Part shown: one piece after another, positions 1-41,133 of the stretch
Position numbering within the stretch: the stretch's first letter is position 1
Layout: the number at the start of each line of letters is the position of its first letter
Source: Cryomorphaceae bacterium
GTDB lineage: Bacteria; Bacteroidota; Bacteroidia; Flavobacteriales; Schleiferiaceae
Direction: 5' to 3'
Assembly (NCBI GenBank): GCA_020832345.1
Contig: JAFIEY010000104.1
Location: 1 to 41,133, forward strand
DNA: 41,133 bases
Position numbers and translations under genes: made by a program
Notes under the pieces: model-generated
Database searches by the model: none
The model's input: only the letters and a program-made list of their open reading frames with translations
What the model was told of the DNA's origin: nothing

Positions 1-134
1 ACATAGAAAACATAAGTTTTTATAGAAAAACGCTTTGCGAAACTCTGCGTCTCCTTTCCGGTTAAAAAACAAAACGCTTTAGTGTTTTATAATAGCCTCT
101 ATGTGAAAATCTATGTGCTCTATGTGTCTATGTG
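1..134. repeat. Palindromic interspersed repeat at left edge (ACATAG/CTATGT type)
   Basis: The window opens with ACATAGAAAACATA, and CTATGTG occurs four times at 99, 111, 120 and 128. The terminal pair CTATGTGTCTATGTGG is the imperfect reverse complement of the opening bases, so the stretch is bounded by inverted repeats. The interior holds GCTTTGCGAAACTCTGCG and is A/T-rich. Similar ACATAG/CTTTGCG stretches are, from memory, common in Bacteroidota intergenic DNA. The element may extend left of the window. Its function is unknown. Confidence 0.5.
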
Positions 135-271
135 GTTGGGAAACCATTTCGCGGTTTACAAATCAGATAAAAGCCTCCTTTTATCTCACCATTTTGTCGC
201 TCGGTTCTTTTTTGGAATCATAGAGTAAGTACGATGGTTTATGTGTAAATTTACCCAAAATTTAGAAGTAT
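1..271. other. Non-coding left-edge region upstream of korB
   Basis: I see no credible coding frame here. Bases 1-134 are the palindromic repeat and 135-271 are unassigned. A TAAATTTA stretch at 246-253 resembles the Bacteroidota -7 box but ends in A instead of G and has no clear -33 partner, so I do not call a promoter. The korA (alpha subunit) gene that normally precedes korB is not in this stretch. Confidence 0.6.
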
Positions 272-1270
272 ATGTTGAAGGCTGTCGATTACAGTAGTGA
301 TCAGGATGTCCGTTGGTGCCCCGGTTGTGGCGATTACTCCATTTTGAAACAGGTGCAGTCCGTTTTGGCGGAATTTGAAGCGAAAAGAGAAAGTACGGTT
401 TTTATCAGTGGAATTGGCTGTAGTTCGCGTTTCCCTTATTACCTAAATACCTACGGAATGCACGGCATTCATGGACGTGCAACCGCTATTGCCTCCGGCT
501 TGCGTGCCGTTCGTCGCGATCTCGATATTTGGGTAATTACCGGTGATGGGGATGGTTTATCTATCGGATTGGGTCATTTGCTTCATGCACTTCGAAGGAA
601 TTTTAGACTGAAAATCCTGCTTTTTAATAACGAAATTTACGGATTGACGAAGGGGCAATACTCACCAACTACGCCTGAAGGTCACCGCACAAAATCTTCT
701 CCAATGGGGGTTATAGATCATCCGTTTAATCCTCTTGCTCTGGCCTTGGGGGCAGATGCCACTTTTGTTGCGCGCACCATGGATCGAGATCCGTTGCACT
801 TGCGTGATGTTTTAAAAGCAGCGCATGCGCACGAGGGTTCAGCTTTTATTGAGGTGTATCAAAATTGCAACGTCTTTAACGATGGCGCTTTTTTTGCCTT
901 TACGGATAAAAAGACCAAGGCCAATAATACGGTTTATCTCGAGGCGGGAAAACCCATGGTCTTTGGAGAAAATAACGACAAAGTTTTGGTAAAGGAGCAT
1001 TGTGGAATTGCTGTTGATACACTTGAGAACGCCCAACACCCCCTCGTTCACAATCCGGGTGACCTGCATCAGGCGATGTTGTTGAGCCGGATGTTTGATT
1101 TGCCCGAAACTGAAATGGAACAACCCAGACCTTTCGGTGTTTTGTACCAAACCCACCGTCCTTGCTATGAGGATTTAATGCAGCAACAAATTCAACAAGC
1201 CGTGGAGAAAAATGGCGCACCGGATTTGGATGCGTTATTGGCCGGTGACACCAGCTGGGAAGTTCATTAA
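272..1270 (+). CDS. korB: 2-oxoglutarate/2-oxoacid:ferredoxin oxidoreductase beta subunit
   Basis: Thiamine-diphosphate-binding beta subunit of a two-subunit 2-oxoacid:ferredoxin oxidoreductase, which decarboxylates a 2-oxoacid (2-oxoglutarate most likely) to the acyl-CoA and passes electrons to ferredoxin. The 332 residues carry WCPGCG (15-20), GIGCSSR (47-53), the diphosphate motif GDGDG (91-95) and the FNNEIYGLTKGQYSPT segment (118-133). C16, C19, C50 and C199 are the likely [4Fe-4S] ligands. Length is normal for KorB. The alpha subunit is not visible within the 271 bases upstream. The helicase gene follows within about 22 bases, so the two may share a transcript. Substrate assignment to 2-oxoglutarate rather than pyruvate rests on overall resemblance only. 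Confidence 0.9.
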   Translation: MLKAVDYSSDQDVRWCPGCGDYSILKQVQSVLAEFEAKRESTVFISGIGCSSRFPYYLNTYGMHGIHGRATAIASGLRAVRRDLDIWVITGDGDGLSIGLGHLLHALRRNFRLKILLFNNEIYGLTKGQYSPTTPEGHRTKSSPMGVIDHPFNPLALALGADATFVARTMDRDPLHLRDVLKAAHAHEGSAFIEVYQNCNVFNDGAFFAFTDKKTKANNTVYLEAGKPMVFGENNDKVLVKEHCGIAVDTLENAQHPLVHNPGDLHQAMLLSRMFDLPETEMEQPRPFGVLYQTHRPCYEDLMQQQIQQAVEKNGAPDLDALLAGDTSWEVH

Positions 1271-1292
1271 TAAAATATTTAAATCAACTGTT

Positions 1293-2570
1293 TTGACCAT
1301 AAAAGAATTAGAACTATCCGATTCCTTACAAGAAGGTTTGGAAGCCATGCGTTTTGAAAAGGCAACGCCCATTCAGGAAAAAGCCATACCCATCATTAAA
1401 ACCGGCAAAGACTTAATCGCCTGTGCCCAAACCGGTACCGGTAAAACTGCGGCATATTTAATCCCCATTCTCGATAGAATTGTACGGGAGAAATCTCAAA
1501 ACAGAACCCGTGCACTCATCCTTGTGCCCACCCGGGAATTGGCTTTACAGGTGGATCAATCCGTAGAGGCGTTGTCCTATTTTATTGAGGCCGGTTCGGT
1601 TGCCGTTTTTGGCGGTGGAGATGGAGTTGAATTTGAAAGGCAACGCAGAGGCCTAGAAAATGGCGCCGATATCGTTGTAGCCACCCCCGGCAGACTCATC
1701 TCTATGCTCAAAGCTGCCCCAAAGGGGAAATACTTTTCGCGTTTGGATCATTTGGTGCTCGACGAAGCGGACAGAATGCTGGATATGGGATTTTATCAAG
1801 ACATCATGACCATTATTGATTTCTTGCCGGAGGAACGTCAAAATCTACTTTTTTCGGCAACCATGCCGCCTAAAATTCGGAAGCTGGCCAAGGAAATCAT
1901 GACTAATCCCGAGGAGATAAGTTTATCTATCGCAAAACCCGCGGAAAAAATTGCACAGTTTGCCTATATGGTGTACCCCGAGCAGAAAGAAGCTTTGCTC
2001 GATCATGTGCTCAAGCAAAAGGATTTCACTTCGATTATTATTTTTTGCTCCACGAAGTCATCCGCAAATAGTCTAGGAAGAAGAATGCAACGAAAGAACT
2101 ATTCGGTGGCTTCATTCTCGTCCGATGTGGAACAAGATGAGCGCGAACGCATTATGTTGGATTTTAAAAACCGAAAGATCAATATGCTGGTGGGTACAGA
2201 CATCCTCGCCCGCGGGATTGATGTGGACGGCATCGAACTGATAATAAACTTCGACCTGCCTTCCGATGCGGACGATTATGTGCATAGAGTGGGTAGAACC
2301 GCCAGAGCAGAGCGAGACGGAACCGCCATTTCCTTTGTGGAGAACAAAGAGCAACGGAAGTTTTCAAGAATTTACGAGGTAACCGAAAAGGGTATTACCA
2401 TTCTTCCTGTACCGGAATTTTTGGGAGAGGGGCCAACTTTTGATCCCAATAGAAAACCCTCGAGTTTCAAGGGAGGAAAACCCCGTCCCTCCGGAAGTCG
2501 AAATTTTGGAAAGAGAAAAAGCCCCGACGCAAACGACGGGGCTCCAAAAAAGAAGTTTTACCGCAAATAA
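1293..2570 (+). CDS. DEAD-box ATP-dependent RNA helicase
   Basis: Superfamily 2 RNA helicase, about 425 residues, RhlE/CsdA-like, acting on RNA structure in ribosome assembly or decay. Visible motifs are the Q motif FEKATPIQ (21-28), motif I AQTGTGKT (45-52), DEAD (157-160), SAT (188-190) and HRVGRTAR (331-338). A basic Gly/Lys/Arg tail follows from about residue 385. I chose the TTG at 1293 because the family usually begins some 20 residues before the Q motif, and the only upstream in-frame ATGs (1212, 1230) lie inside korB. The 3' end of the coding sequence contains a hairpin that looks like a terminator for the opposite strand. The closest named orthologue cannot be decided by eye. Confidence 0.9.
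   Translation: MTIKELELSDSLQEGLEAMRFEKATPIQEKAIPIIKTGKDLIACAQTGTGKTAAYLIPILDRIVREKSQNRTRALILVPTRELALQVDQSVEALSYFIEAGSVAVFGGGDGVEFERQRRGLENGADIVVATPGRLISMLKAAPKGKYFSRLDHLVLDEADRMLDMGFYQDIMTIIDFLPEERQNLLFSATMPPKIRKLAKEIMTNPEEISLSIAKPAEKIAQFAYMVYPEQKEALLDHVLKQKDFTSIIIFCSTKSSANSLGRRMQRKNYSVASFSSDVEQDERERIMLDFKNRKINMLVGTDILARGIDVDGIELIINFDLPSDADDYVHRVGRTARAERDGTAISFVENKEQRKFSRIYEVTEKGITILPVPEFLGEGPTFDPNRKPSSFKGGKPRPSGSRNFGKRKSPDANDGAPKKKFYRK
2514..2543 (-). terminator. Minus-strand terminator inside the helicase coding sequence
   Basis: Read on the minus strand, AGCCCCGTCG-TTTG-CGTCGGGGCT forms a ten-pair stem with one mismatch, followed directly by TTTTTCT. This is a canonical intrinsic terminator for the leftward folC/outer-membrane-protein transcript. 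It lies about 180 bases past that gene's stop and within the codons of the convergent helicase. On the plus strand the stem is followed by CCAAAAAA, so it would not terminate the helicase. Confidence 0.65.
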
Positions 2571-2586
2571 TAAGACAATAAATGAT

Positions 2587-2711
2587 GAGTCCATTCCAAA
2601 AAGGATGATTTCAATCAAAATCGAGGTGATTTTTGAACCGGAGCAAGTGAGGATTCAAAAGTCTATCGACAAGGAAGATTTTGGCAGAAAGAGACTTTTT
2701 GGAGCAGACTC
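2587..2711 (-). repeat. Nested-palindrome repeat (MITE/REP-like), copy 1
   Basis: A 125-bp copy, reversed relative to the other three. On the minus strand it begins GAGTCTGCTCCAAAAAG and ends CTTTTTGGAATGGACTC, an imperfect 17-bp terminal inverted repeat. It shares the internal blocks AAAATCTTCCTTGTCG and CGATTTTGATTGAAATCAT with the other copies but lacks about 12-14 bp of the central loop. It fills the gap between the convergent helicase and outer-membrane-protein genes. No flanking direct repeat is seen. Confidence 0.85.
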
Positions 2712-2725
2712 AAGGAATAGGCGGG

Positions 2726-3223
2726 TTATTTTCTAAATGTCCATCTTAAGCCTAAGCCAATGCCTGTTCCAAAATACCCTCTACCGGAGGTGCTAAGTCC
2801 AATAACCGGCATATAATCCAAACTAATGGCCAATGGAACGGGCTGAAAGGTGTATTCTAATCCTAAGGCGCCATTAAAACCGAGATCCACATTATTGTGG
2901 TGATCATCGGCTCTTCCATATCTCCAGCCCTGCGTAAATCCGCGGTATCTTGAATTATAGATATGCGCGTGACCGCCAAAACCGTAGTACCATTGCAGTC
3001 CACTTGCATCAAATGCAGGGGCATGGATTAGGTAAAGTCCGGTTACGCCAAGACCACCGCCGAGGTGAAGAACAATTTCGTAAGCCTTTGATTCATTCAT
3101 GAATTTTTTGTAACTCACACCTGAGGGAAGGCCGAATCGCAGTCCAATCCCTTCGCGATATTGGGAAAATGCAGAGGACGAAACTGCCATTATAATAATT
3201 AAAGCAAAATATTTGAATTTCAT
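2726..3223 (-). CDS. Putative outer-membrane beta-barrel protein
   Basis: 165 residues with a clear signal peptide (hydrophobic YFALIIIMAVSSSAFSQ, cleavage after about residue 20). Alternating aromatic/glycine strands follow, with repeated GxGLG-type stretches and a C-terminal LGLRWTFRK ending in an aromatic strand, typical of small Bacteroidota outer-membrane beta-barrels. The specific function is not recognisable. The gene starts 9 bases after the folC stop and is probably the last gene of the lipoprotein-folC transcript. The likely terminator is at 2514-2543. Confidence 0.7.
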   Translation of the reverse strand: MKFKYFALIIIMAVSSSAFSQYREGIGLRFGLPSGVSYKKFMNESKAYEIVLHLGGGLGVTGLYLIHAPAFDASGLQWYYGFGGHAHIYNSRYRGFTQGWRYGRADDHHNNVDLGFNGALGLEYTFQPVPLAISLDYMPVIGLSTSGRGYFGTGIGLGLRWTFRK

Positions 3224-3232
3224 AGTTTTATG

Positions 3233-4459
3233 TTATTTGTTAAAAATTTTTAGGACATCGGATACGACAAATGTACTTCCGCCAATGTAAATAATATCAT
3301 TTATTTTTGCTTTATTTTTAGCTGTTAAATAAGCTGATTCTACCGTTTGTAAAATTGAAAAATTCAGGTGGTTTTTTTGAAAAATATTTCCAAGTTCATC
3401 TACTTTTAGCGCTCTAGGCACATCCGGTGCGCATAGATAATAGAATGCATTGCGCGGCAAAAGGGTGATGATTTTATCAAGGTCTTTATCTGCAACAACA
3501 CCAAAAACAATATGTCTGGTTCCTTCAGGCATTTCACTGAGTTGTTGCATGGTGTATTTTAAACCTTCTGCATTGTGGGCGGTATCGAGGATTACGGTGG
3601 GTTTTTGTCCGGCAATTTCCCAACGTCCCCGCAATCCGGTGTTTTTCACCACGTTTTTTAAACCTGAAGTAATGGTGTTGTCCGAAAGAGAAAAAGGCAA
3701 ATGCTCAATGATTTTTTTTAGGGTTCGAAGATTCATTTTTTGATAATGACCGCCTAAATCAGTTTGCCAATGGGTGGGAACTAATGTGTTTGAGGTGACA
3801 TGAAGTGGTGCTCCAGTTTGTTGACATGTTTTTTCAAATACCGGCAGAATTTCGTCATCGGGTTCTCCCAGAATCATTGGAACACCAGCTCTGGCAATGG
3901 CTGCTTTTTCCGCGGCGATTAGCGCACGGGTATCTCCGAGATATTGGGTGTGATCGAGACCGATATTGGTAATGGCAGTTAAAATGGGATGCACAACGGA
4001 AGTAGCGTCTAGTCGTCCGCCCATGCCTACTTCAATGATGGCAACATCTACAGATTCTTTAGCAAAATAATCCAGGGCCATCGCAACGCCCAATTCAAAA
4101 AACGAGGGCATTTCACTGGTCCATGAATTTCGGAAATTTTGGGTAAATTGAATGACGGCCTTTTCCGAAATGACTTCCCCATTTATGCGTATGCGTTCGC
4201 GAAAGTCCACCAAATGCGGACTGGTATAAAGCCCGGTTTTTAAACCGTGGGTTTGGAGGATTGAAGCGAGAATATGGCTAAGGGAACCCTTGCCATTGGT
4301 GCCGCCGATGTGGATGGCGGGAATTTTACTTTCGGGGTGATTTAAATAGGAACAAAGCGAACGAATTCGGTCAAGTCCGGGTTTGAAGGCCGTTTTACCT
4401 TGACGTTGAAACATGGGCAACTGCGCAAACAGCCATTCCGTCGCCGCTTGGTATGTCAT
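3233..4459 (-). CDS. folC: Bifunctional folylpolyglutamate synthase / dihydrofolate synthase
   Basis: Mur-ligase-family enzyme of folate metabolism that adds glutamate to dihydropteroate and/or tetrahydrofolate using ATP, in the cytoplasm. The 408 residues have the nucleotide-binding loop GTNGKGS (53-59), the TSPHLVDFRERI segment typical of FolC (about 79-90), the conserved EVGMGGRLDAT block (about 142-152) and a late LDTAHN motif. Length matches the family. It lies 14 bases downstream of a small lipoprotein gene and 9 bases upstream of an outer-membrane-protein gene, all leftward, so they probably share a transcript started near 4801. Confidence 0.95.
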   Translation of the reverse strand: MTYQAATEWLFAQLPMFQRQGKTAFKPGLDRIRSLCSYLNHPESKIPAIHIGGTNGKGSLSHILASILQTHGLKTGLYTSPHLVDFRERIRINGEVISEKAVIQFTQNFRNSWTSEMPSFFELGVAMALDYFAKESVDVAIIEVGMGGRLDATSVVHPILTAITNIGLDHTQYLGDTRALIAAEKAAIARAGVPMILGEPDDEILPVFEKTCQQTGAPLHVTSNTLVPTHWQTDLGGHYQKMNLRTLKKIIEHLPFSLSDNTITSGLKNVVKNTGLRGRWEIAGQKPTVILDTAHNAEGLKYTMQQLSEMPEGTRHIVFGVVADKDLDKIITLLPRNAFYYLCAPDVPRALKVDELGNIFQKNHLNFSILQTVESAYLTAKNKAKINDIIYIGGSTFVVSDVLKIFNK

Positions 4460-4473
4460 AAAAAGAAATGAAA

Positions 4474-4779
4474 TTAATCTTCGTCAGGGGGAAAGCTGTC
4501 CATTCGATCACGGCAGGTGGTTGTTATCTGAATATAATTAACAACGGTGTCTTGGGGGTCTTTATCTACACCGTAATTGATTTGGACATCGTCATAATCT
4601 TCACACTCTTCTTTTTCTTTGATATATATAATATCGTAAAGGGGATTAGGTGCGGAATTTTCAGATTGGTCAACTGCATTACTTTCTATCATGCACCGAC
4701 AGACCTTTTTTTTGCTGCAACTAAATGCTAAAAAAGACATGAGGACAACGGATATAATGACGAGTAACTTTGCTTGCAT
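4474..4779 (-). CDS. Small four-cysteine lipoprotein (paralogue of the 5741 gene)
   Basis: About 101 residues from the ATG at 4779, chosen because it places a lipoprotein signal right at the N-terminus and puts a TATATTTG promoter box 22 bases upstream; an ATG at 4824 would run through that promoter. The signal MQAKLLVIISVVLMSFLAFSC ends in a lipobox-like AFSC. The mature part is acidic with a C-x-C pair (VCRC) followed by two single cysteines (EEC, TTC). The same C-x-C...C...C layout, with a shared N..PN motif and a following acidic cluster, occurs in the lipoprotein at 5741-6019. The family is not recognised. It precedes folC by 14 bases. Confidence 0.65.
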   Translation of the reverse strand: MQAKLLVIISVVLMSFLAFSCSKKKVCRCMIESNAVDQSENSAPNPLYDIIYIKEKEECEDYDDVQINYGVDKDPQDTVVNYIQITTTCRDRMDSFPPDED

Positions 4780-4800
4780 GGTTTTATGTTTTAGAATGTA

Positions 4801-4808
4801 CAAATATA
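4801..4808 (-). promoter_or_regulatory. Candidate -7 box (TATATTTG) for lipoprotein-folC transcript
   Basis: On the minus strand TATATTTG fits the Bacteroidota TAnnTTTG -7 box and lies 22 bases from the ATG at 4779. The nearest TTG upstream is only 13 bases away, shorter than the usual 17-23, so the -33 element is unconvincing. Confidence 0.4.
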
Positions 4809-4855
4809 GGGAAAATTTTTTCAACCTTATGGTTGATGATGAAAAACTTTTTCGA

Positions 4856-5731
4856 TTAAAGCAATAGCGTCTTAATTATTTTTCTATCGTCAAAACTTCT
4901 AAAATTAAATGTATTTACTACTTTTCCTGCCTTTGTTTGCAATATAACTGGAACACTTTTGGACTCGGACATGGAAAATACGGTTTGTGGGGGAAGCTGG
5001 ATATGCGGGAAAACACGCAGTTTTTGAAGATTAAAATAGGCCTCTGGATCTTTGAATGTACCTGCAAAAACCACTAAAACATCGGAATACTTTAAGGGTG
5101 TTTTTGCAACCGTATTATTTACTTTATGCATGGTAAAGCGGCAGTATTTGCAATTGGCGCTAATGAAAACCACCAATCTGTTTTCTATTTCACCATCGGG
5201 CAACGAGTCGTTCTTTATCCATTCGTAGAAAAAAGCCTCATCCAGATTACCTGTTTTATCAGCTTTTTGAAAAAATGGCAATAAATCAGGGGGTGATAGA
5301 ATATTGGGCAGTGCTATTGCCAAAATGATTGCAGGTGCATATACCCATTTTGGTAATTTCCACTTAATTGGCGAAACTGGGATTGTTAGAATGATTGCAA
5401 CTGTGAAGAAAAATAAAAATATCCAGATTTGGTTAACATTGCTACCGCGAAAATAAAAAGTACCGCTTGGTGAAATATTTACCGTCAACAATAAAACGAA
5501 AATTATGGCCAACCACTTGGTTATTTTGCTGGTGGTGTAGGTTGATATCCCTAACAAGTCCAGCAGGGGAAATAAAAGTAAGGTACTAAAAAACAAACGG
5601 ACAAGAAGAAAGCTTATCGCCAGTGATCCCGGTATATTTTGATAAAAAAAGGTATCTAAGATATCGAAGTAATCCGTTAGAAGATAAAATGCGCCTAAAA
5701 GTAAAAGCGACCGGATGGCAATTATAAGCAT
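4856..5731 (-). CDS. Membrane protein with C-terminal thioredoxin-like CxxC domain
   Basis: 291 residues. The first ~145 hold about four to five hydrophobic helices (around 3-20, 38-60, 72-86, 101-118, 130-147). After them comes a soluble domain in which VVFISANCKYC (187-197) gives a CxxC pair (C194, C197) at the end of a beta strand, as in thioredoxin folds. The layout resembles MauE/DoxX-like redox membrane proteins fused to a thioredoxin domain. By inference it transfers reducing or oxidising equivalents across the inner membrane to periplasmic cysteines. The upstream lipoprotein gene stops 9 bases before its start, and a related lipoprotein lies 76 bases downstream, suggesting that cysteine-containing lipoproteins are clients. 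Confidence 0.65.
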   Translation of the reverse strand: MLIIAIRSLLLLGAFYLLTDYFDILDTFFYQNIPGSLAISFLLVRLFFSTLLLFPLLDLLGISTYTTSKITKWLAIIFVLLLTVNISPSGTFYFRGSNVNQIWIFLFFFTVAIILTIPVSPIKWKLPKWVYAPAIILAIALPNILSPPDLLPFFQKADKTGNLDEAFFYEWIKNDSLPDGEIENRLVVFISANCKYCRFTMHKVNNTVAKTPLKYSDVLVVFAGTFKDPEAYFNLQKLRVFPHIQLPPQTVFSMSESKSVPVILQTKAGKVVNTFNFRSFDDRKIIKTLLL

Positions 5732-5740
5732 GCGTATAGA

Positions 5741-6019
5741 CTACTCTCCGTCTTCGGGTTCTCCGTTAAATTGATCATCATCAATGATTTCTTCGCAAAC
5801 CGCCATAAAGGGCTCTCCATTTTTATCATAAAAAGGGCCGCTGACATCCTCTTCACAATCACCTCCATCCGGCAGCGTAACAATGATCTCATTGGGCTCC
5901 GCATTGGAATTGGGGTCTGTAGGCGTGTTGGTGCACAAACAATCTACCCGTTTGTTGCATGCTGAAGCGATCAATACAAAAGCGAGGAGTGTCAGGATAC
6001 TAAGTATAATTTTCTTCAT
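5741..6019 (-). CDS. Small four-cysteine lipoprotein (paralogue of the 4474 gene)
   Basis: About 92 residues from the ATG at 6019; a longer frame to 6118 would run through the promoter and the sucB terminator. The signal MKKIILSILTLLAFVLIASAC ends in the lipobox ASAC. The mature protein is very acidic with cysteines DCLC, GDC and AVC, matching the C-x-C...C...C pattern of the 4474 gene. The family is not recognised. It is preceded by a well-formed promoter (6048-6076) and followed 9 bases on by the membrane thioredoxin-like gene, which points to a joint function. Confidence 0.7.
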   Translation of the reverse strand: MKKIILSILTLLAFVLIASACNKRVDCLCTNTPTDPNSNAEPNEIIVTLPDGGDCEEDVSGPFYDKNGEPFMAVCEEIIDDDQFNGEPEDGE

Positions 6020-6047
6020 GTTTCTATGGTGGCTTTTAGGTTTTGGC

Positions 6048-6076
6048 CAAAGGTATAAAAAATGTTGATTTATCAA
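6048..6076 (-). promoter_or_regulatory. Promoter TTG-N18-TACCTTTG for the lipoprotein/thioredoxin-like unit
   Basis: On the minus strand TTG (6074-6076) is 18 bases upstream of TACCTTTG (6048-6055), a good match to the Bacteroidota -33/-7 consensus. It would start transcription about 20-25 bases before the ATG at 6019. Confidence 0.6.
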
Positions 6077-6088
6077 CAACTTTTTAAC

Positions 6089-6118
6089 AAAAAAGAATTG
6101 GGGGAATTTCACCCCCAA
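6089..6118 (-). terminator. Intrinsic terminator after sucAB
   Basis: On the minus strand TTGGGGG-TGAAATT-CCCCCAA forms a seven-pair G/C-rich stem followed by TTCTTTTTT. It lies 5 bases after the sucB stop codon and upstream of the lipoprotein promoter, so it should end the sucA-sucB message. Confidence 0.8.
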
Positions 6119-6122
6119 ATTT

Positions 6123-7358
6123 TTATAGTTCTAATGCTTTTTTCACGTTGTTATCCATTAACATCTCGATTGGATTTTCAAGGCATTCTTTCACTTTCAC
6201 TAAGAAGCCAACCGATTCTCTACCGTCAATTATCCGGTGATCATAGCTCAATGCGACGTACATTATGGGGCGAATTGTCACTGCTTTGTTGATTGCAACT
6301 GGTCTTTCCACGATGTTGTGCATGCCCAAAATGGCACTTTGCGGCGGATTAATTATTGGGGTAGAAAGCATGGAACCAAATACCCCTCCATTGGTGATGG
6401 TAAAGGTGCCACCGGTCATTTCATCTATGGTGATGTTTCCGTCTCTCACTTTGGTGGCCAGATTTTTTATTTCGTTTTCTACTCCGGCGAAACTTAAGTT
6501 CTCTGCGTTTCGCACTACGGGCACCATCAGTCCTTTGGGGCCGCTAACGGCTATACTGATGTCGCAGTAGTCATAAGAAATCATTTCGCTTCCGTCGATC
6601 ATGGAATTTACCTGGGGAAATTCCTGAAGCGCTTTTACCACTGCCAAGGTGAAGAATGACATAAAGCCAAGACCCACGCCGTGCTTGTCTTTAAATGCTT
6701 CTTTGTATTCGCTGCGAATGTCGAAAATGGGCTGCATGTCAACTTCATTAAAGGTAGTCAACATGGCGGTTTCGTTTTTCACGCTCACCAATCGTTCGGC
6801 GAGTTTACGACGGAGTGATGAAAGTCGTTTCCGTTCTGTACCGCGCTTTCCTCCTTTGGAAGATCCCATGCTTGGTGTTGCGTTCACTGCATCTTCTTTG
6901 GTAATGCGACCATCTTTTCCGGTGCCTTTAATCTGCTCCGGGGAAATACCCTTTTCGGATAGTATTTTTTTGGCCGCGGGCGAAGCAGAACCGCTAGCAT
7001 ACGTTTTATTGGATTCAGATGGGGTACTTTCCGTCTGCTTCTCCTCAGTAGCTTTTTTCTGCTTTTCGTCGGATGTGTCTTTCTTCTTTTCCTCTTTGTC
7101 TGAGGATGCTTTTGGCTTCTCAGCGCTGGTATCGATCTTGCAAACAACTTGGCCCACTTCAACCACATCTCCTTCTTCGGCGATAAGTTCGATTACGCCA
7201 CTTTCTTCGGCGGGAAGTGCCAGTGTTGCTTTGTCCGAGTCGATTTCGGCAATTTCTTGGTCTTTCTCTACGTAATCTCCGGTTTTCACCAACCAGGCGG
7301 CGATTTCAACTTCGGAGATAGATTCGCCCGGTGAGGGCACTTTCATTTCAAGTATCAT
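6123..7358 (-). CDS. sucB: 2-oxoglutarate dehydrogenase E2, dihydrolipoyllysine succinyltransferase
   Basis: Acyltransferase core of the 2-oxoglutarate dehydrogenase complex, moving the succinyl group from lipoamide to CoA in the TCA cycle. The 411 residues comprise an N-terminal lipoyl domain with lipoylated K43 in DSDKATLAL, a Lys/Glu-rich linker (about 78-115), the peripheral-subunit-binding domain (about 116-157, [14 protein letters not shown]) and a catalytic domain with [15 protein letters not shown] (H374, D378). Length fits a one-lipoyl SucB. It starts 21 bases after the sucA stop and is followed directly by a strong terminator. The E3 gene (lpd) is not in this window. Confidence 0.96.
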
Positions 7359-7379
7359 AATGAGGAAATGATGAATTAA

Positions 7380-10133
7380 TTATTGTTCAAATGCTTGTTC
7401 TATCACGCGTTTTTGCACGGCAACTGCAGTTTGATTCGAGCCGGATGCCGGACTTGCACTTGCGCGTGGGCTAACTAAAGAAAAATCTCCCAAAGCATTG
7501 GTGGCGCGAATATACCAATGCGCTCCCATATTGGCAGGCTCTTCCTGCACCCAAAAACGTTTGGCATTTTCGGGGTATTTTTTCAGAAGGGATTCAATCT
7601 GTCTTTCAGCCATCGGGTAGAGTTGTTCTAAACGAATGATAGCTACATCATCGCGTTTATCCTCTTCTTTTTTAGCCAAAAGCTCAAAATAGATTTTGCC
7701 ACTGCAGAAAAGTATTTTCTCTATTTTAGAAGTACTTTTAACGGTATCGTCATCCAAAACCTCTCTGAATTTCCCTGTGGTGAAATCCTCTAATTTGGAA
7801 ACACAACGCGGATGGCGGAGTAAGCTTTTGGGCGACATCACAACAAGTGGTTTGCGGAAATCACGCTTTAATTGACGACGCAATGCGTGGTAAAAGTTGG
7901 CCGGAGATGTAATATTGACCACCTGCATGTTGTATTGTGCACAAAGTTGTAAAAACCTTTCCAAACGCGCACTGGAATGTTCTGCTCCCTGACCTTCATA
8001 ACCGTGTGGCAAAAGTAAAACCAGTCCGCTCTGAACTTTCCATTTATCTTCTGCGGCGCTTAAAAACTGGTCAATCATGATTTGTGCACCGTTGGTGAAA
8101 TCTCCAAACTGTGCTTCCCATAGGGTTAATGCGTTTGGAGAGGCCAGACTATAACCGTAATCAAATCCCATTACGGCATATTCGGAAAGAAGCGAATTAT
8201 ACACCTCAAAAGGAGCATTTACACCTTCGATGGTGTTGAGCTGGATATAGCGTTCTTCAGATTCCTCAACCCGCATAACGGCATGACGGTGACTGAAAGT
8301 ACCCCGTTCACAGTCTTCACCACTAAGCCGGATATTGTGACCTTCCAGCATAAGTGTTCCATATGCCAATAGCTCACCCATGCCCCAATCGAGGGCGTCT
8401 TTTTCCTCAATCATCTTTTTCCGGTCATTGACCAATCGCTCCACTTTGCGGATGAATTTTTTATCCGATGGTAAAGTAGTTAAAGCTTTAACCACTTTCA
8501 TGATTTCATCCTTTTTGATGCCGGTATCAGGGCTTTCAAAAAAGTCTTCCGGGGTTGATTCTCTAAAGGCTTCCCAATATTTTATGAGGAAGTTTTCTAT
8601 GGTGTTTTTTTCTATTTTTTTGGATTCATCGTACTTCATTTCCAACATGGATTTGAAGTCCTTTTCCAGTTCTTTTGCGTAATCGTCTGAAATTATACCT
8701 TTTTCCAATAATTTGTCTCGATAAATATCGCGGGGATTGGGGTGCTTGGAAATTATTTTGTAAAGCGTAGGCTGGGTGAATCTAGGTTCATCTCCTTCAT
8801 TGTGGCCGTATTTGCGATAGCAAAGCAAATCCACAAAAACCTCCCGGTGAAATTTCTGCCGATATTTGATGGCAAACTTAAAGGCATGAACTACAGCTTC
8901 GGGATCGTCTCCGTTGACGTGAAGCACGGGGGCCATAATTACTTTCGCTACATCGGTGCAATAGGTTGAAGATCTTCCATCGATATAATTAGTGGTAAAA
9001 CCCACCTGATTGTTGATGACAATATGGAAAGTCCCTCCAACGCCATATCCGCTCAGGGTTTCCATTTGAACATGTTCGTAAACAACGCCTTGAGCGGCAA
9101 TGGCTGCATCACCGTGGATAATGATGGGCAATACTGCGGAACTCTCACCGTTGTGTTTTCTGTCCCGCTTTGCCCGGGCAATTCCGCCCACGACCGGATT
9201 AACCGCTTCTAAGTGTGATGGGTTGGGGGATAGCGTAAGTTTAAGCTCTTTTCCGTTATCGAGAATTTTGGTCGTCGAGTAGCCAAGGTGGTATTTCACA
9301 TCGCCATCAAATTCATCTTCGTCAAAAGCCTTGCCTTCAAATTCGCTAAAAATATCGCGTTGGGTTTTGCCGAAAATATTTGAGAGCACATTGAGTCGGC
9401 CACGATGGGCCATACCCATTACGACTTCTTTAACGCCAAATTCAGAGGCAAAATCGATTGCGATATCCAGGGCCGGAATCATAGACTCAGCTCCTTCTAT
9501 GGAAAAGCGTTTTTGTCCGACGAATTTCGTATTGAGAAAAGTTTCGAATCCTACCGCTTCATTTAATTTTTGAAGAATATATTTTTTTTCTTCGGTGGAA
9601 AAGTTAGGTTGATTTGCGTTTTCATGAATTACTTCACGAATCCATTTTGCCTTATCTGGTTTTCTAATATGCTTAAACTCAATACCTATGCTTTGGCAAT
9701 AGGCCGTTTTCAGGTGATCTACGATTTCCCGTAAAGTGGCGTTTGCTTCGAGACCGACCTGACTGGAAGCTTCAAATCTTTCATCCAAATCGGAAATTTC
9801 CAACTGAAAATTTTCAATATCCAAAGTTGGTGTGTATTTTCGTCTTTCCCTAACGGGATTTGTTTTGGTAAACAAGTGCCCGCGAGAGCGATAGGCGTTT
9901 ATGAGCTCAAGTACGCGAAATTCTTTTTCGATTTTGACCGGAACTTCGGGAGGAATGCAGATGCCACCGTCAAAGTCAATATCGTTGTCGGTGTATTGTT
10001 CTCTGCCAAAGTCATATCCCTGAAAAAAGGCACGCCAACTGGGTTCGAGGCTGTCGGGGAATTTTAAGTATTTTTGGTATAATTCATCGACAAAATCTGC
10101 GTGAACGCCACCTAAAAATGAAAATCGATCCAT
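7380..10133 (-). CDS. sucA: 2-oxoglutarate dehydrogenase E1 (decarboxylating, thiamine-dependent)
   Basis: Catalyses decarboxylation of 2-oxoglutarate and reductive succinylation of the E2 lipoyl arm. The 917-residue length is close to E. coli SucA. The N-terminal E2-binding segment DFVDELYQKYLKFPDSLEPS is intact, so this is a full-length E1. Visible motifs include MGMAHRGRLNVL (239-250), HGDAAIAAQGVVYE (340-353) and the NNQVGFTT segment. The start is supported by this family-typical N-terminus. It is first in a two-gene sucAB unit; a divergent outer-membrane-protein gene begins 91 bases away. The organism also carries korB in this window, giving two chemistries for the same step. Confidence 0.97.
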   Translation of the reverse strand: MDRFSFLGGVHADFVDELYQKYLKFPDSLEPSWRAFFQGYDFGREQYTDNDIDFDGGICIPPEVPVKIEKEFRVLELINAYRSRGHLFTKTNPVRERRKYTPTLDIENFQLEISDLDERFEASSQVGLEANATLREIVDHLKTAYCQSIGIEFKHIRKPDKAKWIREVIHENANQPNFSTEEKKYILQKLNEAVGFETFLNTKFVGQKRFSIEGAESMIPALDIAIDFASEFGVKEVVMGMAHRGRLNVLSNIFGKTQRDIFSEFEGKAFDEDEFDGDVKYHLGYSTTKILDNGKELKLTLSPNPSHLEAVNPVVGGIARAKRDRKHNGESSAVLPIIIHGDAAIAAQGVVYEHVQMETLSGYGVGGTFHIVINNQVGFTTNYIDGRSSTYCTDVAKVIMAPVLHVNGDDPEAVVHAFKFAIKYRQKFHREVFVDLLCYRKYGHNEGDEPRFTQPTLYKIISKHPNPRDIYRDKLLEKGIISDDYAKELEKDFKSMLEMKYDESKKIEKNTIENFLIKYWEAFRESTPEDFFESPDTGIKKDEIMKVVKALTTLPSDKKFIRKVERLVNDRKKMIEEKDALDWGMGELLAYGTLMLEGHNIRLSGEDCERGTFSHRHAVMRVEESEERYIQLNTIEGVNAPFEVYNSLLSEYAVMGFDYGYSLASPNALTLWEAQFGDFTNGAQIMIDQFLSAAEDKWKVQSGLVLLLPHGYEGQGAEHSSARLERFLQLCAQYNMQVVNITSPANFYHALRRQLKRDFRKPLVVMSPKSLLRHPRCVSKLEDFTTGKFREVLDDDTVKSTSKIEKILFCSGKIYFELLAKKEEDKRDDVAIIRLEQLYPMAERQIESLLKKYPENAKRFWVQEEPANMGAHWYIRATNALGDFSLVSPRASASPASGSNQTAVAVQKRVIEQAFEQ

Positions 10134-10224
10134 AATAAATTGTTGGACTTTAATTTGGCGGTAAAATTACAATAACAAAGTGCATTATAAAGAAAACAAA
10201 CGGCTTTTTATCTCTTTTAACGAA

Positions 10225-10812
10225 ATGATACGTTTTCAACATTTGATTTGTTTAATTTTTTTGATGTTTTCCTTGACGGGAACAGCTCAATACGTTGAAG
10301 AATCAGAACCACAGAACAAAAAGTCAGAGGAAAATAATGCCGACGAAAAACCTTCTCCCTGGTTTTATGGCGGAAATGCGATGTTTTCTTTTGGAAGTAT
10401 TTCAACCATAATGCTAACCCCAAAAGTGGGTTATAGGATGACGGAAAATTGGGTAGTGGGTGGAGCATATACCTATATATACTATCGTGAAGCCAGACGC
10501 AATTCACCCGATTTGTATTATACTTCGCATGGCCCCGGATTGTTTTCCATGTATTTTTTTAAAAACCCCATTGCGCCATCTGCTGGTATTGACTTATTTT
10601 TGTCGGCTGATTATGATTATTGGTTTGTGAGGCAACAAAACATACCCACGAGAACCTTAGAACAATTTCTCATTGGGGGAGGTATGGTAAATGCCAGCGG
10701 TTTTGGTCCAATGCTTACCTTTGGCGTATATTATGATGTATTGCATCGCTCAGGTGCGGATGGAAGTTTTTTCCCCTCGCCCTGGAGCATTAGGTTAGGT
10801 ATATTTTTTTAA
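10225..10812 (+). CDS. Putative outer-membrane protein
   Basis: About 195 residues from the ATG at 10225, preferred over 10180 because the signal peptide MIRFQHLICLIFLMFSLTGTAQ starts there. After cleavage come a short acidic stretch (EESEPQNKKSEENNADEK) and aromatic/glycine-rich alternating strands ending in SPWSIRLGIFF, a typical outer-membrane terminal strand with a C-terminal Phe. No specific family was recognised. It is divergent from sucA and 22 bases upstream of the NYN-domain gene, so it may be co-transcribed with it. Confidence 0.65.
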   Translation: MIRFQHLICLIFLMFSLTGTAQYVEESEPQNKKSEENNADEKPSPWFYGGNAMFSFGSISTIMLTPKVGYRMTENWVVGGAYTYIYYREARRNSPDLYYTSHGPGLFSMYFFKNPIAPSAGIDLFLSADYDYWFVRQQNIPTRTLEQFLIGGGMVNASGFGPMLTFGVYYDVLHRSGADGSFFPSPWSIRLGIFF

Positions 10813-10834
10813 TTCATTATTCTAAATTTTATTT

Positions 10835-11827
10835 ATGGAACGAATAGGCATTTTTTACGACGGCAACTATTTTCATCATGTGAGCAATTACTACTATTAC
10901 ACGCACGAAAGACGAAGAAGGCTCAGCGTTTCGGGTATTCATACTTTTATCCGTCATCATATTTCTGAATCTACCGGAATTCCTTTTAGTCTGTGCCAAA
11001 TTGTAGATGCACATTATTTTAGAGGTCGCAGCTCAGCTTATGAAGCCAGTCAGCGGGGTAATCAACTATACTACGATCGACTTTTCGACGATATCCTTAC
11101 CCATGAGGGGGTGACCACCCATTATCTGCCCCTGAGAAATGTTCACGGTAGAAAGGAGGAAAAGGGGGTGGATATTTCACTAGCGCTAGAAGCCTACGAA
11201 TTGGCCATGCTCAAGAAGTTTACCTCTTTGGTGCTTATCGCATCCGATGGTGACTATTTGCCATTGGTTAGAAAACTCAATACTTTGGGCGTGAAAGTGA
11301 TGATTCTTGCCTGGGACTTCGAGTACACAAATCACGAAGGTCTGCAAAAACAGACGCGAACTTCTCAGGATTTGATGGAAGTTGCATCGTTTCCAATTGC
11401 CATGCATGAGATTATCGACAATCGAATTGAAGGGCAAACTCCGGTAATAAACAACCTTTTTGTGTCCAACGAATACAAAAACCGCAGTGATGATTTCCGC
11501 AATAACGACGATGAATGGTCGGCTGACGACAACGAAAGTCAACACGATAAACAGCACTTCGATTCCGTAGATGAAGAATACGATGATGCGCATATTAACG
11601 CCACAGAAGGCGATGAACTGGAAAGTGAAATTCTTTCCCTAAAAGAAGGATTTGGATTTATCCGCTTCCCAAATAACAATTTGTTCTTCCACTATTCCGA
11701 TGTCATCGATTGTGATTTTAACGAACTTCAACCCGGGGAAAAAGTCAGCTTTATTTTGACCACGGGCAACGGCGGACAAGACGTCGCTAAAGAAGTTCGG
11801 AAAATTGATTCTTCCTCAACGTGGTAA
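10835..11827 (+). CDS. NYN-domain ribonuclease-like protein with C-terminal cold-shock domain
   Basis: 330 residues in three parts. The N-terminal NYN/LabA-DUF88 domain (1-190) shows FYDGNYFHH with D9, KGVDISLALEAYELA with D113, and ASDGDYLPLV with D138/D140; this acidic set is the metal-binding centre of the PIN/NYN nuclease fold. A low-complexity acidic linker rich in Asp, Asn and Glu spans about 210-262. The C-terminal cold-shock-like OB fold (263-325) has KEGFGFI (270-276, RNP1-like) and LFFHYSDV (283-290, RNP2-like). By inference this is an RNA nuclease with its own RNA-binding domain. It could instead be catalytically silent and regulatory. A bidirectional terminator follows. Confidence 0.8.
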   Translation: MERIGIFYDGNYFHHVSNYYYYTHERRRRLSVSGIHTFIRHHISESTGIPFSLCQIVDAHYFRGRSSAYEASQRGNQLYYDRLFDDILTHEGVTTHYLPLRNVHGRKEEKGVDISLALEAYELAMLKKFTSLVLIASDGDYLPLVRKLNTLGVKVMILAWDFEYTNHEGLQKQTRTSQDLMEVASFPIAMHEIIDNRIEGQTPVINNLFVSNEYKNRSDDFRNNDDEWSADDNESQHDKQHFDSVDEEYDDAHINATEGDELESEILSLKEGFGFIRFPNNNLFFHYSDVIDCDFNELQPGEKVSFILTTGNGGQDVAKEVRKIDSSSTW

Positions 11828-11862
11828 TTCCGTTAGCATGTTGTTTTTTTCGCTAAAAAATG

Positions 11863-11905
11863 AAACCCGCACTATAGTGTCACTATATGCGGGTTTTCTT
11901 TTAAT
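11863..11905. terminator. Bidirectional intrinsic terminator between convergent genes
   Basis: AACCCGCA-C-TATAGTG-T-CACTATA-TGCGGGTT forms a long near-perfect hairpin with one bulged C. On the plus strand TTTTCTTTTAAT follows. On the minus strand the stem runs into TTTCATTTTTT. It therefore suits both the NYN gene (+) and the SPOR-domain gene (-). Confidence 0.8.
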
Positions 11906-11915
11906 CGCAAAGACT

Positions 11916-12053
11916 GAGTCTGCTCCAAAAAGTCCCTTTCTGATAAAATATCCCTTGTTGGTAGATTTTTGAATCCTCACACTAACCAATGGTTAACTGC
12001 AATTCAAAAATCCCCTCGATTTTGATTGAAATCATCCTTTTTGGAGTGGACTC
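11916..12053 (+). repeat. Nested-palindrome repeat (MITE/REP-like), copy 2
   Basis: 138 bp from GAGTCTGCTCCAAAAAG to CTTTTTGGAGTGGACTC, a 17-bp terminal inverted repeat with two mismatches. An inner arm GATTTTTGAA pairs with TTCAAAAATC. The element is flanked by exact AAGACT direct repeats (11910-11915 and 12054-12059), as expected for a target-site duplication. The right-hand repeat includes part of the stop codon of the convergent SPOR-domain gene. Confidence 0.88.
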
Positions 12054-12057
12054 AAGA

Positions 12058-12483
12058 CTATTTTTGATTGCCGTGGGATTCTTCCCAGGAAGGACTTTCA
12101 ATAAAACCCTCAACCACAAAAGCGCTCGGAAATACATTTTTAATTTTTAAAACCATCGCGTGGGCATGTATCCTGTCGCGGAAATCACCAACCTGCACGC
12201 GATATTCCGGCGCATCATAAGATAGGTAGGCCTTCATTTCTGGAAATTCTCGGATGAAAGCCATTCGACGTTGGTCAGCATCACGCCTGGGGCCATTATA
12301 TATTTGAATTCGAAATCCCGGGCCGCCGTCACTTTTCTGATTGCTTTCTGCATATCGTTTTTCCAATTCGAGAAAAATGGAATCGGCGTGAACCACCAGA
12401 CGTGGTTTAATGATGGAATCTGATTGGGCTTTTCCACTGAGAGAAAATCCAAGGGTCAAAATAAGGATAATGGGAAACCGCAT
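12058..12483 (-). CDS. SPOR-domain periplasmic protein
   Basis: About 141 residues from the ATG at 12483, where the signal peptide MRFPIILILTLGFSLSGKAQ begins. The C-terminal ~75 residues (FRIQIYNGP...YRVQVGDFRDRIHAHAMVLKIKNVFPSAFVV) match a SPOR domain, which binds denuded peptidoglycan glycan strands at division sites. A role in the periplasm or cell-wall metabolism is inferred from the domain. Its stop codon sits at the edge of repeat copy 2, so the element inserted at the very 3' end of the gene and may have supplied or preserved its last codons. Confidence 0.75.
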   Translation of the reverse strand: MRFPIILILTLGFSLSGKAQSDSIIKPRLVVHADSIFLELEKRYAESNQKSDGGPGFRIQIYNGPRRDADQRRMAFIREFPEMKAYLSYDAPEYRVQVGDFRDRIHAHAMVLKIKNVFPSAFVVEGFIESPSWEESHGNQK

Positions 12484-12623
12484 AGACGATTTAGTTTTTT
12501 GCAAAGGTCGGTAAAAATTGTTTATCATTTGCTATTGCATGTAATTGATAAAAAATTCTAAGTCAAGAATGATGGAACAAAAATCGAATTCTGGCGACTG
12601 GTAAATAAGCAGTATTCAAAAGT

Positions 12624-12764
12624 GATTCTGCTCTAAAAAGTCCCTTTCTGCTAAAATCTTTTTTGTCGGTAGATTTTTGATTATTCACTAACAGACAGTT
12701 AGCTCTGGTTCGTAAATCTCCCCTGCGTCGATTTTGATTGAAATCATCTTTTCTGAGTGGATTC
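12624..12764 (+). repeat. Nested-palindrome repeat (MITE/REP-like), copy 3
   Basis: 141 bp, the most diverged copy: it begins GATTCTGCTCTAAAAAG and ends CTGAGTGGATTC. The central hairpin CTAACAGACAGTTAG is well preserved. AAAAGT is repeated exactly on both sides (12618-12623 and 12765-12770), and counting the terminal bases the identity extends to ATTCAAAAGT. It lies between the divergent SPOR gene and act operon. Confidence 0.82.
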
Positions 12765-13004
12765 AAAAGTAAATCGTTTTTAAAATCCCACCGCGTATCC
12801 AAATGGACATTTTGATCTGTATATTGAATCAAAAGTTCATTGTTTTATTCTATAAAACCGCATTGTTTTGTCTTTAAATAAATTTGTTCGATGGATAATA
12901 AACGATTTTATACCTATTATATAGTTTATTGCTATTTTATTTAGAATCTTTTTAAATTGAATACACCCCCACATATTGGGCAAATCTAATCTTGGTTTGT
13001 ACCT

Positions 13005-13012
13005 TAAATTTG
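13005..13012 (+). promoter_or_regulatory. Candidate -7 box (TAAATTTG) of the act-cox operon
   Basis: TAAATTTG fits the TAnnTTTG -7 consensus and sits 42 bases before the actA ATG. The nearest usable TTG (12976-12978) is 26 bases upstream, longer than usual, so the call is weak. The other box at 12879-12886 is an alternative. Confidence 0.3.
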
Positions 13013-13054
13013 CCCACTCAAAACAACGGTGTAGTGCTGCTTAGTTAACATTAT

Positions 13055-14311
13055 ATGAGACTAAAATCAATGAATAAGCAACGTCTTTTTTACCAACTTC
13101 TAGTAGGTATGTTCCTGATGTCCATGTCGCTATTTGCGCAAGACGAGTCAGAACTTCTAGGTGATCCGGACAACGGAAAGAAAATTTTTACAGGCCAATG
13201 TGCTGCATGTCACAAACTTGATAAAAAGGCAATAGGGCCTGCTTTGGGTGGTGTGGCTGAGCGCCGCGACATGGATTGGATAATTGCGTGGACACGTAAT
13301 AATGCCCAACTTCGTGCGAGTGGGGACAAAGATGCCATCGCAATTTTTGAGGAATACAATGGTTCTTTAATGCCGGCATTTGAATACCTAAGCGAGCAGG
13401 ATGTCAAGGATATTGTTGCCTACACCATGGCTGGTGCTAAGCCCAAGCCCTCTCCAGATGACGATAAAATTACCACTACTGAGGTTGGAGGTGACTCAGA
13501 TGATGGAAGTATTTGGATTATTTTGGGATTGGCTATATTCCTTATAGTATTAATAGCCATTCTGGTCAAGGTAAAAAATACACTAAAGGTAATTAAGGGT
13601 GATCCGACAAGCTCTTTGCTTGAAGACGCCAGTGTATTTACCAAGGTGGCAGTGCGCAACCGCAAAGTCATAACCTTATTTACTATAGTAGTGGCCATCT
13701 TTTTGCTCAATCAACTATATTGGAGTTTGATGTCCATTGGCGTTGAAGAAGGATATCAACCCGAGCAACCCATTGCATTCTCACACAAACTTCACGCAGG
13801 TGATAATCAAATCGATTGTCAATATTGCCATTATGGCGCTGAAAAGGGAAAACATTCAAATATTCCTTCAGTCAGTGTTTGTATGAACTGTCACCAATAT
13901 GTACAGGAGGGTCCAAAGCACGGCGAAAAGGAAATTGACAAAATTTACGCTGCGGTAGGATTCGATCGTGAAACCAGCCAATATATTGAAGGATACGAGA
14001 AAAAGCCTGTCAAGTGGGTGCGTATTCACAATCTCCCTGATTTGGCCTACTTCAGTCACGCACAACACGTAAATGCTGGTAACATTGAGTGCCAAACCTG
14101 TCATGGTCCGGTTGAAGAAATGGAGGAGGTTTACCAATATTCTCCTTTGACCATGGGCTGGTGTATCAACTGTCATCGAGAAACAGAGGTTGATACAAAA
14201 GAGAACGGCTACTACGAAGAGATGCACGAAAAATTGAAAGCGAAGCACGGAACCGATAAAATCACGGTCGATATGATCGGTGGTTTGGAGTGCGGAAAAT
14301 GTCACTATTAA
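13055..14311 (+). CDS. actA: Alternative complex III multiheme cytochrome c subunit ActA
   Basis: Electron-carrying cytochrome of the menaquinol:cytochrome c oxidoreductase (alternative complex III), facing the periplasm. 418 residues, with an ATG at 13070 as alternative start. A hydrophobic signal region spans about 11-29. A class-I-like monoheme domain has C49-x2-C52-H53. Two membrane helices follow (about 152-172 and 205-227). The second half carries five more CxxCH motifs: CQYCH, CMNCH, CQTCH, CINCH and CGKCH. That makes six heme sites in one chain, one more than the pentaheme core. It is first gene of the operon, 19 bases before actB. Confidence 0.92.
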   Translation: MRLKSMNKQRLFYQLLVGMFLMSMSLFAQDESELLGDPDNGKKIFTGQCAACHKLDKKAIGPALGGVAERRDMDWIIAWTRNNAQLRASGDKDAIAIFEEYNGSLMPAFEYLSEQDVKDIVAYTMAGAKPKPSPDDDKITTTEVGGDSDDGSIWIILGLAIFLIVLIAILVKVKNTLKVIKGDPTSSLLEDASVFTKVAVRNRKVITLFTIVVAIFLLNQLYWSLMSIGVEEGYQPEQPIAFSHKLHAGDNQIDCQYCHYGAEKGKHSNIPSVSVCMNCHQYVQEGPKHGEKEIDKIYAAVGFDRETSQYIEGYEKKPVKWVRIHNLPDLAYFSHAQHVNAGNIECQTCHGPVEEMEEVYQYSPLTMGWCINCHRETEVDTKENGYYEEMHEKLKAKHGTDKITVDMIGGLECGKCHY

Positions 14312-14330
14312 TAAACCCATCACAACAGAT

Positions 14331-17300
14331 ATGGCTTCAGATAAAACCTATTGGAAGGGTATAGGGGAATTGGAAAACCCCGAAATGGTTGAAAAGTTAA
14401 GCTCGAATGAATTTCCAGATGAAATTCCCGTAGAGGACTTCTTGACCCAACAAGAATCACAATCGTCAAACACTTCACGACGGGACTTCCTTAAGTTCCT
14501 CGGATTTTCTACCGCTGCAGCTACCCTTGCTGCTTGTGAAGCACCGGTGATTGAATCAATTCCATACGTTGTTGCGCCCGATAAATTGGTGCCCGGTATC
14601 GCTAGTTATTACGCTACTACCTTTGATGATGGTTATGATTTTGCCAGTGTATTGGTAAAAACTCGTGAAGGTCGCCCCATTAAATTTGAACCTAATAAGG
14701 ATGCAAAATATGCGGGTAGTATCAACGCTCGTGTTCAGGCATCTGTTCTTAATTTATACGACAGTACACGCTTAAAGGATCCTGTCAACAATGGTGAGTA
14801 TTCTGAATGGGCGCCTGTCGATAATGGTATTAAAGAGGGATTGGAAAAAGCTGCTGCTTCTGGAAAACGTATCGTGGTCCTTTCCAGCTCCATCAATAGT
14901 CCATCCTCCAAAAAAGTTATCAAAGCCTTTTCCGAGGCATATCCAAATGTCAGTCACGTTACCGTAGATGCATTTTCATATAGCAATGCGCTAGATGCAA
15001 GTGCCGAGGTTTTTGGTGTTCGTGCTTTCCCATATTTTAAATTCAAAAAAGCAGCGCATATTGTTTCAGTAGGCGGAGATTTTCTCGGCGATTGGATCGG
15101 TCAAGCGGTATCTGCCGATTACGCAACACGTCGTAAGCCGGGCAAGGATATGAGTCGTCATATTCAGATTGAAGCCAATCTCTCCCTTACCGGATCCAAT
15201 TCTGATATTCGTCATAGAGTTAAGCCATCGGAATACGGTGCCGTATTGGCGGGTATTTACAATCGGATTGCTTCCGCTACCGGAAACAGCAGTGTTTCAG
15301 CACCCAAATCGTCAATTGATGCGCAACTCGACGCCATTGCCAATGACTTGATGGAAGCCAAAGGACAATCGCTGGTGATTTGCGGAGGGAATGACAGAAA
15401 TAATTGGTTGTTGACATACGGAATCAACCAGATGTTGGGCAACTTTGGTAAAACGATCAAACACCAAAAAAGAAATAACCTTCGTCAGGGTAACGATAAG
15501 TCATTTAATAGTTTACTCGCCGACATGGAAGCCGGAAGAGTGGGTGCATTATTTATGGTGCAAACCAATCCGGTATATCAAAGTGCGCAGGGACAAACCT
15601 TTGCCAAGGCACTTGAAAAGGTTGATTGCTCTGTTTCATTTTCAGATAAATTTGATGAAACTGCCAACCTTTGTAAGTTTGTGGCCGCCGCGCATCATCC
15701 CTTGGAAAGTTGGAATGACAGTGAACCCTTTACCGGCTATTACAGCTTTATGCAACCGGCCATTCGTCCGCTTTTCAACACCCGTCAATGGCAATATTGC
15801 TTGCTCAAGTGGAGCGGAAATGATTCCGATTATCAGGCTTTCTTGAAAAACAATTGGTCTGGAAGGGAGGGAATTTCCACCGATGCATTATTTCACGACG
15901 GTTATTATACCGAGAAAAAAGAATACGACAGCGAAACTGAACCCAATGCCATGACTGCCATGTCTTCGGTAAAGGTTGCGAAACCGGGAGAGGACACCGA
16001 ATTGGTGTTTTACACCAAAACCGGAATGGGGATTGGAAACTTATCCAATAATCCATGGTTACAAGAATTACCAGATCCGATTTCGCGGGTTTCTTGGGAC
16101 AACTATTTGACCATTTCAGCAGCACAAGCAGCAGATTTAGGTTTAAAAAACAAAAACAGATCAAACGGTGCGCTGGATGGAAGTCTGGTTACACTTAAGC
16201 ACGGAGACACAACCATTGAAAATGTCCCCGTTTTAATTCAACCCGGTCAAGCCTACGGAACCGTTGGTTTGGCAGTTGGTTATGGACGTAATGGTGTTGG
16301 AAAAGCAGGAGACAATGTCGGTGTAAACGCCTTTGCCATGATGAAAGCAGGAATGCATTCGATTGGGGGTGTAAAAATTGAACAGCAAGACGGATGGCAT
16401 CAATTTGCGTGTGTACAATTGCATCACACCATGATGGGACGACGCATTGTGCAAGAAATTACCCTCGATAAATTCCTAAACGACCCTTCGGCCACAGAAA
16501 ATGGTAAAGGATGGAATGAGCGTACCCAGTTTGAAACCATCGGAGAAAAACTTACTTCCGATAAAGCAAACCTTTGGTCGGATTTTGATCACGAGACAGG
16601 TCATTTTTGGAATATGTCCATCGACCTCAACACCTGTACCGGTTGTGGCGCATGTGTGATTGCTTGTCACGCTGAAAATAACGTACCTGTAGTTGGTAAG
16701 GAAGAAATTCGCATGAGCCGTGATATGCACTGGCTGCGCATCGACCGCTACTACAGCAGTGACATGACCAAGGAAAAGGCCGCTGAAGAAGGCGTAGGAA
16801 GTCGGAAAATGTATAAGGCCATGGAGGATCCTTCCGCAAGTCCGGAAGTAGTTTTCCAGCCTGTTATGTGTCAACACTGTAATCACGCACCATGTGAAAC
16901 AGTTTGTCCGGTCGCTGCCACTGTGCATTCCACCGAAGGGTTGAACCACATGGCCTACAACCGTTGTATTGGAACGCGTTATTGCGCCAACAACTGTCCT
17001 TATAAAGTTCGTCGTTTTAACTGGTTCTTATACACCGACAACCCGGATCACTTTGGTGTTAATTACGCTTTAAATGATGATCTTGGAAAAATGGTGCTTA
17101 ACCCAGATGTTACCGTTCGTACACGTGGTGTTATGGAAAAATGTTCTTTCTGTATTCAGCGTATTCAGCTCGGTAAACTCGAAGCTAAGAAGGAGGGCCG
17201 CAAGGTTAAAGACGGTGATGTACAAACTGCATGTATGCAAGCTTGTGATACCGGAGCCATCCAATTTGGTGACGTCAACGATCCGGAAAGTAAGATTGCC

Positions 17301-17399
17301 GCGCTTAAATCAGACAAGCGCATGTATCACCTGTTAGAAGATGTTGGAACACAACCATCTGTTTTCTATCAGACCAAAGTGAGAAATAAAAACGCCTAA
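14331..17399 (+). CDS. actB: Alternative complex III iron-sulfur/molybdopterin-like subunit ActB
   Basis: Large periplasmic subunit combining a molybdopterin-oxidoreductase-like domain with a ferredoxin domain. About 1022 residues from the ATG at 14331; a frame opening at 14280 overlaps actA and is not needed. A Tat signal SRRDFLKFLG (49-58) is followed by a lipobox-like LAAC (C69). The C-terminal part has 15 cluster cysteines: C769/772/775/779, C847/850/855/859, C879/885/889 and C938/941/968/972. That number fits three [4Fe-4S] and one [3Fe-4S] cluster. In this family the molybdopterin-like domain carries no cofactor. Electrons pass from quinol through the clusters to ActA/ActE hemes. Confidence 0.95.
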   Translation: MASDKTYWKGIGELENPEMVEKLSSNEFPDEIPVEDFLTQQESQSSNTSRRDFLKFLGFSTAAATLAACEAPVIESIPYVVAPDKLVPGIASYYATTFDDGYDFASVLVKTREGRPIKFEPNKDAKYAGSINARVQASVLNLYDSTRLKDPVNNGEYSEWAPVDNGIKEGLEKAAASGKRIVVLSSSINSPSSKKVIKAFSEAYPNVSHVTVDAFSYSNALDASAEVFGVRAFPYFKFKKAAHIVSVGGDFLGDWIGQAVSADYATRRKPGKDMSRHIQIEANLSLTGSNSDIRHRVKPSEYGAVLAGIYNRIASATGNSSVSAPKSSIDAQLDAIANDLMEAKGQSLVICGGNDRNNWLLTYGINQMLGNFGKTIKHQKRNNLRQGNDKSFNSLLADMEAGRVGALFMVQTNPVYQSAQGQTFAKALEKVDCSVSFSDKFDETANLCKFVAAAHHPLESWNDSEPFTGYYSFMQPAIRPLFNTRQWQYCLLKWSGNDSDYQAFLKNNWSGREGISTDALFHDGYYTEKKEYDSETEPNAMTAMSSVKVAKPGEDTELVFYTKTGMGIGNLSNNPWLQELPDPISRVSWDNYLTISAAQAADLGLKNKNRSNGALDGSLVTLKHGDTTIENVPVLIQPGQAYGTVGLAVGYGRNGVGKAGDNVGVNAFAMMKAGMHSIGGVKIEQQDGWHQFACVQLHHTMMGRRIVQEITLDKFLNDPSATENGKGWNERTQFETIGEKLTSDKANLWSDFDHETGHFWNMSIDLNTCTGCGACVIACHAENNVPVVGKEEIRMSRDMHWLRIDRYYSSDMTKEKAAEEGVGSRKMYKAMEDPSASPEVVFQPVMCQHCNHAPCETVCPVAATVHSTEGLNHMAYNRCIGTRYCANNCPYKVRRFNWFLYTDNPDHFGVNYALNDDLGKMVLNPDVTVRTRGVMEKCSFCIQRIQLGKLEAKKEGRKVKDGDVQTACMQACDTGAIQFGDVNDPESKIAALKSDKRMYHLLEDVGTQPSVFYQTKVRNKNA

Positions 17400-17420
17400 C
17401 CATATTAATTAGACGCAAAG

Positions 17421-18812
17421 ATGCATTACGAATCTCCAGTTAGAGAACCGCTAATCACCGGTGATAAGTCGTACCACGACATTACCGTTGACGTTGCAAA
17501 GCCGATTGAAACCAATGCCCCACGTTCGTGGTGGATTGCTTTTTCCGTTTCCCTTATTGCCTTTTTATGGGGAATTGGATGTATCCTTTACACCATTGGA
17601 GAAGGGATAGGTGTTTGGGGTCTAAACCGCACGGTAAACTGGGCCTGGGACATTACCAACTTCGTTTGGTGGGTCGGAATTGGCCACGCAGGAACACTTA
17701 TTTCTGCGGTATTGTTGCTATTCAGACAAAAGTGGCGTATGTCCATTAACCGTTCTGCTGAGGCAATGACCATCTTTGCAGTTGTTCAGGCAGCACTTTT
17801 CCCGGGAATCCACATGGGTCGTATCTGGTTGGCGTATTTCGTTTTCCCAATTCCCAATCAGTTTGGATCACTTTGGGTAAACTTTAATTCACCGCTACTT
17901 TGGGACGTATTTGCGATATCAACATATTTCTCTGTATCGCTTGTGTTTTGGTATGTCGGTTTGATTCCCGATTTTGCCATGCTCCGCGATAGAGCCATTA
18001 AGCCCATTCAAAAACACATTTACGGTATTTTAAGTTTTGGTTGGGGCGGAAAGGCCAAACACTGGCAACGTTTTGAGGAAGTTTCTCTCGTGTTGGCAGG
18101 ATTGGCAACGCCTTTGGTACTTTCTGTACACACCATTGTATCTATGGACTTTGCCACCTCAGTAATCCCAGGTTGGCACACCACCATTTTCCCACCATAT
18201 TTCGTTGCTGGTGCAATTTTCTCGGGCTTTGCGATGGTGCAAACACTGCTTCTCATCATGCGCAAGATGTTTAAGATGGAAGCCTATATTACCATTCAGC
18301 ACATCGAAATGATGAATATCATTATTATGGTAACCGGATCTATTGTGGGTATCGCCTATATCACAGAATTGTTCATGGCATGGTATTCAGGTGTGGAATA
18401 CGAACAATATGCCTTCCTCAATCGAGCTACCGGGCCTTATTGGTGGGCCTACTGGTCGATGATGATTTGCAACGTATTCTCCCCACAGTTAATGTGGTTT
18501 AAAAAACTGCGAACCAGCATCATGTTTACCTTTATCATATCGATTGTGGTAAATATCGGGATGTGGTTTGAGCGCTTCGTTATTATTGTGACCTCTCTTC
18601 ACCGCGATTACCTTCCATCTTCCTGGACGATGTTTAGTCCTTCTTTTGTGGACATTGGAATCTTCATCGGGACCATAGGATTTTTCTTTGTGCTATTCCT
18701 CCTTTACGCACGTTCGTTCCCGGTCATTGCGCAGGCTGAATTAAAGACTATTTTGAAATCTTCCGGTGAAAACTATAAAAAACTTCAAGATCAAAACCAT
18801 GGCGAACACTAA
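17421..18812 (+). CDS. actC: Alternative complex III NrfD-like membrane subunit ActC
   Basis: Polytopic quinol-interacting subunit of the NrfD/PsrC family, 463 residues with about ten hydrophobic helices. A soluble N-terminus of about 38 residues precedes the first helix (IAFSVSLIAFLWGIG). Recognisable family segments are WVGIGHAGTLISAVLLL, FPGIHMGR and HTIVSMDFATSVIPGWH. By analogy with the related ACIII structures it holds a menaquinol site and a proton path. It starts 21 bases after actB and overlaps actD by 14 bases, indicating translational coupling. Confidence 0.95.
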   Translation: MHYESPVREPLITGDKSYHDITVDVAKPIETNAPRSWWIAFSVSLIAFLWGIGCILYTIGEGIGVWGLNRTVNWAWDITNFVWWVGIGHAGTLISAVLLLFRQKWRMSINRSAEAMTIFAVVQAALFPGIHMGRIWLAYFVFPIPNQFGSLWVNFNSPLLWDVFAISTYFSVSLVFWYVGLIPDFAMLRDRAIKPIQKHIYGILSFGWGGKAKHWQRFEEVSLVLAGLATPLVLSVHTIVSMDFATSVIPGWHTTIFPPYFVAGAIFSGFAMVQTLLLIMRKMFKMEAYITIQHIEMMNIIIMVTGSIVGIAYITELFMAWYSGVEYEQYAFLNRATGPYWWAYWSMMICNVFSPQLMWFKKLRTSIMFTFIISIVVNIGMWFERFVIIVTSLHRDYLPSSWTMFSPSFVDIGIFIGTIGFFFVLFLLYARSFPVIAQAELKTILKSSGENYKKLQDQNHGEH

Positions 18813-19356
18813 ATCAATCATCAGTGCGCTTTTTGACGACGATGATGTATTGTTGAAAAGCATAAAATCAATTCGCGAGAAAGGCCACAAAATCCGCGAG
18901 GTTTACACCCCTTTTCCCGTTCACGGCCTCGACCATGAATTGGGACTGGAAAGAACCCGCATGGCCATCACCGCATTTATTTATGGTGTACTCGGACTCG
19001 GTGTTGCCATGACCCTGACCTATTATACCATGATTTATGATTGGCCACAAAACATAGGTGGAAAACCTTCTATGACATGGTGGAAAAACATGCCGGCTTT
19101 TGTCCCCGTGTTATTTGAAATGACCGTTTTCTTTGCAGCCCACTTAATGGTTTGGACATATTTTGTTCGCAACGACATGTATCCCGGACGCAAAGCGATG
19201 AATCCTGATCCGCGCACCACAGATGATATGTTTATGATGGAAATAGAGTGTAGTGGTGATGAGGAATTACTGAGAAACTTACTTAAGGAAGTAGGTGCAG
19301 TAGAAATCAATTTGGTTTCAAAAGCGGACGAAGCAGAAGCATTAGCTGAAGCCTAA
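18799..19356 (+). CDS. actD: Alternative complex III subunit ActD (DUF3341)
   Basis: About 185 residues from the ATG at 18799, chosen because DUF3341 proteins open with a segment like ISALFDDDDVLLKSI; an upstream ATG at 18766 only adds codons from inside actC. A short cytoplasmic domain (VYTPFPVHGLDHELGL) is followed by two membrane helices (about 55-75 and 97-118) and a soluble tail. DUF3341 is the ActD family, a small structural subunit of ACIII. It overlaps actC by 14 bases and is 32 bases before actE. Confidence 0.92.
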   Translation: MANTKSIISALFDDDDVLLKSIKSIREKGHKIREVYTPFPVHGLDHELGLERTRMAITAFIYGVLGLGVAMTLTYYTMIYDWPQNIGGKPSMTWWKNMPAFVPVLFEMTVFFAAHLMVWTYFVRNDMYPGRKAMNPDPRTTDDMFMMEIECSGDEELLRNLLKEVGAVEINLVSKADEAEALAEA

Positions 19357-19388
19357 CAATTGATAAAACAAGTTAAAAACGAATATCA

Positions 19389-20057
19389 ATGAATATCTCG
19401 AAATCAAAAATTTTAGGTCTCGCTTTGATTGCGTCAGTTTTTATAGGATGCCAACGTGACGTGACAAAACCGGGGCGTGAGTATATGCCCAATATGTATC
19501 GTGGACCACAATTGAATACATACGCAGCATCGGATTTATTTTCCGATAGCTCTGCGGCGCGTTTGCCAGTTGAAGGAACGGTGCCAAGAGGTTACACACC
19601 TTATAATCTTCCCAATTCTAATGAGGGTTACTTTGCCTCCATGGAAAATAAACAATATCCTACTCATGCACCTAAAGTAAATGAGAATAACCTTTTGGAA
19701 GGAGAAAGACTTTACACCAGATTTTGTGTAAATTGTCATGGCGCTAAAGGTGATGGCATTGGCAACCTGGTTAAACAAGAAAAATTTGCCGGCGTTCCAA
19801 CCTACGACTCACAGCGTTTACCCAATCTTACCCCTTCAAGTGTTTTTCATGTAATCACTTACGGAAAAGGTGTTATGGGTAGTCACGCTGCTCAAATTGA
19901 ATCCCAAGATCGCTGGCGCATTGTGCAACATGTTATGAAATTGCGAGCTGAACTCGACGGTACAGAACTAAACATTGCCGAAGCATCATCCAACGATGGT
20001 AGTGATGTAGTGGTAATCGACGATTTAGAAGTCGTCGAAGAAAATACCGAAGAGTAA
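19389..20057 (+). CDS. actE: Alternative complex III monoheme cytochrome c lipoprotein ActE
   Basis: 222-residue cytochrome c with a lipoprotein signal (lipid-attached cysteine C21 in VFIGC), so it is anchored to the outer face of the inner membrane. One heme site is present, C113-x2-C116-H117 (CVNCHGAKGDG), with a distal methionine plausible in the GVMGSHAAQ region. It probably passes electrons from ActB/ActA toward the oxidase. The C-terminal 30 residues are acidic. Its position between actD and actF is the standard order. Confidence 0.93.
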   Translation: MNISKSKILGLALIASVFIGCQRDVTKPGREYMPNMYRGPQLNTYAASDLFSDSSAARLPVEGTVPRGYTPYNLPNSNEGYFASMENKQYPTHAPKVNENNLLEGERLYTRFCVNCHGAKGDGIGNLVKQEKFAGVPTYDSQRLPNLTPSSVFHVITYGKGVMGSHAAQIESQDRWRIVQHVMKLRAELDGTELNIAEASSNDGSDVVVIDDLEVVEENTEE

Positions 20058-20100
20058 ATAAATCATTATTTGAACCGAACAACGATATAAAACGACTGGT

Positions 20101-21309
20101 ATGTATCAATTTCCCGCCAAACTAAAAACAATCTCTTATGCCTTAATTGGCATCGGATTAGCAGCTTTGCTATACGGCTTTTTTGCCGGTGGAGCTGATG
20201 CCGGACACGGGCATGGGCACGACAACCGTCCTTGGGCATCATTGCTCATCAACAACTTTTTCTTTTTAGGAATATCCCTGGGAGCCTTGTTCTTTCTTGC
20301 GGTTCAATATGCGGCTAACGTTGGTTGGTCTGCCGGAATCCTGCGTATTCTTGAGGGTATTACCAGTTTTTTACCCGTGGCCGGTGGCATTATGTTGGTC
20401 ATCGTTTTGGCCTCTATGTTCCACCTAAACCATTTATACCACTGGACTGCCGAAGGTATTATGGATCCCGAAAGCGAACATTTTGATAGTATTATTCATG
20501 GAAAAAAGGCCTTCCTTAATCCATTGTTTTTTATTCTCAGGTCAGTCATCTACATCATTGGTTGGGCTTATGCAGCTATTGTTTTGCGTAAGCTTTCTTT
20601 ACAGGGTGATCGCGGAACGGATTTGACATGGTACAACAAGTCAATTAAAACCTCAGCCATTTTCTTGGTGTTTTTCGCCGTTACATCCTCTATGGCTGCT
20701 TGGGACTGGATTATGTCCATCGATACCCACTGGTTTAGCACCTTGTTTGGATGGTATGTTTTTGCCGGTATTTTTGTAAGTTCAGTTACCACCACCGCTT
20801 TAATCGCTATTCATTTGAAAAACAAAGGTCATCTCCCTTGGCTTAACGATAGCCATATTCACGACCTTGGAAAATTCATGTTTGCCTTTAGTATCTTCTG
20901 GACTTATTTATGGTTTAGCCAGTTTATGCTTATTTGGTATTCAAATATCCCCGAAGAGGTAACCTATTACATGCCGCGCTTTGGTGAGTTTAAAGGTTTG
21001 TTTATTACCATGTTGGTCATGAACTTTATTTTTCCACTTCTGATATTAATGAGTAGAGACTCTAAGCGTAATTTTGGATTTCTTTCTTTTATGGGCGCGG
21101 TTATGATTGTAGGACATTGGCTCAATGTTTATATCATGGTAACGCCCGGTACAGTTGGTTTGGATTGGTCTATCGGTTTCGTTGAAATTGGGACTTTCCT
21201 CGGATATGTTGGTTTGTTTATTTGGGTTGTATTTAAAAGACTGGCAGCAGTTCCATTGCTGATTCAGCATCACCCGATGAACAAAGAAAGCGAGCATTTT
21301 CACATTTAA
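20101..21309 (+). CDS. actF: Alternative complex III membrane subunit ActF
   Basis: 402-residue polytopic protein, the second NrfD-like quinol oxidoreductase subunit of ACIII, with about ten helices. The first helix is at about 12-30, followed by a short His/Gly loop (DAGHGHGHDNRPW). Family segments seen include LINNFFFLGISLGALFFLAVQ, MAAWDWIMSIDTHWFSTLFGWYVFAG and FSIFWTYLWFSQFMLIWYSNIPEE. It starts 43 bases after actE and ends 21 bases before coxB, so the oxidase genes are fused into the same transcript. Confidence 0.94.
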   Translation: MYQFPAKLKTISYALIGIGLAALLYGFFAGGADAGHGHGHDNRPWASLLINNFFFLGISLGALFFLAVQYAANVGWSAGILRILEGITSFLPVAGGIMLVIVLASMFHLNHLYHWTAEGIMDPESEHFDSIIHGKKAFLNPLFFILRSVIYIIGWAYAAIVLRKLSLQGDRGTDLTWYNKSIKTSAIFLVFFAVTSSMAAWDWIMSIDTHWFSTLFGWYVFAGIFVSSVTTTALIAIHLKNKGHLPWLNDSHIHDLGKFMFAFSIFWTYLWFSQFMLIWYSNIPEEVTYYMPRFGEFKGLFITMLVMNFIFPLLILMSRDSKRNFGFLSFMGAVMIVGHWLNVYIMVTPGTVGLDWSIGFVEIGTFLGYVGLFIWVVFKRLAAVPLLIQHHPMNKESEHFHI

Positions 21310-21330
21310 TTTATAAAAGGTACACTTCTG

Positions 21331-22365
21331 ATGATGACATTATTGATCACGGCTGTAGTTGTTCTGGCCATAATTGCCTTGGCGCAGGTTGTACGTATTT
21401 TTGAAATATCCAATTCTATGCGTGAGCAGAAGGAGGAGGATAATCGCCCAAGCCATAAGGAAAATGACTCCTATGGTAAAATAGGTTTTGCATTGGGTAT
21501 GCTATTTTGGTTATTTGCTATTTGGAGCACATTCAAATGGGGTAAATACCTCCTACCTGTTTCTGCAAGTAATGAGGGATTAGATACCGACCAATTGATG
21601 TGGATTACCATGGCGGTTATTGGTTTTGTATTTTTGATTACCCAGCCCATACTTTTTTACTTTGTTTATAGGTATCGCGGTATCAAAGGAAGAAAAGCAA
21701 CCTATATGGAACACGACAACAAATTGGAAGCGATTTGGACTGTCATTCCTACCATTGTTTTGGCCATCATTATTACCTACGGTATTTTCACCTGGAGTAG
21801 TATTATGAATCCCGATTTTGAGGAGGAGCCATTGGTGGTGGAATTGTATGCAAAGCAATTTAGCTGGCAAGCTCGTTTGGCTGGCGATGATAATATTTTG
21901 GGTTACGCCAATGTTCGTCTTATTGAGGGCGCCAATACACTGGGTGTTGATCCTAATGATTTAAATGGATTGGATGATATCATTGTCTCTGGAGAACTTC
22001 ACCTTCCGGTAAACCGCCCGGTATTGTTTAAGTTCCGTGCACAAGATGTAATCCACTCGGCCTATATGCCACACTTTCGTGCACAAATGAACTGTGTTCC
22101 CGGTACGGTAACGCAATTTGCTTTTACACCAAATAAAACCACCGCTGAAATGCGACAAGTTCCTAAGGTGATAAATCAAATAGATCATATTAATTCGCTT
22201 CGCGAAGAGATGGGAGAAGAACCTTATGAGTTCGACTTTGTTTTATTGTGTAATAAGATTTGTGGGTCTGCCCACTATAATATGCAAATGAAAATTGTGG
22301 TTGAGACGGAAGAGGAATTCAATTCCTGGTTGAAGGAACAAACCACATTTGCTGAGTCACTCTAA
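21331..22365 (+). CDS. coxB: Cytochrome c oxidase subunit II
   Basis: 344-residue subunit II of an aa3-type oxidase, which takes electrons from cytochrome c at its CuA centre. There are three hydrophobic segments: about 3-20, 50-70 and a helical hairpin at 90-150 with EHDNKLEAIWTVIPT. The periplasmic cupredoxin domain has HSAYMPHFRAQMNCVPG and the CuA signature C307-x3-C311-x3-H315-x2-M318 (CNKICGSAHYNM). The residue between the two cysteines that is often Glu (CSEIC) is Lys here. It is 26 bases upstream of coxA. Either of two adjacent ATGs (21331, 21334) could be the start. Confidence 0.95.
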   Translation: MMTLLITAVVVLAIIALAQVVRIFEISNSMREQKEEDNRPSHKENDSYGKIGFALGMLFWLFAIWSTFKWGKYLLPVSASNEGLDTDQLMWITMAVIGFVFLITQPILFYFVYRYRGIKGRKATYMEHDNKLEAIWTVIPTIVLAIIITYGIFTWSSIMNPDFEEEPLVVELYAKQFSWQARLAGDDNILGYANVRLIEGANTLGVDPNDLNGLDDIIVSGELHLPVNRPVLFKFRAQDVIHSAYMPHFRAQMNCVPGTVTQFAFTPNKTTAEMRQVPKVINQIDHINSLREEMGEEPYEFDFVLLCNKICGSAHYNMQMKIVVETEEEFNSWLKEQTTFAESL

Positions 22366-22391
22366 TTATTAATTGAAATAAAGTAGTCGCT

Positions 22392-24188
22392 ATGGCCGCT
22401 GAAGTACAAAACGCATCAGAACATCACGCTGAGGAACACCACCATCACCACGAGACTTTTTGGAATAAATACGTTTTCAGTATTGATCACAAAATGATCT
22501 CCAAACAGTTTTTGATTACTGGTATTGTGATGGGGATTATCGGTATGGGCATGTCGCTCCTATTTAGGTTGCAATTGGCATGGCCCGATAAGTCCTTTCC
22601 AATTTTAAATACCTTCCTCGGAAAATGGGCCGAAGATGGTGTCATGGATCCCAATATGTATCTGGCATTGGTCACAATCCACGGTACCATTATGGTATTC
22701 TTTGTTTTGACCGCCGGACTCTCCGGTACTTTCTCGAATTTACTAATTCCATTGCAAGTGGGTGCACGTGATATGGCCTCTGGTTTTATCAACATGCTCT
22801 CCTATTGGTTCTTCTTTACATCCAGTGTGGTCATGGTCGTTTCCCTATTTGTACCTGATGGCCCTGCTGCTGCTGGTTGGACTATTTATCCTCCACTTTC
22901 TGCATTACCAGCTGCCATGCCCGGTTCTGGTTCGGGTATGACGCTTTGGTTGGTGAGTATGACTTTATTTATTGCCTCCTCTTTACTCGGGGCTTTGAAC
23001 TATATTGTTACGGTATTGAACCTGCGCACCAAAGGGATGTCTATGACGCGTTTGCCCCTAACCATTTGGGCTTTCTTTGTAACTGCCATTCTCGGTGTAC
23101 TCTCTTTTCCGGTACTTTTTAGTGCAGCGCTGTTACTTCTTTTTGACCGCAGTATGGGAACGAGTTTTTACTTGTCAGATATTCTAATTGGCGGAGAGGT
23201 TTTGTCGAATACTGGTGGTAGCCCGATTCTTTACGAACACTTATTCTGGTTTCTCGGTCACCCTGAAGTTTATATTATTCTTCTACCCGCACTCGGTATT
23301 ACTTCAGAAGTTATTGCAACTAATTCCCGAAAACCTATTTTTGGATATCGAGCCATGGTTGGTTCCATTTTGATGATTGCCTTTTTGTCATTTATCGTTT
23401 GGGGTCACCACATGTTTGTAACCGGTATGAATCCTTTCCTTGGAACGGTATTTACCTTTACCACGCTATTGATTGCAATACCTTCGGCGGTAAAAGCATT
23501 TAACTATATTACCACCCTATGGAAGGGAAATCTGCAACTTACGCCTGCCATGTTATTCAGTATTGGTTTGGTCTCTACCTTTATCACGGGTGGACTTACA
23601 GGAATTATCCTCGGTGACTCTGCATTGGACATCAATGTACACGACACCTATTTTGTAGTTGCTCACTTCCATATTGTGATGGGACTTTCCGCAATTTTTG
23701 GTATGTTTGCAGGGATTTATCATTGGTTTCCGCGGATGTTTGGCCGGATGATGATTCGACCTTTGGGTTACGCTCACTTTGTCATTACATTCATTTCTGC
23801 TTACGGTGTATTTTATCCCATGCACTTCCTCGGTTTGGCCGGATTACCCCGTCGGTATTTTACCAATACGGAATTCCCAATGTTTGATAACCTCGTTGAC
23901 ATAAATATCATCATCAGTGTATTCGCCATCCTCGGTGGATTAGCTCAGATTTTATTCTTGTTTAATTTCTTTTACTCTGCACTTCGCGGAAAGCGTGCAC
24001 CACAAAATCCATGGCGTTCGAATACGCTTGAGTGGACTGCGCCTGTGAAGCATTTACACGGTAACTGGCCCGGAGAAATCCCCGAGGTTCACCGCTGGCC
24101 ATACGATTACTCCAAGCCCGGTGCTAAAGAGGATTTTGTTCCGCAAACTGTTCCAATCTCTCCGGATGAGGAGGCAACCGGACATTAA
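22392..24188 (+). CDS. coxA: Cytochrome c oxidase subunit I
   Basis: Catalytic heme-copper subunit, 598 residues with about twelve helices. It shows the CuB/tyrosine motif FLGHPEVYIILLPALGI, the second CuB histidine pair in WGHHMFVTGMNPFLG, and the heme-ligand helix DTYFVVAHFHIVMGLS. The first 20 residues are His-rich (EHHAEEHHHHH), possibly a metal-handling or artefact-free low-complexity tail. It is the last gene of the act-cox operon. Genes for subunits III and IV and for Cox assembly factors are not in this window. A terminator begins 20 bases downstream. Confidence 0.97.
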   Translation: MAAEVQNASEHHAEEHHHHHETFWNKYVFSIDHKMISKQFLITGIVMGIIGMGMSLLFRLQLAWPDKSFPILNTFLGKWAEDGVMDPNMYLALVTIHGTIMVFFVLTAGLSGTFSNLLIPLQVGARDMASGFINMLSYWFFFTSSVVMVVSLFVPDGPAAAGWTIYPPLSALPAAMPGSGSGMTLWLVSMTLFIASSLLGALNYIVTVLNLRTKGMSMTRLPLTIWAFFVTAILGVLSFPVLFSAALLLLFDRSMGTSFYLSDILIGGEVLSNTGGSPILYEHLFWFLGHPEVYIILLPALGITSEVIATNSRKPIFGYRAMVGSILMIAFLSFIVWGHHMFVTGMNPFLGTVFTFTTLLIAIPSAVKAFNYITTLWKGNLQLTPAMLFSIGLVSTFITGGLTGIILGDSALDINVHDTYFVVAHFHIVMGLSAIFGMFAGIYHWFPRMFGRMMIRPLGYAHFVITFISAYGVFYPMHFLGLAGLPRRYFTNTEFPMFDNLVDINIIISVFAILGGLAQILFLFNFFYSALRGKRAPQNPWRSNTLEWTAPVKHLHGNWPGEIPEVHRWPYDYSKPGAKEDFVPQTVPISPDEEATGH

Positions 24189-24207
24189 CAAGACATCATT
24201 TTATTTA

Positions 24208-24247
24208 CAAACCCCCGATCCAAACGTTCGGGGGTTTGTTTTTTTGA
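24208..24247 (+). terminator. Terminator of the act-cox operon
   Basis: AAACCCCCGA-TCCAAACGT-TCGGGGGTTT forms a ten-pair stem followed by GTTTTTTT. It is a strong intrinsic terminator placed between coxA and metG. Confidence 0.9.
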
Positions 24248-24280
24248 AGGATATTTGCAGCTTAAAATATATTTTCTATT

Positions 24281-26323
24281 ATGTCAACCCCCAATGCCTT
24301 TAAGCGACACCTAATAACCGCCGCTCTTCCCTATGCCAATGGACCTGTTCACATCGGTCATATTGCGGGATGTTATTTGCCTGCCGACATATATGTGCGT
24401 TTTTTAAAAATGCAAGGAAATGATGTTTGCTTTGTTTGTGGTAGTGATGAGCATGGTGTCCCCATTACCATAAAGGCAAAAAACGAAGGTGTTACACCCC
24501 AAGAAATTGTGGATAGATACCATTCACTAATGCAAGAGGCTTTTTTCGGTTTGGGGATTTCCTTCGATACCTATCACCGAACCTCAGATCCGCTGCACCA
24601 TAAAACTGCATCTGATTTTTTCCTGCATCTCTACGAAAAGGGTGTATTCGAAGAAAAAGAAACTGAGCAGTACTTTGACCCGGTGGAGAAACAATTTCTC
24701 GCAGATCGGTATATTGTGGGTACTTGCCCTAAATGCGGTCACGATCACGCCTATGGCGATCAATGTGAGGCTTGCGGAGCATCGCTTAGTCCAACCGAAC
24801 TAATTGACCCCAAAAGCACACTTAGCGGAGAGGTGCCTGTGTTAAAGAAAACGGTCAACTGGTTTTTGCCTTTAGATGCATTTCAGGAAAAACTAACAGA
24901 TTTTATAGGTTCTAAAAAGTCATACTGGAAATCCAATGTTTATGGCCAATGTATGTCGTGGTTGCAGCAAGGATTACATGCCAGAGCAATGACACGCGAT
25001 TTGGATTGGGGAGTTAAAGTTCCGGTGGGCAATGCCGATGGCAAGGTATTGTACGTATGGTTTGATGCACCCATAGGATATATTTCCGCAACAAAAGCTT
25101 TTCACGGTGAAGATTGGGAGAAGTATTGGAAATCTCCGGATACGCGATTGGTTCACTTTATCGGGAAAGATAATATTGTATTTCATTGTTTGATCTTCCC
25201 GGCCATGTTGATGGCGCATGGAGGATATAATTTGCCGGAAAATGTTCCGGCAAATGAGTTTTTAAATCTCGAAGGAAAAAAGATATCAACTTCGCGAAAT
25301 TGGGCTGTTTGGGTACATGAATACCTTAACGAATTTCCCGGTCGTGAAGATGAATTGCGTTACGTCCTTACCTCAATTGCACCTGAATCTGGCGACAGCG
25401 AATTTACTTGGAGTGATTTTCAGGCGCGGGTAAACAATGAACTGGTCGCCATTCTAGGGAATTTTGTCAATCGCGTTATGGTCTTGTACAAAAAGTTTTT
25501 TGACAGTACGATTGACGCCGATGTCTCTTCCTTTTCACGTAATATCCACAACCAAGTGGTAGAAGGTGCTTTTCAAAATGTGTCGCACAATTTACATCAG
25601 TACAAATTTAAAAACGGATTGATTGCCGCCATGGAAGTTGCCCGTCATGGCAATCGTTTTCTCACTGAAACGGAGCCTTGGAAATTATTTAAAACTGATC
25701 CTTTAGCCACACGAGCAATTCTAAACGATTGCTTGCTGCTCACTGGGCAGTTGAGTTTTCTGCTTTATCCATTTATGCCACATACATCAAAGCGATTATT
25801 AAACTTATTAAACCTTCCCAACTCCGAAAATACCCCGGCTTGGGAAAGTAAAGTGCAATTTAGTAAAGGTCATATACTTTCCGAGCCTCAACATTTATTT
25901 ACCAAAATAGACGATGCGCAAATGGAAATTCAACGAGAAAAGCTCAACAGTGTTGTTGAAGTAGATCACCAACCTGGAGAATTAAATTTCCCGGCGGAAA
26001 AAGCTGAAGTGAGTTTCGAGGATTTCACCAAAATGGATATTAGGGTAGGGGAGATTTTATCTGCGGAAAAGGTAAAAAAGGCCGATAAGCTACTTCACCT
26101 CACCGTTGATGTTGGGATAAAACAAATATCCTTGGTTTCGGGTATTGCCCAATACTTTGCGCCCGAAGTATTGCCTGGCACAAAGGTTTGTGTTTTACTT
26201 AATTTGGCACCTAGAAAGATTCGGGGGGTTATGTCTCAAGGCATGATTTTGATGGCAGAAAATCCCGATGGCAGCTTGCGTTTTGTGCAAAGTGATGCTG
26301 CCACCGGAAGTATAGTAGGTTAG
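24281..26323 (+). CDS. metG: Methionyl-tRNA synthetase
   Basis: Class I aminoacyl-tRNA synthetase charging tRNA-Met, 680 residues. The HIGH signature HIGH is at 24-27 and the KMSKS equivalent reads KISTS (334-338). A zinc-knuckle insert has C149, C152, C162 and C165. The C-terminal ~100 residues (FEDFTKMDIRVGEILSAEKV onward) are the EMAP/tRNA-binding OB fold found in dimeric MetG. Length fits the family. It follows the operon terminator; no confident promoter box was found in the short gap. Confidence 0.97.
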   Translation: MSTPNAFKRHLITAALPYANGPVHIGHIAGCYLPADIYVRFLKMQGNDVCFVCGSDEHGVPITIKAKNEGVTPQEIVDRYHSLMQEAFFGLGISFDTYHRTSDPLHHKTASDFFLHLYEKGVFEEKETEQYFDPVEKQFLADRYIVGTCPKCGHDHAYGDQCEACGASLSPTELIDPKSTLSGEVPVLKKTVNWFLPLDAFQEKLTDFIGSKKSYWKSNVYGQCMSWLQQGLHARAMTRDLDWGVKVPVGNADGKVLYVWFDAPIGYISATKAFHGEDWEKYWKSPDTRLVHFIGKDNIVFHCLIFPAMLMAHGGYNLPENVPANEFLNLEGKKISTSRNWAVWVHEYLNEFPGREDELRYVLTSIAPESGDSEFTWSDFQARVNNELVAILGNFVNRVMVLYKKFFDSTIDADVSSFSRNIHNQVVEGAFQNVSHNLHQYKFKNGLIAAMEVARHGNRFLTETEPWKLFKTDPLATRAILNDCLLLTGQLSFLLYPFMPHTSKRLLNLLNLPNSENTPAWESKVQFSKGHILSEPQHLFTKIDDAQMEIQREKLNSVVEVDHQPGELNFPAEKAEVSFEDFTKMDIRVGEILSAEKVKKADKLLHLTVDVGIKQISLVSGIAQYFAPEVLPGTKVCVLLNLAPRKIRGVMSQGMILMAENPDGSLRFVQSDAATGSIVG

Positions 26324-26402
26324 TTAAGCCCCCGTGATTTTTGAATTTCCAAGGGCGCTCACTCCTTTGCTATTTGCTAAATTTTTGGCGTGGAATCATG
26401 AT

Positions 26403-27038
26403 TTATCCATTTACGGGTTCTACACTTTTTATTAGTGTGGGCAACATTTTTTGTAAAATGTTTAAAATGCCGCTTTGTAAGGTAAGGGTTGAGGAAGGGC
26501 AGCCGGAACAGGCGCCTTGTAGCAGAACTTTAACCACGCCATCTTCATAGCCCATAAACTTGATGGCGCCACCGTCGGATTCTACAGCTGGTGCGACATA
26601 TTCTTCAAGTATTTCCACAATTCGCGTTTCAATTTCTCCCAATTCTTTGGGGTCTGGAACTTCGTACGTGTTTTTGGCTTGGGTAGAAGCGGACGGATCA
26701 GCGATATTTGATTTTTTCTCCGATTCGGGGATTTCTATTAGAACGGGTTGCCCAGACTGCAGGTATTGCGTAATCAATTCGCGAATTTCAGTGGTCACCT
26801 CATCCCATTCAATAATATCATACTTGGCAATGGCCAAATAATTACTACTGATAAATACCTCTTTGACGAACGGAAGGTGGAATAACTTAGACGCCAAGGG
26901 TGATGGCTTTGCTTCTTCAACATTTTTAAATTCCACGCTGTCCCCTTCGATGATTCGTTTGTTGGCAACAAATTTCATCACAACGGGATTGGGCGTCATT
27001 TCTGCATATACACTGATGGGTGCTTTTTTTATTTCCAT
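26403..27038 (-). CDS. nfu: Nfu-type iron-sulfur cluster scaffold/carrier protein
   Basis: 211 residues with an N-terminal Nfu_N domain (about 8-95, starting EMTPNPVVMKFVANK) and a C-terminal NifU-like domain (about 132-205) with the cluster-binding pair C177-x2-C180 (GACSGCPSS). Nfu proteins carry [4Fe-4S] clusters to target enzymes. The iron-sulfur proteins in this window (KorB, ActB) are plausible clients. It is divergent from a gamma-carbonic-anhydrase-like gene, with a good promoter at 27097-27126. It is convergent with metG. Confidence 0.9.
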   Translation of the reverse strand: MEIKKAPISVYAEMTPNPVVMKFVANKRIIEGDSVEFKNVEEAKPSPLASKLFHLPFVKEVFISSNYLAIAKYDIIEWDEVTTEIRELITQYLQSGQPVLIEIPESEKKSNIADPSASTQAKNTYEVPDPKELGEIETRIVEILEEYVAPAVESDGGAIKFMGYEDGVVKVLLQGACSGCPSSTLTLQSGILNILQKMLPTLIKSVEPVNG

Positions 27039-27096
27039 GGTATTGTTTCTTTTTCAGGAAAGTAAGCAATTGTAGCTCACTTTTTTTTAACTTGTG

Positions 27097-27126
27097 CAAA
27101 GGTACATCTCATCCTTTAACGACAAA
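27097..27126 (-). promoter_or_regulatory. Promoter TTTG-N18-TACCTTTG for nfu
   Basis: On the minus strand TTTG (27123-27126) and TACCTTTG (27097-27104) are separated by 18 bases, a close match to the Bacteroidota sigma-factor consensus. The nfu start codon lies about 58 bases downstream. Confidence 0.65.
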
Positions 27127-27142
27127 GCCAAAGATTGGTTCG

Positions 27143-27150
27143 TACTTTTG
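27143..27150 (+). promoter_or_regulatory. Candidate -7 box (TACTTTTG) for the gamma-CA-like gene
   Basis: TACTTTTG fits TAnnTTTG and would start transcription about 9 bases before the ATG at 27165. No TTG or TTTG lies at the right distance upstream, so support is partial. Confidence 0.4.
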
Positions 27151-27164
27151 CAAAAAAGCTTGAT

Positions 27165-27677
27165 ATGCCCATTGTAAAACCTTTGTTAGGACATACCCCA
27201 AAACTAGGGGAAGGAACTTTTTTGGCGGAAACGGCAACCATTATCGGTGATGTTGTATGTGGAGAGGAATGTAGTTTTTGGTATAACGCTGTAGTCCGCG
27301 GTGATGTGCATAAAATCCGAATGGGAAATCGGGTAAATGTTCAGGATAACGCAATGATTCATTGCACTTACCAAAAGCACCCTACTCATATTGGAAATTT
27401 CGTCAGTATTGGCCATAATGCTATTGTGCATGGCTGTACGCTTCACGACAATGTTCTGATTGGAATGGGCGCTATTGTTATGGATGCTTGTGTGGTTGAA
27501 TCCAATAGTATCATTGCCGCCGGTGCAGTTTTATTGGAAGGAACACATGTGCCATCCGGTAGCGTATTTGCGGGTGTTCCGGCAAAAAAAGTCAAGGACA
27601 TTACCCCTGAATTGGTACAGGGAGAGATTGAGCGAATTGCGAATAACTATGTGAAGTATTCTTCCTGGTACAAATAA
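27165..27677 (+). CDS. Gamma-carbonic-anhydrase-like hexapeptide-repeat protein
   Basis: About 170 residues from the ATG at 27165; the upstream ATG at 27135 would overlap the promoter. It forms a left-handed beta helix of hexapeptide repeats, as in PaaY/YrdA and gamma carbonic anhydrases. The metal ligands H66, H84 and H89 are present in AMIHC and SIGHNAIVHGC, so zinc binding is likely. A C-terminal helix (about 148-168) follows. Carbonic anhydrase or thioesterase-like activity cannot be told apart by eye. It is 13 bases upstream of tadA, so the two probably share a transcript. Confidence 0.88.
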   Translation: MPIVKPLLGHTPKLGEGTFLAETATIIGDVVCGEECSFWYNAVVRGDVHKIRMGNRVNVQDNAMIHCTYQKHPTHIGNFVSIGHNAIVHGCTLHDNVLIGMGAIVMDACVVESNSIIAAGAVLLEGTHVPSGSVFAGVPAKKVKDITPELVQGEIERIANNYVKYSSWYK

Positions 27678-27690
27678 TACTGGTAGTCAG

Positions 27691-28134
27691 ATGATTGATT
27701 TATACACCGATGAATACTTTATGAGGGAAGCTTATAAGGAGGCTGAACGCGCCTTCGAATTGGGGGAGATTCCCGTGGGCGCTGTTGTCGTAGCTGGGAC
27801 GCGAATTATTGCGCGGGCACATAATCTTACCGAGCGATTAAACGACGTGACAGCACACGCTGAAATGCTGGCCATTACCGCAGCGGCTAATGCGCTCGGT
27901 GGGAAGTATCTTCACGATTGCCGACTTTATATTACATTAGAACCGTGCCCAATGTGTGCCGGAGCTTTGTATTGGGCGCAACCATCGGTCGTGTTTTTTG
28001 GCGCTTCTGATGAAAAGTCGGGGTTTAGGGTAAAGGGGGGATTACTTCACCCAAAAACCAAATCTTTCGGTGGCCTTATGGAAGAAGCGTGTGCTAATTT
28101 GTTAACGACATTTTTTAAGCAAAGGCGTAAATGA
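27691..28134 (+). CDS. tadA: tRNA-specific adenosine deaminase
   Basis: Converts adenosine to inosine at the wobble position of tRNA-Arg(ACG). The 147 residues have the zinc deaminase signature H56-A-E58 and P85-C86-P-M-C89, with GEIPVGAVVV near the N-terminus as in TadA. Other cytidine/guanine deaminases share the fold, but the HAEM/PCPMCAGAL pairing with ARAHN favours TadA. It is followed by repeat copy 4 and a convergent DCC-family gene. Confidence 0.92.
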   Translation: MIDLYTDEYFMREAYKEAERAFELGEIPVGAVVVAGTRIIARAHNLTERLNDVTAHAEMLAITAAANALGGKYLHDCRLYITLEPCPMCAGALYWAQPSVVFFGASDEKSGFRVKGGLLHPKTKSFGGLMEEACANLLTTFFKQRRK

Positions 28135-28174
28135 TTGTCAAATAATTTATGGTATTATTTGGATTTCAATTTAT

Positions 28175-28310
28175 GAGTATGCTCTAAAAAGTCCCTTTCC
28201 GCCAAAATCTTCCTTGTCGGTAGATTTTTAAATCCTCACTAACAGCTGGTTAGCTCCGGTTCTAAAATCCCCTCGATTTTGATTGAAATCATCCTTTTTG
28301 GAGTGGACTC
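28175..28310 (+). repeat. Nested-palindrome repeat (MITE/REP-like), copy 4
   Basis: 136 bp from GAGTATGCTCTAAAAAG to CTTTTTGGAGTGGACTC, with the central hairpin CTAACAGCTGGTTAG. It sits between convergent tadA and the DCC-family gene, ending 5 bases from the latter's stop codon. There is no exact flanking direct repeat. Confidence 0.88.
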
Positions 28311-28315
28311 AGACC

Positions 28316-28741
28316 TTAATCCAAAAACTGTTTTCTTTCCACTTCGGAAGGCAGGCGACATGATTTCGCAGCGCCAAAAATATTGTAGCGTTTCTTGGCA
28401 AAAGACATATATAGCCAACGACTTAAACTGCGGGGCAATATTTTCCACAACCAATAGCACCCTTTCCATAAACCGCCCAATTCGCTACAAATGTATGCCA
28501 AGGCTTCGGCTTCCTCATAGATTTCACCATTGTCATAATACACAATAGCATCACCAATCGGGTTTTCTTTGATAAATTCTTTGAAATAACTGCCCTGTTG
28601 GGTTGCAAATAAAAACTTCCTTTGGGTGTCCTTTTTCAGTAACCATTGTATTGACGTTTGGCACAAGCCACAATGTCCGTCGTAAAAAATGATTTTAGCG
28701 GAGGCTATTGTTGAATAATCATCAACCTGTGGTTTTCCCAT
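28316..28741 (-). CDS. DCC-family thiol-disulfide oxidoreductase (DUF393)
   Basis: 141 residues. IIFYDGHCGLCQTS (17-30) with C24-x2-C27 is the hallmark YDG-xC-xxC of the DCC/DUF393 family, predicted thioredoxin-fold redox proteins of unknown substrate. The rest is basic with aromatic residues (LWKILPRSLSRWLY). Its start overlaps the 3' end of the upstream T9SS cargo gene by 37 bases in another frame. No nearer in-frame ATG exists, so the two are probably translationally coupled or this start is non-ATG further in. Confidence 0.82.
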   Translation of the reverse strand: MGKPQVDDYSTIASAKIIFYDGHCGLCQTSIQWLLKKDTQRKFLFATQQGSYFKEFIKENPIGDAIVYYDNGEIYEEAEALAYICSELGGLWKGCYWLWKILPRSLSRWLYMSFAKKRYNIFGAAKSCRLPSEVERKQFLD

Positions 28742-31539
28742 GTTCCGTTTGCTGTTAAAATGCGAACGATATATACACCGTTGGGTAGTTTGGGCAACTC
28801 AATGCGTTCCCTGTGTTTGATGTCACTCCAATGCTCAACAAACTTACCATTCACGTTTAACAACTCAACCCGTCGGATGTTTTGTCCGTGCATGTCGGAT
28901 TCCTTATAAACAATTTCAAAGTAGTTTTCTGTAGGGTTGGGGAATAGACTAAGGTGTTTTTCCTTGTCAGGCTGCGCGTAAACCTTCGTTGATAAAGAAT
29001 CTTCCGGCTCACCTTCCACTTCCACCAATATACCTTTAAAGAACTGAAGTCCACCAGATGCATTTCCTAGGACAGCTTCGGGAAGTGAGTCGCCGTCAAA
29101 ATCGTAAAGTGCTACCGAATTCCTCCACCCATTTTTCAGGAATTGATTGGATTTGCGCACCGCCGGAATCATATTTAGCCTGACGTTTGGACGGGTCATA
29201 GAGGTGTTGCTAAAGGGAAGACTGCACCCAACAGCAAGAAGGGTATTGTTTCCGCTTTGATTGGTATTTAAACCGTATGCATGCAAAGGTTCGCTATAAG
29301 TCGTGCCTTTTAGATCGATATTGCCAAAAATGTTTTGGTTTCTCGAGAAACACACCTCAACCAAAATATCACTTTCGCCATCCCATGCAAAGGCTTCCTG
29401 ATTAAAAGGAATTTGGTTCCAACCCTGATTTAAAGACCAATTTCCTTGGAATACGGTTGGCCCGGGTGTGAGCCATCCTGCGGAAAAGTCTTCGTTTTTA
29501 ATGTTTTTCATTGAAATCCGAAACCCTTGAGTGAGGTTGGGATTTCCCGAAGAGGTTACTTCAAAACTGATGGCGTTTATTCTTCCTGAATAAATATTTT
29601 GACTGGTTATTTCCTGGGCTTTAATGATAAACTGATTTCTGCCATTTCGTCTTAAAGAACCAAATGCACTTAATTCTGGGGTGTTTAAATCGACACTGCC
29701 GGCTCCAAAGGTTAGGCTGGTTTGCAATGGCATATCCAACACATCTTCAATACTGTCATAAACTTGAACGCCTTGACTAAAAGAACCGACTATTAACTGG
29801 ATTTCTCCGGACGGCAACTTATAAAATGAAGGCATGGAATTTCCTTCAAAATCAAGAGATCCCCAGGTTTTAATTCCACTAAACTCATTGGTTACCAATT
29901 GAAATATTGGTGCACCAACGGTGCCAACGTTTTTGTAATATGCAATGGTTCCCTGATAACTACCAATAAATAATTCGGGTTTTCCATCTCCGGTTACATC
30001 ATATAACGTCGGCGCAGATTGGAAACCAACATCGATGCTTTGGAAGTTGGTAATGGGTGAGGCAAACTGAGGACTTGATGAAGATCCTGTGTTTTGCAGG
30101 TAAATTAATGTTCCGTCCAAACGACCCAAAAGTATATCTAGGTCTCCATCATTGTCGAGGTCAAAAACGGTGGGGTATAGGTGTGAAAATTTGTATTGTG
30201 CCAAATTTCCAAAATCATTGTCAACCAAAGTAAACTCGGGGTCGGTTGATGTTCCGGTATTTTCAAAATAAAACAGTCGTCCGTTCCAGTTATACATGGT
30301 GTCTTGACGATATCCTATGGTGCCAACAATCAAATCGGGTAATCCATCACCATTCATGTCGGCAAACACTGGGAATGCACCGGTTGAGAGTTCTATCATG
30401 TCCTCCTGAAACAGCCGGGTTTTGACTTTTTCAAAAATAGGCATGGTATCGTGTCCGATGTTTTTGTAAAAATGCACAGATGAATCCGAAAGTCCATTAC
30501 CTAAACTGTTTGAGGTAATGATTAAATCCCTATGACCATCGTGATCTACGTCAACATAAAAGTTAGCGGGAAAATTTGGCATGTGGCCGGGGACGTCATA
30601 AGAAGGGAAAAGTGTGTCTTTTGCGGTCATTAGTGCCGATTGAGGAGTCCCGTAATTAAAAGCTGCTGTAATATTTGGAAAATCACTGTCTCCTATAATC
30701 AAATCGTTTAACCCATTCCCGGTAATATCAAGTGAAAGCAAAGATGATTCTGCATGTTGAACTGCCTCCGGGTTTTGGTTTGCTTGTGCCATTAAATCCG
30801 GCAGGTCACGAAGTCCATACGTACATGATTGCAAATCTATATTGTTTCCCTGAAGTGATTCGGTAAATTTTCCATAACACAAATCCGTAATTTCAAAATC
30901 TATCCCACAAGGAGCACGGTTGGTATATTCAATTACGACATTTCCCAGAATGAAAAATGCCAAAATATCAATGGAGCCATCTCCGTTAATGTCCTCGAAT
31001 ACTGGAATATCCGAACCTCCTACGTAAATACTTACTTGTTGGTTATTGTCATTTTCATAAGTAATATAGGGACCGTTTACAGCCCTTTCAAAACGCAATT
31101 CTGTAGCGGTTGAAGTGTTTTTGTATATCATTACCGTGGTGCTGCCAATATCACCAGTGGTCATGATGTCCATTTTACCATCACAGTTGTAATCTGCTGT
31201 TTGAATGTAATTCTGGGCTTTTGGTAGATGCTGAATAACATCGTGATCATATCGGTAATAGAAACTACCGGAGTCCCCTTCTTTTATGAGTGGAATATAA
31301 CGATTTCCGTTGCGATCAAATCCCAGGATATCTAAACGCCCATCCAAATTTAAATCAATTTCAACAAATTGTGCCTGATCAATACCACCGGCCCAAGCTA
31401 AAGATAAGGTGTCGTCAGCCACAATAACCAATGGTGTGTCGTCAAATTCAAAGTCCAAACGATACACCGGCTGGTTGGTTTGACCTATTGCTGAAACAAA
31501 TGGAAAGATGAGAAACAACGAAAATAGTACTTTTTTCAT
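28705..31539 (-). CDS. T9SS-secreted FG-GAP/VCBS-repeat protein
   Basis: 944 residues with a signal peptide (MKKVLFSLFLIFPFVSAIGQ). About nine calcium-loop repeats of the D-x-N/D-x-D-G-x-x-D type follow, for example DLNLDGRLDILGF, DINGDGSIDILAF, DMNGDGLPDLIVG and DLDNDGDLDILLG, which build FG-GAP/VCBS beta-propeller blades. The last ~80 residues (SLFPNPTENYFEIVY ... LPNGVYIVRI) are a type A C-terminal sorting domain directing export by the type IX secretion system. It is an extracellular, probably surface-bound protein; the ligand is unknown. A TATATTTG box lies 42 bases upstream. Confidence 0.88.
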   Translation of the reverse strand: MKKVLFSLFLIFPFVSAIGQTNQPVYRLDFEFDDTPLVIVADDTLSLAWAGGIDQAQFVEIDLNLDGRLDILGFDRNGNRYIPLIKEGDSGSFYYRYDHDVIQHLPKAQNYIQTADYNCDGKMDIMTTGDIGSTTVMIYKNTSTATELRFERAVNGPYITYENDNNQQVSIYVGGSDIPVFEDINGDGSIDILAFFILGNVVIEYTNRAPCGIDFEITDLCYGKFTESLQGNNIDLQSCTYGLRDLPDLMAQANQNPEAVQHAESSLLSLDITGNGLNDLIIGDSDFPNITAAFNYGTPQSALMTAKDTLFPSYDVPGHMPNFPANFYVDVDHDGHRDLIITSNSLGNGLSDSSVHFYKNIGHDTMPIFEKVKTRLFQEDMIELSTGAFPVFADMNGDGLPDLIVGTIGYRQDTMYNWNGRLFYFENTGTSTDPEFTLVDNDFGNLAQYKFSHLYPTVFDLDNDGDLDILLGRLDGTLIYLQNTGSSSSPQFASPITNFQSIDVGFQSAPTLYDVTGDGKPELFIGSYQGTIAYYKNVGTVGAPIFQLVTNEFSGIKTWGSLDFEGNSMPSFYKLPSGEIQLIVGSFSQGVQVYDSIEDVLDMPLQTSLTFGAGSVDLNTPELSAFGSLRRNGRNQFIIKAQEITSQNIYSGRINAISFEVTSSGNPNLTQGFRISMKNIKNEDFSAGWLTPGPTVFQGNWSLNQGWNQIPFNQEAFAWDGESDILVEVCFSRNQNIFGNIDLKGTTYSEPLHAYGLNTNQSGNNTLLAVGCSLPFSNTSMTRPNVRLNMIPAVRKSNQFLKNGWRNSVALYDFDGDSLPEAVLGNASGGLQFFKGILVEVEGEPEDSLSTKVYAQPDKEKHLSLFPNPTENYFEIVYKESDMHGQNIRRVELLNVNGKFVEHWSDIKHRERIELPKLPNGVYIVRILTANGTWENHRLMIIQQ

Positions 31540-31812
31540 ATCATATAAGGTGAAGGAATGTACATGGGAAAATCTTGTAACAAATATACGTAAACTTTTT
31601 TAAAAAATTAGTGACAAAAGTTACAGTTGTAATTAATTTTCGCAAAATGTTATGTGGGTAATTCTTTATTTATGTAATAAAACAATGGGGGTAGTTTTGT
31701 TAAATTTTGATTTTAAGTACTTCATTTATTTTTTTAGAACTTTTTAAAAAGAAAACCTCAATATACGGTTTTGAAATACTCGTGTAAAATTTTTAGTTAT
31801 CGAGCATATTGT
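31540..31812. other. A/T-rich intergenic region, 273 bp
   Basis: It separates the T9SS cargo gene from the upstream wbqC-like gene on the same strand. It contains the cargo gene's candidate -7 box at 31581-31588. A CTTTTTAAAAAG palindrome near 31740 is a weak candidate for the end of the par-lepB operon. Nothing else is recognisable. Confidence 0.5.
31581..31588 (-). promoter_or_regulatory. Candidate -7 box (TATATTTG) for the T9SS cargo gene
   Basis: TATATTTG on the minus strand fits TAnnTTTG and lies 42 bases from the start codon. A TTTG exists 26 bases upstream, slightly beyond the usual spacing. Confidence 0.4.
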
Positions 31813-32409
31813 TTATTCTACGGATCTTGTAAGCGTTTCATAAGCCCATGATCCCTCTGATGCAATCAGGTCTAAAATGGAAAAGGCATGCCCGTCATTG
31901 GTGTAATGGGATGGATATTCGATTTTTGGAGCAGCAGGGTGTGTTTGATTTTTTGGCCATTGCCGGTAATCGTTTCCCGCGTAGGACGTTGCCCATTTTT
32001 TGGTATATTGAATGGGGCGATCTACACGTAAAAGTTTTATCATTAATTCGTGTATGGCCTGATTTAAATCCGCAAGATAGGTGAATTTTTTAAAAAGCAA
32101 ATCGCTGATTTCATGCTCTATTAATGGGAAAAATGGGCTACTGTTGTATGAGGTGCGCATGGCTTGGAGGTGCATATCAGGCCAACGCTCCCGATAACTG
32201 ATTTTTGCCTCGACGGTAGGAATCTTTCCTTTTTCCATGACCGGTATCGAGAGTTTTATGGGATTTTGGGGGCCGTCAATTAAACATCGACTATGAATGC
32301 TCTGACGGGGAATGGTGTCAAATAATTCGATTAGTGGATTTGAACTTCGCAAATAAAGGGCATACCAATCCACTGGCCCAAAATAGGGAAGTGGAAAGAT
32401 ATCAACCAT
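31813..32409 (-). CDS. WbqC-like family protein
   Basis: About 198 residues from the ATG at 32409, whose codon overlaps the lepB stop by 8 bases. MVDIFPLPYFGPVDWYALYL is the typical WbqC-family opening, and HSRCLIDGPQNPIKLSIPV is the matching second block. WbqC-like proteins are named after an O-antigen cluster member, but biochemical function is not established. It is last in the six-gene par-dapB-lepB operon. Confidence 0.8.
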   Translation of the reverse strand: MVDIFPLPYFGPVDWYALYLRSSNPLIELFDTIPRQSIHSRCLIDGPQNPIKLSIPVMEKGKIPTVEAKISYRERWPDMHLQAMRTSYNSSPFFPLIEHEISDLLFKKFTYLADLNQAIHELMIKLLRVDRPIQYTKKWATSYAGNDYRQWPKNQTHPAAPKIEYPSHYTNDGHAFSILDLIASEGSWAYETLTRSVE

Positions 32410-34045
32410 TCGCCGATTGCTTTTTCTTTCTGCGTTTGTTCCAGTAATTTCCACCAATAAGTAGTCCTATTAATACCATGAAATGTGGGAAGTAAGAGGT
32501 TCGTTTTCCTTTGCCATTTACCAAGGTGAAAACCCGGTTTGTCCGAATTTTGTCGGAAAATCTTGATGCAAACTTGTCATAACTCATCCAAACAAAAACG
32601 GGTTTACCCAGAATGTGGTCTTCGGGAACAAACCCCCAGAATCTGCTGTCGAGGGAATTGTGACGATTGTCTCCCATGGCAAAATAGTAGTCCATTTTCA
32701 GGGTATATGTATTGGTTTCCTCTCCATTAATTACAAATTGGTTTGGCCCGATTATTTCCAATTCATTTCCTTCATAAACTTCAATGATGCGGCGGTACTT
32801 TTGAATAGAAATGCTGTCGAGGGAAACGGTAGTTCCTTTTTTTGGTATCCAAATGGGGCCGTAATTATCGCGTGTCCATTCGAAAACAGGTTTTTTGTGT
32901 TCGCTGGAATTTGGGAAAATTTCCGGTCCGGGAGCCGCTGTAGCAGCCAAATGCTTTTTCACATTTCGCGGCAAGGCATCGGGATATTCTAGTGGGTTGG
33001 ATAAAGCGTTTAACGGAACGATTTCTTCAACATTGTTCAGGGTTTTGAAATCTTCCACAAATTCTTCTGCCATGGTAATGATGTACTCGTTTTGTGAGGC
33101 GCGTTGGACATCTCCAAAGCTGTATCCTGAGCGCATTTCGTCAATGGTTCCGTAATAAATGTCAAATCTGCTTTTGAGTACATTTTTGCTAAAATCGGTG
33201 CCATTTGTTTTTACGTAATAAGTAAATTGTAAGTGAGTTCTATCGTCATATTCAAGGGGTTCACCATTGATGTAAAGTATTTGGTCGATGATCTCAAGGG
33301 TGTCGCCAGGAACAGCAACACAGCGCTTTACATAATTCATTCGCTTGTCTAGGGGTAAATCGGTTTCAACGGGCCAATTAAACACAAAGGGCTCATTTCT
33401 TTTAACACTACTTATACCGGGAAGGCGCATGTATGGCAATTGAAACCAGTTTAAATAGCTTGATATTTCGGTAAAAGGAATCCGGTCGTGCATGAGTGGA
33501 AAGGCAATGGGGGTTGTTGGTAAGCGCGTTCCGTAATGCATTTTACTTACGAAGAGGAAATCCCCAACCATCATTGATTTTTCCATTGAAGGGGTGGGAA
33601 TGGTATATGCTTCAAAGGTGAATGCGCGAATTGCCGCAGCTACCACAACGGCAAATATCAAAGCGGGGATGGTTTCTCCCAGATTTTTCCGCATTATTAA
33701 AACGTCCTTTTCCTTAAAAACCAGTTTTTTTGTAAAGCCTAAATAACCCAAATACACACCAAAGGTGACCATGGATAAAATGGTGTGGTATGCCTTGTAA
33801 ATTCCGAACTTATTGAGCAATTCATAAACGGCAATTAACGCCATTACTATGTTGATTACCGGAATGATAAAAAGCGGTAACCACCAAACGGGGCGATCGA
33901 TAATTTTTAAAAGAACCACAGTTTTGTAAATGGGAATGGCAGCTTCCCACCATTGCCTGCCTGCTGCTACGTAAAATTTATACATAAACAGGAAACTCGC
34001 AATTTGGATTGCGAGTATATAACCGAAAAAGCCTTGCATTTCCAT
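32402..34045 (-). CDS. lepB: Signal peptidase I, large Bacteroidota-type
   Basis: Cleaves signal peptides at the outer face of the inner membrane. At 547 residues it is longer than typical LepB. About 110 N-terminal residues form roughly three extra helices before the usual anchor helix (126-142). Catalytic S153 lies in TPSMEKSM and the general base K240 in NYVKRCVAVPGD. The late motif GDNRHNSLDSRFWGFVP is intact. A large insertion (about 250-420) and a C-terminal helix with basic tail RRKKKQ complete it. Between dapB (3-base gap) and the wbqC-like gene (8-base overlap). Confidence 0.95.
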   Translation of the reverse strand: MEMQGFFGYILAIQIASFLFMYKFYVAAGRQWWEAAIPIYKTVVLLKIIDRPVWWLPLFIIPVINIVMALIAVYELLNKFGIYKAYHTILSMVTFGVYLGYLGFTKKLVFKEKDVLIMRKNLGETIPALIFAVVVAAAIRAFTFEAYTIPTPSMEKSMMVGDFLFVSKMHYGTRLPTTPIAFPLMHDRIPFTEISSYLNWFQLPYMRLPGISSVKRNEPFVFNWPVETDLPLDKRMNYVKRCVAVPGDTLEIIDQILYINGEPLEYDDRTHLQFTYYVKTNGTDFSKNVLKSRFDIYYGTIDEMRSGYSFGDVQRASQNEYIITMAEEFVEDFKTLNNVEEIVPLNALSNPLEYPDALPRNVKKHLAATAAPGPEIFPNSSEHKKPVFEWTRDNYGPIWIPKKGTTVSLDSISIQKYRRIIEVYEGNELEIIGPNQFVINGEETNTYTLKMDYYFAMGDNRHNSLDSRFWGFVPEDHILGKPVFVWMSYDKFASRFSDKIRTNRVFTLVNGKGKRTSYFPHFMVLIGLLIGGNYWNKRRKKKQSANG

Positions 34046-34048
34046 GTG

Positions 34049-34759
34049 TTAGTTTATTTTTAAAAGATCGTTCATGCCCAACATACCTGTTTTCCCCGGC
34101 AACCATTCTGCGGCAATTACTGCGCCTTGGGCAAATCCTACACGGTTAAACGCTTCGTGGGTAATTTCTATTTTGTCGTTTTCAGAAATATAGCGAATGC
34201 TATGCGTTCCCGGAACTTCATTTTCGCGAATGGCAGTAATGGGAACGGTATTTTCTTTTTTGTTTGGCATCAAACTCCAATCTATGTATTTGGATTTGTA
34301 TTCAATAATGCCTTCTGCAAGTGTAATGGCCGTTCCACTGGGTGCATCTTTTTTGTGAATGTGATGGATTTCTTCCATTTCAACCTGATAGTTGTCAAAT
34401 CCGCTCATCAGTTGGGCTAATTTCTTGTTCAGGGCAAAAAATACATTTACCCCTAAACTAAAATTGCTCGCGTAAAAAAAACTGCCGTGTGACTTTTTAA
34501 TTTTATCTTCCACGATATCCCATCGGTCGAGCCAACCTGTAGTACCACACACAACGGGAACACCGGCCTCTATGCACATCAAAATATTATCTACCGCAGC
34601 CTCCGGACCGGTAAATTCGATGGCAACATCTGCGATATTTAAAACCTCGGGGGAGCTGAGAGGGGCGCTGGACGCGTAAACGATATTGTGTCCACGCGCT
34701 TTGGCAATTCCCTCTATGGTTTTACCCATTTTTCCGTATCCGATAATGGCGATATTCAT
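34049..34759 (-). CDS. dapB: 4-hydroxy-tetrahydrodipicolinate reductase
   Basis: NAD(P)H-dependent reductase of the diaminopimelate/lysine pathway, supplying meso-DAP for peptidoglycan. The 236 residues have the dinucleotide loop GYGKMG (7-12) and the catalytic HHIHKKDAPSGTA block (132-144) with K136 as the likely acid. Length is slightly short for DapB but normal for Bacteroidota. It is spaced 3 bases from both neighbours in the par-lepB operon. Confidence 0.95.
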   Translation of the reverse strand: MNIAIIGYGKMGKTIEGIAKARGHNIVYASSAPLSSPEVLNIADVAIEFTGPEAAVDNILMCIEAGVPVVCGTTGWLDRWDIVEDKIKKSHGSFFYASNFSLGVNVFFALNKKLAQLMSGFDNYQVEMEEIHHIHKKDAPSGTAITLAEGIIEYKSKYIDWSLMPNKKENTVPITAIRENEVPGTHSIRYISENDKIEITHEAFNRVGFAQGAVIAAEWLPGKTGMLGMNDLLKIN

Positions 34760-34762
34760 GCG

Positions 34763-35395
34763 TTAAAAGGATTGAATATTTCTTTTTTTCGATGCCCCAA
34801 AAGTAAGGGATAGACGCAAACCTGCACTCGGAGAACTAAATCCCATTAATCCGGCATTAATAGTGGGTTCCCAACGTAGCGTCAGGTCATCGGAAATGTC
34901 GTAGTGGAAGAGGTGTGCGTCCACATAAGCATCTACAAGTTGGAGCGAGTAACTTACCACCGCGAGGATAATCATAAAATCCCGGTCTTGCAGATAGGTG
35001 TTTTGCAAGGTAATTAACTGTTCTGGACTGAATTGTCCATTAAAAGGATCCGGTCGTTCATCTTTTTCGTTTGTGATAATGCTAAAAGCCTCGGCGTATT
35101 GCCGATACTGTAAGTGGTTGTCTCTCGCAAAGTAGATGGTGGAAATTAAGGCACCATAAACCGGAATGACTTTCCAATATTTTCGGTTATAAACTTGTCC
35201 GGCGCCGGGTATTACCATAGAAAGGTAAACGGCTTTTTGGGGTGAATGTGGCTTTTTGGCTTTTTCTTGAATAATGGTATCCGGGGTGATCTGCGCCGGG
35301 GGCACAGTATCAAGGATGCCGTTTTCCACTTGCCCTTGTAATGGAAAAATCAACCCCAAAATGGAGTATAAACAAAAAACCAGAAAGCGATTCAC
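34763..35395 (-). CDS. DUF5683 domain protein
   Basis: 210 residues with a signal peptide (MNRFLVFCLYSILGLIFPLQGQ) and a short Pro/Lys-rich segment. The DUF5683 core KAVYLSMVIPGAGQVYNRKYWKV (about 54-75) is followed by two hydrophobic stretches (about 76-90 and 142-160) and a C-terminal beta-rich part. DUF5683 is a Bacteroidota family of unknown function, often between parB and dapB, as here. Envelope localisation is inferred. Confidence 0.85.
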   Translation of the reverse strand: MNRFLVFCLYSILGLIFPLQGQVENGILDTVPPAQITPDTIIQEKAKKPHSPQKAVYLSMVIPGAGQVYNRKYWKVIPVYGALISTIYFARDNHLQYRQYAEAFSIITNEKDERPDPFNGQFSPEQLITLQNTYLQDRDFMIILAVVSYSLQLVDAYVDAHLFHYDISDDLTLRWEPTINAGLMGFSSPSAGLRLSLTFGASKKRNIQSF

Positions 35396-35397
35396 GA

Positions 35398-36279
35398 TTA
35401 TTTATTGAGTATTTCTACAATACGACTGAGATCCTCATCGCTGGAAAAGTTGATGGTTAATTTTCCGCGTCCATTGTTGCTCCGACTTATTTGCACCTTA
35501 CTGCCCAAAAAACCTTCCAATTGATCCCGAAGTTTTAAATGTGCTGAGGGAAGGCTGGTTTTCGTGGTTTTCTTTGGTTGCGAGGAATCTTTTTGCACAC
35601 GAACCAACTCCTCTACCTGACGAACCGATAAGTCCTCGGCGATTATTTTTTTGTAAATCTGAAGTTGTTTCTTTTCGTCATCTAAGTTGATAAGAGCCCT
35701 CGCGTGGCCCATGCCCAACATTTTATCTCGAATACCCGCTTGAATGATGGGTGGTAATTTTAACAATCTCAAATAATTGGTAACAGTACTGCGCTTTTTC
35801 CCAATTCTGTCGCTCATCTCCTCCTGGGTAATGGCGCATTCATCAATTAAGCGCTTATAGCTAATGGCAACTTCAATGGCATCCAAATCCTGCCGTTGAA
35901 TGTTTTCCACCAAGGCCATTTCCAACATCCCCTGATCGTCGGCTAACCGCACATAAGCGGGAATTTCTTTAAGACCGGCCATTTTTGATGCCCGCCAACG
36001 CCTTTCTCCGGAAATAATTTGAAAATTACCGGATTCAGTTTTTCTTACTGTAATGGGTTGAATGATACCCAGTTGTGCGATGGAAACGGAAAGCTCTTCG
36101 AGTTGCTCGCGTGCAAAGTGAATTCTTGGTTGAAAGGGGTTTGGTTCAATATCGTTTATATCAATCAGCAGGGTGCCCGAAATGACTTCCCGGGCTCCCG
36201 GATCATTCGCCGATTGTGTGTTTGGATCTTTTAATAAAGCGGAAAGTCCTTTTCCTAAACCTGTTTTTCGGTTAGCCAT
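35398..36279 (-). CDS. parB: Chromosome-partitioning protein ParB
   Basis: CTP-dependent DNA clamp that loads at parS sites and spreads. The 293 residues begin with the family-typical GLGKGLSALL (7-16). They contain the CTP/nucleotide motif GERRWRA (91-97), the ENIQRQDLDAIE segment (125-136), the helix-turn-helix ITQEEMSDRIGKKRSTVTNYL (about 150-170) and a C-terminal dimerisation segment. It sits 6 bases after parA. No canonical parS (TGTTNCACGTGNAACA) was found in the window. Confidence 0.95.
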   Translation of the reverse strand: MANRKTGLGKGLSALLKDPNTQSANDPGAREVISGTLLIDINDIEPNPFQPRIHFAREQLEELSVSIAQLGIIQPITVRKTESGNFQIISGERRWRASKMAGLKEIPAYVRLADDQGMLEMALVENIQRQDLDAIEVAISYKRLIDECAITQEEMSDRIGKKRSTVTNYLRLLKLPPIIQAGIRDKMLGMGHARALINLDDEKKQLQIYKKIIAEDLSVRQVEELVRVQKDSSQPKKTTKTSLPSAHLKLRDQLEGFLGSKVQISRSNNGRGKLTINFSSDEDLSRIVEILNK

Positions 36280-36285
36280 ACAATG

Positions 36286-37068
36286 TTAGTTCTGGTGTTG
36301 TACCTGAGGGTTTCTTTTTAATAATTCTTTGGCGAGTTTAAGGTAATTGATAGCGCCTTTTGATGATGCATCATACATCACAATGCTCTCGCCAAAACTC
36401 GGGGCTTCGCTTAGCCTCACGTTTCTGTAAATCATGGTGTTAAAAACCATTTCTCCAAAGTGGTTTTTCACTTCATCAACCACTTGATTTGACAAGCGCA
36501 GTCGTTGATCGTACATGGTGAGCAATAGCCCTTCGATATCCAAATCGGGATTGTGTAGATTTTGAATGCTGCGAATGGTGTTGAGTAATTTCCCCAGACC
36601 TTCCAAAGCAAAATACTCACATTGAATGGGCACCAAAACCGAGTCGGCGGCGGTTAATGCATTTACCGTGATTAGTCCTAAAGAAGGTGCACAATCGATA
36701 ATGATAAAGTCGTATTGATCTTTGATGGGCTGAATGGCCTTTCTCAGCATATACTCGCGCTGTGGTTTGTCCACCAGTTCGATTTCCACGGCAACCAAGT
36801 CAACGTGGGCAGCTATGACATCAACATTAGGGGCGGTAGTTTTTAAGATAACTTCTGCGGGTTTACACTCGTGTTCGATCAATTGGTATGTGCCCAGCGT
36901 GACATTATCGGAGTCAATGCCTAAATTTGAAGTGGCATTGGCCTGGGGGTCGGCGTCAATCAAGAGGACTCTTTTTTCAAGTACGCCCAAACTTGCCGCA
37001 AGGTTCACCGAGGTTGTTGTTTTTCCAACTCCACCCTTTTGGTTGGCAATAGCAATTATTTTACCCAT
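36286..37068 (-). CDS. parA: Chromosome-partitioning ATPase ParA
   Basis: Walker-type ATPase that works with ParB in chromosome segregation. 260 residues from the ATG at 37068; a longer frame to 37143 passes through the promoter box. The deviant Walker A motif KGGVGKTTT is at 11-19, the Walker B-like DFIIIDCAPSLG around 113-124. First gene of the six-gene operon ending with the wbqC-like gene. The only nearby DNA of note is a -7 box and one TTTTCCACA (single mismatch to a DnaA box). Confidence 0.95.
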   Translation of the reverse strand: MGKIIAIANQKGGVGKTTTSVNLAASLGVLEKRVLLIDADPQANATSNLGIDSDNVTLGTYQLIEHECKPAEVILKTTAPNVDVIAAHVDLVAVEIELVDKPQREYMLRKAIQPIKDQYDFIIIDCAPSLGLITVNALTAADSVLVPIQCEYFALEGLGKLLNTIRSIQNLHNPDLDIEGLLLTMYDQRLRLSNQVVDEVKNHFGEMVFNTMIYRNVRLSEAPSFGESIVMYDASSKGAINYLKLAKELLKRNPQVQHQN

Positions 37069-37085
37069 AGTATTTTGATATTGGA

Positions 37086-37093
37086 CAAAAGTA
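37086..37093 (-). promoter_or_regulatory. Candidate -7 box (TACTTTTG) of the par-lepB operon
   Basis: TACTTTTG on the minus strand fits TAnnTTTG and lies 18 bases from the parA ATG, giving a short leader of about 12 bases. No clear -33 TTTG was found at the expected distance. Confidence 0.4.
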
Positions 37094-37161
37094 CAATTTT
37101 CTTTTGTTAATGGTGGGGTAAGTGCATCTGAATTTTTCCACAATTTGCAGCAGTGTTTAGG

Positions 37162-37198
37162 AAAAATAAAAATCCGCCCAAGGTTTTAGACGGATTTT
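37162..37198 (-). terminator. Terminator downstream of the PUR-family gene
   Basis: On the minus strand AAAATCCG-TCTAAAACCTTGGG-CGGATTTT is an eight-pair stem followed by TATTTTTCC. It lies between the PUR-family gene and parA, about 78 bases after the PUR stop codon. Confidence 0.7.
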
Positions 37199-37275
37199 AA
37201 GGTATGGTTTTATGTGACGTGAATGCTAACACATCAACAAAAACAAATACTTTTTAATACGGTATGGTTTTCGGA

Positions 37276-37641
37276 CTAAATGTCGTCGAAATCAATATTG
37301 GTAAAATCCCTGACTTGCCCATTTTCATTTTCCGAAGCTGGCCTTACGTAGTTGGGGTCGTGTTTATCAGAAATGACTTCTTCTCCTTTTTGATCGATGA
37401 TAAAGGATGTTGAATCTTTTAACATTTCGATAAAGCCTGCAAAATCTTCTTTGTATAAATAGATTTTATGCTTTTTAAAATAAGGCTCCCCACTGTCGTC
37501 AAAAAACTTTTTACTTTCGGTGATGGTGAGGTAGTAATCATCTGCTCTTGTGGAACGTACGTCGAAAAAATAGGTTCTTCTTCCCGCTCTCAAGACGTTG
37601 GAGAAAATCTCGTCTTGCCCATTCTTGTCATGGTCTTTCAT
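37276..37641 (-). CDS. PUR-family DNA/RNA-binding protein (DUF3276)
   Basis: 121 residues. RRTYFFDVRSTRADDYYLTIT (about 21-41) and FKKHKIYLYKEDFAGFIEML (about 54-74) are the two beta-sheet/helix halves of a PUR repeat, the family long known as DUF3276 and related to eukaryotic Pur-alpha. It binds single-stranded nucleic acid by homology; its cellular role is not established. The N-terminus is Lys/Asp-rich and the C-terminus acidic. It has the best promoter in the window (37681-37711) and its own terminator, so it is a single-gene unit. Confidence 0.88.
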   Translation of the reverse strand: MKDHDKNGQDEIFSNVLRAGRRTYFFDVRSTRADDYYLTITESKKFFDDSGEPYFKKHKIYLYKEDFAGFIEMLKDSTSFIIDQKGEEVISDKHDPNYVRPASENENGQVRDFTNIDFDDI

Positions 37642-37680
37642 GCTATTGCAAAAAATTATTGGTTAGTTATATTGGTAGTG

Positions 37681-37711
37681 CAAATCTATTGTACAGGGGG
37701 TTACAAGCAAA
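37681..37711 (-). promoter_or_regulatory. Promoter TTTG-N19-TAGATTTG for the PUR-family gene
   Basis: On the minus strand TTTG (37708-37711) is 19 bases upstream of TAGATTTG (37681-37688), an exact match to the Bacteroidota TTTG-N19-TAnnTTTG consensus. The ATG lies 40 bases downstream. Confidence 0.75.
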
Positions 37712-37806
37712 ATTTTAAATGATATTTGGCTTGATGACTTATTTAACGACATGATAAATTATTTTTTATGCTGTTTTGCCGTACTTTCGACGCGAAAAAA
37801 TAACTG

Positions 37807-39051
37807 ATGAACTGGCGCGTTTTAACTGAAAATATACGTTTGGCCTTTGGGGCATTGCATAGTCAGCCTTTGCGCACGGTCTTTACCCTGCTCATCATTG
37901 CGTTTGGAATTACAGCTCTGGTGGGAATATTGACATCGACTTCTGCCATTGAGTCAACTATAGCAGGTAGTTTTTCAAAACTTGGGGCCACCACTTATAC
38001 CATTCAAAATCGATCAAGCGAAATACGCGTTGGAAGGGGAGGGCAGAATATTCAAATTTATCCCGAAATCAGTTTTTTAGAAGCAATAAATTTTAAAGAG
38101 AAAATGGGCCCTGAAGTACAGGTGGCGGTTTCCTTTTCCGCAACTTCCTCTGCCGAAATTGCTCACCGGGATAAAAAAACAAATCCCAATATCTCCGTGA
38201 TGGCCATAGATGATAATTATTTGTATGTAAATGGTTATGATCTTGAGGCAGGTAGAAATATAACCAAGAGAGAATACGAAGATGCAAGCTCCGTTTGTGT
38301 TATTGGACCCGAGGTGGCTGAGAAATTATTTAAAAATGAAATTGTTTTGGGCAAAACCTTGTTGGTTCGCAAAAAAGCCTTTACCATTATTGGTGTGTTG
38401 GCGTCCCGGGGCAGCAGTTTTGATTTTAGCGGAGATCGCTCCGTGATGATTCCATTGCGTGCTGCTACTGCTTTGTATCCGCAATCACGGGGGCGCACTC
38501 ATGCGCTAAATGTCCGTGCGCCCAATACGGAAATTATGGAGTTGTCCATACCGGAAGCGGTGGGCTGGATGCGGGTGGTGCGCAAACTTCGTCCTCGCGA
38601 CCAAAATAATTTCAGCATTATCCGCTCTGATAATTTATCAAATTCCCTAATTGAGCAATTGAGCTTTGTGAAACAGGCAGCAACAGGAATAGGTCTGATA
38701 ACCTTACTGGGAGCGGCAGTTGCTCTCATGAATATAATGTTGGTGAGTGTAACAGAACGAACGCGCGAAATTGGGGTGAGAAAAGCATTAGGAGCCACTC
38801 CAAATACAATCCGTACGCAGTTTTTAACCGAAGCCATTACGCTGGGTTTAACCGGAGGTGTATTCGGCGTAATTCTCGGAGTGGCCATCGGCAATTTTGT
38901 TTCTTTTCAAATCGGAAATACATTTATTATGCCTTGGGACTGGGTTGCTCTGGGGTTGTTTTTGTGTTTTCTGACGGCAGTTATTTCCGGGTATTATCCG
39001 GCAGCTAAAGCATCTAAACTCGATCCTGTTGAAGCCTTGCGTTATGAATAA
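37807..39051 (+). CDS. ABC transporter permease, MacB/FtsX type
   Basis: 414 residues. One N-terminal membrane helix (about 22-42), a MacB-type periplasmic domain (about 45-270) and three C-terminal FtsX helices (about 290-312, 345-368, 377-400) are visible. The coupling segment EIGVRKALGATPNTIRTQFLTEA is present, and the end SKLDPVEALRYE is typical of the family. Such permeases drive efflux or lipoprotein extraction with a separate ATPase. No ATPase gene is adjacent, so the partner is elsewhere. Its last codons overlap the Lnb-like gene by 8 bases. Confidence 0.88.
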   Translation: MNWRVLTENIRLAFGALHSQPLRTVFTLLIIAFGITALVGILTSTSAIESTIAGSFSKLGATTYTIQNRSSEIRVGRGGQNIQIYPEISFLEAINFKEKMGPEVQVAVSFSATSSAEIAHRDKKTNPNISVMAIDDNYLYVNGYDLEAGRNITKREYEDASSVCVIGPEVAEKLFKNEIVLGKTLLVRKKAFTIIGVLASRGSSFDFSGDRSVMIPLRAATALYPQSRGRTHALNVRAPNTEIMELSIPEAVGWMRVVRKLRPRDQNNFSIIRSDNLSNSLIEQLSFVKQAATGIGLITLLGAAVALMNIMLVSVTERTREIGVRKALGATPNTIRTQFLTEAITLGLTGGVFGVILGVAIGNFVSFQIGNTFIMPWDWVALGLFLCFLTAVISGYYPAAKASKLDPVEALRYE

Positions 39052-40198
39052 ATTATTGAAACTTTCGATTCTACTGATTTTTCCATTTGCAATTTCTGCT
39101 CAAACCCTAAGCGAGAACGCTAAAGTGTATCTCGTTACCTGTGGTGCCGGCGATGACTTATATAGTGTTTTCGGCCATTCTGCTCTTTGGATTGTGGACT
39201 CCGAGAAACGGATAGATGCAGTATTTAATTATGGAACCTTCGATTTTGATGGTTTTGGATTTTATTTGAAGTTTGCCAGGGGAAAACTTGATTACTTACT
39301 CAGCATTTCCGATTTCAGGTATTTTTTGGCGGGATATAAATATGAAGAGCGGTATGTGACTACCCAGCTGCTCAACCTCACCTTTGAGGAGAAAACCGAA
39401 TTGTTTGCTGCACTGCGGGAAAACTATAAACCCGAAAATCGAGCGTATCGCTATGATTTTTTCTATGATAATTGCAGCACAAGATTGCGAGATCTGCTCG
39501 CGGATTTATTGGGGGATAAGCTGGATTATCATCTCGAAATGGTGAAAGAAGAAAAAAAGAGTTTCAGGGATTTTATAGATGATTATACCTTTAATGTGCC
39601 CTGGGGTGATTTTGGAATTGATTTGGCCCTCGGATTGCCCACAGATATAATTGCTGATCCCTTTCATCAGATGTTTTTACCGGAACATTTGATGGATGCT
39701 TTTGGAAGAGCAACGGTAACCGATGAGAATGGAGTTAGGCAATTGGTCGTGGCGACTGAAGAAGTTTTAGATTTGCCGCGCCGAAGTCCACAATGGCAGT
39801 GGTTTACACCCCTTCAAGTATTTTGGTTGTTGTTTTTCATTGTTTTACTTTTTACCATTCGCACATGGAAGAAGGATTCCAGAAGATTTGACAACATACT
39901 TTTTGGGATTATTGGGTTTGTGGGCATTATGTTGGTTTTACTCTGGTTTGCAACGGATCATACAGCAACAGCTAAAAATTTCAATTTACTATGGGCATTG
40001 CCCACTTGGTGGCTTATTGCGTTTTTACCGAGTAAATCTTTGTGGCGTTTACGTTTTTTGCGTCTGCATTTTGTCCTTTTGCTCGCGATGTTTGTGGGGT
40101 GGTTTTTTTTGCCACAAGCTTTACATCCTGCGATACTCCCTATCGGATTGGTTTTGCTGATGCGACTGTTGAAGCAATACAGGATGAGTGCGGCCTAA
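39044..40198 (+). CDS. lnb: Lnb-like lipoprotein N-acyltransferase (DUF4105)
   Basis: About 384 residues from the ATG at 39044, inside the last codons of the permease gene. A signal peptide or first helix (LLKLSILLIFPFAISAQ) is followed by a periplasmic DUF4105 domain with H45 in FGHSALW and C144 in YDNCSTRLRD, the likely catalytic pair. The C-terminal ~140 residues contain about four to five membrane helices. From memory, a Bacteroides member of this family (Lnb) N-acylates lipoproteins, the Bacteroidota counterpart of Lnt. Function here is by homology and was not checked by search. Confidence 0.75.
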   Translation: MNKLLKLSILLIFPFAISAQTLSENAKVYLVTCGAGDDLYSVFGHSALWIVDSEKRIDAVFNYGTFDFDGFGFYLKFARGKLDYLLSISDFRYFLAGYKYEERYVTTQLLNLTFEEKTELFAALRENYKPENRAYRYDFFYDNCSTRLRDLLADLLGDKLDYHLEMVKEEKKSFRDFIDDYTFNVPWGDFGIDLALGLPTDIIADPFHQMFLPEHLMDAFGRATVTDENGVRQLVVATEEVLDLPRRSPQWQWFTPLQVFWLLFFIVLLFTIRTWKKDSRRFDNILFGIIGFVGIMLVLLWFATDHTATAKNFNLLWALPTWWLIAFLPSKSLWRLRFLRLHFVLLLAMFVGWFFLPQALHPAILPIGLVLLMRLLKQYRMSAA

Positions 40199-40207
40199 AA
40201 AGGGTAG

Positions 40208-40238
40208 AGCATTTAGTTTTAGAATAATGCTAGCTTTT
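40208..40238 (+). terminator. Weak terminator candidate after the Lnb-like gene
   Basis: AGCATT-TAGTTTTAGAAT-AATGCT gives a six-pair A/T-rich stem followed by AGCTTTTTG. It is placed 10 bases after the stop codon between convergent genes, but the stem is weak. Confidence 0.35.
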
Positions 40239-40248
40239 TGTGTGGGCT

Positions 40249-41064
40249 TTATTTTTTTACGGCAAGCACATCCGCAAAATAACCTTTACAATCTTCAAAA
40301 GACCTTTCTACATTAAAACCGTTTTCCGTAAAAAGTTGGTTGATTTCCTCATGGGTGTATTTTCGTGAAGTTTCCGTATGAATTATTTCCCCTTTGGCGA
40401 TGTCAATGGTTTTGCCACTGTTTGGAAAGCTTACTTTTTGGGCAATATTACTTACCAGATAACTTCGTGCCTCCCGGGTAAGCGGGTCATAAATCGGGTA
40501 ATGATCAAATTCTTCGATGGCGAAATTTGTGTTGAGTTCTCGGTTACATCTTTGGAGGAGATTCAAATTGAAAGCTTTGGTGATGCCGGATTTATCATTG
40601 TATGCAGAGCGAATAACTCTGGGGTCTTTTGCCAAATCGAAGCCTATTAGCACGGCATCATTGGGTTTGAGCTGTTCCGAAATGGCTTGAATAAAAATGG
40701 ATTCATTGTTTTTTCGAAAGTTCCCAATGTTTGAGCCTAAGAACAAAACCAATCTTCGGTTTTTCGAGGTTTTAGTTTGCGCTAACGCCCTAAAGTAATC
40801 TCCTTGAAGTGGGGAGATATTCAATTTGGGCAGTTCGGTTTTAAAGCTTTTACTCAAAATATCGAGTACATTTTGAGAAATATCTATGGGAATGTAATTA
40901 AAGGCGGAGGTTTTCTTTAGCCAATGTCCGAGCAGGACCTTGGTTTTCGCTCCATCTCCAGCACCGAGTTCTAAAATTTCAAAATGTCCATTGGTGTCAA
41001 GTTTCACAACGTTGTTGATGATATTGATTAAATTCAGACTGTAAAGATAGCAATTTTTTTTCAA
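40249..41064 (-). CDS. EgtD/methyltransf_33-type histidine methyltransferase-like protein, N-terminus uncertain
   Basis: 271 codons if the TTG at 41064 is used; there is no suitable ATG. A SAM-binding motif EILELGAGDGAKTKVLL lies at 29-45. Further matches to the EgtD family are LFLGSNIGNF (about 108-117), GFDLAKDP (about 140-147) and the late SRKYT segment. EgtD proteins usually have some 40-50 further N-terminal residues before the SAM motif, absent here. The overlapping frame at 40997-41133 may carry the missing N-terminus if an 8-A run at 41054-41061 contains an indel, or it is a separate gene's end. EgtD makes hercynine for ergothioneine; the substrate is not proven. Confidence 0.65.
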   Translation of the reverse strand: MKKNCYLYSLNLINIINNVVKLDTNGHFEILELGAGDGAKTKVLLGHWLKKTSAFNYIPIDISQNVLDILSKSFKTELPKLNISPLQGDYFRALAQTKTSKNRRLVLFLGSNIGNFRKNNESIFIQAISEQLKPNDAVLIGFDLAKDPRVIRSAYNDKSGITKAFNLNLLQRCNRELNTNFAIEEFDHYPIYDPLTREARSYLVSNIAQKVSFPNSGKTIDIAKGEIIHTETSRKYTHEEINQLFTENGFNVERSFEDCKGYFADVLAVKK

Positions 41065-41133
41065 ACTGATCAGGTTTTAGTTTAAATATTTCTGGTTTTA
41101 ATTGATACCATTTTTCAACTGCCTGTAATGGCG
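40997..41133 (-). CDS. Partial open frame running off the right edge (C-terminal 44 residues)
   Basis: On the minus strand a frame is open from the window edge to a TGA at 40997-40999, encoding a charged peptide including AVEKWYQLKPEIFKLKPDQF. It overlaps the methyltransferase frame by 68 bases at +1. It may be the real N-terminal part of the methyltransferase, split by an indel in the 8-A run, or the end of a separate upstream gene. No family was recognised. Confidence 0.35.
   Translation of the reverse strand, partial: PLQAVEKWYQLKPEIFKLKPDQFEKKLLSLQSEFNQYHQQRCET

Follow-up and report, generated by a model that had tools for sequence, protein, structure and literature searches.

The question raised by this locus is what a membrane-bound, thioredoxin-like protein does between two very small cysteine-containing lipoproteins. 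The three genes are situated in a stretch of 41,133 nucleotides from a Cryomorphaceae bacterium, which is referred to here as the window. They had been regarded as a small envelope redox unit, in which a membrane thiol carrier is combined with dedicated lipoprotein partners. They form part of a neighbourhood of a membrane-anchored thioredoxin and tiny lipoproteins that is widespread in bacteria and apparently undescribed. Judged from sequence, the thioredoxin is probably a dedicated enzyme making or resetting the disulfide bonds of its lipid-anchored neighbours, and it is put forward here as a candidate for this function.

Three genes on the minus strand

The open reading frames of all three genes were confirmed on the minus strand. 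Transcription would proceed from 6019 to 4474, with the following features:

5741..6019, minus strand: upstream lipoprotein, 92 aa; lipid cysteine 21, CxC at 27/29, Cys 55 and Cys 75; orthologues adjoin the same membrane gene in G001-G004
5732..5740, minus strand: 9-base spacer separating the upstream lipoprotein from the membrane gene
4856..5731, minus strand: membrane protein (P0002), 291 aa; eroded MauE/DoxX-type bundle (aa 1-145) and thioredoxin-like domain (about aa 180-291)
5297..5731, minus strand: membrane half, free of cysteines here; its counterpart in relatives contains NCGCFG/NCFCxG
5141..5152, minus strand: CKYC with the redox pair C194 and C197 of the thioredoxin-like domain; both cysteines invariant in alignment A8 (46 sequences)
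4474..4779, minus strand: downstream lipoprotein, 101 aa; lipid cysteine 21, CxC at 27/29, Cys 59 and Cys 89

The upstream gap is exactly 9 bases, as had been noted, and 76 bases separate the membrane gene from the downstream lipoprotein. The neighbouring genes are folC-like and sucB/sucA-like, as assigned from reading the sequence, and not folP-DUF1599-TPI. A Pfam search with the three window proteins gave no match of note. P0002 has four hydrophobic segments and its only cysteines are C194 and C197, in agreement with its earlier description as a polytopic protein with a CKYC thioredoxin-like domain.

The features originally listed for the lipoproteins were found in part. The C-x-C pair soon after the lipid cysteine and the two subsequent single cysteines are present, giving five cysteines in each protein. 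The first three are spaced identically, C-x5-C-x-C; the subsequent intervals measure 25 and 19 residues in the upstream and 29 and 29 residues in the downstream protein. Lipoboxes are also present, but they are loose: the usual lipobox has L at -3, which neither window lipoprotein shows when read from the sequence. The N..PN/II motif, supposed to be a shared feature, is absent from the orthologues of the upstream lipoprotein at L007, L008, L009 and L010. The assumed paralogy of the two proteins was not confirmed either. BLASTP of the whole proteins against each other gave an E of 2e-6 in a single comparison, with an alignment that begins within the signal peptide, and a mature-only profile comparison gave a probability of 0.4%; hence, their relatedness cannot be shown from the mature sequence alone.

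Conservation of the neighbourhood among Bacteroidia

A profile of the membrane protein found the gene in 8 of the 88 genomes of the family, own genome included, and in all eight a small five-cysteine lipoprotein adjoins it. The same three genes in the same order with the same flanks recur once more within the genus, in G003. In G001, G002 and G004 the membrane gene is paired with the upstream lipoprotein at another genomic place, and among the membrane-gene loci of relatives an orthologue of the downstream lipoprotein was seen in G003 only. The arrangement is lipoprotein-membrane protein-lipoprotein in G006, two lipoproteins upstream and one downstream in G067, and one upstream in G009. Twelve lipoproteins from family genomes could be aligned, with the lipid cysteine, the CxC pair and the two further cysteines invariant. 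The gene order is not unique to this genome; its exact form is shared with G003 and the association extends across the class Bacteroidia. According to sequence reading, the lipoprotein-membrane pair precedes a chain-length-regulator-like gene in three genus genomes (L007, L008, L009) and is not near folC and sucB.

In a sample of 395 Bacteroidia genomes, 67 contained a membrane-protein match at E <= 1e-20. When the own genome is set aside, 68 class matches remain. A lipoprotein is encoded on the same strand no more than 500 bp away at 49 of them, a contig end truncates the locus at five, and at 14, most of which belong to one family, there is none. A scan of a named genome collection, where 80 loci were retained from 246 relatives (almost all named as Bacteroidota or its subgroups), gave 59 loci with a lipoprotein, upstream in every case, four cut by contig ends and 17 without; class and named loci overlap (L061 and L125 are one sequence), therefore these counts are not independent. 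The background of lipoprotein-type ORFs more than 1.5 kb away was 1 in 95,772 bp in the class set and 7 in 454,581 bp in the named set, i.e. 8 in about 550 kb. As a conserved neighbourhood, the dedicated cysteine-containing lipoprotein partners of the original prediction are thus well supported. At L085, L087, L091 and L093 (family f56), the gene for the fusion of MauE and thioredoxin (MauE-Trx) was seen alone beside a sigma-factor-like gene, and several lipoproteins are encoded elsewhere in the genome.

Such lipoproteins were found at none of seven inspected loci of the BT_3928 type. They were likewise found at none of the 12 MauE-Trx loci inspected outside Bacteroidia (L207-L218), therefore the enzyme does not need the lipoproteins. 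Some MauE-thioredoxin fusions among these 12 loci are near glutamine-amidotransferase-like genes, as read from the sequence.

At the genome level, 59 of the 395 genomes contain both a MauE-Trx and the lipoprotein (E <= 1e-8), 33 the lipoprotein only, 8 MauE-Trx only and 295 neither, with kinship uncorrected in these figures. The lipoproteins form a multi-copy family. At E <= 1e-3, matches occur in 184 of the 395 class genomes, with up to at least 14 per genome, where the matches at this threshold may include signal-peptide-only matches and the per-genome counts are lower bounds. The 62 class genomes having both at this lipoprotein threshold hold at least 243 lipoprotein matches (median at least 3, maximum at least 14) and usually one MauE-Trx. 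No partner was nearby at 12 lipoprotein loci elsewhere in MauE-Trx genomes (L286-L297). The own genome gave five lipoprotein-profile matches at E <= 1e-3 in 4.03 Mb with a profile whose alignment included both window lipoproteins; two of the five flank this one membrane gene, which is more than chance.

A lipoprotein family conserving its cysteines

Five cysteines and one lysine are invariant in all 94 aligned lipoproteins and little else is conserved, with no conserved histidine or methionine. Among 231 distinct mature sequences, four non-lipid cysteines occur in 217, six in nine, three in four and five in one, i.e. an even number (4 or 6) in 226. Two of the five odd-numbered sequences reach a contig end (L107, L276), one looks short (L118) and two do not resemble family members (L126, L137); the ORF pattern behind the counts, which comprised only a loose lipobox, the lipid cysteine and CxC, admitted a few odd ORFs. 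The even cysteine number, with extras added by two, suggests disulfides, though a four-cysteine metal site would also give four. The intervals after CxC span broad ranges, 21-52 and 6-33 residues, in a count that left out three ORFs not fitting the spacing pattern. Some lipoproteins show CxCC and six non-lipid cysteines, e.g. L054:2452-3190 and L259:4467-4673.

For one relative, L184, AlphaFold predicted a beta-beta-alpha-beta mini-domain (strands at 21-31 and 34-44, helix at 46-63, strand at 64-68) with block pLDDT values of 87-92 over residues 21-69. In this model the CxC pair would lie in strand 1, one cysteine in the helix and one in strand 3. A Foldseek search of the model against solved structures gave nothing at E <= 0.001 (best E 0.2), and no solved structures related by sequence to the lipoprotein profile were found. 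The best fold match in VIA-align (1vq3_A, Z 5.3, 54 residues, rmsd 3.2) was tied with many unrelated entries, and no family is claimed from it. Among the matches examined, no Pfam or NCBIfam model was over the cut-off for the lipoproteins. The PG1828 family lipoprotein (NF050142) is matched weakly by 68 of the 94 lipoproteins and was rejected as their identity: the stronger members examined (L301-L316) are acidic and lack the four cysteines, therefore the match is to the signal peptide only. Member 1 of A7 reached 17.9 bits with the PG1828 profile, compared with a cut-off of 50, and the window lipoproteins had no match. The match of window protein P0003 to NF053838 (Bd0108; E 6.7e-4) is below the cut-off and its matched stretch, 1-57, takes in the signal peptide, while a search for a phage origin of the lipoprotein gave no match.

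The two window lipoproteins share with this family the cysteine layout and the gene position beside the membrane thioredoxin, but they lack a match to the mature profile. With the signal peptide included, the family profile gave E values of 3.6e-7 and 1.8e-5; against the mature proteins it gave no match above chance (E 1.3 and 7), and profile-profile comparison was likewise not above chance (probability 0.4% and 1.0%). The mature-only values would fit unrelated replacements with the same cysteine spacing, in which case the neighbourhood is conserved and the partners are not homologous. Such a replacement appears quite improbable in view of the same position, the same C-x5-C-x-C spacing, the same total of five cysteines and the full-length matches. 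The window lipoproteins were accepted as partners because of position, five cysteines and identical spacing, and cysteine spacing together with gene position would constitute their link to the family. Three other lipoproteins of the own genome match the mature profile (E 3.7e-5, 3.5e-5 and 9.4e-4); no MauE gene was found beside them in the stretches read.

A membrane thioredoxin with an eroded bundle

AlphaFold modelled the window membrane protein as a series of helices leading into a thioredoxin-like domain, with block pLDDT values of 85-93 across aa 181-250. The best Foldseek match of the thioredoxin half was SdbA (5um7, E 4.1e-4), with ResA, Etrx and TlpA lower in the list, which also includes mixed-disulfide complexes of TlpA, with either ScoI or cytochrome oxidase subunit II as the partner. 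A ResA/TlpA-like thioredoxin fold and a CxxC are thus both found in the window protein, as indicated by the model, Foldseek and the invariant CxxC; a search for solved structures related to P0002 by sequence found none.

The proximity to TlpA bears on another explanation, namely that a metal such as copper or zinc is bound by the four lipoprotein cysteines, which the thioredoxin would hold in the reduced state. TlpA keeps ScoI and CoxB reduced in this manner and DsbD, a usual reductant source, is encoded in the own genome; the even cysteine number would fit a four-cysteine site as well. However, the widely varying spacing after CxC, the lack of a conserved histidine or methionine and the addition of extra cysteines in steps of two, as for disulfides, argue against metal-site maturation, which we regard as improbable.

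P0002 gave no match over the curated cut-off for MauE (PF07291), and a search of the own genome with this profile matched C238 and C134 only. The membrane half nevertheless belongs to a homologous bundle: the transmembrane halves of five window-genus proteins matched those of 141 relatives with a probability of 90% and an E of 1.6e-6 over 118 columns, in a single, remote comparison with a reversed control at E 0.24. The membrane protein of G006 matches MauE at 2.6e-15. It carries NCFCLG, as does that of G067, and NCFCFG is found in G009; none of the five window-genus proteins retains this motif or the MauE C-x-C pair, and P0002 has no cysteine outside CKYC. The notion of a membrane thiol carrier is therefore weaker than that of the conserved neighbourhood. 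In the window's genus the CxxC is kept but the MauE CxC has disappeared from the membrane half, which leaves only the periplasmic CxxC to carry thiols there. The second MauE protein in the window's genome, C238 (L299:766-1908, 380 aa), has CGCFG and is encoded beside a folP-like gene; inspection of the C-terminal half of this protein revealed no CxxC.

Similar changes were observed elsewhere. Among 26 inspected genomes with lipoproteins and no strong MauE-Trx match, 13 have a related thioredoxin near a lipoprotein (on the other strand in G283, 847 bp away in G337). Of these 13 thioredoxins, seven are short, anchored proteins (196-232 aa) in which two or three hydrophobic segments and a CxxC are found, but no CxC; L113 of the class set (229 aa, CTFC, no CxC) resembles them. 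In several other relatives the CxC is lost or replaced by C-x-x-C. On a poorly resolved tree of the thioredoxin domain, the state of the pair needs at least six changes; for this tree L098 and L182 were skipped, the fragments L111, L167 and L180 excluded and near-identical sequences dropped (163 to 138). The rule scoring motifs by position took L113, L111 and L180 as lacking the thioredoxin CxxC, of which L113 has CTFC, L111 has CPHC and L180 is a contig-end fragment, and the automatic CxxC label of L264 refers to a CIIC at a different site, within the membrane part. The thioredoxin domain retains its CxxC while the bundle is eroded.

A proposed disulfide enzyme or a possible thiol relay

The proposal we would give roughly an even chance is that the membrane thioredoxin is a dedicated disulfide enzyme for a client family of lipoproteins; catalysis, direction, quinone coupling and cysteine pairing are what we infer. 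The membrane protein would display its thioredoxin-like CxxC domain in the periplasm, near the site of lipoprotein lipidation, where it would catalyse formation or correction of the two disulfides knitting each lipoprotein mini-domain. The direction would be oxidation or isomerisation rather than reduction. In most relatives, the CxC of the fused MauE bundle would recycle the thioredoxin, probably against quinone. This pair is lost in the window's genus, therefore thioredoxin recycling must come from another source. Linkage, co-occurrence, the invariance and even number of the cysteines, several lipoproteins per catalyst, the kept CxxC and the SdbA/ResA/Etrx-like thioredoxin half count in favour of the proposal. 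The 14 class matches and 17 named loci without an adjoining lipoprotein count against it, as do the 12 lipoprotein-free MauE-Trx loci outside Bacteroidia and the mature window lipoproteins, which do not match the family. Moreover, thioredoxins related to ResA and TlpA by fold are mostly reductants, which counts against an oxidising role, and the presence of DsbD in the own genome, where a search found no VKOR, would suit a reducing one.

Alternatively, the lipoproteins might be lipid-anchored redox carriers that shuttle electrons or disulfides between the inner-membrane thioredoxin and other envelope targets. In lineages without the MauE pair, its role would pass to the lipoproteins or to another system. 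The limitation of conservation to the cysteines and a few residues would fit such carriers, as would the loss of the MauE pair on several branches with the lipoproteins kept; C-x-C pairs are also known in redox proteins. However, one to at least 14 lipoprotein matches per genome and catalyst, many of them distant, exceed the need for carriers, and in the compact model the cysteines are placed in strands and helix as structural disulfides would be. We therefore consider a relay rather unlikely. Slightly more doubtful still is the broader idea that the five-cysteine mini-lipoproteins of many Bacteroidia are mobile disulfide carriers, which in lineages like that of the window made the quinone-facing MauE pair dispensable. 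Formation or correction of disulfides is favoured over a relay, metal-site maturation or a chance replacement in the window because the CxxC is constant, several lipoproteins occur per catalyst and the compact fold contains an even number of cysteines.

Relation to known systems and significance

The BT_3928 family (NF045576) has the same fusion of a MauE/DoxX bundle to a thioredoxin-like domain, and 45 of the 46 sequences in A8 match it at E <= 0.01 (best 8.2e-21). In contrast, P0002 has no match at E 0.01 or E 10, and all seven inspected BT_3928-type loci show the order folP-DUF1599-MauE/Trx-TPI without lipoproteins (gene names by sequence reading). Likewise, 45 of 46 match PF07291 at E <= 0.01, the profile of MauE, which belongs with MauD to the methylamine dehydrogenase cluster. 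Here, however, a family of small lipoproteins is the candidate client and the thioredoxin is present as a fusion; the cysteine pair has been lost from the window protein, which also gives no PF07291 match. The best structural matches of the thioredoxin half are the membrane-anchored thioredoxins ResA, TlpA, SdbA and Etrx, from which the window system differs by its polytopic anchor and the linked five-cysteine lipoproteins.

One study speculates that MauE has a part in forming the disulfides of a partner, and describes MauE homologues near candidate peptide precursors in Streptomyces (PMC7794033); this is the closest published idea found. A DoxX-type membrane protein also forms a complex with a predicted thiol oxidoreductase, DoxX-SseA-SodA, in Mycobacterium tuberculosis, which has other partners and, as far as the available part of the source goes, no such lipoproteins (PMC6930017). 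Among the papers covered, the literature search found no account of the pair of membrane thioredoxin and five-cysteine lipoprotein.

Collectively, our analysis singles out a concrete pairing of a membrane thioredoxin with multi-copy lipoproteins that conserve little but their cysteines; the two occur together in 59 of the 395 sampled Bacteroidia genomes. Lineages in which the MauE pair has disappeared and everything else is retained represent a natural experiment on the purpose of the bundle. If the thioredoxin is indeed an enzyme with its own clients, the pair would provide a testable route of envelope disulfide chemistry in these bacteria.
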